This document shows positions 1 through 64,000 of a stretch of DNA of 64,000 bases, one piece after another. This DNA is from Thioclava sp. GXIMD2076 (GTDB lineage Bacteria; Pseudomonadota; Alphaproteobacteria; Rhodobacterales; Rhodobacteraceae). The stretch covers positions 2,469,001 to 2,533,000 of the forward strand of contig NZ_CP149932.1 in NCBI RefSeq assembly GCF_037949795.1, given 5' to 3'. A program made the translations under genes and the position numbers. Under the pieces are notes generated by a model, which saw only the letters and a list, made by a program, of their open reading frames with translations, did no database searches and was not told the origin of the DNA. Numbering within the stretch: the first letter of the stretch is position 1; every line of letters begins with the position of its first letter.

Positions 1-2
1 TC

Positions 3-305
3 GAAGAACGCGGCAAGCTGTTCATCGGTGCGCAGGAAGCGGTCTATACCGGCATGATCATCGGCGAGCATTCGCGTGATAATGATCTGGAAGTGAACCC
101 GCTGAAGGGCAAGAAGCTGACCAACGTTCGTGCCTCGGGCACCGACGAAGCCGTCCGCCTCACCCCGCCGGTGCGGATGTCGCTCGAAGAGGCAATTGCC
201 TATATCGATGATGACGAGCTGGTCGAAGTGACGCCGAAAGCGATCCGTCTGCGCAAGGTCCATCTGGATCCCCATGAGCGCAAGCGCGCCTCGCGCGAAT
301 CCTGA
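3..305 (+). CDS. typA: TypA/BipA ribosome-associated GTPase, C-terminal part
   Basis: Only the last 100 codons are inside the window; the reading frame is open from the left edge and ends at a TGA. The residues match the C-terminal domain of the translational GTPase TypA/BipA, including the stretch [20 protein letters not shown] and the following [19 protein letters not shown] block, which is strongly conserved in this family. TypA binds 70S ribosomes and helps assembly and stress or cold adaptation (family knowledge). The GTPase domain lies outside the window, so its integrity cannot be judged. A strong rho-independent terminator follows 26 bases after the stop, so this is the last gene of its transcript. 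Confidence 0.95.
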
Positions 306-330
306 TCGGGGTTCTGGCGACTGTTCGAGG

Positions 331-355
331 AAGGGGGGCTGTCTGCCCCCCTTTT
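331..355 (+). terminator. Rho-independent terminator of typA
   Basis: A 9-bp stem (AAGGGGGGC / GCCCCCCTT) with loop TGTCT is followed by a T run. It lies just after the typA stop codon. Confidence 0.85.
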
Positions 356-409
356 TCGTCTGCGCCGAAAAATTCCCCCCGAGGATATTTTGGGGACGCT
401 GGAAACGAC

Positions 410-442
410 AAAAGGCGCGCGGGAAGACCCTGCGCGCCTTTT
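410..442 (-). terminator. Terminator of the ABC transporter operon
   Basis: An 11-bp perfect inverted repeat AAAAGGCGCGC / GCGCGCCTTTT lies 20 bases past the stop of the leftward ABC ATPase gene. On the minus strand it ends in TTTTG. The symmetry means it could also work for rightward transcription. Confidence 0.8.
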
Positions 443-461
443 ACATCCGGTTATGGGACGC

Positions 462-1565
462 TTACCGGAAAAGGATCAGGGCGCCCTCGTTCCAGGCGAT
501 ACGCGCGCGGGTTCCAACCTCGAGGACAGGACGGCCGAAGACATTGCGCATCGAGAGACGGATGGTCTGCTCGACCCCGTCGAGGCGCACATCGTAATAG
601 GTCATATCGCCGTAATAGACGACTTCCTCGATCGTGCCCGGAGCCTCGCGGCCCGACGCTGTCTGGCCATCGAAGAGAATGGTCATGGTTTCGGGGCGGA
701 AGCCAACGGAGACTTGCCCGTCATGGGCAAACGAGACCTGATCGGGCGCCAGCATACAGGTGCCAAGCCCTGCCACCACTGTTTTGAGCTGGCCATTCTC
801 CTCCGTCTCGAGATGGGCGGGCAGGAAATTCATCGCGCCGATGAATTCGGCGACGCGGCGGGATTTGGGGCGGCGATAGAGTTCTTCGGGATCGTCGAGC
901 TGGGCGATCTCGCCTTCGAACATCACTGCGATCCGGTCGGACATGACGAGGGCTTCTTCCTGGTCATGGGTGACGAGGACGAAGGTGATGCCCAGATCGC
1001 GCTGCAGTTTGATCAGCTCGACCTGCATCTGTTCGCGAATCTTGCGATCGAGCGCGGACATGGGCTCATCGAGGAGCAGCACCTTGGGTTTGAGGATCAG
1101 GGCACGCGCCAGTGCCACCCGCTGGCGCTGACCGCCCGAGAGCGCGTGAGCGGCCCGTTTTCCATAGCCCTTGAGCCCGACCATCGCGAGGGCGTCCTCG
1201 ACAAGCCGTGCCTTTTCCAGCTTGGTGCGCGGATCGCGACGCAGCCCGAAGGCCACGTTCTCGGCAACCGTCAGATGCGGGAAGATCGCATAGGACTGGA
1301 ACACCATATTGGTGGGCCGGCGGTTGGCGGGCACATCGCCCATATCCTTGGCATCGATCATCACCACACCCGAGGAGATGTCCTCGAACCCTGCAATCGT
1401 GCGCAGGAGCGTGGTCTTACCGCAGCCCGACGGGCCCAGAAGCGAGAAGAACTCGCCTTCGCGGATGGTCGCATTGATACCGCGCAGCGCGTGGTAATCG
1501 CCGTAATATTTCTGGACATCGCGGAACTCGATCATCGGTTTCGCATCGGATTTCAATTTATTCAC
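462..1565 (-). CDS. Polyamine-type ABC transporter ATP-binding protein (PotA-like)
   Basis: A 367-residue ATPase that would power import of spermidine, putrescine or a similar cationic or amino-acid-like solute at the inner membrane. Visible motifs are Walker A GPSGCGKTT near residue 44, the ABC signature LSGGQRQR, Walker B VLLLDEP with its following D-loop SALD, and the H-loop THDQEEA. A C-terminal TOBE-like regulatory domain (about 290-365) is typical of PotA. The start is a GTG overlapping the stop of the upstream permease (GTGA), preceded by GGGAGG at 7 bases; an ATG ten codons later is the alternative. It is last in a three-gene transporter operon. The substrate cannot be read from the sequence. 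Confidence 0.9.
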   Translation of the reverse strand: MNKLKSDAKPMIEFRDVQKYYGDYHALRGINATIREGEFFSLLGPSGCGKTTLLRTIAGFEDISSGVVMIDAKDMGDVPANRRPTNMVFQSYAIFPHLTVAENVAFGLRRDPRTKLEKARLVEDALAMVGLKGYGKRAAHALSGGQRQRVALARALILKPKVLLLDEPMSALDRKIREQMQVELIKLQRDLGITFVLVTHDQEEALVMSDRIAVMFEGEIAQLDDPEELYRRPKSRRVAEFIGAMNFLPAHLETEENGQLKTVVAGLGTCMLAPDQVSFAHDGQVSVGFRPETMTILFDGQTASGREAPGTIEEVVYYGDMTYYDVRLDGVEQTIRLSMRNVFGRPVLEVGTRARIAWNEGALILFR

Positions 1566-2368
1566 AGGAAACCTCCCTGATCCTTACCACCGGTCTTGGC
1601 GATCCCGCGGCGTCGGAAATATTCGGCAATGGTCAGCAGCACGATGGAGGCCGCCACAAGACAGGTGCCGAGCGCCAGTATGACGGGCACCGATTTCGGG
1701 AAGCGGAGCTGCGAGAAGATATAGGTGGGCAAAGTGGGCTCGTTGCCCGCCAGGAAGAAGGCGATGATGAACTCGTCCATCGAGATGGTGAAACTGATGA
1801 GCATCGAGGAGATGATGCCGGGCAGCACCAAAGGCAGGGTCACCAGACGGAAGGTGGACCATTTGCTCTCGCCCAGATCATAGGCGGCTTCCTCGTAGGC
1901 GGGGTCGAGCGAGGAGAAGGCCGTCGAGAGGATCGTCACCGCATAGGGTGTGGCGATCAATACATGGCCAAAGATCACAGTCAGGATCGAGAGCTTTACC
2001 CCCATCCCCAAAAGCACGATCAGCAGCGAGCCCCCGATCATGATTTCGGGCAACACCAGAGGCAGCATGATGAAGCCCATCACCGGCCCCTTGCCGCGGA
2101 ATTTGTAGCGCGTGGTGGCGCGGGCGGCAAAGAGCCCCAGCACCGTCGACAGCACCGCCGTCGACAGCCCGATGATCAGCGAATTCGAGAGGGCGCGGCG
2201 CAGCGTGTCATTGGCGGCCATATCACTGAACCATTGCGTGGTGAAGCCGGTCAGCGGGAAGGCCACGATAGTGCCGTTATTGAAAGCAAAGACCGGCAGC
2301 AGCACGATAGGTGCATAGAGGAAGACGAGATAGAGGATCGTATAGAGTTTCAGCCCCGAGAACTTCAT
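1562..2368 (-). CDS. ABC transporter permease, PotC-like
   Basis: A 268-residue inner-membrane permease of the binding-protein-dependent family. It has about six hydrophobic segments and the cytoplasmic EAA loop EEAAYDLGESKWSTFRLVTLP (about residues 160-180), which docks with the ATPase. The ATG overlaps the stop of the preceding permease (ATGA) and the gene overlaps the ATPase by 4 bases, so translation is probably coupled through the operon. Family comparison places it in the PotC/YdcV group of polyamine-type transporters. Confidence 0.88.
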   Translation of the reverse strand: MKFSGLKLYTILYLVFLYAPIVLLPVFAFNNGTIVAFPLTGFTTQWFSDMAANDTLRRALSNSLIIGLSTAVLSTVLGLFAARATTRYKFRGKGPVMGFIMLPLVLPEIMIGGSLLIVLLGMGVKLSILTVIFGHVLIATPYAVTILSTAFSSLDPAYEEAAYDLGESKWSTFRLVTLPLVLPGIISSMLISFTISMDEFIIAFFLAGNEPTLPTYIFSQLRFPKSVPVILALGTCLVAASIVLLTIAEYFRRRGIAKTGGKDQGGFL

Positions 2369-3255
2369 TTGGGACCTCGCAGATATTTCCGGTTTGCGAG
2401 CACGAAGGCCGCTGCGATCAGCGCCACCACGGCCATAGCCGAGATGGTGATCGCGGAGCCCATCGGCTTGTTATCGAGCGGTAGCATCTGGGCCTGAATG
2501 AGATTGGCCACCATCGGAAGCTTCCCCCCCCCGATGAGTTCGGGCGCTACATAATCGCCGATAACGGGGATGAAGACCACCAGCACGGCCCCCACGACGC
2601 CGGGCATGGCCAGCGGCAGGGTGATGCGGCGGAAGCTGTTGAAATAGCCCTCGCCCAGATCGCGACCGGCCTCCAGCAGCGAGCGGTCGATCTTTTCGAG
2701 CGCCACGAAGATCGGCAGGATGGCGAAAGGCGCATAGGCATGGGCCAAGGCTACGGCGATGGCGGGCACGGTGCCCATCATGCGGAACGGATCCTCGAAA
2801 AGCCGCCCGTCCCCCATCAGACCCAGCATCTCGAGGCCCGAATTGATCACACCATTATAGCCGATGATGACTTTCCACGCGAAAATCCGGATCAGATAGG
2901 AGGTCCAGAACGGAATGGTGATCAGGAAGAGCCAGAAACTCTTGCGCGCGGGCGAGACGTGGAACGAGATGAAATAGGCGATCGGGAACGCGGTGCAGAC
3001 GGTCAACGCGGTCACGATGAGCGCCACGATGATCGAGCGTAACAGGATCGCACGGAAGATCGGATCCTTCCAGACCGCGATATAGTTCTGCAACGTGAAC
3101 TCGTGGATGATCGTCAGATAGCCGTCCTTGAAGAAGGAATAGGCAAAGATGGTCAGCAAGGGTGCTGCCAGCATAACCAGCGCATAGATCAGGACGGGGC
3201 TGAGGGTGGTATACCCTTGCGCCGTTTCGCTTCGTCGCCATGAGGATGCCGCCAT
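2365..3255 (-). CDS. ABC transporter permease, PotB-like
   Basis: A 296-residue partner permease with six predicted membrane segments and an EAA loop EAGRDLGEGYFNSFRRITLP. The chosen ATG (codon 16 of the longest frame) is preceded by GGAGG at good spacing, while the longer start has none. It is first of the three transporter genes, lying 120 bases downstream of a MocR regulator on the same strand. No periplasmic substrate-binding protein gene is seen nearby, which is unusual for this transporter class. It is either encoded elsewhere or this is an incomplete copy. Confidence 0.88.
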   Translation of the reverse strand: MAASSWRRSETAQGYTTLSPVLIYALVMLAAPLLTIFAYSFFKDGYLTIIHEFTLQNYIAVWKDPIFRAILLRSIIVALIVTALTVCTAFPIAYFISFHVSPARKSFWLFLITIPFWTSYLIRIFAWKVIIGYNGVINSGLEMLGLMGDGRLFEDPFRMMGTVPAIAVALAHAYAPFAILPIFVALEKIDRSLLEAGRDLGEGYFNSFRRITLPLAMPGVVGAVLVVFIPVIGDYVAPELIGGGKLPMVANLIQAQMLPLDNKPMGSAITISAMAVVALIAAAFVLANRKYLRGPK

Positions 3256-3375
3256 CTCTCCCTCCTGCTGTCTGACGCATTCTAGAGGTGACAAAAGCAC
3301 AGCAATTGGGCGGATGAAAGGGACAGAGCAGTATTTTGCGCCCGATCCGACAGCAAGCGATTAAATATTAAACAC

Positions 3376-4791
3376 CTAGACAGGTATCTCGTTCGGCTGG
3401 CTTTGCAGGATTCCCGTCAGTCGCCCCAAGGCCTGACACATCATATTCTCGGTTACGCCACCGGCCAGTGCGATCCGCACTGCATTGGGCGCATGCCCGT
3501 CCTGCAGGACATATTCATCGGCCGAACGCAACAAAACCCCTTCTGCCTCTGCCATACGCACGAAGGTGGAACCGCGCCATCCCAAGGGAAGCCGAAGCCA
3601 GAGGAAGGAAAGCCCCTCCTGCCACGAAATCTCGTAACCGCCCAATATATTGATCGCGAGCTTGAGCCGCCGGTCCATCTCGGCCTGCGCGGCAAGCCGC
3701 AGGCGCAGGGCCTCGCCCGAGTTCAGCAGACGGGTCACAATGTCGGTCACAGGACGCGGAAGACCGAAATAGCTGTGCTGCGCCGTCAGACGCCCTGCCT
3801 CGCCCATGCCTTCGGGTGCCACAACGATCCCGAACCGCATGCCCGCCGAGATCGTTTTCGAAAGCGAGGTCACATACCATGCGCGTTCGGGCGCTATGGC
3901 ACGAAATGCCGGAAGATCGTTGACTGGCGCGGTATAGCAATCATCCTCGACGATCTGCAGGTTATGACGGCGCGCCACCTCGACGATCTCGAGACGCCGT
4001 TTGGTGCTCATCCGCACAGCCGTCGGATTTTGCGCATCCGGCGTGATAAAGACGAGCTGCCCGTTATACCGGCGCGCGGCCCGGTCCAGCGCCTCGGGAA
4101 TCATCCCCTCCTCGTCCAGCGCGATCGGCTGGATCTCGGCACGATGGAGACGCACGGCATGGCGGAAACCGGGATAGGCCAGCTCTTCGGCAAAGACCAC
4201 CGGCCTGTCACCGCGGAGACAGCATTGCAGCACCAGTGACAGCCCGTTCTGCCCGCCAAGTGTCAGCACGATATTCTCTGGCTGGGCCAGCGGACGCACG
4301 CTGCAGCCTGCCGGAAACCAGTTAACCACGGCCTCGCGGCAATATTCATCGCGCCGCAAGCCGGGATATTTGAGATACTGATCATCCACCTCTCTTGCCG
4401 CCTCGGCCATGGCCTTGGCCAGTGCCGCGACCTGCCCGACATCGGGCAAAATGGGCGAGCGGAAATCGACAATGCCTTCACTATGTTCGTAGGACATGAG
4501 TGGATAGACTGATTCTGTTGGCCCCAGACGTCCTGATTGTATTGATACAAAAGTCCCGCGTCCGACCTCAGCCTGCAACAACCCTTCCTGCGTGGCGATC
4601 TGATAGCCACGCGCAACGGTTCCAGGCGTCACACCAAGCCGCCAAGCCAGATCCCGCACCGTTGGTAACTTCTGTCCAGGCAATAACTTTCCTGCACGAA
4701 TTCCCTCTCGCAATGCCCGAACGAGCGCGAGATATTTCGGCCCTTTCTGATTGGAAAGTTCGGGCTTCCATTGCGTGGTCTGATCGTCCAT
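3376..4791 (-). CDS. MocR-family transcriptional regulator (GntR HTH plus aminotransferase-like domain)
   Basis: A 471-residue regulator. The N-terminal winged helix (about 15-85) includes LPTVRDLAWRLGVTPGTVAR. The rest resembles a fold-type-I aminotransferase with the PLP-lysine motif SLSKTISAGMRFG. MocR proteins bind PLP or amino acid derivatives and control neighbouring amino acid, polyamine or vitamin B6 genes (family knowledge). The ATG chosen has AGAGGG 5 bases upstream; the longer frame would need a TTG. Repeated ATACAA/TTGTAT half-sites lie upstream and one palindrome lies inside the gene, which suggests autoregulation. Being co-directional with the transporter genes, it probably controls them and the divergent DUF1127 gene. 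Confidence 0.9.
   Translation of the reverse strand: MDDQTTQWKPELSNQKGPKYLALVRALREGIRAGKLLPGQKLPTVRDLAWRLGVTPGTVARGYQIATQEGLLQAEVGRGTFVSIQSGRLGPTESVYPLMSYEHSEGIVDFRSPILPDVGQVAALAKAMAEAAREVDDQYLKYPGLRRDEYCREAVVNWFPAGCSVRPLAQPENIVLTLGGQNGLSLVLQCCLRGDRPVVFAEELAYPGFRHAVRLHRAEIQPIALDEEGMIPEALDRAARRYNGQLVFITPDAQNPTAVRMSTKRRLEIVEVARRHNLQIVEDDCYTAPVNDLPAFRAIAPERAWYVTSLSKTISAGMRFGIVVAPEGMGEAGRLTAQHSYFGLPRPVTDIVTRLLNSGEALRLRLAAQAEMDRRLKLAINILGGYEISWQEGLSFLWLRLPLGWRGSTFVRMAEAEGVLLRSADEYVLQDGHAPNAVRIALAGGVTENMMCQALGRLTGILQSQPNEIPV
4538..4551. promoter_or_regulatory. Intragenic copy of the putative MocR operator
   Basis: TTGTATTGATACAA lies within the coding region of the MocR gene and is the exact reverse complement of the intergenic palindrome at 4876-4889, about 340 bases away. 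This suggests repression by looping or roadblock. Function is inferred. Confidence 0.45.
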
Positions 4792-4808
4792 CCGGCCCTC
4801 TTGTAACC

Positions 4809-4889
4809 GATACAATATATTTCTGGCGGTAGATACAAAGCGTATTGTATCCCTTCTATATCGGAAACCAAAGATTGTATCAATACAAA
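4809..4889. promoter_or_regulatory. Cluster of probable MocR operators
   Basis: In the region between the MocR gene and the divergent DUF1127 gene, the half-site GATACAA or its complement TTGTATC occurs at 4809, 4832, 4845 and 4875. The last forms TTGTATCAATACAA (4876-4889), two 6-bp arms around two bases. Direct plus inverted half-site arrays are known for MocR regulators such as PdxR. Confidence 0.6.
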
Positions 4890-4904
4890 ACGCTCAGGTG
4901 CATC

Positions 4905-5099
4905 ATGCAAAGCCTACCTCTCCTCAGACAGCACGCAAAATCGAATGCGAAACCGTCGATCATGAAGCTGGTCACACTCTGGGCGTTCCGTATCCGCACC
5001 CGTCGCAACCTCGCGACGCTGCCTGATTACATTTTGAAAGATATCGGCCTTACGGCAGAAGACGCGCAGCAGGAAGCCCAACGCCCCTTCTGGCACTGA
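4905..5099 (+). CDS. DUF1127 family small protein
   Basis: A 64-residue arginine-rich protein. The second half, LWAFRIRTRRNLATLPDYILKDIGLTAEDA, is the DUF1127 (YjiS-like) domain with the usual ending near a tryptophan. In alphaproteobacteria small DUF1127 proteins affect RNA turnover and carbon or phosphate metabolism (family knowledge). The ATG at 4905 was preferred over an upstream start at 4845 because the upstream extension would run through the operator palindrome. It is divergent from the MocR gene and followed by its own terminator. Confidence 0.8.
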   Translation: MQSLPLLRQHAKSNAKPSIMKLVTLWAFRIRTRRNLATLPDYILKDIGLTAEDAQQEAQRPFWH

Positions 5100-5158
5100 T
5101 GGCGCCGCCGACCCCAATCCCCAGTAGATGCGGCAACCCCTGTCGGCACTACTGAACT

Positions 5159-5186
5159 GGCCGAGCAATAACGCTCGGCCTTTTTT
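5159..5186 (+). terminator. Rho-independent terminator of the DUF1127 gene
   Basis: An 8-bp stem GGCCGAGC / GCTCGGCC with loop AATAAC is followed by six T residues, 60 bases after the DUF1127 stop. Confidence 0.9.
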
Positions 5187-5197
5187 AATGCATTACA

Positions 5198-5893
5198 TCA
5201 AGAAACAACTCTAGACGACTGCTGGATCATCATAATTTCAATCCGGTCATCCTCGGCCAAAAGCCCGGTATTGAGATGGGTAGGTCGGAAACTCTCGAGC
5301 CAGAGCCCGTCGCAATGGATGAACTGAACCCCCTCGAACAGTAGCTGTACAAGGTGGCAGCATGGCGCAGACACCGGCTCGAATTCGATCTCGGTCTGGC
5401 TCTCCATAAGAGACACTACATCCGACCCGCCTGTGGCATAGCGTTGATGCTGCATCAATTCGACCGGCTTGTCGGGTAGACCTGCCACCAGCCTTCCCGC
5501 AGGGATCTGTTTGGGCCGCAATGCCGGAACCAGCCCCAGAATTTTCCAGTCCAGATGCCGGTGACCAACCCATTTGACGGGCTGCATACCGTTGGAACGG
5601 GTCAGCACCAGATCCCCCCGAACAATCTCGTCGGCGCGCAGCACGCCCCGCGCGGTCACAACCTGCGTCGAAGCGGTCAGTCCAGTGGCCAGGGCGCAAA
5701 GCTCGCGATAGCAGCCCGACAGTGGCGCCTCTTCACCCTCGAACGCGAAAGAGACAGCGCCCTGCTGCTCCTCATAATCCGCAAAGGCGTAGCGCACTTC
5801 GCAAGCCCCTGCCAATCCCGAGATCACAAAGCCTGGTCGCCCTCCGCTTTCGGGGTGAACCACGTCTGGGGCATTGGACAGGAGATGGGGCAT
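5198..5893 (-). CDS. Degenerate Hint-domain protein
   Basis: A 231-residue protein whose residues about 70-205 align by eye with the Hint (hedgehog/intein) modules of the two next proteins, for example DEIVRGDLVLTRSNGMQPVKWVGHR and GLWLESFRP. The catalytic Cys of the PCFTPGTLIATP motif is replaced (LATGLTASTQVVTARG), and the SPNHRML block reads MQHQRYATG, keeping one His. Self-cleavage by the usual Cys-initiated route therefore looks lost. There is no signal peptide and no RTX repeats. It may be a partner or decoy of the neighbouring Hint proteins. The start ATG has only a weak ribosome-binding site. Confidence 0.75.
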   Translation of the reverse strand: MPHLLSNAPDVVHPESGGRPGFVISGLAGACEVRYAFADYEEQQGAVSFAFEGEEAPLSGCYRELCALATGLTASTQVVTARGVLRADEIVRGDLVLTRSNGMQPVKWVGHRHLDWKILGLVPALRPKQIPAGRLVAGLPDKPVELMQHQRYATGGSDVVSLMESQTEIEFEPVSAPCCHLVQLLFEGVQFIHCDGLWLESFRPTHLNTGLLAEDDRIEIMMIQQSSRVVS

Positions 5894-5972
5894 TGTTGTT
5901 CAACCGTTCGGCAAGCGCCAAGGATACAGGCAGTCACCGGTCACTATGCAAAATGGGCCTTAATAAATATTG

Positions 5973-6002
5973 AAGCTGCCTCGGCAAAACCGAGGCAGCT
6001 TT
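5973..6002 (-). terminator. Hairpin after the GYDxD-repeat Hint gene
   Basis: A 12-bp perfect stem AAGCTGCCTCGG / CCGAGGCAGCTT with a 5-base loop lies 23 bases past the stop of the leftward gene. The T run is short, so termination strength is uncertain. Confidence 0.6.
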
Positions 6003-6024
6003 GGTGTTCCGGTTTCGTGGAAGA

Positions 6025-7284
6025 TCAGGCGTTGAACAGAAGGGTCGCTTCGTGACGACGCAGGCTCCGGCGCGCGGCCGTGAAATTCGGCTGCGTCGGA
6101 TCATTGGCCAGCTCGGGGAAGAGCGCGAAGATCTCGCGCTTCTGCGCCACCCCCATCGAGCTGAGCGTCACCTCGCCCGGCTGGAAGCTTTCCGTCCATG
6201 CCCCGTCGACCAGCGCGATCTCGTGGCGCTCGCACATGAAATGGATATAGCTCACCTGCGGGACCGCCATCGTCATAACCCCCGGCATTCCCACCAGATA
6301 TTTGGCAGCCACCAGCACCTCGTATTCCTCGAAATAGAGCTGTGCGCGCTTGCCGGTCAGCAGCATCCGGTGATTGGGCGAGACGCACATATCCCGCTCG
6401 GGCAGACCGTTCCCCAAAGCCCCGGCCTGAATGAGGATCGGCGCATGATCCGGGTTGCGGCGAAGCGCCTCCCCGCCCAGATCACATTGACCGGCCCAAG
6501 CGATCTCCTGCACACCATTGTCGCGGGTCAGGATCTTGTCGCCAGCCCGCAGCCGTTCGACCGCGATTTCACCGGTGGGCGTTGCAATCAGCGAACCGGG
6601 CGTGAAGCAGGGAACGACGTTTTCGATATCGCAATAGCTGACAGTGATGCAGCTCTTGGTCTCGCAATTGTAGAACTTCAGAACGCCGGATTCTTTCCAT
6701 CCGCCACAGGGCTCCTCGGTCTGAAGTGTATAGCCGGCCTTAAGGAGTGCGCCATAATAAAGGGTGTCGTTGTCGTCCCCCCTCGAGCCGCCATCGACAT
6801 AGATCGTCCCCGAGTGATCGCCCGTAACATAGATCGAATCCGCGTCACTGCCGCCGTTCAGCGTGTCACCGGCACTGCCGATCAGCGTATCATTGCCGCG
6901 CCCACCCCAGAGAACATCGCGCCCTGCCCCGCCATCAAGCAGGTCATCGCCATCCGCCCCGTAAAGAAGGTCGTTGCCACCCAAACCGGTAATCGTGTCA
7001 TCGCAGCTATCGGAACCGATCAGGATATCGTTGCACTCGGTCCCGGTGATCGGCTCGCAATGTCCATCCTTGTCGCATCCGTTTTCGTCGCGACCGTCGC
7101 GGTTATAGCCGTCACAGTCATAACCGTTCTTGTCATAACCGTCGCAATCATAGCCTTCGCGGTCATAACCGTCTTTGTCATAGCCACTGCGGTTATATCC
7201 ATCGCAGTCATAGCCATCCTTGTTATAACCGTCTTTATCGTAACCGTTTTTATCGTAAAAAATACCAGAAAGGCTAAAGGTCAT
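6025..7284 (-). CDS. Calcium-binding GYDxD-repeat / RTX / Hint-domain protein
   Basis: A 419-residue protein in three parts. Residues about 10-75 are thirteen near-perfect 5-residue repeats of the form GYDxD (GYDKD, GYNKD, GYDCD, GYNRS), rich in Asp and spaced like overlapping DxDG calcium loops. Residues about 80-150 are RTX nonapeptide repeats (GGNDLLYGADGDDLLDGG). Residues about 225-375 are an intact Hint module with catalytic Cys226 in VPCFTPGSLIATP and His305 in VSPNHRML. Secreted Hint proteins of Rhodobacterales are thought to self-process (family inference). There is no N-terminal signal, so type I secretion is likely, but no secretion genes are adjacent. The ATG at 7284 follows GAGGGGG; a GTG two codons upstream is possible. 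Confidence 0.85.
   Translation of the reverse strand: MTFSLSGIFYDKNGYDKDGYNKDGYDCDGYNRSGYDKDGYDREGYDCDGYDKNGYDCDGYNRDGRDENGCDKDGHCEPITGTECNDILIGSDSCDDTITGLGGNDLLYGADGDDLLDGGAGRDVLWGGRGNDTLIGSAGDTLNGGSDADSIYVTGDHSGTIYVDGGSRGDDNDTLYYGALLKAGYTLQTEEPCGGWKESGVLKFYNCETKSCITVSYCDIENVVPCFTPGSLIATPTGEIAVERLRAGDKILTRDNGVQEIAWAGQCDLGGEALRRNPDHAPILIQAGALGNGLPERDMCVSPNHRMLLTGKRAQLYFEEYEVLVAAKYLVGMPGVMTMAVPQVSYIHFMCERHEIALVDGAWTESFQPGEVTLSSMGVAQKREIFALFPELANDPTQPNFTAARRSLRRHEATLLFNA
7060..7260 (-). repeat. 15-bp tandem repeat encoding GYDxD pentapeptides
   Basis: Thirteen imperfect 15-bp units in the 5' end of the Hint gene encode GYDKD-like pentapeptides. Codons vary at third positions, so the array is under protein-level selection rather than a recent expansion. 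Confidence 0.8.
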
Positions 7285-7471
7285 ACCCACCCCCTCACAT
7301 ACGTGATTCGGCCAGGATTCTGCTCAGCCCCGGCTCTAAACGATTAAAAAAATCTTACCGTCGGGGCAGCCAGCGTAAAAGTGAAAGCTCGTGAAAAAAT
7401 TGAATTAGTCTGTTTCCAGAATGGAAATTTCAAAAAACAGGCAAAAAAGGATCGGTCTGCCAAAGAGATGG

Positions 7472-7504
7472 AACAGCCGCGCCCTATAGGAGGACGCGGC
7501 TGGC
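7472..7504 (-). terminator. Possible terminator of the large RTX gene
   Basis: CAGCCGCG / CGCGGCTG forms an 8-bp stem with a long loop just past the stop. The T tract is poor, so this is tentative. Confidence 0.4.
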
Positions 7505-7508
7505 AGGA

Positions 7509-10500
7509 TCATGCCATTTTCAAAAGCTCTGCTTCGAACCGCTTGAGCGATTTACGCGCGGCCTGATAGTCGTCGACACCCTTATGCGTGCGCAGTTCGG
7601 GGAACAGCGCAAAGATCTCGTCGCGTTGGGCATTGCCCATGCTGCCGAGCGTCTGGTCACCGGGCTGGAAGCTTTCGGTCCATGCGCCATTCCCCAGAAC
7701 GACTTCATGACGGTCGAACATGAAGTGGAGATAGCTGGTACCCAGCGTCTCGACCGTGGAGACGCCCGCCATGCCCTGCATATGCTTGGCCGAGACGAAG
7801 ACCTCGTGCTCTTCGAAGAAGAGGCTTGTCTGCGCGTTGGCCACCAGCATCCGGTGGTTGGGCGACACGATCATGTCGCGCTCGGGCAGATCGGGGCCCA
7901 GCGAGCCTGCGCGGATCAGAACCGGCTTGAGATGGGGAGCGGCATTCAGCTCGGCCTTGGTCAGATCGCGACGGCCCGCCCAGCGGATCTCCTGGATCCC
8001 GTTATCGCGGGTGATAACCTTGTCGCCCACCTGCAGATCTTCGACCGGCGTCTCGCCATGCGGTGTCGCAATCAGCGTCCCCGGCGTGAAGCACGGCACC
8101 AGTTCTTCAATATCGGTGAAGTTGATCGTCTGGCAGGAATTGGTCGAGGCATTGTAGAACTTGATCGTCCCGTCAAAGCCCGGATTACCATTGGTCTCGG
8201 CCGTTTTGGTAATGCTGGTGACCGTATAGCCCGCCGAGATCAGCCCCGAATAATCGAGCGTATCCCAGTCATTCCCGCCCGAACCGCCCTCAACGGTCAC
8301 GGTCGTATTACTGCCGTTGGTCGCATCGGTGTTGCTGATGATAAAGTCATCAGCATCCGCGCCACCGGCGAGGCTGTCCGAATCCCCGCCCAGAATGGTG
8401 TCATTCCCGGCACCACCCTTGACCGTGTCGACGCCCGAACCGCCTTCGAGGTAATCGGCCCCTGTGCCCCCCGAGAGGGAGTCGTCGCCGGTGCCACCGA
8501 GCAGGGAGTCATTGCCCTGCCCGCCGATCAGGGTGTCATTGCCCTCATCGCCATAGATCGTATCGTCATCGACGCCGCCATCGAGATAATCGTTGCCGGT
8601 GCCGCCATAGATGAGATCGTCGTCATCCTCGCCATAGATGACGTCATCGCCAGCGCCGCCCGAGAGCGTGTCCATGCCGTTATCGGTGACCTTGTCGCCG
8701 TTATCATCCGCGATATTGACGTCATAGCCGATCGGGCCGGCACCACCATAAATGGTGTCATTGCCGTCGCCGCCGTCAATGGAATCGCGCCCTTCGCTGC
8801 CAACGATGAAATCATTGCCCGCGCCGCCCGTGACGGTGTCATCGTCATAGCCCGCGTCGATGCTGTCATCGCCATCGCCGCCATCGATGCTGTCATTATC
8901 ATCGCCGGTGAGGATCGTGTCATTGCCCGCGCCGCCCATGACGGTGTCACGGTCGTTATAGGGATCGGTATCCGCGGAATAATAGCCGCTATAGCCGCGA
9001 TCGGGCAGCGCCGTGGCAGAAGTATCGGCGGTGTTGATGTAATCATCGCCATCGCCGCCATCGACAGAGTCGCTGCCTGCGCCGCCGGTGATGGAATCGT
9101 CGCCGGTGCCACCGCTGATCGTGTCGTTACCCGCATCCCCCAGCAGGGTATCGTTTCCGCCGCCCCCGATGATGGAGTCGTCGCCTGCCCCGCCGGAGAT
9201 ATAGTCATCCCCGCCCGCGCTGAGCACACCATCGGGCGTATCCACCACCGCGCCGGAATTCGAGAGATTGACGTTCAGGACGACGTCGTTGAAATCCTCG
9301 TCGCCGCCGCCATAGATATCCTCGAAGCCGATATTGTAGGAGCCGTCATCCTCCTGGCCCAAGACCGAGGTATGGCTGATCCCGTCGGGGTTCATACCCA
9401 CGTTCTCGCCATAGGCAGAGGAATAATAGGTATAGCCAGCCGAGGTGGTGATACCGATCCCGACGATCTCGCCATCGGTCGTGTCGTAGGTATAGGTCGT
9501 GCCGACGGAATTGGCCGCATTGGCGGTCAGGGTCGTTGTCGTGATATCGCCGGTATCGGGATCGACGCTATAGACGAAGACCGAGTTCACATAGCCCGCG
9601 CTCGTGCTGGTGATGGTCACCGTCAGCGTATTGCCCGCGCTGGTATTGGTCGCGGCGCTATTATCGCCGTAGAGCGTATCGTTACCGTCACCGCCGGTGA
9701 TGGAATCGTTGCCGTCATTGCCCTCGACGTAATCGTTCCCCGAACCGGCAACGATCGTGTCATCGTCGTCGCCGCCATAGAGCGAGTCGGAACCGCCCGC
9801 GCCGTCGATATAATCATTGCCACCATTGCCGTAGAAGACATTGGTATAAGCATCCGAACCGCTGGTGCTTTCACCGTCGAAGCCGGTCAGCGTATCGTCA
9901 TATTCCGAGCCATAGGCCCCGTCGACGCCGTCATACTTGTCGCCATCGGCATAGCCGCCGGTGCCCGACATCGAGGACAGGTTGACATTGACCGCCGAGG
10001 TCGAGCCGGAATAGTCGACCATGTCGAGACCGGTGCCGCCGGAGAAATAATCCGATTCAGCGCCACCGACGAAGGTATCGTTGCCGGCTCCACCCGAGAC
10101 ATAGTCGCTGCCCGTGCCGCCATCGATATAGTCATTGCCGTCCCCACCCCAGATGGAGTCGTTATCGGCATTGCCGTAAAGAGAGTCGTTACCGGCATCG
10201 CCATAGATCTTGTCGGCGCCGTCGCCGCCAGAGATCGCATCAGCATCATCGCCGCCCGACAGGGTATCAGCGCCGGCATTGCCCCAGATATAATCGGTGC
10301 CCGCGCCGCCATTGATGACGTCATTACCGTCATTGCCGGCGATCGCATCATTGCCCGCACCGCCCGTGACGCTGTCGTCGCCGGTGCCCGCATCGATCAC
10401 GTCATTTCCATCGCCACCATCAATGGTGTCGTTGCCATCCTCGCCCCAGATGTAATCGTTGCCCGCACCGCCCGATACATAATCCGCGCCGGTGCCAGCG

Positions 10501-10877
10501 GCGATGGAGTCGTTCCCCGCCTCGCCCATGAGGCTGTCATTACCCGCCTGCCCCCAGACGTAATCATCACCGTCGCCGGCATAGACGGTATCATTGCCGT
10601 TCCCTGCGACGACCGCGTCTTGCGCCGTGCCCGATTTGATCAGGTCATTGCCATCTCCCGCCGAGATGACATCCTGATTGCCGGTGAAGGTGTAGGTGTT
10701 GCCGTAGCTGTCGGTATAAGTATACGTTCCCTTGCCGTCATCCACACGATCGCCGTCGCGGTCGACATAGGTGGCGTCGATGGTATCATTCCCGCTGGTG
10801 CCGCTGACAACGCCGTCACTGCTTGTCGTCCCGCCTGTGTTGCACGAAGGGGCCGTTTTACTCGTAGTATACGTCAT
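7509..10877 (-). CDS. Large RTX calcium-binding protein with DUF4114-like and C-terminal Hint domains
   Basis: A 1122-residue acidic protein. From about residue 30 to 400 and again from about 555 to 860 it is built of RTX nonapeptides (GGxGxDxUx type), interrupted near residues 430-545 by a segment with GFEDIYGGGDEDFNDVV that fits the DUF4114 family. The C-terminal 196 residues are a Hint module with Cys in VPCFTPGTLIATP and VSPNHRML, very similar to the protein encoded just downstream. RTX repeats bind calcium outside the cell after type I secretion (family knowledge). The role could be adhesin or surface-layer-like. The ATG at 10877 is preceded by GAGGTG; a GTG three codons upstream is less likely. 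Confidence 0.88.
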   Translation of the reverse strand: MTYTTSKTAPSCNTGGTTSSDGVVSGTSGNDTIDATYVDRDGDRVDDGKGTYTYTDSYGNTYTFTGNQDVISAGDGNDLIKSGTAQDAVVAGNGNDTVYAGDGDDYVWGQAGNDSLMGEAGNDSIAAGTGADYVSGGAGNDYIWGEDGNDTIDGGDGNDVIDAGTGDDSVTGGAGNDAIAGNDGNDVINGGAGTDYIWGNAGADTLSGGDDADAISGGDGADKIYGDAGNDSLYGNADNDSIWGGDGNDYIDGGTGSDYVSGGAGNDTFVGGAESDYFSGGTGLDMVDYSGSTSAVNVNLSSMSGTGGYADGDKYDGVDGAYGSEYDDTLTGFDGESTSGSDAYTNVFYGNGGNDYIDGAGGSDSLYGGDDDDTIVAGSGNDYVEGNDGNDSITGGDGNDTLYGDNSAATNTSAGNTLTVTITSTSAGYVNSVFVYSVDPDTGDITTTTLTANAANSVGTTYTYDTTDGEIVGIGITTSAGYTYYSSAYGENVGMNPDGISHTSVLGQEDDGSYNIGFEDIYGGGDEDFNDVVLNVNLSNSGAVVDTPDGVLSAGGDDYISGGAGDDSIIGGGGNDTLLGDAGNDTISGGTGDDSITGGAGSDSVDGGDGDDYINTADTSATALPDRGYSGYYSADTDPYNDRDTVMGGAGNDTILTGDDNDSIDGGDGDDSIDAGYDDDTVTGGAGNDFIVGSEGRDSIDGGDGNDTIYGGAGPIGYDVNIADDNGDKVTDNGMDTLSGGAGDDVIYGEDDDDLIYGGTGNDYLDGGVDDDTIYGDEGNDTLIGGQGNDSLLGGTGDDSLSGGTGADYLEGGSGVDTVKGGAGNDTILGGDSDSLAGGADADDFIISNTDATNGSNTTVTVEGGSGGNDWDTLDYSGLISAGYTVTSITKTAETNGNPGFDGTIKFYNASTNSCQTINFTDIEELVPCFTPGTLIATPHGETPVEDLQVGDKVITRDNGIQEIRWAGRRDLTKAELNAAPHLKPVLIRAGSLGPDLPERDMIVSPNHRMLVANAQTSLFFEEHEVFVSAKHMQGMAGVSTVETLGTSYLHFMFDRHEVVLGNGAWTESFQPGDQTLGSMGNAQRDEIFALFPELRTHKGVDDYQAARKSLKRFEAELLKMA

Positions 10878-10889
10878 ACTTTTCACCTC

Positions 10890-11635
10890 ACCTGAAACCG
10901 GCCTTCACTCCGGTAAACAACACAAGCGCTAGGCGCTTTGGAAACGCCGGTCTTCAGCGGGGCAGACTGTGGCGCGAAAGCCTGACCCCTTCGTGATAAA
11001 GCGCGATCGAGACACACGTCCAGAGATCTTTCGCCGATCCCCGATAGGGGGCGAGCGAGTCCAGCGTGAGCCTCTCCGCTGGCCGCAGTCAGATGCCTTA
11101 CCGAAGGGAATACTCAATGGGATTACATAAAAAAAGAGATATTTGAGCGGCACCCCCTTCCGCGCCGTCACCAGCTGAAGCCTTAACCACAACCCACGCG
11201 CGAGGCGTCATATCTTTGCCAAAGTTGTGTCTCGGTATTGGCGACAATTCACGCCAAAACGAGATAAAAACCGAGAGATCGGGGCGATTTCTTGTCGATA
11301 ACCATCTCTCTTGGAAACAATAGACGGCTCTCATCATGCCGATCAGCTTTTTAAAACAGAGGAAAGAATCCGAGAGAGAGGTTAACTCGGCACCAATCAT
11401 TTTCGCTTTAAATGCCAGTTTTCAGCAACATTGTCGCCTGATCCGAAACACTTTCTCGAATCGCGCCAAGGCCGTCTGTCTGGTAAATCAATCAGCGCCG
11501 ACCTGACTGTTGGGAGAAGCCTGCCCGGACAACCGCTGCCAGCCCCAGATCGTCTGCAGACGAACAGGCCCCTCATAGACATGGTGGCGAGGGACGCGAC
11601 AGGCAGACATTGCCCGCCTGCCCGACGATACGATC
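10890..11635. other. Long intergenic stretch
   Basis: About 750 bases between the RTX gene and the GntP gene with no convincing coding region on either strand. The part next to the RTX gene presumably holds its promoter. No repeat or RNA motif was recognised. Confidence 0.5.
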
Positions 11636-13039
11636 TCAGCCGATGGCCGGAAGCAGGTTCATAACCAGCACCATCGCGAGACCGACCAGCGCCACGATGG
11701 ACTGGATGATCGAGATAGACAACGTAGCTTCTTTCATCGACATGCTGAAGCTTTCCTTCACCAGCCAGAATCCCGCATGGTTGGCATAGTTGAAAAACAG
11801 CGACCCCGCCCCGATCGAGAGCGCCAGAAGCGAGGTATTCACATTGCCCGCCCCCGCAAGCGGCGCCAGAAGGCCCGCCGCCCCCACGATCCCGACCGTG
11901 GCCGACCCCGTCGAGACCGAGAGCAGCATGGCAATGATCCAGCCGAGAAGAAGGGGCGAGAGATGGAATTGCAGGCTCAGATGCATGATCGCATCGCCCA
12001 CATTGGCGGCCGCCAGAACATGCTGGAAGGCACCGCCGCCCGCAATGATCAGCAAGACATTCCCGATCGGACGCAGGCTTGCCGTCATTGAACTGCGCAG
12101 AACCTCCGCATCCCCCTGCCGCAGATAGACGAGCACAAGAGCCGCAAACAGCACGCTGAGTAGCATGGCAATCACCGGATTGCCGAGGAAAGCCGTGACC
12201 GTCAGCAGGCCCGATCCCCCGGGCAGAGCGAGCTGGGTGAGAGAGTGCAACAGCATCAAAAGCGCAGGCATCAGCGCCGTCAGCAAGGACAGCCCTGCCG
12301 AAGGGGGCTGCATCGCGGACCTGTCCTCCCCCGTCTTCTCGGTAAACTGGGAAATCATCTCCCCATCGGGGCGAACGGCGGCAAGCTTCGGCGCGATAAA
12401 CCGGCCGTAGACCGGTCCGGCCAGAATGATTGCGGGAATTGCCGCGCAGAAACCGTAGATCATGGTCGCACCGACACTAGCGTCAAGCGCCGCAATGGCC
12501 GTCAGCGGACCGGGATGGGGCGGAACCATCCCGTGCATCGAGGCCAGCGCGGCAATGACGGGAACCCCCACAAACATATAGCTCGAGCCCCTGACCCCCG
12601 ACGGGGTCTCCGATGCGCTTTTCAGCTTCCGCGCCACGGAGAAGATCAATGGCAGCATGACCACCAGACCGACCTCGAAGAACATCGGGATCCCCACCAC
12701 GAAGGCGGTCGCCGCCATAGCCCATGGCAGAAGATGTGCGGGCGTCTTGCGGATCAGGGCCTCCGAGATGCTCTCTGTCACGCCAGTATCGGCAAGGATC
12801 TTGCCCAGCATTGCGCCAAGCGCGATCACGAGACCGACGCCGCTCAGCGTTTTTCCCGCGCCTCCGGTCATGGTGGAGACGATCTTGTCTACGGGCATTC
12901 CCACGGCCAGTCCGACAGCCAGTGCTGTAACCAGAAGCGCCAGAAGTGGATGGAGCCTGATCCGCGAGACGATCAGCCCCACGAGGAATAGAACGCCAGC
13001 CAAAGCGATAGCCAGTAATTGGATGTCGGAACTCGTCAT
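11636..13039 (-). CDS. GntP-family gluconate/hydroxy-acid permease
   Basis: A 467-residue inner-membrane transporter with twelve or more hydrophobic segments. Conserved GntP blocks are visible: GAMLGKILADTGVTESIS, FVVGIPMFFEVGLVVMLP, HGMVPPHPGPLTAI and GSATVGIVGAAGLLAP. The family imports gluconate and related sugar acids by proton symport. The start chosen has GGGGAGAT directly upstream; the longer frame starts nine codons earlier without support. No gluconate kinase or dehydrogenase is adjacent, so the substrate is open. Confidence 0.9.
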   Translation of the reverse strand: MTSSDIQLLAIALAGVLFLVGLIVSRIRLHPLLALLVTALAVGLAVGMPVDKIVSTMTGGAGKTLSGVGLVIALGAMLGKILADTGVTESISEALIRKTPAHLLPWAMAATAFVVGIPMFFEVGLVVMLPLIFSVARKLKSASETPSGVRGSSYMFVGVPVIAALASMHGMVPPHPGPLTAIAALDASVGATMIYGFCAAIPAIILAGPVYGRFIAPKLAAVRPDGEMISQFTEKTGEDRSAMQPPSAGLSLLTALMPALLMLLHSLTQLALPGGSGLLTVTAFLGNPVIAMLLSVLFAALVLVYLRQGDAEVLRSSMTASLRPIGNVLLIIAGGGAFQHVLAAANVGDAIMHLSLQFHLSPLLLGWIIAMLLSVSTGSATVGIVGAAGLLAPLAGAGNVNTSLLALSIGAGSLFFNYANHAGFWLVKESFSMSMKEATLSISIIQSIVALVGLAMVLVMNLLPAIG

Positions 13040-13373
13040 ATCTCCCCTATACTTGTTACACGACACGCGGCCCGATCAGGGCCGGAAGATGCGGGGCCTC
13101 CACCTGCATCTCTCGGGTCCGGCAACATGGCGCAACTGCTTGAAGGGCAAACAGCCATGCATATGTCCGAACGAGCGCATAGCGTCCATCGGGCAAGCAT
13201 TTGTCAATCTCGCGGGCTTCACGAAGTCGTATACGATCCGTGATCCGTGGAGCGGACCCAGATGCGTCCGGCATCTGCGGCAGAACGCGCAGCTTCACCT
13301 GCTCGAGCAGAAAGGCCCGACCCGCCATGCCACTTATCGGCAGAGGCTGATCTCTCCGGCCTCTCGGAAAAGA
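13040..13373. other. Intergenic stretch between GntP and TetR genes
   Basis: About 330 bases upstream of the GntP gene and downstream of the TetR gene. It must hold the GntP promoter. No coding region or hairpin of note was recognised. Confidence 0.45.
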
Positions 13374-13973
13374 TTATCGGGAGAGGACGCGCAAACCCGC
13401 AATAAGCGTGCGCAGGACATCGCGCAGGCGTGTCTCCACCTCTTCGGTATCGGCGTCGAGATAGTCCAGAACCAGCCGCGGATGGTTGAAGCCATACATC
13501 GCCTGCTGCACCAGACAGGCTGCATGGATCGGATCTTTCAGACCGGGGATCGCCTGCACCAGAAGCTTGGCAATCTGGTCACGCCAGATGGATTTGTAAC
13601 GCTGGACGACGTCGCGCAACCGGTCGGAGGCCTCGCAATAGGCCTCGTAAAGCTCGGGATCCTTCACCGCCGCCTCGCGTTTGAGCCGCAGCCGCTGGAT
13701 CAGCCAGCTTTCAAGTCGCTCTTCAGCGGTGCCGGGACCCGAGACCGCCGCGCGCAACTCCTCATGTGCCAGATCCAACCAATGGCCCACCACCGCATCC
13801 AGAATATCCGCCTTTCCCGAAAAATGGGCATAGAGCGCGGCATGACTGACCCCCAGTTCGGCCGCCACATCAGTGACACGGAACTTGCTATATCCCACCG
13901 CTTTTATGCGCTGCTGGGCCACCTCGACCGCACGGCATTTCAACGTTTCGGAGGAAAGTCCTGTTCTGGGCAT
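13374..13973 (-). CDS. TetR-family transcriptional repressor
   Basis: A 199-residue regulator. The N-terminal helix-turn-helix region, FRVTDVAAELGVSHAALYAHFSGKADILDAV (about residues 30-62), is typical of TetR/AcrR proteins. The C-terminal part is a variable ligand-binding domain with a TetR_C-like pattern. It is divergent from an MFS transporter with about 100 bases between, including a palindrome that fits a TetR operator. It probably represses itself and the efflux gene until an inducer binds. The inducer is unknown. Confidence 0.9.
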   Translation of the reverse strand: MPRTGLSSETLKCRAVEVAQQRIKAVGYSKFRVTDVAAELGVSHAALYAHFSGKADILDAVVGHWLDLAHEELRAAVSGPGTAEERLESWLIQRLRLKREAAVKDPELYEAYCEASDRLRDVVQRYKSIWRDQIAKLLVQAIPGLKDPIHAACLVQQAMYGFNHPRLVLDYLDADTEEVETRLRDVLRTLIAGLRVLSR

Positions 13974-14022
13974 AGGTCCGGCCTCGGGGATTTACTGCAC
14001 TTGAATATCTACTTCTTACAAG

Positions 14023-14037
14023 TTACAGAATTTGTAA
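14023..14037. promoter_or_regulatory. Probable TetR operator
   Basis: TTACAGAATTTGTAA has 5-bp perfect arms around a 5-base centre and lies between the divergent TetR and MFS genes, extended imperfectly by AGT/ACT on the outside. A related TTACA copy sits just to its left. Confidence 0.6.
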
Positions 14038-14070
14038 ACTGTAATCCCCTCATTGTCATAGGTGCCTCCC

Positions 14071-15255
14071 ATGGGTTCTTTGCTGAAGGACCGTCGCGCC
14101 GTTGCATTGCTGCTCGCCGCCACGCTGACGGTCATGTCCAACGCCATCATCAGCCCCGGCCTTCCAGGCATCGGGGCCTATTTCGCAGGCACCCCGAATG
14201 CCGATCTGCTGACCCCTCTGCTGATCACCGCCCCCTCGCTGACCGTCGCGATCATCGCCCCGTTTGCGGGTTTCGTGGTTGACCGTGTGGGGCGCAAGGC
14301 CATGCTGATCACCGGTGCCGCTTTGTTCGGGCTTGCGGGCAGTGCCGGGCTCTGGGCCCCCACTCTCCCTGTGCTACTCGGCACCCGCCTCGTTCTGGGG
14401 GTGAGCGTCGCCATGCTGATGACGGCGATGACCGCGCTGGTGGCACAATATTTCCATGGCGCCGAACGTGGCAGGTTCATGGGCCTACAGATGACCTTCA
14501 TCAATTTCGGCGGGTTGATCTTCATCGCTGTGGCCGGACAGCTGGCCAACCATTCCTCCTTCTATCCGTTCGCGCTCTATCTGGCGGGCCTCGTCTATCT
14601 GCCGATCCTCTATCTGTGCCTCGACGAGCCAAGGAGCCACGCGCATACGGATGGCAGCCACCCCAGCTCGCAGGGTCAGGACGGCTGGCCCCTGGTTCTG
14701 GGGCTCGGACTTCTATTGATGGCGCTGACCTTCGCCACCTTCTATATCCTGCCCACGCAGATCGCCTTCTATCTGCGCCAACTCGGCCATGCCGATCCGA
14801 GCACCGCCGCCCTGATGATGGTCTGCGTCACCTTCGCGGCGGGCGCTATCGCAATGGTCTATCCGTTCCTGCGCCGCACGCTCGGGCGCGGCGGAGTACT
14901 GGCGGCGGGGTTTGTAATGCTTGCGGCGGGCTTCCTGCTGATGAGCTATGTCCAGCTGGTGCCGATGATCGCCGTCGCCTCGCTCTTCGTTGGCATGGGG
15001 CCCGGTCTGATTGTGCCCACGCTCTTCAATTCAACGCTGGATGCGGTGCCGATGCGCCATCACGGCATGGCGTCGGGCGCACTGACCTTCAGCCTGTTCA
15101 TCGGCCAATTCATCTCGCCGATCCTGACCCAGCCTCTGATCACGGCGGGCGGTTTCCACCTCGCCTTTATGGCCTTCTCCGTGGCCGCTCTGGCAGGTGC
15201 ACTCCTTGCCGCACTGATCTTCCGCGAGCGCAAAAGCGCCTTTGCGCGCGCCTGA
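14071..15255 (+). CDS. MFS transporter, probable drug efflux
   Basis: A 394-residue major facilitator with twelve predicted membrane helices. The loop 2-3 motif reads GFVVDRVGRKAML, which is the MFS signature, and motif-C-like glycine-rich helices are present in the first half. The ATG at 14071 has AGGTG upstream; a GTG three codons earlier is weaker. Its pairing with a divergent TetR gene points to inducible export of a toxic compound, but the substrate is not evident. It is followed directly by insertion-sequence remnants. Confidence 0.88.
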   Translation: MGSLLKDRRAVALLLAATLTVMSNAIISPGLPGIGAYFAGTPNADLLTPLLITAPSLTVAIIAPFAGFVVDRVGRKAMLITGAALFGLAGSAGLWAPTLPVLLGTRLVLGVSVAMLMTAMTALVAQYFHGAERGRFMGLQMTFINFGGLIFIAVAGQLANHSSFYPFALYLAGLVYLPILYLCLDEPRSHAHTDGSHPSSQGQDGWPLVLGLGLLLMALTFATFYILPTQIAFYLRQLGHADPSTAALMMVCVTFAAGAIAMVYPFLRRTLGRGGVLAAGFVMLAAGFLLMSYVQLVPMIAVASLFVGMGPGLIVPTLFNSTLDAVPMRHHGMASGALTFSLFIGQFISPILTQPLITAGGFHLAFMAFSVAALAGALLAALIFRERKSAFARA

Positions 15256-15342
15256 GGATCGACCGGTCCTATGGTAATCCCCCCTGATCCTAAAGGAATG
15301 CGGAAGTAGAATTTTCTCGGCAGGATGAACGAGGAGATTCCG

Positions 15343-15574
15343 ATGAAGAACACACGTTTCACCGAGGTCCAGATCATGGGCGTGCTGCGCCAGGTGGAAG
15401 GCGGTGTGCCAGCAGCCGAGCTTTGCCGTGAGCACGGGATGAGCAGCACGACACTGTACAAGTGGCGCGCCAAGTATCGTCAGCGAGATGAAGGCGATAG
15501 CGGAGGAGAATCGCCGCCTGAAGCGCATGTATGCTGACGTCAGCATGCAGAATGATCTGCTCAAGGAGGCCTGA
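15343..15574 (+). pseudogene. IS3-family transposase orfA, frameshifted
   Basis: The N-terminal part (KNTRFTEVQIMGVLRQ, followed by an HGMSSTTLYKWRAKY helix-turn-helix) is a typical IS3 OrfA. After KYRQR the frame is lost, while the expected C-terminal coiled coil ([20 protein letters not shown]) continues in another frame up to the TGA at 15572. A short deletion near 15480 explains the break. GAGGAG precedes the ATG. Confidence 0.75.
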
Positions 15575-15579
15575 AGTCG

Positions 15580-16152
15580 CCAACTCAACGCCGGGAGTTG
15601 GCCGTAAAAGCGGTGGCGATGAAGGGCGTCAGCATTGCGCTAGCGTATCGGGCCTTCGATGTCAGCGAGACGTGCTTTCGATACAGCCCGAAGCTCGATG
15701 ACGAGAACGAACAGATTGCCGGTCTGCTGCCCGGACTGACAAAGGCAAAGAAGACCTGGGGCTTCGGCCTGTGTTTTCTCTACATGCGCAACGTCCAAGG
15801 GCACGGGTGGAACCACAAGCGCCTATCCCGGATCTACCGCGAGCTGGAGCTGAATCTCAGGATTAAGCCCAGCAAGCGGCTGAAGCGGGACAAGCCAGAG
15901 GCGTCGGCGGTTCCAGAGGCCGCGAACGAAGTCTGGTCGATGTATTTCATAGCAGACCGCCTCGGGGACGGTCGCCAGTTCCGGCTGCTGAACGTCCTAG
16001 ACGATTTCAACCGCGAAGGCCTAGGGATCGAGATCGACTTCTCGCTCCCCGCTGGGCGCGTTGTCCGAGCGCGTTGTCCGAGCGTTGAACCAGATCATCG
16101 AATGGCGCGGCCCGCCCAAGACGATCAGGGTCGACAATGGCCCGGAATGGTC
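15580..16152 (+). pseudogene. IS3-family transposase orfB, inactivated and truncated
   Basis: The frame resembles IS3 OrfB ([40 protein letters not shown]). The first catalytic Asp, normally in WSMDF, is Tyr here (WSMYF). A 13-bp tandem duplication at 16056-16081 shifts the frame, after which [20 protein letters not shown] resumes in the next frame with the second catalytic Asp. The gene is then cut off at 16152 by the neighbouring element, so the catalytic Glu is missing. Confidence 0.8.
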
Positions 16153-16181
16153 TGCCCCACTTGAGTGGTCCAGTTTAAAAG

Positions 16182-17100
16182 TTAGTGCATCGTGGGGCTT
16201 TGGTCTACTGGCACGATGCTTTCTGGTGCTGGTGGGCGATATCCCAAAGAGCTATGCGGGCGCAGCGTGTTGTAATGCTGGCGCCAGCGTTCGATCAGGA
16301 TCTGGGCTTCTTTAAGCGAATAAAACACCTCCCCATCAAGCAATTCGTCGCGAAGCCTAGCATTGAAGCTCTCCACATACCCTTCGTCGGGAAAACAGTC
16401 CCCCGGACTGTTTTCTGATCCTCCTCAGTCCCAGGCGATCCCGGCTCGATATAGGCCGTTTTAGCCCCCACCGCCTCGATCCAGTTGCGCAGTTTGGTGG
16501 CAATGAATTCAGGTCCGTTATCGGACCGAATGAACTCGGGCGGGCCTCGCAGGATAAACAGATCAGTCAGCGCATCGATGACGTCGACCGAGTTGAGCTT
16601 GCATTTGACACGTATCACCAGCACCTGCCCTAGGTGTATTCATCGACGATATTGAGCATGCGGTAGGCTCGCCCGTCCGCGGTGTTGTCTTGGACGAAAT
16701 CGTAAGACCAGACGTGGTTCGGCCGCTCGGCCCGCAGCCGAACGCAGGAGCCATCCGCCAGCCAGAGCCGTCCACGTTTCTTCTGCTTTTGCGGCACTTT
16801 AAGCCCCTCGCGCCGCCAAATCCGCTCGACCCGCTTGTGGTTCACACACCATCCCGCCTGGTGCAGCAAGCCAGTGATCTGGCGATAGCCATACCGTCCG
16901 TATTGCCTTGCCAGTTCAATGATGTCAGCGGTCGAGCCAAGGCTTCGTCCTGACGACCGAGCGGGATCTTGCGTTGGGTCGACCGGTGCTGCCCAAGCGC
17001 CTGACAGGCACGGCGTTCGGAGATGCCGAGCGCCGAGCGGACATGGTCGATGCACTGACGACATTGCTGCGGGCTTAGAAGGGCTTCGCGTTCGGGGCTA
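16182..17100 (-). pseudogene. IS3-family transposase orfB, multiply frameshifted
   Basis: Fragments in different frames together match an OrfB: ISERRACQALGQHRSTQRKI, then IELARQYGRYGYRQITGLL to NIVDEYT, then KLNSVDVIDALTDLFILRGP with RSDNGPEF, then ESFNARLRDELLDGEVFYSL. Frames break near 16980 and 16630. Between PGSP and the ESFNARL block, the expected residues are replaced by a hairpin-forming insert at about 16387-16435. The DDE residues survive but no complete protein can be made without several frame changes. Confidence 0.8.
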
Positions 17101-17123
17101 CAAGCCCTCCACTGGAGGGTTTG

Positions 17124-17444
17124 CTACACGCCCCTCATCTTTGCGGCTTCCGTTAGGATCAGCTTGTCGAGTGTCAGATCCGACACGGCGCGCCTGAGCC
17201 GCGTATTCTCTTTCTCGAGTTCCTTCAGTCGCTTGAGCTGATCGCGGTTCATCCCGCCAAACTCACGCCGCCAGCGGTAGTAGGTTTGTTGGTTCGGCAT
17301 GGCCCTCGAACCAGTGGCGGGCACATGCCTCACCGCCAATCTGGCGCACCGCATCCGCCAGATTCGCGCCTTGGCCCTGGCACAGACCTCAACCTGACGC
17401 AGCTTCATGACAATATCTTCCGGCTTTTCGCGTTTGCCTGCCAT
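17124..17444 (-). pseudogene. IS3-family transposase orfA with hairpin insert
   Basis: The start (KREKPEDIVMKLRQVEV) and end (TYYRWRREFGG, then RDQLKRLKELEKENTRLRRA) are standard for this IS3 OrfA type. In between, one frameshift and an extra segment of about 38 bases with a palindrome (17296-17329) replace the expected helix-turn-helix residues. The frame stays open but the DNA-binding part is scrambled. Confidence 0.7.
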
Positions 17445-17506
17445 CGAAGTACTCCTCCATCATACGGGATAAGTTATCCCAAAAGGTGGACCACTTCAGT
17501 GGGGCA

Positions 17507-17716
17507 AGACCAGAGATCGGGGCCGAGGATTACGACCTTCACGGTCTGCGCTATACGGCTTGCGCCGAACTCGGGGCGCTCGGCCTTGACGATGATATGA
17601 TCATGGCCGTTTCGGGCCATACGACCAAAGCGATGGTCGCAAAATACGCAGGCCCTGCCCGGCAGAAAGCGCGCGCCAAAATCGCGCAATCCATGCGGGA
17701 CAAGAGCGATATTTGA
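17507..17716 (+). pseudogene. Tyrosine recombinase/integrase, C-terminal remnant
   Basis: The frame starts at the IS boundary and encodes DLHGLRYTACAELGALG and MAVSGHTTKAMVAKYAGPAR. These are the HxLR, GH and catalytic Tyr blocks of phage-type integrases. Everything upstream, including the first catalytic Arg, is lost to the IS. It lies 110 bases from a tRNA-Leu fragment, as expected for an integrase next to its attachment site. Confidence 0.8.
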
Positions 17717-17827
17717 GGCTGGACCAGAACAGGCCCGAAACAGGAATGTTGAGAGATTTGTTGAGAGCCATAAAACAAGAGGCATAACAGCCCTGCCGCG
17801 CTCTCGAAAACATCAATGTTTTGAAGT

Positions 17828-17880
17828 TGGTACAGGCGGCCGGACTTGAACCGGCACTCCTCTCGGAAGCGGATTTTGAA
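17828..17880 (-). other. tRNA-Leu(CAA) 3' fragment, probable attachment-site remnant
   Basis: On the minus strand the 53 bases run from the anticodon loop TTCAAAATCC through a variable arm, the T-arm GCCGGTTCAAGTCCGGC and the acceptor 3' strand ending in ACCA. The 5' half of a tRNA is absent: the bases before TTCAAAA do not pair as an anticodon stem. It matches the leuX-type tRNA-Leu with anticodon CAA, a common integration target. With the adjacent integrase stub it is read as one att half-site of a lost or decayed island. Confidence 0.75.
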
Positions 17881-18039
17881 TTGTGGCGAAATATATTGAA
17901 ATCATGCCATTAGGCCATTTTTCCAACAAGAACAAATAGAGCACAAACTGGCAATCTGGGAACGGCGGCGAAATGGCAAATTAGCTGATTCCTTTTCACG
18001 ATCCCCCGCTGCCTTTCGCTATGAAAACCGCGCCCCTGA

Positions 18040-18927
18040 TCATGCCTCTCCGAGGTGATCCCGCATCCAGCGCGCCTCCTCTTTCGCGCTGCGCCCGAAA
18101 TATCTGCGGAAGTCCCGGCTGAATTGCGAGGCGCTCTGATAGCCGACCTCGATCGCGATACCGGCAATAGAGCCGTGGTTGCGCGCAATCCTCAGCCGCG
18201 CCTCGTGCAAACGCATCGCCTTGATATACTGGACCGGTGATGTGCCCGTCAGCTGCTTGAAATGGGCATGGTAGGACGGAACACTCATTCCGGCTCCGGC
18301 CGCCAGATCAGGCACCGAAAGCCCCGCCATGAAGCTCTCCCTTATGCGCCCCAGGCTCTCGACAATCCGGCCGGCCGGACCCCGCTGGCGCAGTGCCGCA
18401 CGCAAAGCACTGCCTTGTGGCCCCACCAGCACCCGGTAATGCAGCTCCCGCAAAAGCCCCGCGCCCAGGATCGCGCATTCCTGCGGATCCGAAAGCGTGG
18501 CCAGAACCCTGCCCAGCAACTCCCGCATCCGCGGCTCCAGCGGGCTCGAGACAAGGCTGCGCGCCTGCGCGGGCATCGGCTCGCCCACCGCCTCCAGCGC
18601 GACGGCGATCTCGGCAGCGAGCTGGAGGTCGAATTCCAGATAGAGCGCCAGCAGAGGCTCTTCGGGATCCGCCTGCGAGGCCATCCGGAACGGCACGGGG
18701 ACCGAGACGGCAAGATAGTGATCGGCATCGTAGCGATAGACATTCCCGTCCAGAAAGCCCTGCTTGGCGCCCTGCAGCACAAAGACCGCCCCCGGCCGGT
18801 AGAGGACCGGCACATCCTCCAGCACGGCTTCCGAGCGTAGGATGCGCAGCCCCGAGAGGGCCGTGGGATTATAGCCCGCGCGTGGGGCGAGCCTTGCCGC
18901 CTGATCGATAAGGGGATGGGATTTCAT
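18040..18927 (-). CDS. AraC-family transcriptional regulator
   Basis: A 295-residue regulator. The N-terminal part fits the AraC_N type (PF06719-like) with a cupin-like YRPGAVFVLQGAKQG region. The C-terminal 90 residues hold two helix-turn-helix motifs (VPDLAAGAGMSVPSYHAHFKQ and IAIEVGYQSASQFSRDFRRY). The ATG at 18927 was chosen over a TTG four codons upstream; neither has a clear ribosome-binding site. It is divergent from an SDR oxidoreductase gene, which it probably activates. Such pairs are common around aldehyde or quinone responses, but the inducer here is unknown. Confidence 0.88.
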   Translation of the reverse strand: MKSHPLIDQAARLAPRAGYNPTALSGLRILRSEAVLEDVPVLYRPGAVFVLQGAKQGFLDGNVYRYDADHYLAVSVPVPFRMASQADPEEPLLALYLEFDLQLAAEIAVALEAVGEPMPAQARSLVSSPLEPRMRELLGRVLATLSDPQECAILGAGLLRELHYRVLVGPQGSALRAALRQRGPAGRIVESLGRIRESFMAGLSVPDLAAGAGMSVPSYHAHFKQLTGTSPVQYIKAMRLHEARLRIARNHGSIAGIAIEVGYQSASQFSRDFRRYFGRSAKEEARWMRDHLGEA

Positions 18928-19022
18928 AGGATCGGGCAATTCTTGGAGATAATCCGCCGTATTTATCGCGACTGGGTCAGACTATCTGTCACCCCATTAG
19001 AATTCGCAAGCGAGGACAGCTC

Positions 19023-19850
19023 ATGTCGACCAAGACCTTCTTCATCACCGGCGCCAATTCGGGCTTCGGCTTTGCAATCGCCCGCGCGGCGCGCAATACG
19101 GGACATAACGTGATCGGCACGGTGCGCTCGGAGGCGGCGCGGACCTCCCTTCTCGAACGCCTTCCGGACGTGCAACCGGTTCTTTGCGACGTCACCGATT
19201 TCGACCATATCGACCGGATCGTGGATCAGGCCGAGGCTGATTTCGGGCCGGTCGATGTTCTGGTGAATAATGCCGGCTACGGGCATGAGGGCGTGCTGGA
19301 GGAATCCCCACTCTCGGAAATGCGGCGCCAGTTCGACGTCAATGTCTTCGGGGCCGTGGCGGTCGCCAAAGCGTTTCTCCCGAGGTTCCGGACGCGCCGT
19401 GCTGGTTTCATCCTCAATATTACCTCTATGGGTGGCCTCATCACCATGCCGGGCATCGCCTATTACTGCGGGAGCAAATTCGCGCTACAAGGCATCTCCG
19501 AGGTCATGCGCAGCGAGATGGCTCCTTTCGGGGTGCATGTCACGACCCTCTGCCCCGGCTCTTTCCGCACCGACTGGGCGGGACGATCGATGATCCGGAC
19601 CGAGCGCTCGATCTCCGACTACGATAGCCTCTTCGATCCGATCCGCGAGGCGCGCCAAGACAAACACGGCGCCCAGCTCGGCGACCCCGACAAGCTGGCT
19701 GAAGCCGTCCTCGGTCTCGTGAATTCGGACACCCCTCCCCCGCAGCTTCTGCTCGGTAGCGATGCGCTCAGCCTGGTGCGCAACCGCCTTCAGTCGATGC
19801 TGCAGGAGATCGAGGAATGGAAAGCCATCTCCTCGTCGACAGACGGCTAA
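19023..19850 (+). CDS. Short-chain dehydrogenase/reductase (SDR)
   Basis: A 275-residue cytosolic oxidoreductase of the classical SDR type. The cofactor motif TGANSGFG is at residues 9-16, NNAGYG near 83, the catalytic Ser in NITSMGG, and the YYCGSK Tyr/Lys pair follows. GAGGACAG precedes the ATG. It is divergent from an AraC regulator with under 100 bases between them, so the two probably form one regulated unit. The substrate is not evident from the sequence. Confidence 0.9.
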   Translation: MSTKTFFITGANSGFGFAIARAARNTGHNVIGTVRSEAARTSLLERLPDVQPVLCDVTDFDHIDRIVDQAEADFGPVDVLVNNAGYGHEGVLEESPLSEMRRQFDVNVFGAVAVAKAFLPRFRTRRAGFILNITSMGGLITMPGIAYYCGSKFALQGISEVMRSEMAPFGVHVTTLCPGSFRTDWAGRSMIRTERSISDYDSLFDPIREARQDKHGAQLGDPDKLAEAVLGLVNSDTPPPQLLLGSDALSLVRNRLQSMLQEIEEWKAISSSTDG

Positions 19851-20144
19851 GGGCTCAAAATGGTCGGGGCCGGTGACTTCTGCTCACCAGGCCCGATTGC
19901 CGCATCGACGATAAGACGTATATTTCCGAAATTTTACTGCCGCGCATCGACGTATCCGGCCCTTAGCGAACTTTCCTGCCTGCCGCAACGAATGACCGCT
20001 TCCAAGGCAAAGCAGACGATCAAAACGTAGGGCAGGTCCCAAAGAGGGACAGATCGAACAACACACACCGGCACCCCCCGGTTGCCAAATACACACATCA
20101 TTTGGTATCGGTAGAGCAGCCTAACCCAGCATACGGCGGTATCG
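19851..20144. other. Intergenic stretch before the nuclease cassette
   Basis: About 290 bases with no convincing gene. The G+C content falls toward the right, which marks the start of a laterally acquired segment. The promoter of the nuclease cassette should lie here. Confidence 0.4.
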
Positions 20145-21515
20145 TTGCTTATTCGTCCTCGTCTGACAGATTATCATGGGATTCACGCCGCACAGGCTGA
20201 TCTCGACTTTGCTATTCCGTTTCTTGACGAGGACATTCCCCTCTACCTTGACCCCTTCATGCTCTGGCGGTCGCCCTCTCAGCAGGATCATGGGCTACAC
20301 ATAGGCCTAATCAACGCCTTCAATCACCTTGGAGTTCTTGCCGCGCAAGGCAAAGAAGCGCAGGCAATCGAGACTTTGATTATCGCCTCCGAGTGCGACG
20401 AAGTCGGCTTGGGCACGTCCCTTACCCGAAAGGGAAAGCGGATTGGGGCAAGTAAGGCTCGCGAGATAATTGACCTATTCAAAGTGATTCCGCGCTATCA
20501 GCAGAGCGGCTTCAGACACTTCGAGGAGATTCAGTTCTTCATTGAAGGAATATCAAAGGACCGCATTTCTGATATTGGCTGCAACTTCCTGAAGTCGTTC
20601 TTGATCGACTTCACGATTGAGCAATGCCACAAGCTCGGCATTCCAACTCATGATTGCACTGTCGAGCATATTTACGATGCTCGCTCAGGCATGTTTAAAC
20701 GTGAACTTGGCGTTCCATTACCTGTGAACCCTGAAAAAGGCTCACCGATTATCTTCGTGCCAAAGCGATGGCTCCGGTTTGCCCCGTGGATTAGTTACGA
20801 CGATTACTTTGAAAAGCACTGCCCGCAGGACGAGATTTCGCACAAGCCAGAGGAACTGACGCGAGTTAAGGTTCTAGGCTTTAACCGGCAAAACTACGGC
20901 GTCATTGATCAATATATCCAGTTAAAGGAACGCACGGCAGACGATTGTGCGAGCGATCCGCTATTCTCGCAAATCCCCGTCACTTCGGCAAAGCGGGTCT
21001 TTGCTGAGATAAAGAAGCTGCCGACAGGGAAAACTAACGGCGCAGATGTGAAGTATGAGCAGTTGGTCGGAAGGTTGTTGCCCTCGCTGTTCTATCCGCA
21101 CCTTGACTTTGCAAAGGAGCAGGCGCGCACGGATGACGGCGTTTCCATCCGCGACTTGATCTTCTACAACACCCGCTCGACGCCCCTCCTGCAAGAGTTA
21201 ATGGACGACTACGGGTCGCGGCAAATCACCTTCGAGATGAAAAACGTGGCGGCGATTGAGCGAACCCACATCGACCAGATCAACCGCTACTTGACAGACG
21301 AGCTTGGCAAGTTCGGGGTGTTTGTGACCCGAAAGCCGCTCAAGCGTGCTGAGTTTCAGCGCACGATCAATCTATGGGGTGGTCAGCGAAAGGCCGCTAT
21401 CACACTCACCGATGCGGACTTAGAGCAGATGGTCGAGGTCTTTGACAGTAAACAACGCGCGCCGCTTGACATTTTGAACAAAAAATACGTCGAGTTTCGG
21501 CGAGCTTGCCCATAG
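20145..21515 (+). CDS. PD-(D/E)xK nuclease-like protein of unknown family, possible defence protein
   Basis: A 456-residue protein not recognised as a named family. Residues about 300-425 look like a PD-(D/E)xK nuclease fold: Tyr-Glu at 304-305 in a leading helix, Asp337 in SIRDLIFYN, and Glu364-x-Lys366 in QITFEMKN, followed by a helix with an HIDQINRYL pattern. The first 170 residues form a separate mixed domain (LDEDIPLYLDPFMLW). The start is a TTG because no ATG or GTG lies between the upstream in-frame stop and it. Eight bases after the stop a second gene begins, then a third overlaps it by one base, so the three form an operon. G+C is lower than in flanking genes, which suggests transfer. 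A role in defence is inference. Confidence 0.75.
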   Translation: MLIRPRLTDYHGIHAAQADLDFAIPFLDEDIPLYLDPFMLWRSPSQQDHGLHIGLINAFNHLGVLAAQGKEAQAIETLIIASECDEVGLGTSLTRKGKRIGASKAREIIDLFKVIPRYQQSGFRHFEEIQFFIEGISKDRISDIGCNFLKSFLIDFTIEQCHKLGIPTHDCTVEHIYDARSGMFKRELGVPLPVNPEKGSPIIFVPKRWLRFAPWISYDDYFEKHCPQDEISHKPEELTRVKVLGFNRQNYGVIDQYIQLKERTADDCASDPLFSQIPVTSAKRVFAEIKKLPTGKTNGADVKYEQLVGRLLPSLFYPHLDFAKEQARTDDGVSIRDLIFYNTRSTPLLQELMDDYGSRQITFEMKNVAAIERTHIDQINRYLTDELGKFGVFVTRKPLKRAEFQRTINLWGGQRKAAITLTDADLEQMVEVFDSKQRAPLDILNKKYVEFRRACP

Positions 21516-21523
21516 GAGAGATC

Positions 21524-21907
21524 ATGGACAGCAAAGAAGATGTAGAGCGGCTGGAAAAGCTAGTTGGTCAATTGCAAGGCCTATATGCGGAAATCGGCAC
21601 GCTCGCCAAGAAGAGCCCGAATGATGCGGTGAATACATTCAAGCTCAAGTTTATCAATCGCGTCCTAGCGATGGGAAACGAAGTGCTTGGCCAGAAATAC
21701 AAACCATTTGAGGAGTTCGATCAATTCGAGCCTGACGACGCGCCTTCTACGAGTGACGTTACGATGGTCATTTCTCAGTATATGGAAGAAGCGGAGAGGT
21801 TTCGCTCCGACAATGTTCGGTTCGCGAATGGTGTGTGGAAGTATGTTGTGAATGGGGTGCCGAGCGAGATTCGATCTGGCCCACCGACAAAGATCGGGAG
21901 AAAATAA
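21524..21907 (+). CDS. Small acidic helical protein, first of a paralogous pair
   Basis: A 127-residue, mostly helical protein of unknown function. The ATG has AGGAGAG at good spacing. Residues about 10-95 (LEKLVGQLQGLYAEIGTLAK, then KLKFINRVLAMGNEVLG) align with the next gene's product (FSSLLNEVKELSKKKPD, then KVKIVNRVLENLLVVLEG), so the two arose by duplication. The stop codon overlaps the next start as TAATG, which suggests coupled translation and perhaps a hetero-oligomer. It follows the nuclease-like gene by 8 bases. Confidence 0.7.
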   Translation: MDSKEDVERLEKLVGQLQGLYAEIGTLAKKSPNDAVNTFKLKFINRVLAMGNEVLGQKYKPFEEFDQFEPDDAPSTSDVTMVISQYMEEAERFRSDNVRFANGVWKYVVNGVPSEIRSGPPTKIGRK

Positions 21908-22344
21908 TGGCATTTGAAGACGACTACTATTTCTCCTATATCACGACAGATGCCAAAGTCGCTGAGTATGAAGCAAGCCACGATGTGTTCTCGTCCTTGC
22001 TCAACGAAGTGAAAGAGCTTTCAAAGAAAAAGCCCGACGCTTCTATGAGTGCAGGCAAAGTCAAGATCGTGAACCGCGTTCTTGAAAACCTGTTGGTCGT
22101 GCTCGAAGGTCAACCCGACGCAAAATATCTTGAGGCTCTAGACGACGACGACTTGCCGCAGGTCAGCGATGCCGTTCTTGTCATGGTTCAATTTAAGTCG
22201 GCCCTCGCCTCATTCAAGGAAAGGCACTATCGGAGCGTCTCGCGGATGGGCTACCAATGGATAACCGAAGAACTGATTGATCAACTCAAGGCCGATTACG
22301 CAGAAGACCTTGATGATGCTGAGGAAGAAGACGAGACATCATAG
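21907..22344 (+). CDS. Small acidic helical protein, second of a paralogous pair
   Basis: A 145-residue protein of unknown function, paralogous to the preceding product, with a strongly acidic C-terminus (EDLDDAEEEDETS). Such a tail is typical of proteins that mask a basic or DNA-binding partner, so regulation or inhibition of the nuclease-like protein is one possibility (inference). Start: ATG overlapping the upstream TAA, with GGGAGA before it. It ends about 85 bases before an inserted IS1182-type element, so a fourth gene may have been separated or lost. Confidence 0.7.
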   Translation: MAFEDDYYFSYITTDAKVAEYEASHDVFSSLLNEVKELSKKKPDASMSAGKVKIVNRVLENLLVVLEGQPDAKYLEALDDDDLPQVSDAVLVMVQFKSALASFKERHYRSVSRMGYQWITEELIDQLKADYAEDLDDAEEEDETS

Positions 22345-22430
22345 GACGTCAGCGAAGGCGAACGGGCCTTGCACCCCCTTCAAGTATGCGCCAACACGAC
22401 CACTTTTGTAAGTCTGCTTGCATCGGATAT

Positions 22431-23936
22431 TGTTGAAAAAGTCCGTTGCTTGACGCCCGAGGCTTTGATTCACTCGTTCTGAGAGTGGAGGGCATTGCAA
22501 TGATGGGGCCAAGGCAAGTTGCGCAGGGCGCTTTGTTTTACGATTTCTCTATTGAGAGTTTCGTGCCGTTGGATCACCCGGTGCGGGGTATCGACCGGTT
22601 CCTCGACCTTTCGGATGTACGGCCAATGCTGGCACCGTTCTACAGTTCTGGCGGGCGCCCCTCGATCGATCCCGAGCTGATGATCCGCATGCTTCTGCTG
22701 GGCTATTGCATGGGCATTCAGTCCGAGCGGCGGCTTTGCGACGAGGTTCATGTTAATCTGGCATATCGTTGGTTTTGCCGGCTCGATCTGACCGACGCGG
22801 TGCCGGATCATTCGACATTTTCCAAGAACCGGCACGGGCGTTTCCGTGAGAGCGGGCTGTTCCGGCATCTGTTCGAGACCGTTCTGCAACGATGCATCAA
22901 TGAAGGTTTGGTCGGCGGTCACAGCTTCGGCGTCGATGCCAGCTTGATCCCGGCGAATGCCAATCAGACGCGAGGCGTCGACAGCAAGGAAGGCCTGTCG
23001 CCAGACCTGCTGTCTCGAGCCGTGAACGAATATATTGAAACACTCGACGATGCAGCTTTCGGCGCCGCAACCGCAGTCGTTCCCAAGTACATCTCGCCAG
23101 TAGACCCGGCTGCCCGCTGGACGGGAGCCGACGGCGGTGCCGCATACTTCGCTTATTCTACCAATTATCTGGTGGACTTGGATAATGCTGTGATCGTCGA
23201 TGTCGAGCCAACAGCTCCGATACGGCCAGCGGAGGCGCGCGCCGCACGGGACATGATCGACCGCGTTCAGCAACGCTTTGGCATCAAACCCGGAAAGTTG
23301 GTCGGCGATACAGGCTACGGATCGGCCGAAATGTTGGGCTGGCTGGTGGAGGAGCGCAAGATTGCCCCTCACATCCCCGTCTGGGACAAATCGAAACGCA
23401 CCGACGGCACCTTCTCGCGGGACGACTTTGTCTACGATACGCCCACCGATCGGTATACGTGCCCTGCCGGAAATACGCTCGAGACGTCCCGCCGGAAATT
23501 CTCTACGCCGCGCACCACGAATGTCAGCAAGGACGGATTGATCCGCTACCGCGCGCGCAAGCAGGATTGCGACATTTGCCCGTTAAAAGCGCAATGCTGT
23601 CCGACCCAACCCGCCCGAAAAGTGCTCCGCTCGGTTCACGAAGCGGCCCGAGACATCGCTCGCGAAATTCGCAAAACCGACGCCTACATGACCTCGTTCA
23701 TGCAAAGGCGAAAGGTCGAGATGCTCTTTGCCCATCTGAAGCGTTACATCGGCCTGCGCATGATGCGTCTGCGCGGACCCAAGGGTGCAACCGAGCAATT
23801 CCAACTCGCCGCAACCGCCCAGAACCTCCGCAAACTGGCCAAGTTGGTGCCCGGGCCAGCCCCCGCATGAGCGGAGCCGGCAATCCGATCTTTTAGGATC
23901 GTACGCAAAACGCTTCGAACGTCGACTTTATCAACA
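22431..23936 (+). mobile_element. IS1182-type insertion sequence
   Basis: The ends TGTTGAAAAAGTC (left) and GACTTTATCAACA (right, inverted) match at 12 of 13 positions. Both are flanked by ATAT, a likely 4-bp target duplication. The single transposase gene is intact, so the insertion is complete and probably recent. Confidence 0.85.
22500..23870 (+). CDS. IS1182-family transposase
   Basis: A 456-residue DDE transposase. The N-terminal part (FIESFVPLDHPVRGIDRF-like region, then GGRPSIDPELMIRMLLLGY) is the DUF772-type domain, and the C-terminal RRKVEMLFAHLKRYIGLRMM contains the catalytic Glu region. A Cys-rich segment (CDICPLKAQCCP) lies near residue 375, as usual for the family. The ATG has GGAGGG upstream. 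The reading frame is full length, so mobility is plausible. It catalyses cut-and-paste movement of the element that carries it. Confidence 0.92.
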   Translation: MMGPRQVAQGALFYDFSIESFVPLDHPVRGIDRFLDLSDVRPMLAPFYSSGGRPSIDPELMIRMLLLGYCMGIQSERRLCDEVHVNLAYRWFCRLDLTDAVPDHSTFSKNRHGRFRESGLFRHLFETVLQRCINEGLVGGHSFGVDASLIPANANQTRGVDSKEGLSPDLLSRAVNEYIETLDDAAFGAATAVVPKYISPVDPAARWTGADGGAAYFAYSTNYLVDLDNAVIVDVEPTAPIRPAEARAARDMIDRVQQRFGIKPGKLVGDTGYGSAEMLGWLVEERKIAPHIPVWDKSKRTDGTFSRDDFVYDTPTDRYTCPAGNTLETSRRKFSTPRTTNVSKDGLIRYRARKQDCDICPLKAQCCPTQPARKVLRSVHEAARDIAREIRKTDAYMTSFMQRRKVEMLFAHLKRYIGLRMMRLRGPKGATEQFQLAATAQNLRKLAKLVPGPAPA

Positions 23937-24057
23937 ATATCATCGCATAGCTGCCGTTCGTTCAGACAGCAGTGAACTTCCGCTATCCGCCCTTTCTTCG
24001 GCCTTGGGCGTCTGCGCATTTTGCACGAATATCTCAATCGGGCGGGGCACAGCTAGT

Positions 24058-24327
24058 TCACGTGTCCATTGCTGGCCAATCATCGCGCGGGGTATCTACC
24101 TCCGGCCAGTCATCCAGTAATTCACCCGGCCAATCATCGGGCCTGTGCCCGTCGATATAAGCATTCATAAGTCGAACTATACGCGGCGCAAGGGCCTGAT
24201 GCTGAATTACTCCCGGATCGCTTTCGATCTGGCTAATTGTGTGCTCATCGGTGTCAAGCATCTCAGCCATTTCGATGACCGAGAGCCCTAGCATTTCTCG
24301 AGCCTCTTTGAATTGCATATTGTTCAT
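24058..24327 (-). CDS. Small XRE-type helix-turn-helix protein with DDWP repeats
   Basis: An 89-residue protein. The first 60 residues form an XRE-like helix-turn-helix (FKEAREMLGLSVIEMAEMLD, then EHTISQIESD). The C-terminal 30 residues contain three copies of a DDWP-type motif (PDDWPGE, LDDWPEV, RDDWPAM), which is odd for a repressor. AAGGAG lies 9 bases before the ATG. It stands alone between an IS and a pyruvyl-transferase-like gene. It could be an orphan antitoxin or a mobile-element regulator. Confidence 0.7.
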   Translation of the reverse strand: MNNMQFKEAREMLGLSVIEMAEMLDTDEHTISQIESDPGVIQHQALAPRIVRLMNAYIDGHRPDDWPGELLDDWPEVDTPRDDWPAMDT

Positions 24328-24553
24328 GAATCTTGCTCCTTTTCTATGCTGTGATCCGCTTCATCGCATCAATCACATCGTACGCGGAATGCAGATCCTG
24401 CTGTTAGAAAAGCATGAGATCTCTATGCAGCGTCTAGAGTAGAGAAGCCCCAAAAAGAGGTTACGTTTTGGTAAGGCCCCTCCATGATGAGCTGTTAACT
24501 ACCCTGGCCGCTGTTTCAAGCATCAGCTCACGGCTCATTAGTCATCCCTCGCC

Positions 24554-25387
24554 TCAAGGGTTGCTTGGAGCAGCTTTCAAGAATGGGCAGGCGCCCAAAA
24601 GCTCACGCGGATCAAAATTGATTGGTCGCGCGTCGAAGTTAAAATGAGTTTCAAGCGCTTCAACTGTCAATTCGATGTCTTGCAGTCTAACTTCGTAAGT
24701 GTGTCGAACCTTATCTACCGAGAGAAAATAGTCGTAGAATTTGAACTCCCCTCCCTTAGGAGTGGTCGAAGAAAGCCAAGCCGACGGAATTCCGTAAGTG
24801 TCCGCAATTATAAGACCATGAAGCGACGAAGTGATGATCTTCTTACACGAGAGCAGCTCTCGAAGAGTTCCTTCGACGTCGGAAGTCCCGAAGTCAATTA
24901 GTTTTATTCCGCTTCCCACATCGAGCTTTTTCCAATCATCGTCAGACCAGCGGATTGCGATGCCGATATCAGCGTCTTTTGGGATATTATCTTGGAAAAA
25001 AAGCGGTGCAAGAAGAGCGGGATCACCATAAACCCTTGGACATTCACGACCTCGATCCAGAACCCGTGCCCTAGTAAGAGGCCCTCTAACTGCGTGATAC
25101 GTTGCTCGTGGATTGACTTGTCGCGGCGGCTCAGGTCCGAACGATCCTGTTCCCCAAACTTGCGCTTCATTCGTTACTCGATTGATAATTGAGCCAATGG
25201 CGACATAGCACGGTTCACCCTCGGCGGCTCGAACAACTCGCTTAGAAGTCAGTTTTTCCATTAGCCACTGAGACATGTCGTCCCCGAAATTTGGCGTGAC
25301 TGGCCAGTAAACAAGCGGCACCTCGCCGTTTGCATTGACGATCAGCCTTTCTTCATCGACCAAAAAATCTTCCAATACATTTCGCAT
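24554..25387 (-). CDS. Polysaccharide pyruvyl transferase family protein
   Basis: A 277-residue protein of the polysaccharide pyruvyl transferase family, which adds ketal pyruvate to sugars of exopolysaccharide or capsule. Diagnostic blocks are PNFGDDMSQWL, VWGTGSFGPE, YHAVRGPLTRARV, VYGDPALLAP and SSLHGLIIADTYGIPSAW. GAGGGG lies 8 bases before the chosen ATG. G+C is clearly lower than in neighbouring genes, and no other polysaccharide genes are adjacent, so it looks like an isolated acquired gene. The acceptor sugar is unknown. Confidence 0.82.
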   Translation of the reverse strand: MRNVLEDFLVDEERLIVNANGEVPLVYWPVTPNFGDDMSQWLMEKLTSKRVVRAAEGEPCYVAIGSIINRVTNEAQVWGTGSFGPEPPRQVNPRATYHAVRGPLTRARVLDRGRECPRVYGDPALLAPLFFQDNIPKDADIGIAIRWSDDDWKKLDVGSGIKLIDFGTSDVEGTLRELLSCKKIITSSLHGLIIADTYGIPSAWLSSTTPKGGEFKFYDYFLSVDKVRHTYEVRLQDIELTVEALETHFNFDARPINFDPRELLGACPFLKAAPSNP

Positions 25388-25716
25388 AGTTGGCACCCCT
25401 CAATCATCACTCCTGAGCCTGCAATGCTGCAGTTGAAAGGGCAACGTAAATTTGGTGTGCAAGCACCTTTCTGGGAGCAATTTTATTGTAAGGCGAGCAT
25501 AAGGAAAAGTATTAGCGCCCAAGAGTTCAAACATGAACGGTGGCATTCCGCCCTTCGTATCGTCTGGGCAGATACCAGATCGGGCACTCTCTGAATGCCG
25601 GCTGCTGGGGGCGGCTCGAGCACATGCGCGCGGAGCGCTTGCCGATTTGTGAGGCCGCACGCAGCATAAAGTAACCGCCGCCCCTCAGGGCGACGGTTGT
25701 GGCGTCGGGACAGGGC
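25388..25716. other. Intergenic stretch between pyruvyl transferase and formaldehyde dehydrogenase genes
   Basis: About 330 bases with no supported gene. Near 25680 a short inverted repeat GGCGGCGGTTAC-like GC-rich stretch lies just past the dehydrogenase stop and could act as its terminator, but no clean T tract is seen. Confidence 0.35.
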
Positions 25717-26898
25717 TCAGGAGGCGAGCATGCCGTGCGGGTCGAGGACGAACTTCTTCGCGACGCCGCTGTCGAAGCTCTTATAGCCTTCTGCAGCCTG
25801 GTCCAGCGGCATGATCGTTGCGTTGACGATGTCCGCGATCGGCAGGCGGTCGTGCAGGATCGCCTGCATGAGCTGGCGGTTATATTTCAGCACAGGCGTC
25901 TGGCCGGTGTGGAAGCTTTGTGCCTTGGCCCAGCCCAGACCGAACCGCATCGACAGGTTACCGGATTTCGCCGCCTCGTCTGCAGCGCCGGGATCCTCGG
26001 TGACATAGAGACCGGGAATGCCGATGCCGCCTGCCACGCGGGTGATTTCCATCATCTGGTTCAGCACGATGGCCGGCTGCTCTCCGCCCGAATGACCGCG
26101 CGCCTCGAAACCGACCGCATCGATTGCCGCGTCGACCTCGGGAGATCCGGTAATCTCCGCGATCATCTCCGGTAGATTGTCCCCCTTGGAGAGGTCGACC
26201 GGTGTAAAGCCGACCTTGGCCGCATGGTCGAGACGTTCCTTGTTGAAGTCGCCGATCATGACCACCGCCGCGCCAAGAATGCGCGCCGAGGCTGCCGCCG
26301 CAAGCCCTACGGGGCCGGCGCCTGCGACATAGACGATAGAGCCGACACCGACGCCCGCCTGAAGGGCTCCGTGGAAGCCGGTCGGGAGAATGTCCGAAAG
26401 CATGGTCAGGTCGCGTATCTTCGCCAAAGCCTGATCCCTGTCGGGGAATTTCAGGAGGTTGAAGTCCGCATATGGCACGGTGACATAGCGGGCCTGCCCA
26501 CCGATCCAGCCACCCATATCGACATAGCCATAGGCGCCACCCGCGCGCTCCGGATTGACCGTCAGGCAGACGCCCGTGTCCCCCTCGCGACAGCAGCGGC
26601 AGCGGCCGCAGGCCACGTTGAACGGCACCGAGACGATATCCCCCACTTTCAGCATTTCGACGTCGGACCCGATCTCGATCACCTCCCCCGTGATCTCGTG
26701 GCCTAGGACGAGGCCCGGCGCGGCCGTGGTACGCCCGCGCACCATATGCTGGTCGGACCCACAGATATTGGTCGAGATGACCTTCAGGATGACCGCGTGC
26801 TCCAGTTTGCGCCCATCCGGCGCCTGGAGTTTCGGATCATCGATCTTCTGAACCTCGACGACGCCCGGACCGGTGTAAACAACTCCGATATTGCTCAT
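25717..26898 (-). CDS. fdhA: Glutathione-independent formaldehyde dehydrogenase, zinc-type
   Basis: A 393-residue zinc-dependent medium-chain dehydrogenase. Its sequence follows the glutathione-independent formaldehyde dehydrogenase of Pseudomonas, which oxidises formaldehyde to formate with tightly bound NAD. Visible are the catalytic zinc Cys in NICGSDQHMVRGR, GHEITGEV, the structural zinc cluster CGRCRCCREGDTGVC, and the Rossmann motif VAGAGPVGLAAA. The ATG at 26898 has GGAGGAG upstream; an in-frame ATG two codons earlier is too close to it. The enzyme acts in the cytoplasm, in formaldehyde detoxification or C1 metabolism. A related hydroxy-aldehyde specificity cannot be ruled out. Confidence 0.88.
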   Translation of the reverse strand: MSNIGVVYTGPGVVEVQKIDDPKLQAPDGRKLEHAVILKVISTNICGSDQHMVRGRTTAAPGLVLGHEITGEVIEIGSDVEMLKVGDIVSVPFNVACGRCRCCREGDTGVCLTVNPERAGGAYGYVDMGGWIGGQARYVTVPYADFNLLKFPDRDQALAKIRDLTMLSDILPTGFHGALQAGVGVGSIVYVAGAGPVGLAAAASARILGAAVVMIGDFNKERLDHAAKVGFTPVDLSKGDNLPEMIAEITGSPEVDAAIDAVGFEARGHSGGEQPAIVLNQMMEITRVAGGIGIPGLYVTEDPGAADEAAKSGNLSMRFGLGWAKAQSFHTGQTPVLKYNRQLMQAILHDRLPIADIVNATIMPLDQAAEGYKSFDSGVAKKFVLDPHGMLAS

Positions 26899-27101
26899 GT
26901 GCATCTCCTCCCTTGATCTTGCACAGGCGGGGCGCCGCATGTCGGTATACCGAGGGATGCGGAGCCCCGTTGAAGGAGGCTATATTTCATGAGCTGGATT
27001 ACATGGCGGAATACGACACCGCCACGGCCGCCAACGACAGGCGGATGTCCGGATCACCCGCGGCCCAGACCTCGGCCCACCTTACTTTCAACAAAAGACG
27101 T

Positions 27102-27335
27102 TCAGACGGGATCTTCGAGGTTTGCCATCCACATCGGCACGTCGGCATCCTCGGCAAAACCCTCGACCTTTGCGGAGCAGAAATCAGAGGCAGCCTTCCG
27201 TGCTGTCATATCTTCCGGGATGCAATAGCTTGCCGCCACGGCATCACCGACGACATTCGACCAGCCGGTGATGTTGTCATGATGCTTGATCATGATCGAT
27301 TGAACGATCCACAAGAAGTCTTCGCGTTTGCCCAT
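27102..27335 (-). CDS. Small hypothetical protein
   Basis: A 77-residue protein with no family recognised. GGAGGAG lies 7 bases before the ATG, and codon use suits the genome, so it is probably real. It contains two short hydrophobic stretches (FLWIVQSIM and VPMWMANL) but no clear membrane helix. It lies 200 bases upstream of the formaldehyde dehydrogenase gene on the same strand and might be cotranscribed with it. Confidence 0.6.
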   Translation of the reverse strand: MGKREDFLWIVQSIMIKHHDNITGWSNVVGDAVAASYCIPEDMTARKAASDFCSAKVEGFAEDADVPMWMANLEDPV

Positions 27336-27431
27336 CGGGTTTCTCCTCCAATTACCTCGGTAGTATGGCCGATGACAGGTAGGACGGGAGGATGCCGAGG
27401 CGAGCTCCGAAGGCGCCCGACACCGCTTCGG

Positions 27432-28151
27432 TCATGTCGCGAGGGCCTGAGACCCTGCGCCCCGCCGCCAGAACACAAGCCGGTGGTGTCGGGGATGCCC
27501 CAGCTCTCCCATGACCGAGCCTTCTATGGCCTGATAATCCTGCATCTGTTTCAGGATAGCGGTGAGCTTCTTGCGCTTATGCCGCGAGCGGATCTGGATG
27601 GCCTCCACCTGAACCGGATGCAGACGTGGCGCACGTCCTTCAGACCGGTTCACTTCGAAACTGCGGTGCGCGGCCACAAGCTCTCTCGCCTGATTGGTTG
27701 CTGCAATCGCGATCAGATTAACGTGGGAGATGCGATGGGCGCAATTCTCGATCTCGGACTGGCGGCAGACGCGATCGAAGAGCTGCTCGAAGGTCCCGAT
27801 ATCGGTATATCCGCCGCTCTCGATCGGCCCTTCGGCAGAGACCGTCGTGCTCGGAGATGCGCCTTCATCCCAGCTTTCCAGACGATCGGCAACGCTGGCC
27901 GTAATGATCCGTTCGTCGGTCGCGATCTCTGCCAGCACATCCACCAGAAAGGCCGGCTCGGATCCCATATTCGACACGATGCAATGCGCCCCCATCTGGT
28001 TGCTCCCCGCGCGGGAAATCAGGATGCTCGAACGTTTCTGGCGCTGATAGCTTGACAGGAACAGGTTCAGATAGACGATCCACACCACCGTCGATAGGAG
28101 GCTGACCATTGCCTGCAAGGCCGTGACATTCTCGGTTATCCAGTTCCACAT
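27432..28151 (-). CDS. Membrane-anchored hypothetical protein
   Basis: A 239-residue protein. One N-terminal membrane helix (about residues 8-34, ALQAMVSLLSTVVWIVYLNL) is followed by a soluble domain of unknown type that starts with a beta-rich region (SRAGSNQMGAHCIVSNMGSEPAFLVDVL). The basic C-terminus (RHKRKK) may face the cytoplasm. AAGGG precedes the second ATG at 7 bases, so that start was used. Function unknown. Confidence 0.6.
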   Translation of the reverse strand: MWNWITENVTALQAMVSLLSTVVWIVYLNLFLSSYQRQKRSSILISRAGSNQMGAHCIVSNMGSEPAFLVDVLAEIATDERIITASVADRLESWDEGASPSTTVSAEGPIESGGYTDIGTFEQLFDRVCRQSEIENCAHRISHVNLIAIAATNQARELVAAHRSFEVNRSEGRAPRLHPVQVEAIQIRSRHKRKKLTAILKQMQDYQAIEGSVMGELGHPRHHRLVFWRRGAGSQALAT

Positions 28152-28451
28152 GATCATGCCCTTCCCGATCTCGGCTTTCCCGACCGCGCGACCTAGCCTG
28201 CGGACGAGGAACGTCGAGGCGGAAATTCACCTCACGAAGCATTTTGAGCGGTGCAGTTTTGCGGCGCCGCAGGCACTGGCATGTGCTTGTCAGTTTGGAA
28301 CCCCGCCGCTCCCGATGGGTCCGCGCTGGCAGGAGCGCGGAGCCCCGGCCATACGCGCAAAATATTTCTGCATCATGGTGCAACTTCGGACATCACGGTC
28401 TCGTGGCTCTTACAGCTCCGGACGAAACCGGCGCTTTGAGGAGGAAAGTTC

Positions 28452-29003
28452 ATGACCAATATCAAGTTCGCACTCGGCTTCGTCGCAGCCCTTGGCGCAG
28501 CAGTTCCGGCCTTTGCCGAAAACCCGATGGTTGGCGGTGCGCCGATGTACGAGACCAAGAACATTGTCGAGAATGCCGTCAACTCGGCCGATCACACGAC
28601 GCTGGTTGCTGCAGTCAAGGCAGCCGGTCTGGTCGATACCCTTCAGGGCCCGGGGCCCTTCACGGTCTTCGCCCCCACCAACGCAGCCTTCGATATGCTC
28701 CCGGCCGGCACGGTGGAGACCCTGCTGAAGCCGGAAAATAAACCGATGCTGACCAAGGTTCTGACGGCGCATGTGGTCGCAGGCGACTGGACCGCGGCGA
28801 AGATCGCGCAGAAGGCACAAATGAGTTCCGACGGGCTGGCCAACTTCACGACCGTTTCAGGCGACGCCCTCTCGGCGAAGATGCGGAACGGCATGCTCTA
28901 TATCTATGACGAGAGCGGTACGGTTGCCCGTGTGACAATCCCCGATGTCGATCAGTCGAATGGCGTAATCCATGTGGTCGATCACGTCTTGGTGCCGAAA
29001 TAA
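28452..29003 (+). CDS. Secreted fasciclin (FAS1) domain protein
   Basis: A 183-residue exported protein. Residues 1-22 are a signal peptide ending AFA before Glu23. Residues about 35-182 are one FAS1 domain with the H1 motif FTVFAPTNAAFDMLPAGT and the H2-like VIHVVDHVLVP. FAS1 proteins of bacteria are periplasmic or surface proteins linked to adhesion and envelope stress (family knowledge). GAGGAAAGTTC precedes the ATG. It is a single-gene unit ended by a hairpin. Confidence 0.9.
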   Translation: MTNIKFALGFVAALGAAVPAFAENPMVGGAPMYETKNIVENAVNSADHTTLVAAVKAAGLVDTLQGPGPFTVFAPTNAAFDMLPAGTVETLLKPENKPMLTKVLTAHVVAGDWTAAKIAQKAQMSSDGLANFTTVSGDALSAKMRNGMLYIYDESGTVARVTIPDVDQSNGVIHVVDHVLVPK

Positions 29004-29020
29004 GCGCCCTACCGATTGAT

Positions 29021-29060
29021 GCCGCCGCGACGCCCTGCGTGTCGCGGCAGCCTTCTTTAT
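29021..29060 (+). terminator. Terminator of the fasciclin gene
   Basis: The stem TGCCGC.GCGAC / GTCGCGGCA is GC-rich and is followed by CCTTCTTTATTT. It lies 18 bases after the stop codon. Confidence 0.7.
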
Positions 29061-29721
29061 TTCCTAAATCGAGCGGTCTTCCTGCTAAAAATATTTTTGT
29101 CACAAGAAATCGATCTTCATCCCATGCGCCTGCGTTGTTTGCTCAACAGAGCAGTCCTACAGCGGTATATTGGCACATGTTTTGGATTACAGTTTTATTA
29201 ACGCGCTAGGGCAAAGGCCTTTCCTGTGGAAAAAGGGCGGATTGCCGCCATTCGTCGCACCGCCGACGAATGGCAGAAAAGCGCAGAAGCGGCCCATCGA
29301 CTCAGCATTTGCGGCAGACCCGAGAACCGTCCGTCGGTTCACCGCGCCGAGTTCCACTTGATCCAAAAGCCTCTCGCTAGTTTTCAGAATGTCAGAAGCA
29401 CTTCGCATCTAGATCCGATGGCAGATCAATCGGTTGCAGCACGCGCAACTGCAGAAGCTTAACAGTCTGGCCCTCTGCCGGACGGCGGCTATTCACCCTT
29501 GTAATATTCCAGGGCAAACAGCCTTTTTGAGTCAGCGAAGTCTCGCGACCTCTGGAGGACATAATATGCCAACCCCTTCCCGAACCGATGCTCTGCCCTG
29601 ATGCGTGCCGAATTGGAAAATCGAAGGGTGATCCAATTCGGCATTCAATGGCACTACGTTGCGTTATCGGAAGTGTGAAAAATCGACAAAAGGATATCTC
29701 GCAGTAGGCGATATTGACGCA
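29061..29721. other. Intergenic stretch with an 11-bp inverted repeat
   Basis: About 660 bases with no convincing coding region. It contains the perfect repeat GCCATTCGTCG / CGACGAATGGC at 29247-29274 with a 6-base loop and no T tract. It separates core-like genes from the low-GC phosphoesterase-NTPase gene and may be a boundary of the acquired segment. Confidence 0.45.
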
Positions 29722-32700
29722 TCAATCATCCTTCTCCGTCAATGCGACCGCTGCGCGCACCCCCTTGAGGATGGAGCCTTTCGCACTTTTGGGAGCACCT
29801 AGTATTCGCTTTATCTCATATGTCACTTCTTCGATTCCTTTACGCAAGGGAACTGCTGCTGTCTTAGATGTAGAGAATGCGAGTAGCTTCTCCGCCATAA
29901 TATCCAAAAAGACCCTGTCTTTTGCGTTGTCGTCGATCATAATCTTCCAGCGATGCACCCAATTCGGATCACTAGAATCCAGTTGAGCACAGGCAGAAAA
30001 TATTCGTTCAGTAAGCGATGTCGTAGAATCTTTCGAGATTCCATCAAAGATATCACAGAGCTTCGCTGTCGCGATATTGTCACCCACATCCGAGCACATA
30101 AACGAGAATAGCTTCAACTTGAAAGAGTAGACTATCATCGCTCGGTCATCTTTGGACAACGGGCGATCACTCTCACTCATACGCTTTAAAAAGTTGGCGA
30201 GAACATCGCCAGCCAACTGGAGTAGAAATAGAGAAAACTTCGCGCTCCCCTTAAAGTAATCCTCTGTGGCGATGATTTTATAGCTCGCGTCAGTATAATC
30301 TGAGTTACGCAAGACCCGCCCTAGGAGAATCAGCGTCGCTCTATACTCCGGCATCGACAAGCTTGTGGCGATGTCCTTGTTTTCTGGATCGGCCGTCGCC
30401 CCATAATCCGCACTGTCTACTGGCTTGCCTTCATCATCTTCCATCTTGGAGCCAGAGGGGGGGCGTCGCTTATTCTCTGACAATCTAGCCTCAGCCTCAT
30501 CGACAATATCATCCATTTCCTCACGCGAAAGATTCTTGTTTAGAATCCTATTCAACTTGGCTTTTGTGGCATGTACCGCATCGCTCTGATCTGCGATCTC
30601 TATTAAGTTTGATAAGTCCACATGGCGTAAATCTTCGGGGCAACCACTCTTAATCTTATCGCACAGGATCTCAACTATGCTGTCGTTTTCTCGAGAAAGC
30701 CCAGAGTGAATTTCGATCTCACGCGAATAGCGGAGGAAGTCGGCGGAATTAAGTATGCCCGTAAGTCTTGCGTGCGAAGCACCAATGTGCTTCGCAGCAT
30801 AATACTCTTCGAAGCATTGATATTTAAAACATATGTAATCTTCCGTTCGGCTTAGAATGCCACATGCAACCAGAGTTTGAATTGCTTCAGACGCGTCAGT
30901 ATTAAGGGCTTTGGTCCTGAAGAAATCAATTAAATGAGTCAAAAGTTGATTTGGCGTCGCCTGCCCGCCGTTATCTTTCATAAACATCGCAACAGAGCTG
31001 AGTACAATTTCCTTGCCAATGACATCCATACCTTCACGAAGAATGTTTGAGAAGTCCGCTTTGCCGAGCAGATAATCGGCCATATTCATGATAAGGACAG
31101 ATTCATTAATCCGTTCCAGCCTACGCTCCGCATGCATTGCCCAAAGCAGAAGAGTCACAATATAACCCGTCTTGGGTAGATCACTGGTACGAATCTGCTC
31201 CATTAGTAGCTCATAGGTCGTGTCACGGTCAGAGCCCGTGATATCACACCACCTATGTGTCAGCTCACGGATCAGGCGCCTCTTCAGTGGCTTTATCTTA
31301 ATGAAATCAAAATTATCTATGTAATCTGAATTCGGACTCTTCGGGTTCATACTGGCAAGCCTCTCTGTGGAAAAGAGAAGCCAGCGGATGTTCGGATAGT
31401 TCTCGATACATTTGATAATCTCTCTCTTGCTACTTAAATTTTCTCCAGAGAAGTTATCGATTAGGAGCGTCAGTTCACCCGATGCCAAACTCTTTTCCAG
31501 GTCAAACCCTGACTTTGATACTGGTAAGTAATTGGAGACTGCTCTGCCTAGCTCGTAGATAGACCCCTTGAAGATCTTGGAGCTGACGATAACAGGAACA
31601 ACCGGCTTGCCTGAGGCGCCCTCGGCTAGCAAGACTGAACAATAGTGGGCAAGGCTCGTCTTTCCAATCTCTCGATCCCCAGTAAAAATTAGATTCCGGC
31701 CACTTCGGAGCAAAGCGGAGAGATTAGCCTCATCGCCTGGTTTTCCAGCTTCAACAAAAGCGCAATCTTCATTCTCCGCAGTTTCTTCCAGTGCTCCTGA
31801 AGAACTAAAAACGCCGGAGCTATGGAATAAAGGCGGGACAATGTAAGCGCTATGTGGGTCGCTCCGGTGAATCGCCGAAAGATCCGAAATATTGAACTGC
31901 TCTAGGGCTTTTTGCCGGATAACTGGGCGGCAATCTCTTAAATATTTCTCAAGCTCGACGTTTAGCTCTTTTTTTTTAGGTTGATATGAGAAGCGCGCTA
32001 CTCCTCCCTCAGCGACATTCTCTCCTGCCCCAAACCGTCGCGCACCATCAAAATATGTTCGAATCTGAAGCTCCACCTCACCCGTATCACTGTCAACAGT
32101 TACGACGTGATAACTATTAAGGTGCTTCCTTTCAGCGAAGATCGAACCCGCTTGGAGAAATACAGATTTTCCTGAGATTGTCTGCCTTGCTTCGGGTCTT
32201 ACACCGTGCAAGTGCCCGAAAGCCATAATGTCGTAATTCTGACTGAGCCGTTGCTCAACCGACAGCTCATCAAAGTCACAAAGCCAACTCAGCGGGTGAT
32301 GAAACAGCGCTATCCTTACATCTGCGTCAGGCAGAGAGGATATTGCGTCGTCCGCATTTCGCTCGCCAAGGAGGAGTTTGCCGTTGTCAATGTTACCCGA
32401 TTCCCCACTACTTCTCCAAGAATTGTTGAAGCTAGTTATTAAGACCTGCATGCCGTTCAGATTCAAAACGTAGGATCTATGTAATGCATGCGAAACACTT
32501 GGGGTCGCAGATTTAACTGATTGATACTTGGTGAAGTTCGAACATCTATCAAGCGCGAGCAGTGCATTAGGCTCTTCATTCCTCGCGTCATCAATGAAAC
32601 GATTAACCTCTTCCGTGGAATTCAATGTTACCTTCAGACCGTTCTCAAGAATCTTATTCTTTCTAACGCTGGATCTCGATATGTCATGATTTCCCGCGCA

Positions 32701-32961
32701 TATGAAATACCGCTCCTTGTCCAGGTTCGTGAATTTAATGATGCTCTCGACAAATTCAGCGTGAGCAAGATCGAAGTCTTCAGACTTCTCTCCAGCTTGC
32801 ACCAAATCACCCGTACAAACTACAAAATCAATGGACACCCCCTTGTCGTCCATCAAGGAACCTAGATCATTCAATAGCGCATCACGGACGATAGAAATGT
32901 CATTCCGCTTCGCCTCCGACCAGTGCACATCCGAAAAGTGCAGGAATGAGAATTTAGCCAT
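29722..32961 (-). CDS. Calcineurin-like phosphoesterase fused to STAND/NACHT-like NTPase, probable antiphage protein
   Basis: A 1079-residue three-part protein. Residues 1-300 are a metallophosphoesterase with every motif intact: FSDVHW (Asp11, His13), GD at 51-52, GNHD at 90-93, FHHP and GHLH at 249-252. Residues about 400-720 are a P-loop NTPase with GDREIGKTS at 428-436, Walker B LTLLIDNFSG, and LLFSTER, which fit STAND/NACHT-like switches. The remaining 350 helical residues would be the sensor. In STAND defence proteins, binding of a phage molecule triggers oligomerisation and activates the N-terminal effector (family knowledge). The ATG at 32961 follows a TTG that is one codon longer. 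G+C is well below the genome, which suggests transfer. Defence is inferred. Confidence 0.8.
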   Translation of the reverse strand: MAKFSFLHFSDVHWSEAKRNDISIVRDALLNDLGSLMDDKGVSIDFVVCTGDLVQAGEKSEDFDLAHAEFVESIIKFTNLDKERYFICAGNHDISRSSVRKNKILENGLKVTLNSTEEVNRFIDDARNEEPNALLALDRCSNFTKYQSVKSATPSVSHALHRSYVLNLNGMQVLITSFNNSWRSSGESGNIDNGKLLLGERNADDAISSLPDADVRIALFHHPLSWLCDFDELSVEQRLSQNYDIMAFGHLHGVRPEARQTISGKSVFLQAGSIFAERKHLNSYHVVTVDSDTGEVELQIRTYFDGARRFGAGENVAEGGVARFSYQPKKKELNVELEKYLRDCRPVIRQKALEQFNISDLSAIHRSDPHSAYIVPPLFHSSGVFSSSGALEETAENEDCAFVEAGKPGDEANLSALLRSGRNLIFTGDREIGKTSLAHYCSVLLAEGASGKPVVPVIVSSKIFKGSIYELGRAVSNYLPVSKSGFDLEKSLASGELTLLIDNFSGENLSSKREIIKCIENYPNIRWLLFSTERLASMNPKSPNSDYIDNFDFIKIKPLKRRLIRELTHRWCDITGSDRDTTYELLMEQIRTSDLPKTGYIVTLLLWAMHAERRLERINESVLIMNMADYLLGKADFSNILREGMDVIGKEIVLSSVAMFMKDNGGQATPNQLLTHLIDFFRTKALNTDASEAIQTLVACGILSRTEDYICFKYQCFEEYYAAKHIGASHARLTGILNSADFLRYSREIEIHSGLSRENDSIVEILCDKIKSGCPEDLRHVDLSNLIEIADQSDAVHATKAKLNRILNKNLSREEMDDIVDEAEARLSENKRRPPSGSKMEDDEGKPVDSADYGATADPENKDIATSLSMPEYRATLILLGRVLRNSDYTDASYKIIATEDYFKGSAKFSLFLLQLAGDVLANFLKRMSESDRPLSKDDRAMIVYSFKLKLFSFMCSDVGDNIATAKLCDIFDGISKDSTTSLTERIFSACAQLDSSDPNWVHRWKIMIDDNAKDRVFLDIMAEKLLAFSTSKTAAVPLRKGIEEVTYEIKRILGAPKSAKGSILKGVRAAVALTEKDD

Positions 32962-33910
32962 CAAACGCCCCAGTGTGTCATCATGTCAAAACCTTGTGAA
33001 CTCGCAAAAGATATCGCTGGCTATTCAAGCCATGCATATTACCGAAAAAGCTTTTAGCATCTAATGCGTGATTCCTTCCGAATGTTATATGTCTGGCATC
33101 ACCGCGGGGAATGGTAGAGCTTTCTTAACGTTTTCTCCATAAACTATCCGAGTTTTCGACATATCCTTCCAAACACACAACACTAAATCGTCGAAGAAAC
33201 ACCGTAGCCCCTGGATTCGCTACGAATCTAATTGAAGGGAAAGTCGAACTGGGGCCGCAACCGAAAGAGAATACCAATTTCCTTAACTTATAGGGCAAAC
33301 ATGGAAAGAGAGTTAACCTTGTTAGATGCTTTATCGCAACAGTTGCAGCGTTACGGGGTATTCGGTTTCACAGGAGAGAGTTTCACCAGATGTAGTGAGA
33401 CGTATCGCGTGACATCAGAGATCAATGGTGACGAACGAAACCATGACCAAGGACGCGCTCGGTTTGGTCAGATCAAGGATCGAACGAACGTCTAAGCGAT
33501 GTTGTGCTTGCCGTCACGACCCTGCCACGGCATCAAGAAACCTGAGCGGATGAGAGCGGGCGTTCCTTCGAACCATTTATAGTAGTAGTCTCATAGTGCG
33601 CATCAACTACCGCTAGCTACCATTTCCCGTCGCTGGTAGCTAGCACAACTGCAGCTAGGACTTCTGGGCAGCTATTCGCCCGACCTAGCGCTGAAAACAA
33701 GCGAACATTCTTTCATTTTTTTCACTTGTTCGTCGACCTGCGGGGCCGGCAGTTATGAGGTGCGAGCGACCATCTGCGGAGCTTTATCCGAAGGTCGGCT
33801 ATGGGCCGAACGCGTCGATAGGTTGGCGCGGCCCTCGTGATGGGGCCGCCGCGCCGCTGCATGATCGGTTTGAGCCCATCGCCGTCAGTGATTGTCCTGC
33901 CGAGTTCAGG
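32962..33910. other. Long intergenic stretch between two accessory genes
   Basis: About 950 bases without a supported gene. The left part is AT-rich, like the phosphoesterase gene, and should hold its promoter. From about 33700 the composition returns to genome-like GC. A short run of GCTAGCTACC / GGTAGCTAGC at 33612-33645 is a near-perfect inverted repeat. A weak 87-codon frame at 33232-33495 is not convincing. Confidence 0.45.
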
Positions 33911-34387
33911 CTAAATGTAGTCTAGTTCGGCCCGGTAGTTCTTCTGGATCATCTCAATTAAAAGTGGCGCGCTTGGAAGGGAAGGCCCCTCGGGATACCT
34001 TTTTTCGGCCTCGCTGAGAGGGCGCTGAACACGCCATTCTTCTTTCCCATTCCAAAAGAACCAGAGAGTGTCATCTCCCTTCAGATTGTTGGTTCCTCTG
34101 AAAGTTGGAAAATCTTGAAGGTGATCAGGCACCTCAACATGGGCAACCAGCGCGAAAAGTCCGGAGCGCACGGCGTGTTGTATCAGGAATGTTGTGGTAA
34201 TTTGCGGGCTGCCCGCCACCACCGAAGCGAAATCCTCCGGTTCTTGATCGTAGAAATCCCTGAACACCGAGATTACGAATCCCCACTTCTCGTGGCTATG
34301 CGTCACCAGCCCGTAGCAGACGCCTTCAGACGTCAGGATCTGAAAGACGTCGCCTATTCTTACCGTCCGCCTACCGAGAACTGGCAT
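33911..34387 (-). CDS. Imm26-family immunity protein
   Basis: A 158-residue protein that fits immunity protein family 26: an N-terminal beta-rich domain starting RIGDVFQILTSEGVCYGLVTH, then VISVFRDFYDQEPEDFASVV. These proteins neutralise polymorphic toxins and often occur as orphans in immunity arrays (family knowledge). GGAG lies 7 bases before the ATG. No matching toxin gene is nearby, so it is either an orphan or a relic. It stands just outside the prophage and close to the phosphoesterase-NTPase gene. Confidence 0.75.
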   Translation of the reverse strand: MPVLGRRTVRIGDVFQILTSEGVCYGLVTHSHEKWGFVISVFRDFYDQEPEDFASVVAGSPQITTTFLIQHAVRSGLFALVAHVEVPDHLQDFPTFRGTNNLKGDDTLWFFWNGKEEWRVQRPLSEAEKRYPEGPSLPSAPLLIEMIQKNYRAELDYI

Positions 34388-34603
34388 GAGTCAACTCCAT
34401 TGTCTGCGGTTCTGATGAATAGCCTGGACCGTCCACTTTGTCCGCATAAGCGACGTTCGCTCCGAGTCTCGCGGCACCTTGCAACGATCGAGCGCTTCGG
34501 GGAAGCTGCACTGCGGCAAGGGAGCATGCCCGGCCGGCCGGTAAAGGCCGAAAGCGCTAAAAGCATGGCTTCTGGGATCGACCCAGATGATCTAGCCAAG
34601 TCG

Positions 34604-34786
34604 CTAATAACGATCCCTAATGTAACTATTGTAAAATGACCCCTTTGATCCGGCAGCTAAGAATTCGTGAAAAAGCCTCTCGGGGACCCCGTGATAGTCG
34701 TATCTCCCAGTTTCATTAAACCAGATTGAAAGGGTTCCGTTAGTCCACTCGATGCGAGAAATGGCTGAAGATCTAACATATGGCAT
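34604..34786 (-). CDS. KTSC-domain small protein
   Basis: A 60-residue protein made of one KTSC domain: SAISRIEWTNGTLSIWFNETGRYDYHGVPERLFHEFLAA, then GSFYNSYIRDRY. The domain is found alone or with RNA- or DNA-acting enzymes, often in phage contexts, and its function is not known. The ATG at 34786 has GAGG 5 bases upstream; a GTG two codons earlier is the alternative. It lies just outside the left end of the prophage. Confidence 0.75.
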   Translation of the reverse strand: MPYVRSSAISRIEWTNGTLSIWFNETGRYDYHGVPERLFHEFLAAGSKGSFYNSYIRDRY

Positions 34787-34978
34787 ATGCACCTCAATTT
34801 CGCTGCGATTCCCAGCAGTCTAGCGCATTCCTAAAGGACTGATAGCCATGACTAGATGGCTTGCAATCCTATTCCAAAGCGCTGGAGACTGGCACGAAGG
34901 TTGAGCCCACATCGTGCAAGCTTGTGTGGCCAGTCGTCCGCTGCACTTTGCACGAAAGCCGTCACTCGGTCGTTCTTT

Positions 34979-35263
34979 TCATTCCACCGCACGATCAAAC
35001 GCCTCAACCGCCACGCGCCGCCGTCCCTCACAGGCGATCAGCTCATCCCCAAGCCGCGTAATACTCACCGCGTCATCCGCCAGCGTCCCGCCTGTCGCGA
35101 GAAGGGATGCCGGTGAGGCGCACGGTATGCGGGCGGCCGCGGGCAACACCACCTGCGGCCGCGGTGCTTCATCGGCCACCACCGGCCCAGTGCTCGCGGA
35201 TTGACTGCAGGCGGCCAGCAGGAATGCCGGGGCCAGAGAGATCGGGATCAGTTTCAAACTCAT
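34979..35263 (-). CDS. Outer-membrane spanin (Rz1-like lipoprotein)
   Basis: A 94-residue lipoprotein. The lipobox is LLAAC (cysteine at residue 19), so the mature protein would be anchored in the outer membrane. It overlaps the Rz-like gene by 95 bases in another frame, as is classic for Rz/Rz1 pairs. AAGGAGG lies 7 bases before the ATG. Together with the Rz-like product it would fuse the inner and outer membranes in the last step of lysis. Confidence 0.78.
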   Translation of the reverse strand: MSLKLIPISLAPAFLLAACSQSASTGPVVADEAPRPQVVLPAAARIPCASPASLLATGGTLADDAVSITRLGDELIACEGRRRVAVEAFDRAVE

Positions 35264-35543
35264 CGATAAGCCTCCTTCGGGCTGTGTCTCGTTCGCCCTG
35301 CGCGATCGACAGCGCGCGTTCTGCCTCTGCCAGCGCCGCGTTTGCAGCGTTGGTCTTCTCGATTGCCTCGGCGGTGCGCTGACGCTCTGTCAGCAGGGCT
35401 GCAGCTTTCACCGCATCCCATGCCGCCTGCTTGGCCGCGAGCTGCGCACCGAGCCGCCAGTCCTGAGCGGACCACCCTGCCCCGAAGCTCGCCGCCATCA
35501 TCAGCAGGAAGGCGGCGCCCGTGATTACAGACCGGACAGGCAT
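35169..35543 (-). CDS. Inner-membrane spanin (Rz-like)
   Basis: A 124-residue protein with an N-terminal membrane anchor (residues about 7-24, ITGAAFLLMMAASFGAGW) followed by a long helical, coiled-coil-like periplasmic part (KAAALLTERQRTAEAIEKTN). It overlaps the stop of the lysozyme gene upstream and the start of the Rz1-like gene downstream. This is the usual lysis-cassette order: endolysin, Rz, Rz1. Confidence 0.78.
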   Translation of the reverse strand: MPVRSVITGAAFLLMMAASFGAGWSAQDWRLGAQLAAKQAAWDAVKAAALLTERQRTAEAIEKTNAANAALAEAERALSIAQGERDTARRRLIDEFETDPDLSGPGIPAGRLQSIREHWAGGGR

Positions 35544-36241
35544 AGTTCACGCTCCGCCTTGCGCCGGTTGGTCAGGCCGCGCACGACGCGGCCGCCGGCC
35601 TTGTTCCACATCAGAAGCGCATCACAGGCCCCGCGCAGATCGCCCGCCAAGGCCCGGCGCGACATGCTCGAGCGGCAGAAGTCATGTGACCCGATGTTGT
35701 AGGCCGCGCTGATAAAGGCCGCGCGGGTCCGCTCCGGCAGGCTCGCGGGCAGACAGGGCCGGATCTCAGCCTCGAACTGCGCCACGCGCTTGGCAAGCTG
35801 CGTCCGGCACTCGGCCTCGGTCGCCACATCGCCCATCTTCACGCCTTCGGTTTCGCCAAAGCAGATCGTCGGGATGCCCACGATATCGCGATAGGCGCGC
35901 AGCTCCCTGCCCTCCCAGGGCGCGATCGTGGTAATGGCCAGCGCAATGGCGGCCGCCACACCGGCCACGCCCGCCGCATGGCGCTTGCGCAGCGCCCCGC
36001 TCTCGTCTCGGCTGAGATCCTCGGACCAGATGCCGGATTGCTGGACCAGACGCGCGATGGTGGCCGCGATCGAGATGAGGCCCGCCAGCGCGGCAAACGC
36101 CCCGGGCGGCATGCCGAGAAGATCCGCATCGAGAAGCGAGACCACGACCTCGAGGCCGGAGAGCACCGCCGTCAGCAGGATCAAGCGGATCGACCAGGCG
36201 CGCAGCAGCACCTCGCGCCAGTCGGGCAAGAGTTTGAACAT
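35525..36241 (-). CDS. Phage lysozyme (GH24) with N-terminal holin-like domain
   Basis: A 238-residue endolysin that cleaves peptidoglycan. The C-terminal part is a T4-type glycoside hydrolase 24: Glu110, Asp119 and Thr125 in WEGRELRAYRDIVGIPT keep the catalytic spacing of T4 lysozyme (E11, D20, T26). The N-terminal 70 residues carry hydrophobic segments (WSIRLILLTAVLSGLEVVVSLL and AFAALAGLISIAATIARLV) that resemble small phage holin-like (DUF7940-type) proteins. A third hydrophobic stretch just before the catalytic domain could be a SAR-like anchor. No separate holin gene is obvious, so membrane targeting seems built in. Confidence 0.8.
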   Translation of the reverse strand: MFKLLPDWREVLLRAWSIRLILLTAVLSGLEVVVSLLDADLLGMPPGAFAALAGLISIAATIARLVQQSGIWSEDLSRDESGALRKRHAAGVAGVAAAIALAITTIAPWEGRELRAYRDIVGIPTICFGETEGVKMGDVATEAECRTQLAKRVAQFEAEIRPCLPASLPERTRAAFISAAYNIGSHDFCRSSMSRRALAGDLRGACDALLMWNKAGGRVVRGLTNRRKAERELCLSGL

Positions 36242-36255
36242 TCCATTTCTCCATG

Positions 36256-36281
36256 AAAAAGCCCCGCCGAATTGGCGGGGC
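36256..36281 (-). terminator. Terminator between methylase and lysis genes
   Basis: A perfect 8-bp stem GCCCCGCC / GGCGGGGC with loop AATTC is followed by TTTTT on the minus strand. It sits after the methylase stop and before the lysozyme start, so lysis genes need read-through, antitermination or their own promoter. Confidence 0.85.
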
Positions 36282-36305
36282 GTGGTGGGGGATCGAAGGC
36301 GGCGC

Positions 36306-37112
36306 TTAAAGCAGGCGTCCGGCCTCGGAGCGGTTCGAGATGATCAACTCGCGCGCCTCGGTCGCGCCTTTGGCCGAGACGCTGTATTTGAGCGCCACCT
36401 CCTCGAACTCGAAGCCCGCGAAGGTCTCGCGGATCTCGGGCGTATCATTAATCGACAGCACGAAACTGCCCTTGATCTGGCCGAGCTGCTCGGCCATGCG
36501 GGCAAACTGGGCGCGGTCGAAGATGTTCTTCCCGTAATCATTCTCCCCGCCGTAATAGGGCGGATCGAGATAGAAGAGGCTGCCCGCGCTGTCATAGCGG
36601 CGCACCAGCTCGGACCAGTCGAGACACTCGAAGACCACACCCTCGAGCCGCTCATGCGCATCCTCCAGAAGCGGCCCGATCCGCGAGAGCGAGAACCGCG
36701 CCCGATCGGTCGCGACCCCGAACACCCCGCCCAGCTGCCCGCCAAAGGCCAGCCGCTGGAGGTAGAGGAAACGCGCCGCCCGTTCGAGATCGGTCAGGGT
36801 CTCGGGCGGCTGGGTGCGCAGCCGCTCGAACTCGCGGCGCGAGACGATCTGGAACTTCATCACCTCCATCAGCTGGGGGTAATGGCGCTGCAGGATCCGG
36901 AAGAGATTGACGATCTCGCCATTGATATCGTTGGCCACCTCGAGCTTGGGCTTAAAACGCCGGCGCAGGAACACGCCCCCCATGCCCACGAACGGCTCGA
37001 TATAGGCGTGATGGTCGATCGCCTCGATCTTCTGCACGAGACGTGCGGACAGATGTTTCTTGCCGCCCAGCCACGGCGCAACGGGTTGGGCGCTTTTGAC
37101 TTGATTATACAT
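36306..37112 (-). CDS. Phage-encoded DNA adenine methylase (D12 class, Dam-like)
   Basis: A 268-residue N6-adenine methyltransferase. The SAM-binding motif is FVGMGGVF (residues 41-48) and the catalytic motif DPPY is at 183-186, with the Dam-type N-terminal APWLGGKKHLSARLV. It probably modifies GATC or a related site to protect phage DNA or regulate replication (family knowledge). There is no cognate restriction enzyme. Its place among late lysis genes is unusual. Confidence 0.88.
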   Translation of the reverse strand: MYNQVKSAQPVAPWLGGKKHLSARLVQKIEAIDHHAYIEPFVGMGGVFLRRRFKPKLEVANDINGEIVNLFRILQRHYPQLMEVMKFQIVSRREFERLRTQPPETLTDLERAARFLYLQRLAFGGQLGGVFGVATDRARFSLSRIGPLLEDAHERLEGVVFECLDWSELVRRYDSAGSLFYLDPPYYGGENDYGKNIFDRAQFARMAEQLGQIKGSFVLSINDTPEIRETFAGFEFEEVALKYSVSAKGATEARELIISNRSEAGRLL

Positions 37113-37252
37113 ATGATTCTGCCTGATACGGCGCCCGCCCTCTCGGGGGTCAGGCGACCAGTCTTGCAGCTGCTTGGGTCGGTGCGGTGTTTTCTAGGCA
37201 GTCGCACGGTCGGGGTGTTAGCGCACCTCGGCCCCTGAAAGGGGTAAACAAA

Positions 37253-37276
37253 ACGCCCCACACGGTGGCGGGGCGT
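37253..37276 (-). terminator. Hairpin/terminator
   Basis: ACGCCCC / GGGGCGT with inner CCACCGTG forms a stem and is followed by TTTTG on the minus strand. Confidence 0.65.
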
Positions 37277-37438
37277 CATGAATTTTGCATGGGAGCCGCG
37301 GGGGCTCTGCGCTCACGGCCAAATTATTAGGCAGCGACTCTGCGTCAGGCAGCGCAGCCGGTATTTCGGGTTTGTCGGGTTTTTGATCATCAACTAGTGT
37401 TGATCTGCGGCGTCATGAGTTGCCGTTTCTACAGGCTC

Positions 37439-37473
37439 AAAGGCGCGGGTAGCTGCCAGGAACCCGCGCCTTT
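37439..37473. terminator. Bidirectional hairpin/terminator
   Basis: Perfect 12-bp arms AAAGGCGCGGGT / ACCCGCGCCTTT with an 11-base loop. The A and T ends allow termination on either strand. Confidence 0.65.
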
Positions 37474-37878
37474 CCCGTATCTCTCCCATGCGATCAATGG
37501 CTTCACCCGACAGGGCGCACTCAAGCGCCGCTCCGGTAGTGCGCCAGCCTGCGGACCGAGCCGCTTGCCCCTTGCCTGCATGCCGCAAAGTCAACACATG
37601 TTGTGATTGATTTTAAACAGAACTCGCATAGGCTCCAAGTTGTAACCAGTACCGGGCGCGGGTTCCGAACCACCACTCCTCCGCGCCCGTTTCCCCTTTC
37701 CCTCGCGTGGCCCTGCGCTCCACGATGGCCGTGAGGCAGGTTGTGGCAGGCATCCCTCATTGCATCACGGAGAGCCCCGTTCGATGGCGGGGCAGAAAAT
37801 CTAATCTTGTCAGAGCTTCGCGGTGCCCTAATTCGTAAGATGCTCCGGAACTTGTTACACCACTCCATAGAGAGCACT

Positions 37879-37912
37879 AAGGCGCGGCTTGGGCGAACGG
37901 CCGCGCCTTTTT
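37879..37912. terminator. Hairpin after the phage membrane-protein gene
   Basis: Perfect stem AAGGCGCGGC / GCCGCGCCTT with an 11-base loop directly past the stop. The best T tract is on the plus strand, so it is probably bidirectional. Confidence 0.6.
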
Positions 37913-38496
37913 CATCCCTTCTTCAGCAGACGATAGGCCACGGGCTTGGTCTTTTCGGGAATGAGCTTCCCATCGCAGTCATATTGCAGCTGCAACTGGA
38001 CCGTGATGCGCCCGGGATAGAGCGCCGCTGGCGGGACCAGCTCGATCCTGACGCGCGAGAGATCCGTGCCGATCTGCTGGATCGGCGCCGAGGACGCGCG
38101 CATGCCCGGCAGATCCACATTCGTCACATCGCGGAACAGCGGCACCCATTGCATGAGACGGCAATCCTCACCCAGTTCGGTGCGCTGTACGAAGAGGTGC
38201 AGCACCACGTTCTGTCCCTGCTGTACCGGCTCTTCGATATAGGCCATGCCGAAGGGCTCACGGATCACCCGATCCGCCCCCGTGGCCGAAGCCACGGCTT
38301 TGGTCAGGGTGTCGAGCTTTGCCTCCCATCCGTTGACCCGATCGGGGAGCGTCCAGAACCGCAGCACACCTTCCTTCACGGGAGTGAAGATCCATACGGC
38401 CACAACGGCCAGCGCGCCGATCAACCAGCGCACGGCAAACTTCAGCAGCTCGTCGCCGAAGAACTTCCCGGCTTTTCGCGCCTGTGTCTTATCCAT
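37912..38496 (-). CDS. Phage membrane protein of unknown function
   Basis: A 194-residue protein with one N-terminal membrane helix (about residues 22-40, WLIGALAVVAVWIFTP), then an extracytoplasmic or soluble domain. The ATG at 38496 has GAGG at 6 bases, which is better than the ATG four codons upstream. No family recognised. It is flanked by terminators on both sides, so it is transcribed as a single gene inside the late region, in the manner of a moron. Confidence 0.6.
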   Translation of the reverse strand: MDKTQARKAGKFFGDELLKFAVRWLIGALAVVAVWIFTPVKEGVLRFWTLPDRVNGWEAKLDTLTKAVASATGADRVIREPFGMAYIEEPVQQGQNVVLHLFVQRTELGEDCRLMQWVPLFRDVTNVDLPGMRASSAPIQQIGTDLSRVRIELVPPAALYPGRITVQLQLQYDCDGKLIPEKTKPVAYRLLKKG

Positions 38497-38511
38497 GTAT
38501 CGCCTCATAAA

Positions 38512-38534
38512 AAATCCCGCCTCGAGGGGCGGGT
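38512..38534 (-). terminator. Terminator after the tail-fibre-linked gene
   Basis: CCCGCC / GGCGGG stem with loop CCTCGA, then ATTTTTT on the minus strand, overlapping the stop of the 111-residue gene. Confidence 0.75.
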
Positions 38535-38869
38535 CATCCTGCGTCTTCTGTGCTGGTCTCGTTGGCCTCCGGATCGGGTGGCGCCGGCAGCGGCACCGTC
38601 CCGCTGGCTACCGTGACGGCTTCGGGGAAACGCTGCGCCTCGGAGGCATTATCTCCGATCGGCAGGAGCAGCGTGACGGTCCAGCCGCTTGTCGCATCCC
38701 GCGTGGCGCTCTGGATGTAGCCGGCAAGCCTCGTTTCTTCGTCATATGCGAGGGCGGTCAGATCGTAGTCGGTGCCGTTGACGGTCAGCGTGGCGCCCTC
38801 CACGGATAGCTCGTGGAGTTCGTAATCGGTGCCCGGACGGCGGACGATGGGTGAGAAGATGATCTGCAT
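38534..38869 (-). CDS. Small phage protein near the tail fibre
   Basis: A 111-residue protein with alternating beta-rich sequence (YELHELSVEGATLTVNGTDYDL) and a proline-rich acidic tail. No family recognised. It follows the putative fibre gene by 10 bases and is probably translated with it. A tail-fibre chaperone or assembly role is a guess from position. Confidence 0.55.
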   Translation of the reverse strand: MQIIFSPIVRRPGTDYELHELSVEGATLTVNGTDYDLTALAYDEETRLAGYIQSATRDATSGWTVTLLLPIGDNASEAQRFPEAVTVASGTVPLPAPPDPEANETSTEDAG

Positions 38870-38879
38870 GATGTATTCC

Positions 38880-39863
38880 TTACTTCCAGCGACCTACAGC
38901 GCGCGTGTGTACATATTTCTCAATCGAGCCAGATAGCGAGGTCGAGCTCCATGGCCGGAAAGGCACCACGGTTGTCGTGGCTGAACCAAAGGCCACTCCC
39001 GTGATAGATGCCGCCGCAGTTTCTGCATCACCACTAACAGTTGGGATCGCCGAAAACGACGCGGGAAAAGTCCAGTTAGAAGAACTTCCCTGCATGAACA
39101 GGGCCCCATCGGCAGTTGTCCATGTATACCCGCCGTGTGAGGAGCGCCGCCAGCAGATCTGCGTCCCCTCAGGAAATCTGACATACTCTCCATTCGAGTT
39201 TGAGCCGCGCTTCGGAAACACAAAGCTCCAAGAGGACCAAGCTGAGGAGATATACGTTCGATAATATATCTGGCCGACTTCAGAATATGGATAAGTCGGA
39301 TAACAAACCTGAGTTTTCTCGCCACTCGGACCTTCAAAGGTTTGCACCATGCCGACACTTACATCATCCGGGCGTTCGGTATGCACACCATAGAAAGAGA
39401 CGGATGCCCCTGAAGGTGCGTTATTCAGGCTCGTGATCCCAATCGATCCCATCGACACCGTGGGTCCTAAAACGCCAGCATCACCCGATTTCAACAGGCG
39501 ACCGACGGTATTGTCGAACTTGCTCTGCGTGACACCGGTGCCCGCGAGTAGCGCACCCGACGCCTTCAGCACCCCGCTCTGGCCGATCAGGCTGCGCCCA
39601 TCCGCCGTCAGATCGGCCATGGCCATCGCGCCGGCCCCCGTGAAGTAGGGCAGCTTGTTGGCCGCGCCACCCAGATGCGCGAAGGCCGCGATATTGTCCG
39701 AGGGCACATCGCCGATCATCGTCTCGATCCAGTCGCCCATGCCCTGCATGTATTCGCCCATGACGGGGAACCAGCCGAGGAAGCCTTGAGCCTTGGCCGC
39801 AAAGCTCGGGTCGCCGAGGATCGGGGCCTCGTTGGGTGGTGGGGTATAGGTGGGTTTTGCCAT
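38880..39863 (-). CDS. Putative tail fibre or receptor-binding protein
   Basis: A 327-residue protein. The C-terminal half is Ser/Thr/Gly/Trp-rich (YRTYISSAWSSWSFVFPKRG, then FPEGTQICWRRSSHGG) as in collar or tail-fibre tip domains, while the N-terminal half carries repeat-like turns (KLPYFTGAGAMAMADLTADG) common in siphovirus fibres. Its start overlaps the stop of the preceding gene, so it is translationally linked with it. It would make contact with the host surface. Confidence 0.7.
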   Translation of the reverse strand: MAKPTYTPPPNEAPILGDPSFAAKAQGFLGWFPVMGEYMQGMGDWIETMIGDVPSDNIAAFAHLGGAANKLPYFTGAGAMAMADLTADGRSLIGQSGVLKASGALLAGTGVTQSKFDNTVGRLLKSGDAGVLGPTVSMGSIGITSLNNAPSGASVSFYGVHTERPDDVSVGMVQTFEGPSGEKTQVCYPTYPYSEVGQIYYRTYISSAWSSWSFVFPKRGSNSNGEYVRFPEGTQICWRRSSHGGYTWTTADGALFMQGSSSNWTFPASFSAIPTVSGDAETAAASITGVAFGSATTTVVPFRPWSSTSLSGSIEKYVHTRAVGRWK

Positions 39864-40777
39864 CAGGCCACTCCTGTCAGGGTAAGGGTTGCAATCGTGC
39901 GCCCGCCGCCCGAAAGCGCGGGGAAGAAGTCATCGGCCACGCCATAGACGGCGAGGGCGAAGGGCGTCATACCGTCGCCCGGGTAGAAGTAAGCGGGTGC
40001 GCCGCGCGCCTGCTCGAGCGCGCGCTGGATCCGGCGATTGGCGGCCGTGTCAAAGGCCAGCTGCCATTCGGCCTTGCGGGCCGTCGGGCGTTTGACGATC
40101 GAGACATTGCCATAGTCATCGGTCTCGCGGCGGGAGTAATCGGTAAAGCCCGAGCGCGAGCCATCGAGCACATCACCCAGATATTCCCCCCGCCCCATGA
40201 CGATCTCGGCCACCGAGGCCGTGCCGCCCGGATTGGAGATGGTGATCTCGAGCGTGAAGCCCGAGAGCGCGCCCAGATCGACAAAGACCTGCTCGGGGTC
40301 GAAACTATCCTCATAGGTGAAGAAGTCGGCCCAGCTCTGGATCTGGCTTGTGTCGAGGAGATCGGCCGTACGGTCATAGACCACGCCGCCCCCCGCATCG
40401 CGGATCACCACCTGCAGCGAGATCGCGACCAGATCGATGAAGGCGATCGCATCGACCCGCGCGGGGAGCCCCAGCGTATAGGTGATGCTCTCCCCCCGCG
40501 TGGTGGCCTGCCCCAGCGTGGCATCGAACGCCCGCCAGCGATTGGTCGAGCCGACCTCCACCCAGTAATCTCCGGCATTACTGCCCGAGACCGGATGCAC
40601 GCCGGATCCGGGGGCGAGGGCCTCATAGATGCGATGGGTGGCGGTGAGGATCACCCGATCGCCCACCGCATAAGAGGTGCCCGAGGCCCAGTTGCCATAG
40701 TCATCCTCGGATACGTTCGAGGCCTGCATGTTCCCCGCGCCCAAAGGCACGGGGATGATCATCAGGGCTTGCGTCAT
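39863..40777 (-). CDS. Phage minor tail / distal tail protein
   Basis: A 304-residue protein. Residues about 30-75 look like a carbohydrate-binding CBM5/12-type module (GNWASGTSYAVGDRVIL and YWVEVGS). It directly follows the tape measure gene (ATGA overlap), where lambda-like phages have their tail-tip proteins (M and L). No conventional gpK, gpI or gpJ homologue is seen after it. Its precise place in the tail tip is uncertain. Confidence 0.6.
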   Translation of the reverse strand: MTQALMIIPVPLGAGNMQASNVSEDDYGNWASGTSYAVGDRVILTATHRIYEALAPGSGVHPVSGSNAGDYWVEVGSTNRWRAFDATLGQATTRGESITYTLGLPARVDAIAFIDLVAISLQVVIRDAGGGVVYDRTADLLDTSQIQSWADFFTYEDSFDPEQVFVDLGALSGFTLEITISNPGGTASVAEIVMGRGEYLGDVLDGSRSGFTDYSRRETDDYGNVSIVKRPTARKAEWQLAFDTAANRRIQRALEQARGAPAYFYPGDGMTPFALAVYGVADDFFPALSGGGRTIATLTLTGVA

Positions 40778-43700
40778 TGCGTCTCGGCCTCCCGCCGTTC
40801 TTCGATCATACGCAGCTTGCGCATGTCATTGGTGCCACTCAGTCCGAGCTGGCGCTGTTCGGTGCGCATACCGGCCAGTTCTTCGCGCAACGCCTTCACC
40901 TCGGCCAGAAGCGCCGTGTCAGCGCCCTGCCCGCCGCCGTTACCACCCGAAAGCATCCGGCGGGTCTGATCGGCCGACCAGATCCGGCTCGCGCCCGTGG
41001 CCTCGATCTCGGGGCCCTTCTCACCCACGAGCCTGAGCCCGCCTGTATGCAGGCCACCCGCTGCAAATTGCGGGATCTCGATATCGACGCCGAGATCGCG
41101 CAGCGCGCGGGCCGCTTCCTGCAGCGAGGTCTCGAGCGCCTGTTCTTTCAGGTCACTCGCGGCCGCCGCATCATTGAGGCGGGTGGCGTAGGCCATCGCC
41201 TGCTCATAGGCACTGGTGTTGAGCTGCGCGACGATGGCATTGTAGGTCGCCCGGTCCTCCTTCCGGTCGAGCATGACCAGCTGCTTTTTACTGTCCTGCG
41301 CGCTGAATGTCTTGTTGCCCACCTGATAGGAGGCCAGTGCGGCCAGCCCGCCCGAGGACCATGTCGAGAGCTTGCTCGGGGCCCCCACCGCCTGATCCGG
41401 CGTGAAGTTGGCCAGCTGGTCCATCAGGCTGTCATAGCTCGCCTGTGCCGCGGCCACCTGCGCCTGTTTCTGCTGCGCTTTCAGCAGATCGCTCTGTGCC
41501 TCCACTGCGCTCCGAAGGCCACCTAAGCTCGCACGCAGCCCCACCATGCTGGCCCGCGCCGCCTCCATCGGCGCCTTGACCGAGTTGGTCATCAGGTTGG
41601 CAAAGGCCGAGCTTGGATCAAAGCGGAAGGACCCACCCAATGTGATCCGGCCCGAGCTTGCCCCCGAGACCGCCGCCAGCAGGCTCTTCTGCTGCGCGGT
41701 GAGCCCCGAGAGATCGACCGTGCCCTTCAGCGTGCGGGTCAGTGTCCCGCTCGCCGCCCTGAGCATGCGGATCTGGTCGCCCGAGAGCGAGCCCAGCCGC
41801 ATCGTGCCCACGATGATGCGCGAGACGGTGAGCGCCGCGCTCGAGAGCGCCGCCCGCTGATCGGCCGAGAGGTTAGAGGCAAAGGCGGCGCGGATGGTGA
41901 TCGCCCGCGCGGCCGATGTATTGGCGTTCAAGAGCAGCGCCTTGATCTGCGCCGATTGATTGCCCGCCAGCACGCCCGTGATCTGCGCGATATAGCCGCC
42001 CTGCTGCGTGAGCAGGATCCGGCGCTGATCGGCGGTGAGCCCCTTCGAGAAGGCCGCCTCGATCATCGCCGCATAGCTGCCCTGCCCGGCAAAGACGAGC
42101 TGCCGCAGATCGCCGGTGATCCCTTTGCCCAAAGCCGCATTCACCGTCACCGCATAGGCGCCGAGATTGCCGAGCGCGAGTTTGACCGCCCGCGTATCCG
42201 CCTTGGAGGACAGCGCCACATTCACCACCCGCGCCAACTCGCTATTGCCGGCCAGCGCCACCCGCATGGTCTCTGCATCAAGCTTGCGGCCCGTCAGCAG
42301 GTTCACCGTCTTCTGCAGCTTCGACGTCGTGGCCAGCGCCAATGACCAGACCTTGGCCTGCGGTGTGCGCCCGAGCTGGAAGTCGAGCACACGCGTGAAG
42401 GCTTTGGCCGTATCGAGGGCCAGCGTCTGCACCCGCCCCGAGGGCAGCGCGCCCGCCACGATCGACAGGCTGCGCCGGAAGCCCGACGGATCGTCGAGCG
42501 CCAGTGCCTGCACTCGGGAGGAGACCAGCTGGCCCGAGACCAGATTCAGGATCCGGCGGAACTCCTCCGCCTCGCCCAGGGCCAGCTTCTGCACGGTGCC
42601 CGAGACCGACTGCCCGACACGGAAGTTGATCACCTTGTCGAGCGCGTCGATATCGTTGAACACGATCGCCCGCAGATCCGCCGGCAGGCTCTGTGCCACC
42701 CAGCGGATCGATTTGAGAAGGCTCGAGGCATCCTCGAGCGCCAGCGCCTGCAGATCCGCGGGCAGCAGCGTCCCCGACATATAGCTGATGGTCTTGACCA
42801 GCGTATCGGCCGAGGTGAGCGCCAGATCCAGGAGATCCCCGCTGATCTGCCCCTGATCCGCGATCAGGCTGATCGTCTTCACATGTTCCGATGCCCCCGT
42901 AAGTGCCAGCCACTTCTGATCGGCTGTCAGATCCGAGCGGGTGATGAAGTCCACATAGCGGGTGACACCAGAGGCGCTATCGGAGAGCATCGCCTTCAGA
43001 TAGTCGGGGATCTTCGCATCCTCGACCACATCAATGGCCAGATCGATCTGTTTCTGCAGGCTCGCGTAGTTGATCTCGGCAGCCGCCGTGATGGCGCTGT
43101 CGAGATCGCCGAGCTGGGTCTGCAACATATCGATCTGCTCCTCGCTCAGCGCATTGCCGGCCGCGAGATAATCGCGGGCCTCGGTCATCAGATCGACCTG
43201 ATTTTGCGTCAGGCTCGCGATGGCTTCGGACTTTGCCCCCTCGATCTGGGCGATGCCTTCCACCTGTCCCAGATCCGAGGCCACCCGTGCCTGAGCTCGC
43301 GCCACATCGAGCGCGCTGGTGGCCGTGGCAGAGACCCGATCGAGATAGGTCTGCGCCACGCCGGTCAGCCCGCTTGTGGCATCGAGATCGCCCGCTTTAG
43401 CCGAGGCCAGAGTGCTCTGATACCGCGCGGCCGAGAAGGCCAGTGCCGATTGCGGGCTCACCATCGCCGAAGAGGTGCCCCGCATCTCCGCCACGAACTC
43501 CGCGATACTGTCGGCCGCCTTATACCAGTTGGTCGCGGCCTGCGCCGAGGCCTGTTGCGCGGCCGTATAGGCGGTGATCGCCCCATCGAGCGAGGTCGAG
43601 ACCTGCCCCGAGAGCGCCTCGATCTGCGCAGTGAAGGCCGAGACCTGCGGCAGGATCTCGTCAAAGACCCCTGCCATGCCCACCAGCGTGGCCCAGAGTT

Positions 43701-46700
43701 CGCGCCCGCCTTCGGTGGTCAGATCCATCGCATCGACCAGGGCGCGGTATTGATCGCGCGAGGCCGGCATCGCGAGGCCCATTTCGGCCAGCGCTTCCGT
43801 CGTCTGGCGGGTCAGCGTGGCCAGACGCTCGCTCTCGGAATAGACCGCCTGGTAATAGCTGCTCACGGCGGTGCCGAAGGCCTCATCGCCGCCGAAGAGC
43901 TGCGTCAGCTGGCTCGCCATATTGGCCCCCACCAGCCCCGTGGCGCGGAAGCTATTGCCCAGCGTATCCATCGCCGCATTCACCGTTTGCAGCGCCGAGG
44001 CCAGACGGTTGATGGTCTCCATCGCGCCCTCGCCCGAGGCCGAGAAGGCCTCGAGCCCTGTGATCTGCCCCGCATAGGCATCGCCCAGCCCGGTGAGCCT
44101 GTCCTGCAGCACCTCCAGCGCCTCGTCTTCCGAGAGCCCCTTGGTCGAAAACTTCAGCTCATAGGCAAAGCCGTCAAAGGCCTCGGCGCCAATGTCCAAG
44201 GCAGAGGCTGCGGCGGCGATGCTGTCCTGCACGCCATAAACGGCCCGACGGATCGGATCCGCGATCTCGCTCGAGGCGGCCGAGTAGTTCGTGCGCTTCG
44301 ATTTGGAGAGCCCCCAGAACCTCGACTTCTCGATCTTCTCATAGGTCTGGACGGTGATATAGCTCCCGCCAATCAGCGCGCGGATGCCGGTATCGAGCAC
44401 CTTCGTCTTGCCGATCAGCCCCGAGATCAGAAAGCCTACCGCCGCCACCGGCAGCGCGATCGCGCCCACGGCCGCCGCAAAGCCCGTGAGGCTCGAGGTC
44501 GCCCCGCCCAGCACGCCCGTGAGATAGCTGCCCGCCGCGCCCAGGCCACCGCCTGCGCCGGTGAGGCTGGTCACGAGCCCGCTTGCCCCCGAGACAGCCG
44601 CAGAGCCGAGCGAGCCCAGCGTGCCGGCAAGTCCCAGCCCGCTGGTCGCGATCGACCCGAGGCCGCCGGGCATGACGCCCGTGGCCGCCGCGGCCGTGCC
44701 GGCCACGCCAGTCGCGCCCGTCACCCCCATTGCCACCAGAATGCGGTTCTTCGCCGCCGTGGCGATCATCTGTTTGAGCCAGGATTTGAACATATCGCCA
44801 ATGCTCCCCAAAGTGGTCCGGAACCCTGTAAAAAGCCCGTCGACCAGCGTGTCGGTCAGTTCGCCCACCAGCGGCAGGCTATCGGCCAGATCGGCATTGA
44901 GCTGCGCCACGGCCTTTTGCACTTCCTCCGGCGTCAGAAGGCCGTCCTTCGCCAGAGTGTTCAGCTCGCCCAGCTCGCGGCGATAGCGGTTCATCGGATC
45001 AATCAGATCGCGCCAGCGCTCGGCCTCTTTCGCCTGCGCCTTCTCGAGCTTTTGGGCGGCCTTGACGCCCGCCGTGCCCGCTTGGGTCGAGGCTTTTTGC
45101 GCCGCCGTCAGCTGGTCGAGTGTCGCGAGCTTCTCGGACATCGTCTTGATCTGCGCCTGATCGATGGCGAGCCGCGCATCGGCGGCCAGCGCATCCTCGC
45201 CCGCGGCCACCGCCGCGTCGCGCCGCGCCTGCGCTTCCAGCTCGAGCCCCGCGATGCGCGTGGCATTGGCCACATTCTGCTTGGTGCGCGTGGCCTCGAT
45301 CTGCACGTCGAGCGTTCTGATCTGCGCATCGAGATTGGCCGAGAAGCCGGTGGCCGCCGCCATGGCCGAGGCCAGACGCTGGGCGGCATCCGCCGCACTG
45401 TTGAGCCCCACCGGCAGATTGGCCGCGATCTTTTCCGCCTGCTCGACATAGCCCGCCAGCCGCAGCGCCTCGATCGCCGTCTGGGCTGCCGCCGAGGCCG
45501 CCTCCTGCAGATCGGGCGGAATGCGGCCCGTGGCATCCTTCACCGCCATGAGCACCTGCGTCAGATCCTTGGCTCCGGCCGCCACCTGATCGACATCGCC
45601 CGAATTGATCCTGCGCATCGCATCGGCCACGCCGCGCGCCTCGATAATCGTCAGCCCGAACTGGCTCTGCAGCTGGCGGATGCTCGTCTGCGCCATCGCC
45701 ACAAAATCCTCGCGCAGCGCGCCACCCGCCTGACGGGTCGCCGCATCGAAGCGGTCGACCTGTGCCACCAGATCCGCAAAGCGGGTGCGCAGCGCCTCGG
45801 TTGAAGCATCAAGGTCATTCATCGCCTTCAGCTGCGCCAGATCCAGCATCGCGAGGTTCATCTCGCGCGCGGCCTCGGCATTGAGCCCGAATTCCTTGCG
45901 CAGAGCGGCCATCGGGATCGCCGCCACATCGAGGGCAGACCGCAGATCTCCGAGCGAGCCCTCGAGATCATCGACCGCCTCGCCCATATCCTTGGCCTTG
46001 CGGCCAAAATCCCCGAGCATCGGCAGCACCACCGCGCCTACCGCCACCAGCGTGCCCAAGGCGCTACCGATCATCGCGAGCTTACCAGAGAAGCCCAAAG
46101 CGCCCAGAAGCTGCGGCGCCTGCATCGCAAAGGCCCGCATCACATCGGTGCCACCCGCGATCTGCACGAAGAAGTCCTGCACCTGGAACGACGCATTCGA
46201 GAAGGCCGAGGACATCCGCCCCGAGATCCCGCCCGTGCGCTGCATCACGCCGCTTGTGGCCGAGAGCTGCTCGCCCAGAAGCCGCAGGGTATTGGCCCGC
46301 GCACGGTCATCGACCACCCCCGCCGCCTGCGCGGCATTGAGCACCTCCACCGCCTGCCTGTAGCGCTGCGAGCTGGCATAGAGCGGATCGACCGAGGCGC
46401 GCAGGCTCTCATAGCTGCGCGCGGCATTTTGCGCCGTGCGCGCGGCCTCCGCCTGTGCCGCCTCGCCCGCCCGGGCCGCCTGTGCCGCCCGATCGGACGC
46501 ACTCGCCACGCCGAGATATCTGGCCGCCGCCTGCTCGAGCACCTGATTGGCCGCCCGTTGGCTCGCCACCCCGCTCTCGACAAACCCCGCCACCTGACGC
46601 TGCACATCCGCATAGCGTTGGCTCGCCGCAAAGGCCGGATCGATCGAGGCGCGCAGCTGGTCAAACGACCGCGCGGCCTTGACCTCGACAGACGCCCGCA

Positions 46701-46833
46701 CCCCCGCCCAGGCCTGATTGATATTGCCCGCCATCTTCTGCGCCTCGGCACTCGCCGCCCGCGCCCCCGACTGGAACTGGCTCAGGTCCAGCCCGAGCTT
46801 CGCCTGCATCGCACCCATCTGGCCCATCGCCAT
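40774..46833 (-). CDS. Tail length tape measure protein
   Basis: A 2019-residue protein, by far the longest gene of the prophage. The first 300 residues are helical and Ala/Gln-rich (tape-measure-type AAQAARAGEAAQAEAARTA). Around residues 650-820 is a glycine-rich hydrophobic region (GVAGTAAAATGVMPGGLGS) of the type found in tape measures. Residues about 1300-1735 are about sixteen copies of a 27-residue repeat (separate entry). By the usual ruler relation it would fit a tail of roughly 300 nm, which is long for a siphovirus. The ATG chosen has AGAGGTG upstream; the longer frame lacks one. Confidence 0.9.
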   Translation of the reverse strand: MAMGQMGAMQAKLGLDLSQFQSGARAASAEAQKMAGNINQAWAGVRASVEVKAARSFDQLRASIDPAFAASQRYADVQRQVAGFVESGVASQRAANQVLEQAAARYLGVASASDRAAQAARAGEAAQAEAARTAQNAARSYESLRASVDPLYASSQRYRQAVEVLNAAQAAGVVDDRARANTLRLLGEQLSATSGVMQRTGGISGRMSSAFSNASFQVQDFFVQIAGGTDVMRAFAMQAPQLLGALGFSGKLAMIGSALGTLVAVGAVVLPMLGDFGRKAKDMGEAVDDLEGSLGDLRSALDVAAIPMAALRKEFGLNAEAAREMNLAMLDLAQLKAMNDLDASTEALRTRFADLVAQVDRFDAATRQAGGALREDFVAMAQTSIRQLQSQFGLTIIEARGVADAMRRINSGDVDQVAAGAKDLTQVLMAVKDATGRIPPDLQEAASAAAQTAIEALRLAGYVEQAEKIAANLPVGLNSAADAAQRLASAMAAATGFSANLDAQIRTLDVQIEATRTKQNVANATRIAGLELEAQARRDAAVAAGEDALAADARLAIDQAQIKTMSEKLATLDQLTAAQKASTQAGTAGVKAAQKLEKAQAKEAERWRDLIDPMNRYRRELGELNTLAKDGLLTPEEVQKAVAQLNADLADSLPLVGELTDTLVDGLFTGFRTTLGSIGDMFKSWLKQMIATAAKNRILVAMGVTGATGVAGTAAAATGVMPGGLGSIATSGLGLAGTLGSLGSAAVSGASGLVTSLTGAGGGLGAAGSYLTGVLGGATSSLTGFAAAVGAIALPVAAVGFLISGLIGKTKVLDTGIRALIGGSYITVQTYEKIEKSRFWGLSKSKRTNYSAASSEIADPIRRAVYGVQDSIAAAASALDIGAEAFDGFAYELKFSTKGLSEDEALEVLQDRLTGLGDAYAGQITGLEAFSASGEGAMETINRLASALQTVNAAMDTLGNSFRATGLVGANMASQLTQLFGGDEAFGTAVSSYYQAVYSESERLATLTRQTTEALAEMGLAMPASRDQYRALVDAMDLTTEGGRELWATLVGMAGVFDEILPQVSAFTAQIEALSGQVSTSLDGAITAYTAAQQASAQAATNWYKAADSIAEFVAEMRGTSSAMVSPQSALAFSAARYQSTLASAKAGDLDATSGLTGVAQTYLDRVSATATSALDVARAQARVASDLGQVEGIAQIEGAKSEAIASLTQNQVDLMTEARDYLAAGNALSEEQIDMLQTQLGDLDSAITAAAEINYASLQKQIDLAIDVVEDAKIPDYLKAMLSDSASGVTRYVDFITRSDLTADQKWLALTGASEHVKTISLIADQGQISGDLLDLALTSADTLVKTISYMSGTLLPADLQALALEDASSLLKSIRWVAQSLPADLRAIVFNDIDALDKVINFRVGQSVSGTVQKLALGEAEEFRRILNLVSGQLVSSRVQALALDDPSGFRRSLSIVAGALPSGRVQTLALDTAKAFTRVLDFQLGRTPQAKVWSLALATTSKLQKTVNLLTGRKLDAETMRVALAGNSELARVVNVALSSKADTRAVKLALGNLGAYAVTVNAALGKGITGDLRQLVFAGQGSYAAMIEAAFSKGLTADQRRILLTQQGGYIAQITGVLAGNQSAQIKALLLNANTSAARAITIRAAFASNLSADQRAALSSAALTVSRIIVGTMRLGSLSGDQIRMLRAASGTLTRTLKGTVDLSGLTAQQKSLLAAVSGASSGRITLGGSFRFDPSSAFANLMTNSVKAPMEAARASMVGLRASLGGLRSAVEAQSDLLKAQQKQAQVAAAQASYDSLMDQLANFTPDQAVGAPSKLSTWSSGGLAALASYQVGNKTFSAQDSKKQLVMLDRKEDRATYNAIVAQLNTSAYEQAMAYATRLNDAAAASDLKEQALETSLQEAARALRDLGVDIEIPQFAAGGLHTGGLRLVGEKGPEIEATGASRIWSADQTRRMLSGGNGGGQGADTALLAEVKALREELAGMRTEQRQLGLSGTNDMRKLRMIEERREAETQ
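41600..42950 (-). repeat. About sixteen 27-residue repeats in the tape measure gene
   Basis: Period of about 81 bases. Units share the pattern of an LALxxxxxL...V motif: for example LPADLQALALEDASSLLKSI, then LVSSRVQALALDDPSGFRRS and ITGDLRQLVFAGQGSYAAMI. Identity is moderate, so the array is old. Repeat number should scale with tail length. Confidence 0.7.
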
Positions 46834-46914
46834 GGCACACCTCTTCTGAATGGAAAAAGGGGCAGACCGTGTGGTCCGCCCCTTGGGGTTGGTTGGCAAA
46901 AAATTTTAGAAGCC

Positions 46915-47424
46915 CTAATCCAAGTACATGTATGCAGAGATCCCAGGCACTAGAGCGAAGAGCGCTATATTTTTGATTGTTGAGCACAACGACCATTTTC
47001 CTTCTGGATGACTACTCATTTCTGAAAGAAACAAGCTGGAAAATGCCACCAAAACGAGGAACATATTTACCTTGGATTCTGCGAGTGCCTCCGTACCACC
47101 TGACGCTAAGCTATTAAGTGTTAGCGCATATGCGGCCCCGATTGATGCTCCCGAGAAAACGCGACACACGTCTCCCCATAAATACAAAACTACCCAGTCC
47201 TTTTTATTCTTAGATACATATCCGTATGCACCAAGACCGATAATGGTAGCTATCAGAGGTAAAAAAATGACGATCAAGGTAATCGGTAAATTTGACGACG
47301 TGCCAAACATCAATAGCGATAATCCTACTGCAATTATAAGAGCAGCGATCCAAGCCAGAGCTACTCTAATGAGCATTGTCTTGATCTTCGAGCAATAACA
47401 ATTATCCCACATATTAATTCCCAT
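46915..47424 (-). CDS. AT-rich membrane protein inserted between tail genes (moron candidate)
   Basis: A 169-residue protein with four or five predicted membrane helices (for example ALAWIAALIIAVGLSLLMF and PITLIVIFLPLIATIIGLGA). No family recognised. It lies between the tail chaperone and tape measure genes, which are normally adjacent, and is much more AT-rich than both. This is typical of a moron, a late-acquired prophage cargo gene. Superinfection exclusion or another host benefit is likely but inferred. Three in-frame starts exist (codons 1, 5 and 17); none has a strong ribosome-binding site. Confidence 0.65.
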   Translation of the reverse strand: MGINMWDNCYCSKIKTMLIRVALAWIAALIIAVGLSLLMFGTSSNLPITLIVIFLPLIATIIGLGAYGYVSKNKKDWVVLYLWGDVCRVFSGASIGAAYALTLNSLASGGTEALAESKVNMFLVLVAFSSLFLSEMSSHPEGKWSLCSTIKNIALFALVPGISAYMYLD

Positions 47425-47482
47425 ATTTGTCTGTATTGAACCAACTGTAGTTAAGTATATCAGTTAATAAGCGAATAATTTT

Positions 47483-47854
47483 TTACTGATCGCATAAAGC
47501 TTCCACGCCCCCCACGGCCAACGGATCCTCCCCCGCCTGCCGCGCCGCAAAATACCCCGCGCACATCTCGAACAGGAGCTCCGCCTCCCATCCTTCGGTG
47601 ATGCGCCCCGTGGCCTGCATGAAGGCGCTGATTTCGGGCCAGTCGGTGGCGCGCAGATCGAGGCCGGTGGAGCGGACCGGATCGAGGCGGATCATCGCCT
47701 CGACCAGATAGCCGCCCGCATCGAGTTCGGGCAGCCCGAGAGGGCGGCCCATGCGCTCGGCGAAGGCCAGCCGGGTCTCGTTCCACGATTTCGGCGTGGA
47801 ATGCAGATGGCCCAGCTGGCTTGCGTAAGCGATCAGCGCGCGTTTGCGTTTCCC
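47483..47854 (-). CDS. Tail assembly chaperone extension (GT-like), made by -1 frameshift
   Basis: This frame has no good own start at its left-hand end but follows directly from the slippery heptamer at 47848-47854. After the -1 shift the product of the G gene continues GKRKRALIAYASQLGHLHST and then MGRPLGLPELDAGGYLVEAM to a stop at 47483, about 123 residues. In lambda the fused gpGT recruits the tail tube and tape measure. The position between the tail tube and tape measure fits. Confidence 0.75.
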   Translation of the reverse strand, partial: GKRKRALIAYASQLGHLHSTPKSWNETRLAFAERMGRPLGLPELDAGGYLVEAMIRLDPVRSTGLDLRATDWPEISAFMQATGRITEGWEAELLFEMCAGYFAARQAGEDPLAVGGVEALCDQ

Positions 47855-48288
47855 AAGTAACTTTCGCGCTTGGAGGCAAAGGCCAGCACCTGCTCGGCAA
47901 AGCTCTTCTCGCCCTCCTGCCCGTTGATCATCTGCAGGTTCAGGAACCAGCGCAGATCGTCCTCGGAGGTGGTCAGCGCCGCTTCCCCCCGCGCGATATT
48001 CTCGAAGCCGGTGATCAGCGGCACGGCGCCATCGACCATCTGGGCGTGGAGATCCTCGAGGGTGCGGGCCTCCTCGCTTTCTTTCTTCGGCTTGTCCTTC
48101 AGCTTGGCGCGCTGGACCGCGCGCAGGGCCGATTGCACCGCGCGGCTCTCGGTGCCGCGCACCAGCACCACGCAGGGTTTGGTCCGCGCCTCATCGGCAA
48201 AGAGCTCCTCGCCCGAGGCGGGGTCTTTGAGATGCAGGCGGGCGGGTTTGTCTGCGGCCGAGCGGCTGTCGAATTTGGTGAAGTCCAT
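47833..48288 (-). CDS. Tail assembly chaperone (G-like)
   Basis: A 151-residue protein (SAADKPARLHLKDPASGEELFADE) of the tail-assembly chaperone type. It ends shortly after the slippery sequence near its 3' end; the -1 frame continues into the GT extension. Two genes downstream of the tail tube gene in lambda order. It is expected to be made in excess over the fusion. Confidence 0.8.
   Translation of the reverse strand: MDFTKFDSRSAADKPARLHLKDPASGEELFADEARTKPCVVLVRGTESRAVQSALRAVQRAKLKDKPKKESEEARTLEDLHAQMVDGAVPLITGFENIARGEAALTTSEDDLRWFLNLQMINGQEGEKSFAEQVLAFASKRESYLGNANAR
47848..47854 (-). promoter_or_regulatory. Programmed -1 ribosomal frameshift site
   Basis: On the coding strand the heptamer reads GGGAAAC, in the zero frame as G GGA AAC, the X XXY YYZ form. 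Lambda G/GT uses GGGAAAG in the same way. Downstream the zero frame stops within six codons, while the -1 frame stays open for about 120 codons. Confidence 0.8.
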
Positions 48289-48399
48289 GGCTCATATCCT
48301 TGGGGTTCGGGTTCAAGCAAAAGGGCGGCTGCGGGTGAACCACGCCCGCAACCGCCCGGCTCCGGCGCACGCCCGCGCCGGAGATCTCTGTGTGTTGGC

Positions 48400-48849
48400 T
48401 TAGGCCGCCGCGACGCGTACCAGCGCCGAGTTGATGCGGAACTGGCCGGTCATGCCCTTGGCGGTCGAGGCCGTGCGCGAGCGGTCGCGGATATTGGCGA
48501 CCTTGGTGTGGAAGTAGATCACCTCGCCATCGGGATCGGTGATCTTTACCGACACATCCTCGTTGGTGTTGGACTTGGCCTTGAGGATCTCCTGCCCCGC
48601 ATCGGTCTCGCCGGTGAGAAGGAAGGTGAAGTCACAGGTGCCGCCATCGAGCGCGCCATTGACGTGCAGCGTGCGGCCCTTGAGCGTGGTCTCGGTCGTA
48701 TCCTCGGAGGTATCGCCGATCTCGCCGAACTCGGTGATCTCGCCCACCTCGGCAAAGCCGGTGAGCGCCGCATAGCCCGCTGCATCAAGCGTCGCGGGTT
48801 TGCCCTCGGCCACTTCAACAGTGGCGCCGATATAGGTGCGTTGGGTCAT
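48400..48849 (-). CDS. Major tail tube protein
   Basis: A 149-residue protein with the beta-rich profile of siphovirus tail tube subunits (YIGATVEVAEGKPATLD, then LLTGETDAGQEILKAKSNTN). Such subunits stack as hexamers to form the tail lumen. It lies between the tail terminator/joiner genes and the chaperones, in lambda order (gpV position). Confidence 0.82.
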   Translation of the reverse strand: MTQRTYIGATVEVAEGKPATLDAAGYAALTGFAEVGEITEFGEIGDTSEDTTETTLKGRTLHVNGALDGGTCDFTFLLTGETDAGQEILKAKSNTNEDVSVKITDPDGEVIYFHTKVANIRDRSRTASTAKGMTGQFRINSALVRVAAA

Positions 48850-48852
48850 GGC

Positions 48853-49056
48853 TTAGCCTTTCTTCTCGGGAGTGGCGGCGGGTTTGGCCTCCGCCGCGAT
48901 CACGATCGCGCCCGAGCGGATCCGCCCGCCCAGCACGTTGCGGTTGTCGATCAGATCGAGCACCGGTTGCGGCAGCTCGGTCTCTTTGCCTGCGGGCAGG
49001 ATATGACCGCTTGGCAGGGTCAGATCACTGGCCCCGGTATTCTTGACCTTCGGCAT
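48853..49056 (-). CDS. Small phage head-tail region protein
   Basis: A 67-residue protein with no family recognised (TLPSGHILPAGKETELPQPV). It lies 3 bases upstream of the tail tube gene and is part of the same tightly packed late operon. Unknown structural or scaffolding role. Confidence 0.65.
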   Translation of the reverse strand: MPKVKNTGASDLTLPSGHILPAGKETELPQPVLDLIDNRNVLGGRIRSGAIVIAAEAKPAATPEKKG

Positions 49057-49094
49057 CGCGAAGCTCCTTTACTGTGAGGAAGGATCCCCGCGCC

Positions 49095-49505
49095 TTACCG
49101 GCGCAGAGGTTTGAGATATTGGAGCGTGAAGCTGATGACGGCGGTGCCGATCACCGCCTCCCCCTCGCCATTGAGCGTGGTGGTCACCTCCTCGGGCGTG
49201 AGGGTGACCCGTTCGGTGCCAAACGCCCCCATCACCGCCGCCTCGATCGCCTCGACATCGCGGTCGAGCTGATCCTCGATCTCCGCGCCGCCCAAGCGTT
49301 TGATCACCACCTGCAGGAGCACCTCGCGCTCGAAAGAGGCGAGCGTGCCCGCCCGCCCCCGCTCTCGCGGAGTGGCAACCCCCATCACCGGCAGGTCATT
49401 GGCCGAGAAGTTGCCCGCCCAGGCCGAGACCAGCGTAACGCCCGCGAGATCAGGGGCGCTGGCGAGCGCGGCCTTGGCCAGTTCGCGGAACTGGGTCCGG
49501 CTCAT
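49095..49505 (-). CDS. Probable tail terminator protein (gpU/gpZ-like)
   Basis: A 136-residue protein in the position of lambda gpU (FRELAKAALASAPDLAGVTL, and FEREVLLQVVIKRLGGAEIEDQL). Size and context fit a tail terminator, which closes the tail tube. Assignment rests mainly on gene order. Confidence 0.6.
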   Translation of the reverse strand: MSRTQFRELAKAALASAPDLAGVTLVSAWAGNFSANDLPVMGVATPRERGRAGTLASFEREVLLQVVIKRLGGAEIEDQLDRDVEAIEAAVMGAFGTERVTLTPEEVTTTLNGEGEAVIGTAVISFTLQYLKPLRR

Positions 49506-49506
49506 G

Positions 49507-49827
49507 TCAGACCTCCTTCAACTCGCACAGGATCAGCGCATCCCCAGCGGGGGAGCCCGAGGGGTGGATCGTGGCGAGGCGATAGATCTTGCCCTGCCCC
49601 GGATCGATCCGGTCGTCCCGTGCGAGCTCCGGCACCAGATCGCGGCTCACCCGCCATGTGGGCGCGGCAATCACGATCGGGGCGCCGTCCTCGCCCTCGA
49701 TCTCGATGGGAGCGGTGCGGAAGATCGACTGGATCTCGCGCGGGGCCCCGCCTTTGGGCATGTAGCTGACCACATCGCCAAACACCGCGCTCAGCACCCC
49801 CGCCATGCCCGCAAAGACACCCGTCAC
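49507..49827 (-). CDS. Head-tail joining protein (gpFII-like)
   Basis: A 106-residue protein with a beta-rich pattern (REIQSIFRTAPIEIEGEDGA, then IYRLATIHPSGSPAGDALIL) and the size of lambda gpFII (head-tail connector). It lies right after the decoration protein and one base upstream of the tail terminator gene. Assignment is by position and length. Confidence 0.6.
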   Translation of the reverse strand: MTGVFAGMAGVLSAVFGDVVSYMPKGGAPREIQSIFRTAPIEIEGEDGAPIVIAAPTWRVSRDLVPELARDDRIDPGQGKIYRLATIHPSGSPAGDALILCELKEV

Positions 49828-50156
49828 CGGATGCCGCCATCGAGGAGCACCACCCCGATCTCCGACGGATCATCCGCCGCCTCCATCGCCACGCCCACGA
49901 GGCTATTGCCCGAAGCCACCGTGGTCACCACATCGCCTGCGGCCGCCAGATAGATCTTGGCGCCCACCGTCCAGGCTTGCGCCGAGGTCTTGGGCAGCTC
50001 GAACACGCCGCGCCGGATCAGCGTCACGGGATCCCCCGCTGCCGCCTTGCCTTGCGCCACCCCCGTGAGGCCTCCGATCTTCACCAGCTGGCCTGCCGTT
50101 ACTGCGGCCTCGGCGGTCAGGGTGATATTCTCGCCCGCTTGCACATAATTCTTCAT
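49824..50156 (-). CDS. DUF2190-family capsid decoration protein
   Basis: A 110-residue protein of the DUF2190 type (AVTAGQLVKIGGLTGVAQGK, then GVFELPKTSAQAWTVGAKIY). These proteins occur with phage major capsid genes and probably stabilise the shell (family knowledge). AAGGAG before the ATG at 50156 supports this start over one 15 codons earlier. It follows the protease-capsid fusion. Confidence 0.82.
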   Translation of the reverse strand: MKNYVQAGENITLTAEAAVTAGQLVKIGGLTGVAQGKAAAGDPVTLIRRGVFELPKTSAQAWTVGAKIYLAAAGDVVTTVASGNSLVGVAMEAADDPSEIGVVLLDGGIR

Positions 50157-50247
50157 CGCGATCTCCTTCTCGCATGGGTCGTAAATGACGACGGGCGCCA
50201 CAAAGGGCGCCCGTTCGTCAGATCCGGTCTCTTCACGTCACGCCCGA

Positions 50248-52368
50248 TCAGGCGCCCGCGTTCTTATAGGTGCCGCGATACTCGACCGCCGCCGCCCCAA
50301 AAATGTGGCGCGCATTCATCGTCACCACATCGGGGTTCATGCCGTCGAGCGTCTCCACCGTCGGGGCCTCATAACCCTCGAGATAGGCGTGCTGGATCGG
50401 CGGCATGTCGGAGGAGACCAGATACCAGGCGGTATCCGAGCCGCCCGCCGCGGCGCCCAGATGCCCCACCGTCGAGGGCGTCAGCGAGTTCGAGAACGGG
50501 TTCACATCCGCCGTCTTGGCCGGGGTAATCGTGGTGATGAACTGCCCCGCCACCATCTCGAGCGCGGGCGGCACGATCAGCCGGTCGGCCTCGATCGAGA
50601 GGAAGTCATCGCTGTCTTTCGAGCCGAACGCCCGCTGCTCCCACATCGCCTTGCGGGCGGCGGCAATCGAAGCGACCGAGATCGCGGCCGCGGTGCCCGC
50701 GAGATTGCCGTGATCGGCATGGAAGAGCGCCTTGCCATCGGATTTGAGCTTGGCGTTAGTGCGGAAGAGCGTCCAGACCATCGAGCTTTCCATCAACCGC
50801 GCGGCGGTGGCGAACTCGGTCGGGATGCGCTGGAAAGCGCCCATATCGTCATTGATCACCGCTTCAAAAGTGAGATTGATCGTGCGCCCACGGCGCTCGA
50901 CCTTCAGCCCTTCCGCCTCATCAACAAGACGGGCCTGTTTATACTCGCCATTCTCGCCCACAGGCTTCAATTGGAAGTCGCCCCCGAAGCGGACCGCATG
51001 CAGCTCGCGGAAATCGGCTGCCGAGATCGGTGCACCGGTCACCAGCTGCCAGCTGGCCGCGCGGCGCTGATAGGCGGCCAGAAGTGTGCGCTTCATCACC
51101 TCGGTGGTGATATAGGCAAAATCGCTGACACCGAGCGCCCCGCCGGTCATGGTGGTGGCCATCATGCCGCGCTTGACTTGCGCTGCCTCATCATAGCCGC
51201 GCGTGGCCCCGCCGAGATCCATCGCCATGCGCTTGATCCGCAGCCCGCGATAATCGGCGGCCGGCCCATCGGTCTTCTTCATCAGCGCCCCGATCATGCC
51301 TTCCATACGGGTGTCGGTCTCATCGCGCGTGATGCGGGCCGGATCATGGGCGGGGCTATGGCTGCGGCTTGGCGCTTCGGCGGCGGCCATCTGGGCCATG
51401 AAGCGGGTGCCGGCATCGCAGAGCGCCGTGCCATCATCGATGAGCGCATCGATATCGGCCTGCATCAGCCGGCCCGAGGTCAGGAAGGGCGCGGCCATCT
51501 CGCGGATGCCCTTCACCCGCGCCCGCTCGGCCGCCACCGGATCGGGCTGCGGTGCGGTCATCTGGGGTGCGGGCTGGGGCGCCGGTTGCGGCGGGGCCAT
51601 CATCACCGGTGCCGGTTGCGGGGCCGGTGCGGGCGGCGTCTGGGTTTGGGTGGTCGTGGGCGTGGTCATCAAAATCTCCTTGGGGTTGGGGGTGGCGCGG
51701 CGGGCCGCGTCCGGAACACGGGACAGGAGCTGCTCGAAGCTCGCGCCCGCACTCATGAAGGCCGCCTGCGCGGCCTCCATCGTGGCAAATCTTGTCAGGC
51801 TGGAGGTGGCAGCGGCACTGTCCTCGCCCGCGATCCCGTCGGCAAAGCCCTGTGCCACGGCCTCTTCGGGGCCATACCAGGTCTCGGCCTTCATGATCTC
51901 GCGGACCTCCTCGGGCGTCTTGCCCGAGGCGCTTGCATAGACGGCGGCATAGGTCTGGGCCGAGGCTCCGATCACATCGGCCTCACGGCGCATCTCGGCT
52001 TCGGTCCCGAAGACAAAACCCGACGGGTCATGGATCATCAGCTGCGAGCCCTGCGACATCAGGCGGCTGGTCCCTGCCATCAGGAGAAGCGAGGCGGCCG
52101 AAGCCGCAAGCCCCTCGACCACGATGGTGGTCCCGCCCGGATGGGCCGCGAGGATCGCGCGGATCTGCTCGCCCGCCCAGACATGGCCGCCGCCCGAATT
52201 GACCCGCACGGTCACCGGCCCCTCGCCCATGATCTGCAGCGCTTCGCGCACCATGCGCGGCGCGAAGAAGATATCGCTCTCGAGCATATAGCCCGCATAG
52301 TCATCCAGCAGCACCGTCCCGCTCAGGATCAGCTCGCCGCCCACAATCAGGTCACTCGCTTTCATCAT
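50248..52368 (-). CDS. ClpP-like prohead protease fused to major capsid protein
   Basis: A 706-residue two-domain protein. Residues 1-190 are a ClpP/S49-like serine protease with Ser90 in GLAASAASLL and His113 in MIHDPSG. After a Pro/Ala/Gln-rich linker (about 232-265, PAPAPQPAPVMMAPPQPA) comes the HK97-type major capsid protein. Fused forms of this kind are known in some phages; the protease is expected to cleave capsid parts during maturation. AGGAGAG lies upstream of the double-ATG start, which overlaps the portal gene by 17 bases. An internal ribosome-binding site and ATG at 51669 lie in the linker, so free capsid protein (473 residues) may also be made. Confidence 0.85.
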   Translation of the reverse strand: MMKASDLIVGGELILSGTVLLDDYAGYMLESDIFFAPRMVREALQIMGEGPVTVRVNSGGGHVWAGEQIRAILAAHPGGTTIVVEGLAASAASLLLMAGTSRLMSQGSQLMIHDPSGFVFGTEAEMRREADVIGASAQTYAAVYASASGKTPEEVREIMKAETWYGPEEAVAQGFADGIAGEDSAAATSSLTRFATMEAAQAAFMSAGASFEQLLSRVPDAARRATPNPKEILMTTPTTTQTQTPPAPAPQPAPVMMAPPQPAPQPAPQMTAPQPDPVAAERARVKGIREMAAPFLTSGRLMQADIDALIDDGTALCDAGTRFMAQMAAAEAPSRSHSPAHDPARITRDETDTRMEGMIGALMKKTDGPAADYRGLRIKRMAMDLGGATRGYDEAAQVKRGMMATTMTGGALGVSDFAYITTEVMKRTLLAAYQRRAASWQLVTGAPISAADFRELHAVRFGGDFQLKPVGENGEYKQARLVDEAEGLKVERRGRTINLTFEAVINDDMGAFQRIPTEFATAARLMESSMVWTLFRTNAKLKSDGKALFHADHGNLAGTAAAISVASIAAARKAMWEQRAFGSKDSDDFLSIEADRLIVPPALEMVAGQFITTITPAKTADVNPFSNSLTPSTVGHLGAAAGGSDTAWYLVSSDMPPIQHAYLEGYEAPTVETLDGMNPDVVTMNARHIFGAAAVEYRGTYKNAGA
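51667..51681 (-). promoter_or_regulatory. Internal ribosome-binding site and start within the protease-capsid gene
   Basis: On the coding strand AAGGAGATTTTGATG places a consensus Shine-Dalgarno 6 bases before an in-frame ATG at 51669, exactly at the linker between protease and capsid domains. Similar nested starts make scaffold or capsid forms in lambda-like heads. Confidence 0.65.
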
Positions 52369-53809
52369 CTCTCTCCTGTGTCTGTGCACCCGCCGCCGCT
52401 TTGGGCTGGACCGGATCGAGCCCCGCCGCCGCGTCTGCCGCGTGGTCCTGCGCCCGCTCGGCGCGGATCGTGTCAGGATCGCGCCCAAGCTCGCGCTGGG
52501 TGCGCTGGCGGGAGTTCAGCCCTGCCTCGACTTCCTCGATCATCGCGGGGATCTCTTTCGTCGGATCGACAAGGATCCGCCGGGGCGGCGTCCAGTCGAT
52601 GGTGAAGGCGGGAAGCGCCGCCCCTTTGACCGCCAGCCCCTCGCGGAACCAGCGCTCCATGCCGCGGCAGAACTGGCCGATCATCAGCCCGCGCTGCCAC
52701 ATGCGCACCAGCCGGTCCATCTCCATCCGCCCCATCCGGCCCGAGGAGAAGTTCACGCCCTTCAGATCGCCCGCGAGCGCCTCGTAGCTGATGCCGAGGC
52801 CCATCGCGACCATGCCAAGGCCACGGCGCATGAACTCGTCATAACCGTCGATCCTCGGCGGGTTGGTGAAGTTGGGCTTTGCCCCCGCGGGGAGGTTGAC
52901 CACCGCCCCCGGGGCCAGCTCCTCGAGCCCCGCGCCGGCATTGGCCGGACGGGTGGCCGCATCCTCCCATTCGATCACCACCGCCATCAGCGCGGCCATC
53001 TTCTGCTTGAGGATCTGCGCTTCCTGATAATCGCCCAACTCGCCCAGCGTCATCATCACCGGCGCCAGCCACGGCACACCGCGCAGCTGGTCCGCGCGGT
53101 CAAAGCGGCGGATATGCAGGATGTCGGACCAATGCACCCGCGTGGAGCTGAGAGCGCGACGGTTCTGCACGGCGCCCGGATGCTCGTTATAGAGGTGATA
53201 GGCCTCGATCGCGCCGGTGGGCCCGTATTCGATCCCCTCCACCACGAGGTTCTGCCCATGCGATTGCACCGTCATATCGAGATAATCAGCCTCGATCAGC
53301 TCGACCTGATAGGGCAGCCGCAGCTGCGGATCATGGCGCGGATTGCGCATGCGCCTACGCACCAGCACCTCGCCATCGGCAAAGACCGTCGACATCACGA
53401 TCCCCTGCATCTCGAAGAGGTCATACTCGCCAAGCGCATCGATATCGGGGGTCAAGAGATGCTGGAGCGCGGCCTCCACCTGCGTTTTGTCCTGCCCCTT
53501 GCCTTGCCCGCCCTCCATGCGGATCGAGGGCGTGATCCCCTCACCCACCACATTGGCCACCACCACATCGCGCCCGCGCGCCGCATAGGGGCGGTTGCGG
53601 ATCATGTCGCGCGAGAGATTGCGCATCCGCGCGCGATGGCCGAAGGCTGCGGCATCGGCCGAGGAGCCCGGCGCTTTCCAGCCATAGGTGCGCCGTCCGC
53701 GCGAGGCGGCATCGAAGTTCATCAGCTGTGCGGCCCCCGCTCGGGCGCGCAGCCGTTTATAGCCCGCTTCAGGACTGAAGAAGGACACCATACGGTCGAT
53801 CGGGTTCAT
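52352..53809 (-). CDS. Phage portal protein (lambda gpB-like)
   Basis: A 485-residue portal protein of the lambda family. It starts with NPIDRMVSFFSPEAGYKRLR; further blocks are RDMIRNRPYAARGRDVVVAN and VEGIEYGPTGAIEAYHLYNE. Portals form the dodecameric ring through which DNA is packaged. The ATG at 53809 was chosen because the longer frame extends into a different reading frame of the gpW-like gene. It is followed by the protease-capsid gene with a 17-base overlap. Confidence 0.88.
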   Translation of the reverse strand: MNPIDRMVSFFSPEAGYKRLRARAGAAQLMNFDAASRGRRTYGWKAPGSSADAAAFGHRARMRNLSRDMIRNRPYAARGRDVVVANVVGEGITPSIRMEGGQGKGQDKTQVEAALQHLLTPDIDALGEYDLFEMQGIVMSTVFADGEVLVRRRMRNPRHDPQLRLPYQVELIEADYLDMTVQSHGQNLVVEGIEYGPTGAIEAYHLYNEHPGAVQNRRALSSTRVHWSDILHIRRFDRADQLRGVPWLAPVMMTLGELGDYQEAQILKQKMAALMAVVIEWEDAATRPANAGAGLEELAPGAVVNLPAGAKPNFTNPPRIDGYDEFMRRGLGMVAMGLGISYEALAGDLKGVNFSSGRMGRMEMDRLVRMWQRGLMIGQFCRGMERWFREGLAVKGAALPAFTIDWTPPRRILVDPTKEIPAMIEEVEAGLNSRQRTQRELGRDPDTIRAERAQDHAADAAAGLDPVQPKAAAGAQTQERDDESE

Positions 53810-53814
53810 GGATC

Positions 53815-54018
53815 TCAGAGCCCCCGCAATGTTCTGGGATAGCTCACCTTGAAGCGGCCCGTGCCTGCGCCCGAGAGCTGGTCTTTCATCATCACCAGCG
53901 TGGCGCGCATCTCGTCGAGCGTGCGGCATTCCACCCGCTCGCCATTGATCTGCACCACCCGCGCGCCGGTCGCGATCGCCCGCTCCATGCGGGTGATATC
54001 TGCTGCTGTCCAAGCCAT
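53815..54018 (-). CDS. gpW-like head-tail joining protein
   Basis: A 67-residue protein with the length and helix pattern of lambda gpW (WTAADITRMERAIATGARVV, RTLDEMRATLVMMKDQLSG). It lies between the terminase and portal genes, as in lambda (A, W, B). It helps stabilise packaged DNA and prepare the head for tail attachment. Confidence 0.8.
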   Translation of the reverse strand: MAWTAADITRMERAIATGARVVQINGERVECRTLDEMRATLVMMKDQLSGAGTGRFKVSYPRTLRGL

Positions 54019-54020
54019 CT

Positions 54021-56246
54021 CTAGCGTCTCCGAAGATATCTGATGCCCATGTTCGCAGGTTGCGGGCGCGGTGTGTAGGGAGGCGTATCGGGATCACCCG
54101 CCGCCTCTGGTTCTGTCTCTTGATCCGGCTCGGATGCGTCCGGTTCGGGTGCCTCGCCCGCTTCCGGCGCAAGGCGCACGGCCAAGGGATTGGCCACGCC
54201 CAGCACCGCCCAATCGGGCGGATCCTCCCAGTTGATGCGGCTCAGGCCCTTATGCTCGGCCAGTGCCAGCGCCTGCACCGAGAGATCGAGCGTCTCGTTG
54301 CGTTTGACGCCGGCCTTCAGCTCGTAGCCCTTCGGGCCACGGCGCTCGGCCAGCAGTTCGGCCAGATGCTCTTCCTCCAGCCAGTCGGGCGTGTGCTGCG
54401 CGCCGGGGCCCCGCTCGAACCGCCCGAGTGCCGCCATCACCGAATCCTTCAGCCGGTCGGTCGCCATATTGAGGAGCCGGACTGCACGGGCTTTGCGGCC
54501 TTTTGAGCCCCGCGCGGGGGCGGCATACCAGACCTGGTCCGAGAGGTTCGGCCCGCCCCGCCCGATGGAGAGGAACCACAGATCCCCCTCGCCCGCCTTG
54601 CGCCGCCCGCGCCAGAAGCGCTCGGCATGGTCCGACCACCCCGCAGGCCCGTTGAAGTCCACCGCGACCGCGCAAGGGGCCAAGGCCCAGGGCTGGCCCT
54701 CGACCGGATAGGTGCGGCCGGCCAGCTGGGTGAGTGCGCCGGCATCCTCGGCATAACGGCCGGGATCGAGGGCGCGGACCTCGCCCTCGTCGTTGCGGGC
54801 TTTTGGCGCCCCTTCGGGCGGTTGCGCCAGCGCGAAGCGGTCGATAATCACGCGCTCGCCCTGCGCGCCCCAGGCCATGACCAGCGCCTCGAAGCGGTTG
54901 CCCTGCACATCGACCGAAGTGGTGATGAAGCGCGTCCAGCCGGGCGCGGTCCTGCGGTCGAGCCTCACTGCCTGCTCGGAGAGCATGGTGGTGGTCAGCT
55001 CGCCCTCGATCTGCAACCCATGCGGCACATAAGGCTCGCCGCGCTCGGTGAAGTAGACGCGGGAGAGCTCGGTATAATCGCCGAACTGCTCGGCCTGCCG
55101 GAGTGCCAGCTCGTAGGAGGTCACGATCCCTTCCCAGCTGGCAAAGGCCGCCGCCGCCCCGTTGAGCGAATAGCTGGCCACATCGGTAGCGCGCAGATCC
55201 GGATCACCAATGGTCACCAGTGCCCGTTTGCCATCCGCGCCAACGGTCGTGCCCTCATGCAGCCAGCCGCCGTGCCCTTTGAGGATCTGGCGGTTCATCT
55301 CGTTCTTGTGCCGGTGGCTGTAAAGCGCGCCGCAATGCGGGCAGCCCATCTCGGCCCGCGCCCCTGCAACGGCAGGCTCGAGCGTGTTGTCATAGCGCAG
55401 GTGTTTGAAGTGCGGCTCGAAGAGATCGCCGCATTCGCGGCATTCCCAATAAAACCGCCCCCGCGTCCCCTCGTTATAGATCCGCACGATGCCCCCAGAC
55501 ACAGGCGGCAGCTCATGCGGGTTCTGTGGCCCCGCCTTCCAGGTCTCGTCGGTCACCGGAAAGGCCGGTGTGCTCTCGAGAAGCACGCAGCCGCGCGACA
55601 TGAAGGTCCGGATCCGCTGGCGCGCCATCCCGTAGGGGCTGCCCTCGGGCGCGTCCTTCGGCCCCAACACCTGCGGCATGTGATCGTAATCGGTCAGCAG
55701 CACCAGTCGCTGCGAGCGCGAGGACAGCTGACGCGCCACCGGATAGCCGATGGTGAGCCGCATCCCTTTGAAGCGCTTGCGCGAGAAGGTGCTGTCATCA
55801 CGCGCCCGTCCCAGCCGCTCGCGCACCATCCGGCTATGCTCGATCATCGGGTCGAGCTTCTCCTCCACCCAGGCATCGGCATCGGGCTTCGACATATGGA
55901 TGATCTGCACCGGAGCCGGCGCGCACATCACCGAATGCACCGCCACCGTGATCAGCATCGTGGTCTTGGCCGATTGCGACGGCCCCACGAAGCAGACCGA
56001 TTTGAACTTGCGCGACTGGGTGATATCGGCAGGCTCGACCATATAGGGCGCGACCGAACGGTCAAAGAGCGACCAGTCCGTGCCGATCGGCACCTGCATG
56101 AACTGCTCGGCCGCATCGGTCACCGAGATCCGCGAGGGCGGATCCAGAAGCGGCAGCGCATCGGCCAATAGCTCGCGCGGCTGCGTCCAGGCGGGCAGCG
56201 GCGGGATGGTCAGCACCGACGCCCCGCGATCCATCATCTCGACCAT
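54021..56246 (-). CDS. Terminase large subunit (GpA-like)
   Basis: A 741-residue packaging ATPase-nuclease of the lambda GpA family. Walker-A-like VGPSQSAKTTML lies near residue 88, a Zn-binding Cys cluster ECRECGDLFEPHF with CPHCGALYSH near residues 270-310, and a C-terminal nuclease region. Terminase cuts concatemeric DNA at cos and drives it into the head. It starts a few bases after the small subunit, so both are coexpressed. Confidence 0.92.
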   Translation of the reverse strand: MVEMMDRGASVLTIPPLPAWTQPRELLADALPLLDPPSRISVTDAAEQFMQVPIGTDWSLFDRSVAPYMVEPADITQSRKFKSVCFVGPSQSAKTTMLITVAVHSVMCAPAPVQIIHMSKPDADAWVEEKLDPMIEHSRMVRERLGRARDDSTFSRKRFKGMRLTIGYPVARQLSSRSQRLVLLTDYDHMPQVLGPKDAPEGSPYGMARQRIRTFMSRGCVLLESTPAFPVTDETWKAGPQNPHELPPVSGGIVRIYNEGTRGRFYWECRECGDLFEPHFKHLRYDNTLEPAVAGARAEMGCPHCGALYSHRHKNEMNRQILKGHGGWLHEGTTVGADGKRALVTIGDPDLRATDVASYSLNGAAAAFASWEGIVTSYELALRQAEQFGDYTELSRVYFTERGEPYVPHGLQIEGELTTTMLSEQAVRLDRRTAPGWTRFITTSVDVQGNRFEALVMAWGAQGERVIIDRFALAQPPEGAPKARNDEGEVRALDPGRYAEDAGALTQLAGRTYPVEGQPWALAPCAVAVDFNGPAGWSDHAERFWRGRRKAGEGDLWFLSIGRGGPNLSDQVWYAAPARGSKGRKARAVRLLNMATDRLKDSVMAALGRFERGPGAQHTPDWLEEEHLAELLAERRGPKGYELKAGVKRNETLDLSVQALALAEHKGLSRINWEDPPDWAVLGVANPLAVRLAPEAGEAPEPDASEPDQETEPEAAGDPDTPPYTPRPQPANMGIRYLRRR

Positions 56247-56249
56247 GTC

Positions 56250-56912
56250 CTAAAGCCCCATCTCGTCCTGACGGAACTCCGCCAGATCCTCCACCACGCC
56301 CGCACCGAGGATCGAGCGCTCGATCCGCTCGCGCATCTTCATCACCACCTTGTCGCAGCGCGCCTCGACCTTCGCGACCTCCTCGACCCCGAGCCCGAGA
56401 TCGCGCTCGAGATGGTCGGGCATCGTGCCCAAGGCCGTGGCCACCACCCCGATCAGATCCTCCAAGAGCTCGGAGACCCGCGCCGCCCGCACCAGCTCGC
56501 CCCGCTGCTCGGCCACGCGGTTACGGTGATACTCGGCCTCGGACCATTCGCGCAGCTGCTTGGCGGTCAGCCCGCCCTCTTCCTCTTCCTGCTCCTCATC
56601 GAGGTTGCGGAAGGCGAGCGAGGCCTGCATCGCATGCGCCTCGCGCGAGGCCTTGGTCGCGCGGCTCTGTTCGTCCCGCGCCATGCGCCAGGCATAGCAT
56701 TGCGAGAGCCGGAACTCGTAGGAGACACCGTTCTGGCCCGCGGTCTCCACGGGCATGCCTTGGCCCACCCATTTGCTGACCGAGTTCTCCGAGACATTGA
56801 AGGCGATGGCGAGCTGTGCGCGGTTCATCACCCCATCCGCCAACCCGTCGGGCAGCGGATAGAGCGCGGTATCGAGCACGCTCCCGTCCGCCAGCGTGAC
56901 AAGGTTGTCCAT
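56250..56912 (-). CDS. Terminase small subunit (Nu1-like)
   Basis: A 220-residue DNA-recognition subunit. The N-terminal helix-turn-helix (MNRAQLAIAFNVSENSVSKWV at about 29-49) and the later acidic and coiled-coil region (DEEQEEEEGGLTAKQLREWS) fit the Nu1/DUF1441 family. It binds the cos region and brings the large subunit. The cos site itself should be nearby, on the non-coding side, but was not identified. Confidence 0.82.
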   Translation of the reverse strand: MDNLVTLADGSVLDTALYPLPDGLADGVMNRAQLAIAFNVSENSVSKWVGQGMPVETAGQNGVSYEFRLSQCYAWRMARDEQSRATKASREAHAMQASLAFRNLDEEQEEEEGGLTAKQLREWSEAEYHRNRVAEQRGELVRAARVSELLEDLIGVVATALGTMPDHLERDLGLGVEEVAKVEARCDKVVMKMRERIERSILGAGVVEDLAEFRQDEMGL

Positions 56913-57044
56913 CGGACACTCCCTCCAATCTCAAGAATAACAACAACAACCCCAACCCCACCTGCGGGAAACTCCAGAACAGGTGAAAGTCACGGGGTGC
57001 GAATTACCCGCATGCGGGCATGGGCCCGGAAGGACCCGTGGGGC
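56913..57044. other. Short gap upstream of the terminase genes
   Basis: About 130 bases with runs of AACAACAACAACAACCCCAACC near 56938-56965. In lambda-like phages the cos site lies just before the terminase genes, so this is where cos would be sought. Confidence 0.35.
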
Positions 57045-57755
57045 TTACCCGAAGCGCTTGGCGATCATCTTGGCGAGCGTCCGGCCCAGATGGACGGGCA
57101 GCCGCGTCTCGTAGATCCGCTCGGCCTCGGCGAAGAAGCCGAGACGCTTGTGATAGACCGGCACCTTGTCCGACAGGATCGCCACGCGCTCGGCGATGCC
57201 CGAGGGCCCGCGCTTGTAGATGTCCTGCGTGAGCCCCGCTTTGGGCACGAAATACCGCGCCCGTTTGGGTTTGCGCTTGCGCGAGGCCGTCGTCTCGTTA
57301 GCAGACCGGTCCCGCTGGGCATTCAGCGCCGAGAGCACCTGATTGCGCTCGCCCGTCGACCAATTGCCATAGGCATCGAGCCGCGCGCCCTCGGCAGGGA
57401 TCACCGACTGGATAATGCCTTCAAAGGCGAGGTTCTGCGAAAGCAGCTTCTCGAAACCCGTCTGCCCCCGCGGCCCGCCCTCTTCCTGCACCTTCAGGTA
57501 ATGGCGCCGGCCGATTGTCGCGCGCTCCTCGACCGACGCCTCCAGATCGGAGCTGCGGGCTTTGCGAACTCGGAACGCGTTCTGCGTGAACCGCGTGGGC
57601 CGGTCGAAGACCACATTCATTCGCTCCGCCACATGCGCCCGGGCCTCCTCCACCGTGTCATTGAGCGCCCAGGTCGAGGCAATCGCCACATCGCGCTTGG
57701 CCAGCGTGTCGAGGGCAGTGGTGAAGCCGGAGGTGTCGAGGATGGGGTTAGGCAT
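57045..57755 (-). CDS. Phage protein with resemblance to minor tail protein Z
   Basis: A 236-residue basic protein. The N-terminal part (RDVAIASTWALNDTVEEARA, then RFTQNAFRVRKA) recalls lambda-type gpZ, which completes the tail. The rest has no clear match. It lies upstream of the terminase, not among tail genes, so the call is tentative. It overlaps the preceding gene by 8 bases. Confidence 0.45.
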   Translation of the reverse strand: MPNPILDTSGFTTALDTLAKRDVAIASTWALNDTVEEARAHVAERMNVVFDRPTRFTQNAFRVRKARSSDLEASVEERATIGRRHYLKVQEEGGPRGQTGFEKLLSQNLAFEGIIQSVIPAEGARLDAYGNWSTGERNQVLSALNAQRDRSANETTASRKRKPKRARYFVPKAGLTQDIYKRGPSGIAERVAILSDKVPVYHKRLGFFAEAERIYETRLPVHLGRTLAKMIAKRFG

Positions 57756-58035
57756 TGCAGAACCATTCGGGCGAGTGCGGAAAGATCACCTCCTCGGCCA
57801 CGAGCTCGGCATTGGCTGGCAGGAGGCGCGACACTTCAAAGACTGCGCGCCCGCCGATCAGACCGAAGAAGCGCAGGACAAGATAGCCGATCGGTCCCTC
57901 CGGTCCGACCATCCGGCAGCACCATTCATTCGTGGTCTCAACAGGAGCGACCGTCGAAGCCTTGAAGGACACCCGCATCCGCACCCCTCGCCCATCCTCC
58001 GACGGGTCGAACCATACGCGTTCAACCTTATGCAT
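57748..58035 (-). CDS. Small phage protein of unknown function
   Basis: A 95-residue protein (VWFDPSEDGRGVRMRVSFKA, then CCRMVGPEGPIGYLVLRFFG). No family recognised. The ATG at 58035 was preferred to a TTG 34 codons upstream, because a strong terminator-like hairpin lies between the two. It overlaps the gpZ-like gene. Confidence 0.5.
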   Translation of the reverse strand: MHKVERVWFDPSEDGRGVRMRVSFKASTVAPVETTNEWCCRMVGPEGPIGYLVLRFFGLIGGRAVFEVSRLLPANAELVAEEVIFPHSPEWFCNA

Positions 58036-58063
58036 ATCGCCACCGATGTCTGGAAATGGAAAA

Positions 58064-58092
58064 CGCCCGCAAGGTCTTTCAACCTTCGGGCG
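58064..58092 (-). terminator. Terminator of the upstream hypothetical phage gene
   Basis: CGCCCG-AAGGT / ACCTT-CGGGCG forms an 11-bp stem (one bulge) with loop TTGAAAG, then TTTTCC on the minus strand. Confidence 0.75.
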
Positions 58093-58133
58093 CTCGTGTG
58101 GTGACTGCAAAATGTCAAATGGCTTTGCCGCAG

Positions 58134-58805
58134 TCAATAACTATTTTTCCACGGAGAGAGCGGAGGCTGGCCAGCAGAGACCCTGATCGTATCGAGGTAG
58201 CCCGGAACACGCAGCTGGATTGACACCTCTAGCAACGCTCCGCACCAGTCGAGATAGGCGCGACGACGACGCGCCGCATCGACGCCGCCACCGATAATCC
58301 TGATTGGACAGAACTGGCTGGTGACCTCGCGACGATGGCGACATGCTGACAGATACTCCCACGTCTCTCCGTCCACGGCCTGAGCAATCTGCTCTCCATC
58401 ATCATCGAACTCCCAACCAACCGGCACCACATGACGTCGCGCAGATCCCCGCCAATCCGGCGCAGTCCCTGCCCGCGCATGGGTCGCCACCAGTACCGCC
58501 ATCTCGCGCCCGAACATCGGGTTCAGCTCCAGCGCCTCGACCGCCGCCGCGATCATCGCCGCGTCGGGATGCACATGCGGCGCAGGGCCAGCGCCGCCAC
58601 CATCGACGCGGCAGCCGAGCTTGGCCTGTTGCATCATCCGCCATTCGGGAGAGACGCCCACGCGATCGAACTCATGCGCCCCGCTATGGTCGAAATCCAT
58701 CCGAGCATTCTCCGGCCCGAAGGCCCATTCCAGCGCCGAGCGCACACTCATCACCCGAGGCCCTGCCGCCACGATCCGGTCCCGCCGCACATCCGTCATC
58801 ATCAT
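58134..58805 (-). CDS. Hypothetical phage protein
   Basis: A 223-residue protein of unknown function (MTDVRRDRIVAAGPRVMSVR). Parts resemble DNA- or RNA-binding regulatory proteins only loosely. It starts at a run of three ATG codons that overlaps the stop of the preceding gene (ATGA), so translation is coupled. It ends before a terminator. Confidence 0.55.
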   Translation of the reverse strand: MMMTDVRRDRIVAAGPRVMSVRSALEWAFGPENARMDFDHSGAHEFDRVGVSPEWRMMQQAKLGCRVDGGGAGPAPHVHPDAAMIAAAVEALELNPMFGREMAVLVATHARAGTAPDWRGSARRHVVPVGWEFDDDGEQIAQAVDGETWEYLSACRHRREVTSQFCPIRIIGGGVDAARRRRAYLDWCGALLEVSIQLRVPGYLDTIRVSAGQPPLSPWKNSY

Positions 58806-59380
58806 TGCTCTGCCCCTGCCAGCTTCGCGATTTTCTCGCATTGGTTCATCGCCACCTGCCGCCGGTGGCGGAAGGCCATGTCGTCATCGGAGACCTGCCG
58901 GCCGGCGGCCATGTTCTCCTCGATCAGCATCAGGCGGCGCAGGTTCTCCCGCGCCTTCTCGCGCAGCTGGCTGGCAGCGAACGCATTGGGCCAGCGGCGG
59001 GTATCCTTGACCGCACGGCGCAGCTCGGGCGCCCAGCCATCGCGCAGCGCCTCGCGCCCCATGCCGCTGGCAAAGACCGCGCGCATCAGCGGGCTGCCGG
59101 TCTCTTCGGGCGGATCGATCTCGGCGGCCTTCTTCAGGATCTGCGCGCCCGCCCAGATCCGGTCCCCGCGCGCCCCGCCCGGATGCGCGACGATCTCTTC
59201 CTTGAGCGCATCGAGATTGATCTGGGACATATAGGCGAGCTTGCCGCTCACCTCCTCGATCATCTCCTCGAAACCCGCCTTGGTCACGGTCGAGGGGCGC
59301 CCGAGCCCCAGCCGCATGAGCGGCTCGAAGAGCACCGCCCGCACACGCTTCTCGCCGGTCGCCTGTTCCACACTGTCCAT
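58802..59380 (-). CDS. Hypothetical phage protein, helical
   Basis: A 192-residue mainly helical protein (VTKAGFEEMIEEVSGKLAYM, later LREKARENLRRLMLIEEN). No family recognised. It is the first gene of a two-gene unit that begins after an AT-rich intergenic block and is translationally coupled to the next gene. Confidence 0.55.
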   Translation of the reverse strand: MDSVEQATGEKRVRAVLFEPLMRLGLGRPSTVTKAGFEEMIEEVSGKLAYMSQINLDALKEEIVAHPGGARGDRIWAGAQILKKAAEIDPPEETGSPLMRAVFASGMGREALRDGWAPELRRAVKDTRRWPNAFAASQLREKARENLRRLMLIEENMAAGRQVSDDDMAFRHRRQVAMNQCEKIAKLAGAEQ

Positions 59381-59479
59381 GTCACCGCTCCTTTCTCAGC
59401 AATGGCCGAAAGCCCGCCGCAAGCAAGACGCTCAGGGCGGTGCGATCCGGTATTTCTCTTTTCTTTTCATCTCTTCTCT

Positions 59480-59641
59480 TCTCCTTTCGGCGGTTACAGA
59501 AACCGTGCAAAAAAAGGGAAGACAGCCGAATATTCACGGAAAATTCCGTGTCATTTCCGTTTTGATCTGTGTTTTTCCGTAACCGTTCCGGAATATTCTG
59601 TAACCGTAACAGAATATCACTGATTACACAGAAACTCCGCA
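59480..59641. promoter_or_regulatory. AT-rich block with nested inverted repeats
   Basis: Perfect repeat ATATTCTGT-(7)-ACAGAATAT at 59593-59617, CGGTT-ACAGA-AACCG near 59489, and repeats GGAAAATTCC and TTCCGT-type between. The block lies between the early replication gene and the late leftward genes. It could be an origin, a promoter control region or a late-gene switch. Confidence 0.45.
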
Positions 59642-60256
59642 TCACCCTTGGGCCTCCATGAACTCGTTGAGAGCCTGTCGCACCAGCGCCTCGCGCCGCT
59701 GCTTGCCGGGATAGTGCTCCTCCAGGAATGCGTTGAACCGGTCGAGGAACATCGGGTTGTTCATCAGCTGCCCTGCCCCGATCCGCTCCTTGATCATCGC
59801 CTCGAGATCCTTGAGCTGCTTGGCCACCTTGCGGTTCTCGGCATCGGCGGCATTGCGGCGCTTCGACTTCAGCGCCTCCTCGGCCACCTCGGTCACCACA
59901 TTATGGGCATAGCGCACCTCGCCATTGTCGCAGCGCACCTTGTACCAGCCGTGAAGCGGGGTGATGTCGCGTTCACAAAGCTGCTGCCAGCGCTCGAGCG
60001 TGATCCCCAGCGCTTTGGCCAGCAGCCGCTCATTCGTGGGCAAGGTGCCGACCGGCGTCTCGTCATGCGCCTCGCAGAAGAGCTGGAAGCCATACCAGCC
60101 CACATCGGGCTCGGCCAGCTGGCGGAACTCGCTCTTCCGCCAACGCTTGAGGTTCCATTGGATGAAGAAATGGCTATCGAGCCGCTCTTCGGCGGAGATC
60201 GGATAGGAGGGCATGCTGTTATCGCCCACCACCGTAAAGCTGCGTTCCGCACCCAT
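59642..60256 (-). CDS. Phage replication-type protein (DUF1376-like)
   Basis: A 204-residue protein. The N-terminal part (LDSHFFIQWNLKRWRKSEFR, then PDVGWYGFQLFCEAH) and a helix-rich basic middle look like phage replication-initiation proteins of the DUF1376 group. GGGG precedes the ATG, which overlaps the stop of the next-upstream gene. It is the last gene of the early operon controlled by Cro/CI. Confidence 0.55.
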   Translation of the reverse strand: MGAERSFTVVGDNSMPSYPISAEERLDSHFFIQWNLKRWRKSEFRQLAEPDVGWYGFQLFCEAHDETPVGTLPTNERLLAKALGITLERWQQLCERDITPLHGWYKVRCDNGEVRYAHNVVTEVAEEALKSKRRNAADAENRKVAKQLKDLEAMIKERIGAGQLMNNPMFLDRFNAFLEEHYPGKQRREALVRQALNEFMEAQG

Positions 60257-60714
60257 CACATTACCCCTTTCGCTTCGACCATGACGGGCACCCCATGCGA
60301 GGCGGCCCATTGCACATCGGCCCAGATTTGCGGGCAGCTTGCCCAGCCCCGGCAGGCGGGCACCCAGAGCGCGCCGGCCGCGTTGCGGAGACCTGCGACC
60401 TGTTTGGCCCAACCGACCGGCTCGTTGATTTTGAGATGCATATCGACCTCGAGCATCGCCGCCCCGAGGATCACGGGCGAGACCGCCCAGATGCCCATGC
60501 GCGACAGCTCGGCACAGGCCCGCGCCGCCGAGAGCGCGTCGGCTTCGGTGACCTGGTAAAGATCAAGGCGGACAGTCGAGGTCACATAGACAGGCTTTCC
60601 GCCCGAGCGCCCGACAACATCCGAAGGCCCTACCCCGAAGACGATCGGGCCGGACCAGTCCTGCGGTTTGGCCGAGTGCGACAGTCCGGCCCATTCATCA
60701 AACGGGGCGCCCAT
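60256..60714 (-). CDS. DUF1937-like phage protein
   Basis: A 152-residue protein with similarity by eye to DUF1937, a nucleoside 2-deoxyribosyltransferase-like fold (GIWAVSPVILGAAMLEVDMH, then ALWVPACRGWASCPQIWADV, and HGVPVMVEA). Such phage proteins may alter nucleotides. It starts at an ATG overlapping the stop of the CII-like gene. Confidence 0.55.
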   Translation of the reverse strand: MGAPFDEWAGLSHSAKPQDWSGPIVFGVGPSDVVGRSGGKPVYVTSTVRLDLYQVTEADALSAARACAELSRMGIWAVSPVILGAAMLEVDMHLKINEPVGWAKQVAGLRNAAGALWVPACRGWASCPQIWADVQWAASHGVPVMVEAKGVM

Positions 60715-61178
60715 CACCTGCCCCCCTTCGTCTGGATCGTCTGCATCAGGATCGCGCGAAGCCCGGTCATCTCGGTGATCGAGTCATCGACTTCCGGCAG
60801 CGCTATCTGCGCGTCTTCCCACCGGCCAGACCGCGCGGCCTGCAGAGCGTAGAAGATCGCCTCGCCATTTTCTTTGATGGCATCGGCGCAGGCGCTCGTG
60901 AGCTCCTCCACCACAGCCACCTCGATCGGTTGAAACACGCCGCCCGCAAGCGCCGCGAAATGGCTTGCAAGAATGGCCGCCGCTGCGGGATCCATCCGCG
61001 CCATGCGGTCGAGGTAGTTCACCCCCAATCCGCCCGGACGATCCTCGCGCATCTCGGTGCCGTAGCTCAGGACCGAAGGCGCAAGCCCCGTCGCCGCCGA
61101 CGCCTTCCGCACCCCGCCAAACACGTCATAAACGTCCGACACCACATCTTGGATCGAACCGGCCTCAACAGGGCGCAT
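60714..61178 (-). CDS. Phage regulatory protein (CII-like)
   Basis: A 154-residue protein with a possible helix-turn-helix (FGGVRKASAATGLAPSVLSY) and a helical remainder. Size and place, directly downstream of the Cro-like gene, suggest a CII-type activator or replication regulator. A copy of the operator half AACTGTTCGCT lies about 15 bases upstream of its start. Confidence 0.55.
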   Translation of the reverse strand: MRPVEAGSIQDVVSDVYDVFGGVRKASAATGLAPSVLSYGTEMREDRPGGLGVNYLDRMARMDPAAAAILASHFAALAGGVFQPIEVAVVEELTSACADAIKENGEAIFYALQAARSGRWEDAQIALPEVDDSITEMTGLRAILMQTIQTKGGR

Positions 61179-61193
61179 GTGAACCTCCGGAAA

Positions 61194-61204
61194 AACTGTT
61201 CGCT
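61194..61204. promoter_or_regulatory. Second copy of the repressor operator half-site
   Basis: AACTGTTCGCT, the exact reverse complement of the left part of the switch operator at 61541-61551. It is just upstream of the CII-like gene and could give extra control of the early operon. Confidence 0.5.
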
Positions 61205-61277
61205 AGGATCTGGACGCGACCCGCGTCACAAAGAGAGCATGGATTGGAAAAATCAGATTTCAGCGGGGAGGCTCGCA

Positions 61278-61487
61278 TCATGCTGCCTCCCCGTTTTTTG
61301 GAGAGACCCAAGAGCCCGCCATAACTGCACCTTTAGTGAGGTCTTGTATCTTCACAGCAATGGTCAAAGAGGGAAGTTTTCGACCGCGCAGAAGATCACT
61401 CAGGTACCCTTTGGATACCCCCAGACTCCCTGAAAAGTCTGTTTGGGAAATCTGATGTAGAGAGAGATATTCTTTGAGCGTCATCAT
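61278..61487 (-). CDS. Cro-like helix-turn-helix repressor
   Basis: A 69-residue XRE protein (MTLKEYLSLHQISQTDFSGS, then SKGYLSDLLRGRKLPSLTIA). It is divergent from the CI-like gene, has the size of Cro, and is first in the leftward early operon. The ATG at 61487 has GGGAG at about 10 bases; a second ATG directly follows. It should bind the same operators as CI and promote lytic development. Confidence 0.8.
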   Translation of the reverse strand: MMTLKEYLSLHQISQTDFSGSLGVSKGYLSDLLRGRKLPSLTIAVKIQDLTKGAVMAGSWVSPKNGEAA

Positions 61488-61540
61488 AAACAACGTTCTC
61501 CCACAGAGAACACCGTCAAGTCAACGTGAAGTTTTCTGTC

Positions 61541-61555
61541 AGCGAACAGTTCGCT
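61541..61555. promoter_or_regulatory. CI/Cro operator
   Basis: AGCGAACAGTTCGCT is a perfect palindrome with 6-bp arms around CAG, in the gap between the divergent Cro and CI genes. Confidence 0.7.
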
Positions 61556-61599
61556 CACGGATTATCGATTTTTCAAACCGCATAGATGACAATCAATGC

Positions 61600-62205
61600 A
61601 TGAAAATCGACATCAAATCAGCGCTTGAAAAGCGCAACATGAGCCAACAACAGCTCGCCGACGCGATAGATGTCGGAAAAGGCTATCTATCGGAGATAGT
61701 GAACGGCAAGAAGAAGCCCTCCTTTGATGTACTCGTACGAATACTAGAGGCTTTGGACGCAGATATATCCGAAATAGCCACCACCCGCCCACCGATCGCG
61801 GTGCCTGGATACGCCGGCGCGGGCGACGAAGTCTCGCTAGTAGATGACTACACCAAAGGCAACGGGATGTATAAAATCCAATGCCCACCACAAATTTCGC
61901 CAAAAGGCATAGTCGCCGTTGAGATCAGGGGCGACTCTATGGAGCCAGCATATTCCTCAGGGGATATCGTGCTATTCTCTAGGGACACCCACGATGGCGT
62001 ACCGACAGAGGCCATCGGCCGCAAAGTAATTGCGGAGACTTCCGATGGCATGATTTGGCTTAAATATATGAAGGAAGGGACCGAAGCCGGCACATTCAGC
62101 CTCCTATCCTTAAACCCAACGGGCCGGAACCTTCACAATGTTCATTTGAAATGGGCAGCACCAGTTCGCTTCCATATTCCAAAAGATCTAGTCAATAAGC
62201 AGTAA
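61600..62205 (+). CDS. CI-like prophage repressor (XRE HTH plus S24 peptidase)
   Basis: A 201-residue repressor. The N-terminal XRE helix-turn-helix is KRNMSQQQLADAIDVGKGYL, and the C-terminal S24/LexA domain has Ser113 in RGDSMEP and Lys155 in MIWLKYM as the catalytic dyad. An AG site around residues 72-75 (PGYAGAGDE) fits RecA-stimulated self-cleavage, so the prophage is probably SOS-inducible. The ATG at 61600 excludes an N-terminal extension that would run over the operator. A terminator follows. Confidence 0.9.
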   Translation: MKIDIKSALEKRNMSQQQLADAIDVGKGYLSEIVNGKKKPSFDVLVRILEALDADISEIATTRPPIAVPGYAGAGDEVSLVDDYTKGNGMYKIQCPPQISPKGIVAVEIRGDSMEPAYSSGDIVLFSRDTHDGVPTEAIGRKVIAETSDGMIWLKYMKEGTEAGTFSLLSLNPTGRNLHNVHLKWAAPVRFHIPKDLVNKQ

Positions 62206-62293
62206 TCACAAATCCATCCAGACTACCGGATGCCGCAAGACCTCCACTAAAACACCCCCATTCAATAATATTTTCAAGAGATCCGCCCATCCC

Positions 62294-62326
62294 GCAGAAA
62301 GGCCCGCTGATAGCGGGCCTTTCTGC
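62294..62326 (+). terminator. Terminator of the CI-like gene
   Basis: A 14-bp perfect stem GCAGAAAGGCCCGC / GCGGGCCTTTCTGC with a 5-base loop. The T run is within the stem, so termination is likely but not textbook. Confidence 0.75.
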
Positions 62327-62470
62327 TTAGACGCGGTACGTCATCCCACACGAATCAACTTGTTCTCTTATGGCGAACTTTATTGTTGACCGTTGGGTTC
62401 TCTGTGTGCGAACTATCTATTTACCGGCAGCGACACAAGAGCCTGCCGCCCCTCAGGATGGAGCCGCGCT

Positions 62471-62620
62471 ATGCAGACGTTTTACCAGACCACCAACTCA
62501 CGGAAGTCCCTCGGGGCCATCGTCTGCGCCTGCGCGGCTCTCCTTCTGCTGCTGATCTATCTCGACCCCATCGCGCAGATGACCTGCGCCCGATGGCAGG
62601 CCGAGAACCCCGCTTTCTGA
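62471..62620 (+). CDS. Small phage membrane protein
   Basis: A 49-residue protein with one central membrane helix ([18 protein letters not shown]). GGAG lies 7 bases before the ATG. No family recognised. It begins a rightward unit of small genes. Confidence 0.55.
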
Positions 62621-62706
62621 GATCGGTTGCCTGTCTACTGCTCGCAACCCAACTGCCGGGCGGTGCTCTGCCTGACACCGCCCGGCCTTTTCTCGAGGAG
62701 CCCATC

Positions 62707-63081
62707 GTGAACGCCATGACGCCAATCCCCCAAAATACAGAGACGCCCGAGCTCCTCGCCCGCACAGCCCATAACATCAGCCGCACCAACGCGGGCAAGC
62801 CACCGACGAAACCCGATGCCGACTTCAAGGTGGCTGAGGATAAAGCCTATCAGGTGACCGGCGACGAGCTGCGCCAGTTCATCGAGCGGTTCGAGAGCCT
62901 CGAGGCCGAGAAGAAGGATATCGCCGAGCAGCAGAAGGACGTGATGGCCGAAGCCAAGGCCCGCGGCTACGACACAAAGATCCTCAAAAAGATCATCGCT
63001 CTGCGCAAGCGCGACAAGAACGACATCGCCGAGGAAGAGGCGATCATGGACATCTACAAGCAGGCGCTCGGGATGGACTGA
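62707..63081 (+). CDS. DUF2312/GapR-like DNA-binding protein
   Basis: A 124-residue protein. The last 77 residues ([20 protein letters not shown], then [24 protein letters not shown]) are the DUF2312 domain, whose chromosomal version GapR encircles overtwisted DNA and aids replication. The N-terminal 45 residues are a less ordered tail. The start GTG at 62707 has GAGGAG 6 bases upstream; an ATG three codons later is too far from it. A role in phage DNA topology is inferred. Confidence 0.85.
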
Positions 63082-63297
63082 CAGCATCCGGCCCCACCCC
63101 CTTTCCTCCCGGGGCCAGATACGGGGCGGCGCCCAATACCCACCAGCGCCGCCCCAAGATCCCGAGCTTCGGCCAGCGCCTATCGGGCCCTGCCCCAAAC
63201 TCAGGAATTCGGCGTGTCCCACGCGCGCCGGACAGGCGGACGCGGCAACCAGTTCGGAGGCCTGCCGCGTCCGCCGACCATCATGAAAGGAAACGCG

Positions 63298-63567
63298 ATG
63301 ACCGCATCCACCAGACGCAAGCTCGCGGCGGCGGCAGATGACTATCACGAGCAGATCAACCGCAACCGGAGCGTCTACCTTATGGGCTGCCCCTCCGATC
63401 AGGACAGGATCGGCGCTTTGCGCGCGATTGCCCGCGAGCACGGCCTGACGATGGAGGAACTCTGCCCGCATGTGGGTGTATGCGCCGGAAACATCTGTGC
63501 CGGCCATAGCCCCGCGGCCCGCGCGGCCCTCAGCCTCGGCGCGCCAAAGAAAACGCCCTCATTCTGA
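63298..63567 (+). CDS. Hypothetical phage protein
   Basis: An 89-residue protein. A possible helix-turn-helix-like part (GALRAIAREHGLTMEELCPH) and a Cys-containing stretch (VGVCAGNICAG) are visible. AAAGGA precedes the ATG at 63298; longer starts lack a site. Function unknown. Confidence 0.55.
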   Translation: MTASTRRKLAAAADDYHEQINRNRSVYLMGCPSDQDRIGALRAIAREHGLTMEELCPHVGVCAGNICAGHSPAARAALSLGAPKKTPSF

Positions 63568-63618
63568 TCTTTCAGCACCCGCCTCTGCCCCGAGCCGTAT
63601 ATCCTGCGAGAAGACACC

Positions 63619-63696
63619 ATGACCTTTGCATCCAGCGCTTGCTCTGCGCTCTCAGCCGTCCTTACGATCGACCCCATCAGTGGAATTGACGCATGA
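63619..63696 (+). CDS. Possible 25-residue leader peptide
   Basis: A short frame (MTFASSACSALSAVLTIDPI) with GAGAAG before its ATG, ending in a TGA that overlaps the next start (ATGA). It may only serve translational coupling. Confidence 0.35.
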   Translation: MTFASSACSALSAVLTIDPISGIDA

Positions 63697-63911
63697 CCGA
63701 ACATTCGGAAGACATCAGCCTCGAAGAGTTCACGCGCCGGTTCACGATCGCTGCGATCAAGCTTGCAGGGTTCGAGACATTCGAGGATGGCAGCACGGTG
63801 GCCGCTTACTGCAAGGAAGCCGCCACGGGCTATTTCAACGACCCGCTTGCCCGACAGGAGGGCCCCGAGGCCTGCGCGGTCGAAGACATGCGCTATTGGG
63901 GAGCGGAATAG
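63693..63911 (+). CDS. Small hypothetical phage protein
   Basis: A 72-residue acidic protein (ISLEEFTRRFTIAAIKLAGF, then YCKEAATGYFNDP). No family recognised. Its start overlaps the preceding mini-frame and its stop adjoins the next gene, so it is part of a compact rightward unit. Confidence 0.5.
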   Translation: MTEHSEDISLEEFTRRFTIAAIKLAGFETFEDGSTVAAYCKEAATGYFNDPLARQEGPEACAVEDMRYWGAE

Positions 63912-64000
63912 ATGGGCAAACCCGACTTTCCCGCCTTCATGCGCAATGCCACCGCCGCCCGCTTCTGCGACATGAAGACCTCCGAATTCAATGCGCTCGT
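63912..64000 (+). CDS. Partial phage gene, N-terminal part
   Basis: The frame begins at an ATG one base after the previous stop and runs off the right edge (MGKPDFPAFMRNATAARFCD). The visible 29 codons resemble the start of small DNA-binding or excisionase-like proteins, but this is not enough to name it. Confidence 0.35.
   Translation, partial: MGKPDFPAFMRNATAARFCDMKTSEFNAL

Follow-up and report, generated by a model that had tools for sequence, protein, structure and literature searches.

Does a protein with a nuclease-like pattern of residues, encoded together with two small partners, belong to a known system, and what might such a set do? The question is raised by three adjoining forward-strand genes in a 64,000-nucleotide stretch of Thioclava sp. 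GXIMD2076 DNA (contig NZ_CP149932.1), hereafter the window, to whose numbering all coordinates refer unless another locus is named. Gene A (20145..21515) starts from TTG and encodes 456 residues; gene B1 (21524..21907) encodes 127 residues, and gene B2 (21907..22344) encodes 145 residues ending in an acidic C-terminal tail. B1 begins 8 bases past the stop codon of A and overlaps B2 by 1 base (TAATG). A preliminary description, made from the letters alone, had reported three genes with this spacing and had placed D337, E364 and K366 in the 456-residue protein, and both points were borne out. The ATG starts of B1 and B2 were picked by eye to fit the family, the list of open reading frames (ORFs) containing longer upstream starts.

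Identity and layout of the cassette

The same description recognized none of the three genes as a named system, which no longer holds, since PADLOC-DB v2 already lists the set. Gene A matches PDC-M36A over its full length (E 1.7e-226 and 1.2e-137), and B1 and B2, on the same strand and adjoining A, each match PDC-M36B (E 1.1e-48 and 3.6e-39, respectively). A-B1-B2 is thus a member of the phage defence candidate PDC-M36 (models PDLC04597-PDLC04600). NCBIfam returned nothing for A, and in PHROGs A matched three families of unknown function (best E 6.6e-25). A protein search gave 2753 homologues of A at E 1e-3; the 120 listed carry the label PF28123.1, which our Pfam search of A did not return. 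PDC systems are called unpublished candidate systems, credited to Payne et al. 2021, in the accessible part of PMC11811056, and the accessible part of PMC12137116 cites a subsequent preprint first-authored by Payne (bioRxiv 10.1101/2024.01.29.577857). No mention of FokI or PDC was found in the accessible part of PMC13092281, and a literature search by name found no text describing PDC-M36. It is therefore well supported that the cassette belongs to a catalogued, uncharacterized candidate system. To PADLOC's PDC-M36 entry we add herein a split of B into two paralogues, a FokI-like assignment of A and module swaps; with a FokI-like fold, putative catalytic residues and a B1/B2 duplication, what was simply a catalogue listing now comes with a mechanism that can be tested.

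The G+C content of the cassette (20145-22344) is 50.8%, compared with a window mean of 60.0%, and with 60.0% in the 3 kb to its left, 58.2% in the insertion sequence (IS) that follows and 56.1% in the 3 kb past the IS. The low G+C content reported earlier was therefore confirmed relative to the flanks, but is not peculiar to the cassette, as the stretch at 24-25.5 kb is low too (~49%). A further low stretch (44-48%) lies at 29500-33500. The cassette had also been said to sit between an integrase/att scar and an IS. The IS does lie directly downstream (22426..23941, forward strand), with 18-nt terminal inverted repeats (22426-22443 and 23924-23941) and a DDE transposase ORF (22446-23870; DDE_Tnp_1_6 and DUF772). 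The scar, however, is a weak C-terminal integrase remnant of 76 residues (17486-17716; Phage_integrase, E 1.6e-5, below the Pfam cut-off), which is ~2.4 kb from A with an AraC-type regulator gene and a short-chain dehydrogenase (SDR) gene in between, and no direct repeat or att site flanking the cassette was found in a repeat search with a minimum of 14 nt. A small ORF at 17127-17444, adjoining an IS3-like transposase piece, matches the DrmC model PDLC02590 (E 1.1e-10); this identity was rejected, the ORF being probably a transposon gene caught by the model.

That the cassette is more than a chance arrangement is evident from BLASTN, which found similar DNA at five other loci (L091, L092, L002, L025 and L021; 84-87% identity) with a longest extent of 19957..22425. 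L002 is Thioclava sediminum NZ_MPZV01000005.1. The flanks of all five differ from the window, save for one 73-base match elsewhere in L025. The L025 match runs to 22425, and the terminal repeat of the IS begins at the very next base, so that the IS seems to have inserted at the 3' border of the conserved cassette DNA. No clean empty site was found: in genome G399 the AraC-SDR neighbours are present (80% identity), but the DNA past the SDR gene is unlike the window.

Upstream of A, an element of the form TTGC...AT.TGGTAT (20082..20108, forward strand) has its specified bases invariant in ten of ten chosen upstream regions, as is the TTG start of A in the same ten. In the window, 18 bases separate TTGCCA from TATCGG, and the element may be regarded as promoter-like from its sequence; it was not picked up by a simple sigma-70 scan. 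TTG as the start codon of A is not universal. By a rough script, the nearest start before an RPR-like motif, which was found in 63 of 68 sources, is ATG in 35, TTG in 20, GTG in 3 and none of these in 5.

The predicted nuclease domain of A and its partners

A consists of a conserved N-terminal module (residues ~1-270) and a C-terminal domain (~278-456) with a predicted FokI-like PD-(D/E)xK nuclease fold. The model of this domain is confident (pLDDT 91), with the D and ExK residues in the expected strands, and its structural matches, in a comparison covering mostly residues 273-452, are of the FokI, BspD6I, MspJI and EcoT38I types. Foldseek gave no match reaching E 0.001 (best 4.2e-3). The candidate metal ligand D337 (codon 21153..21155) and E, K and N of the E364-M-K366-N367 motif (codons 21234..21245) are invariant in 72 of 72 aligned proteins and in 11 of 11 divergent proteins, the latter chosen by hand and including an ATPase fusion from Klebsiella. 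The corresponding active-site residues of FokI we take to be D450, D467 and K469. The nuclease-like reading of the preliminary description was thereby strengthened, and the possibility it had raised of a fold without a nuclease core is contrary to the prediction obtained here. While A is FokI-like in predicted fold, we do not file it as a FokI family member, because Pfam at E up to 10 returned no family for it, the FokI cleavage domain PF09254 included. Against sequences of solved structures, A alone gave a best E of 0.8 and an A profile no match at E up to 10. A search of genomes with PF09254 was uninformative, since nothing matched in any of the 398 phylum genomes or the 14 controls. The C-terminal Cys-Pro of A (21507-21512) is kept in at least 90% of the 72 aligned proteins, and many loci add one further residue.

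Separate HMMs built from residues 1-270 (N-terminal part) and 275-456 (nuclease part) of A recovered these modules in several combinations. In L075 and L076 the two occur together in one protein with no B gene in ~1.5 kb on either side, and L074 has them as two ORFs in a single frame, separated by a stop codon. The nuclease module ends a 689-residue protein on a Klebsiella plasmid (L096, CP109716.1; 1055-3124), the start of which resembles AAA/ORC/STAND ATPases at sub-threshold Pfam scores. Conversely, the N-terminal module opens a 695-residue protein on a Calothrix plasmid (L097; 2486-4573) with a different C-terminal part, in which the nuclease HMM found no match, and occurs alone on a Bacillus plasmid (L095). 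These combinations argue that A has one module resembling a sensor and another resembling an effector. A matches 88 plasmid records, among them 66 from Klebsiella, 8 from Citrobacter and 4 from Enterobacter, and two Klebsiella phage records also match. The fusion gene of L096, the one such gene examined, may encode an undescribed immune effector of phage-plasmids.

B1 and B2 share 32% identity over 82 residues (E 7e-9 in a single pairwise comparison). The AF2 model of B1 (pLDDT 94.8) has three long helices followed by short strands, and a structure search with it found no convincing relative. Pfam and NCBIfam gave nothing for either protein apart from a sub-threshold DUF1499 hit for B2 (E 0.058), which was dropped, as was a phage endolysin hit for B1 (E 0.23). 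An HMM grown from the two identified 112 B genes across 68 sources, and 72 of these genes entered a tree of 136 columns made by a quick method, with many forks poorly separated. All 34 paired B1 proteins fall on one side of a branch (support 86), and 28 of 30 paired B2 proteins fall, with four single-B rows, behind another (support 82). The paired B2 of L035 and L046 are unplaced, and the two B proteins encoded upstream of A (L057 and L058) are long-branched outsiders. Among the single-B rows, two from Acidobacteriota lie next to B1, and two each from Bacteroidales and Nitrospirota lie within B2; the Bacteroidales locus L044 is near a contig end, and the single-B loci L031, L045 and L053 are absent from the tree. 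Such a split, together with the placement of the single-B rows, is compatible with a single ancient duplication, after which one or the other copy was lost. The last 20 residues contain on average 5.4 acidic residues (up to 12) in B2 (n = 30) and 2.2 in B1 (n = 34), though not all B2 proteins have an acidic tail.

Linkage, distribution and neighbourhood

The preliminary description had put up for survey whether the small genes accompany A elsewhere, and beside known defence genes. From the 68 sources of a close set, nine were dropped before counting, six with an incomplete A and three with a contig end within 900 nt. At least one B gene accompanies A in 59 of the 59 countable records, in a set that was gathered with patterns from close relatives of A and is thus biased towards the full system. 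Two adjacent B genes are present in 48 (window included), a single downstream B in eight and a single upstream B in two (L057 and L058), while L005 has two B genes with an insertion between them. As L063-L065 are the same DNA as L011, L015 and L016, the 59 records represent 56 distinct loci, and the 48 represent 45. In the Afipia genome L005, the ORFs between B1 and B2 (11362-13319) are transposase-like by eye. L058 (9507-14250) is a distant variant, in which a CAP12/PCTIR-TIR-like protein (E 0.0052, below cut-off) and a HEC-05-like protein are encoded after the unit.

Among 394 genomes of the Rhodobacteraceae, A-like genes were found in 15 and B in four, all of which also carry A at 64% identity or more. 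In the other 11, which hold distant relatives or fragments of A, the B profile found nothing. The linkage is near-obligate among close relatives. Homologues of A without B do exist, but are distant (~23-30% identity) or fragments, and no housekeeping context was recognized by eye within ~1.5 kb around each.

The unit has a patchy distribution. Within Thioclava it was found in two of 16 genomes, its own included; in G402, a genome of the same genus, A lies at 120254. Loci of A come from Pseudomonadota, Bacteroidota, Bacillota, Nitrospirota, Acidobacteriota and other phyla. The unit also occurs on plasmids and in seven predicted viral-contig records (some cut), and some copies contain stops or are truncated. 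By computation, PDC-M36 is horizontally mobile, patchily distributed and widespread.

Around 59 loci (L002-L060), 525 neighbour ORFs were called, and the 243 within ~2.5 kb and of at least 120 residues were scanned against PADLOC. Among the best 25 of 194 and the best 25 of 342 matching families are type IIG, type I and type II restriction-modification, ThsA/ThsB, SIR2 and HerA, and, also among those listed, DruM, RmrA, bSEFIR, AbiEi/AbiEii, PtuA and AbiL-like ATPases; each listed defence family has one to three members, mostly not resolved to loci. Eight of 20 hand-picked neighbours match PADLOC at 1e-10, with no random-locus baseline, and some of these matches are owed to generic ATPase or helicase domains. 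The specific matches are L007 (type IIG), L035 (SIR2, which HerA adjoins), L043 (PtuA) and L047 (type I methylase), and the less specific are L002, L006, L046 and L058. An XhoI endonuclease and a TaqI-like methylase lie beside A in L071 according to Pfam, with neighbours alike by eye in L072 and L073. Some relatives of the unit thus lie near known defence genes. None of the nine neighbours in the window is a clear defence gene; the two PADLOC matches there, of the IS-type ORF to DrmC and of a small helix-turn-helix protein to HTH_VI (E 4.3e-4), were not taken as such. No widely conserved fourth gene was found in L002-L060, where no neighbour family occurs in more than five of the 59 loci and the commonest is integrase-like by eye. 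Nor was a conserved cognate methyltransferase found in these loci, a type I methylase-like cluster occurring in three of 59. On a Methylobacterium plasmid (L088; 4931-5962) and a Leptolyngbya plasmid (L089; 4160-5843, with umuC in two pieces), umuDC-type genes lie directly upstream of the unit. Such a linkage was dropped as a general rule, umuC/umuD-like ORFs being found in none of the 68 other sources, window included, 58 of which hold at least 2 kb of upstream DNA.

Possible mechanism, alternatives and related systems

We consider it reasonably probable that A, B1 and B2 form a self-contained, horizontally mobile module against phages or mobile elements, with cue sensing by the N-terminal part of A, cleavage by its FokI-like part and control by B1 and B2. 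The N-terminal module would recognize a cue, which could be a protein, a structure in DNA or a modification of it. The PD-(D/E)xK domain would then cut DNA, presumably as a dimer like FokI, and B1 and B2 would bind A, keep its nuclease inactive or in position, and permit its activity once the cue is present. Since specificity would come from the cue, no methylase would be needed. This reading is opposed by the modest count of matching neighbours (eight of the 20 picked), the window's lack of a clear defence gene, the weak Foldseek scores, the lack of a Pfam family for A and the distant A-like proteins with no B in the 1.5 kb seen. Bolder, and more doubtful than not, is the proposal that immune proteins exchange two transferable parts, the N-terminal module of A as a sensor of infection and the FokI-like domain as an effector, and that the duplicated B1/B2 act as a hetero-oligomeric nuclease lock opening on infection. 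If true, this would amount to nuclease-based immunity with two keys, gated by paralogues, of which we know no other example. The natural single-B variants make the roles of the two paralogues separable.

Several of the same observations can be read differently. The FokI-, BspD6I-, MspJI- and EcoT38I-type structural matches, together with the absence of a conserved methylase neighbour, would suit a type IV-like restriction system without its own methylase, in which A, B1 and B2 cut modified or marked incoming DNA and the B proteins are DNA-reading or structural subunits. Pfam finds no DNA-reading domain in A or B, however, and B1 has no clear structural relative, and we hold this to be rather unlikely. 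The tight operon, the near-obligate pairing with small partners and the presence of the unit on plasmids and in predicted viral contigs are what might be expected if A were a DNA-damaging toxin blocked by two antitoxins, the unit persisting mainly by addiction with defence as a by-product; the acidic tails of B2-type proteins, as DNA-mimic inhibitors can have, point the same way. Yet such tails are not general among B2, single-B loci retain either a B1-type or a B2-type protein, and a toxin gene followed by two antitoxin genes of one old duplication would be an unusual order, which makes toxin-antitoxin function an unlikely account of the unit.

A DNA repair or replication accessory set, with no part in defence, would accord with the position of the unit straight after umuDC-type genes on two unrelated plasmids, but no umuC/umuD-like ORF was found in the 68 other sources, no neighbour family is widely conserved, and the unit is patchily distributed with some copies broken; we regard it as highly improbable.

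The cue-gated module that we favour can be compared with known systems. With PDC-M36 itself no difference was seen, as A, B1 and B2 all match its models. The predicted fold of A 278-456 and its conserved D...(D/E)xK resemble the cleavage domain of the type IIS enzymes FokI and BspD6I, but A has neither a Pfam match nor a conserved methylase partner and is accompanied by two extra B proteins; moreover, no FokI recognition domain was seen in A, for which the structure comparison covered mostly residues 273-452. PDC-M36 differs from classical type II restriction-modification in having no conserved cognate methyltransferase gene in L002-L060. Shedu SduA, which acts in defence, likewise carries a PD-(D/E)xK nuclease behind an N-terminal region, although no Shedu model is among the PADLOC matches at E up to 10. 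AVAST-like STAND ATPase nucleases may be compared with the Klebsiella plasmid protein, whose A-type nuclease domain is C-terminal to an ATPase-like start; A differs from them in having no Pfam ATPase domain and carries another N-terminal module instead.
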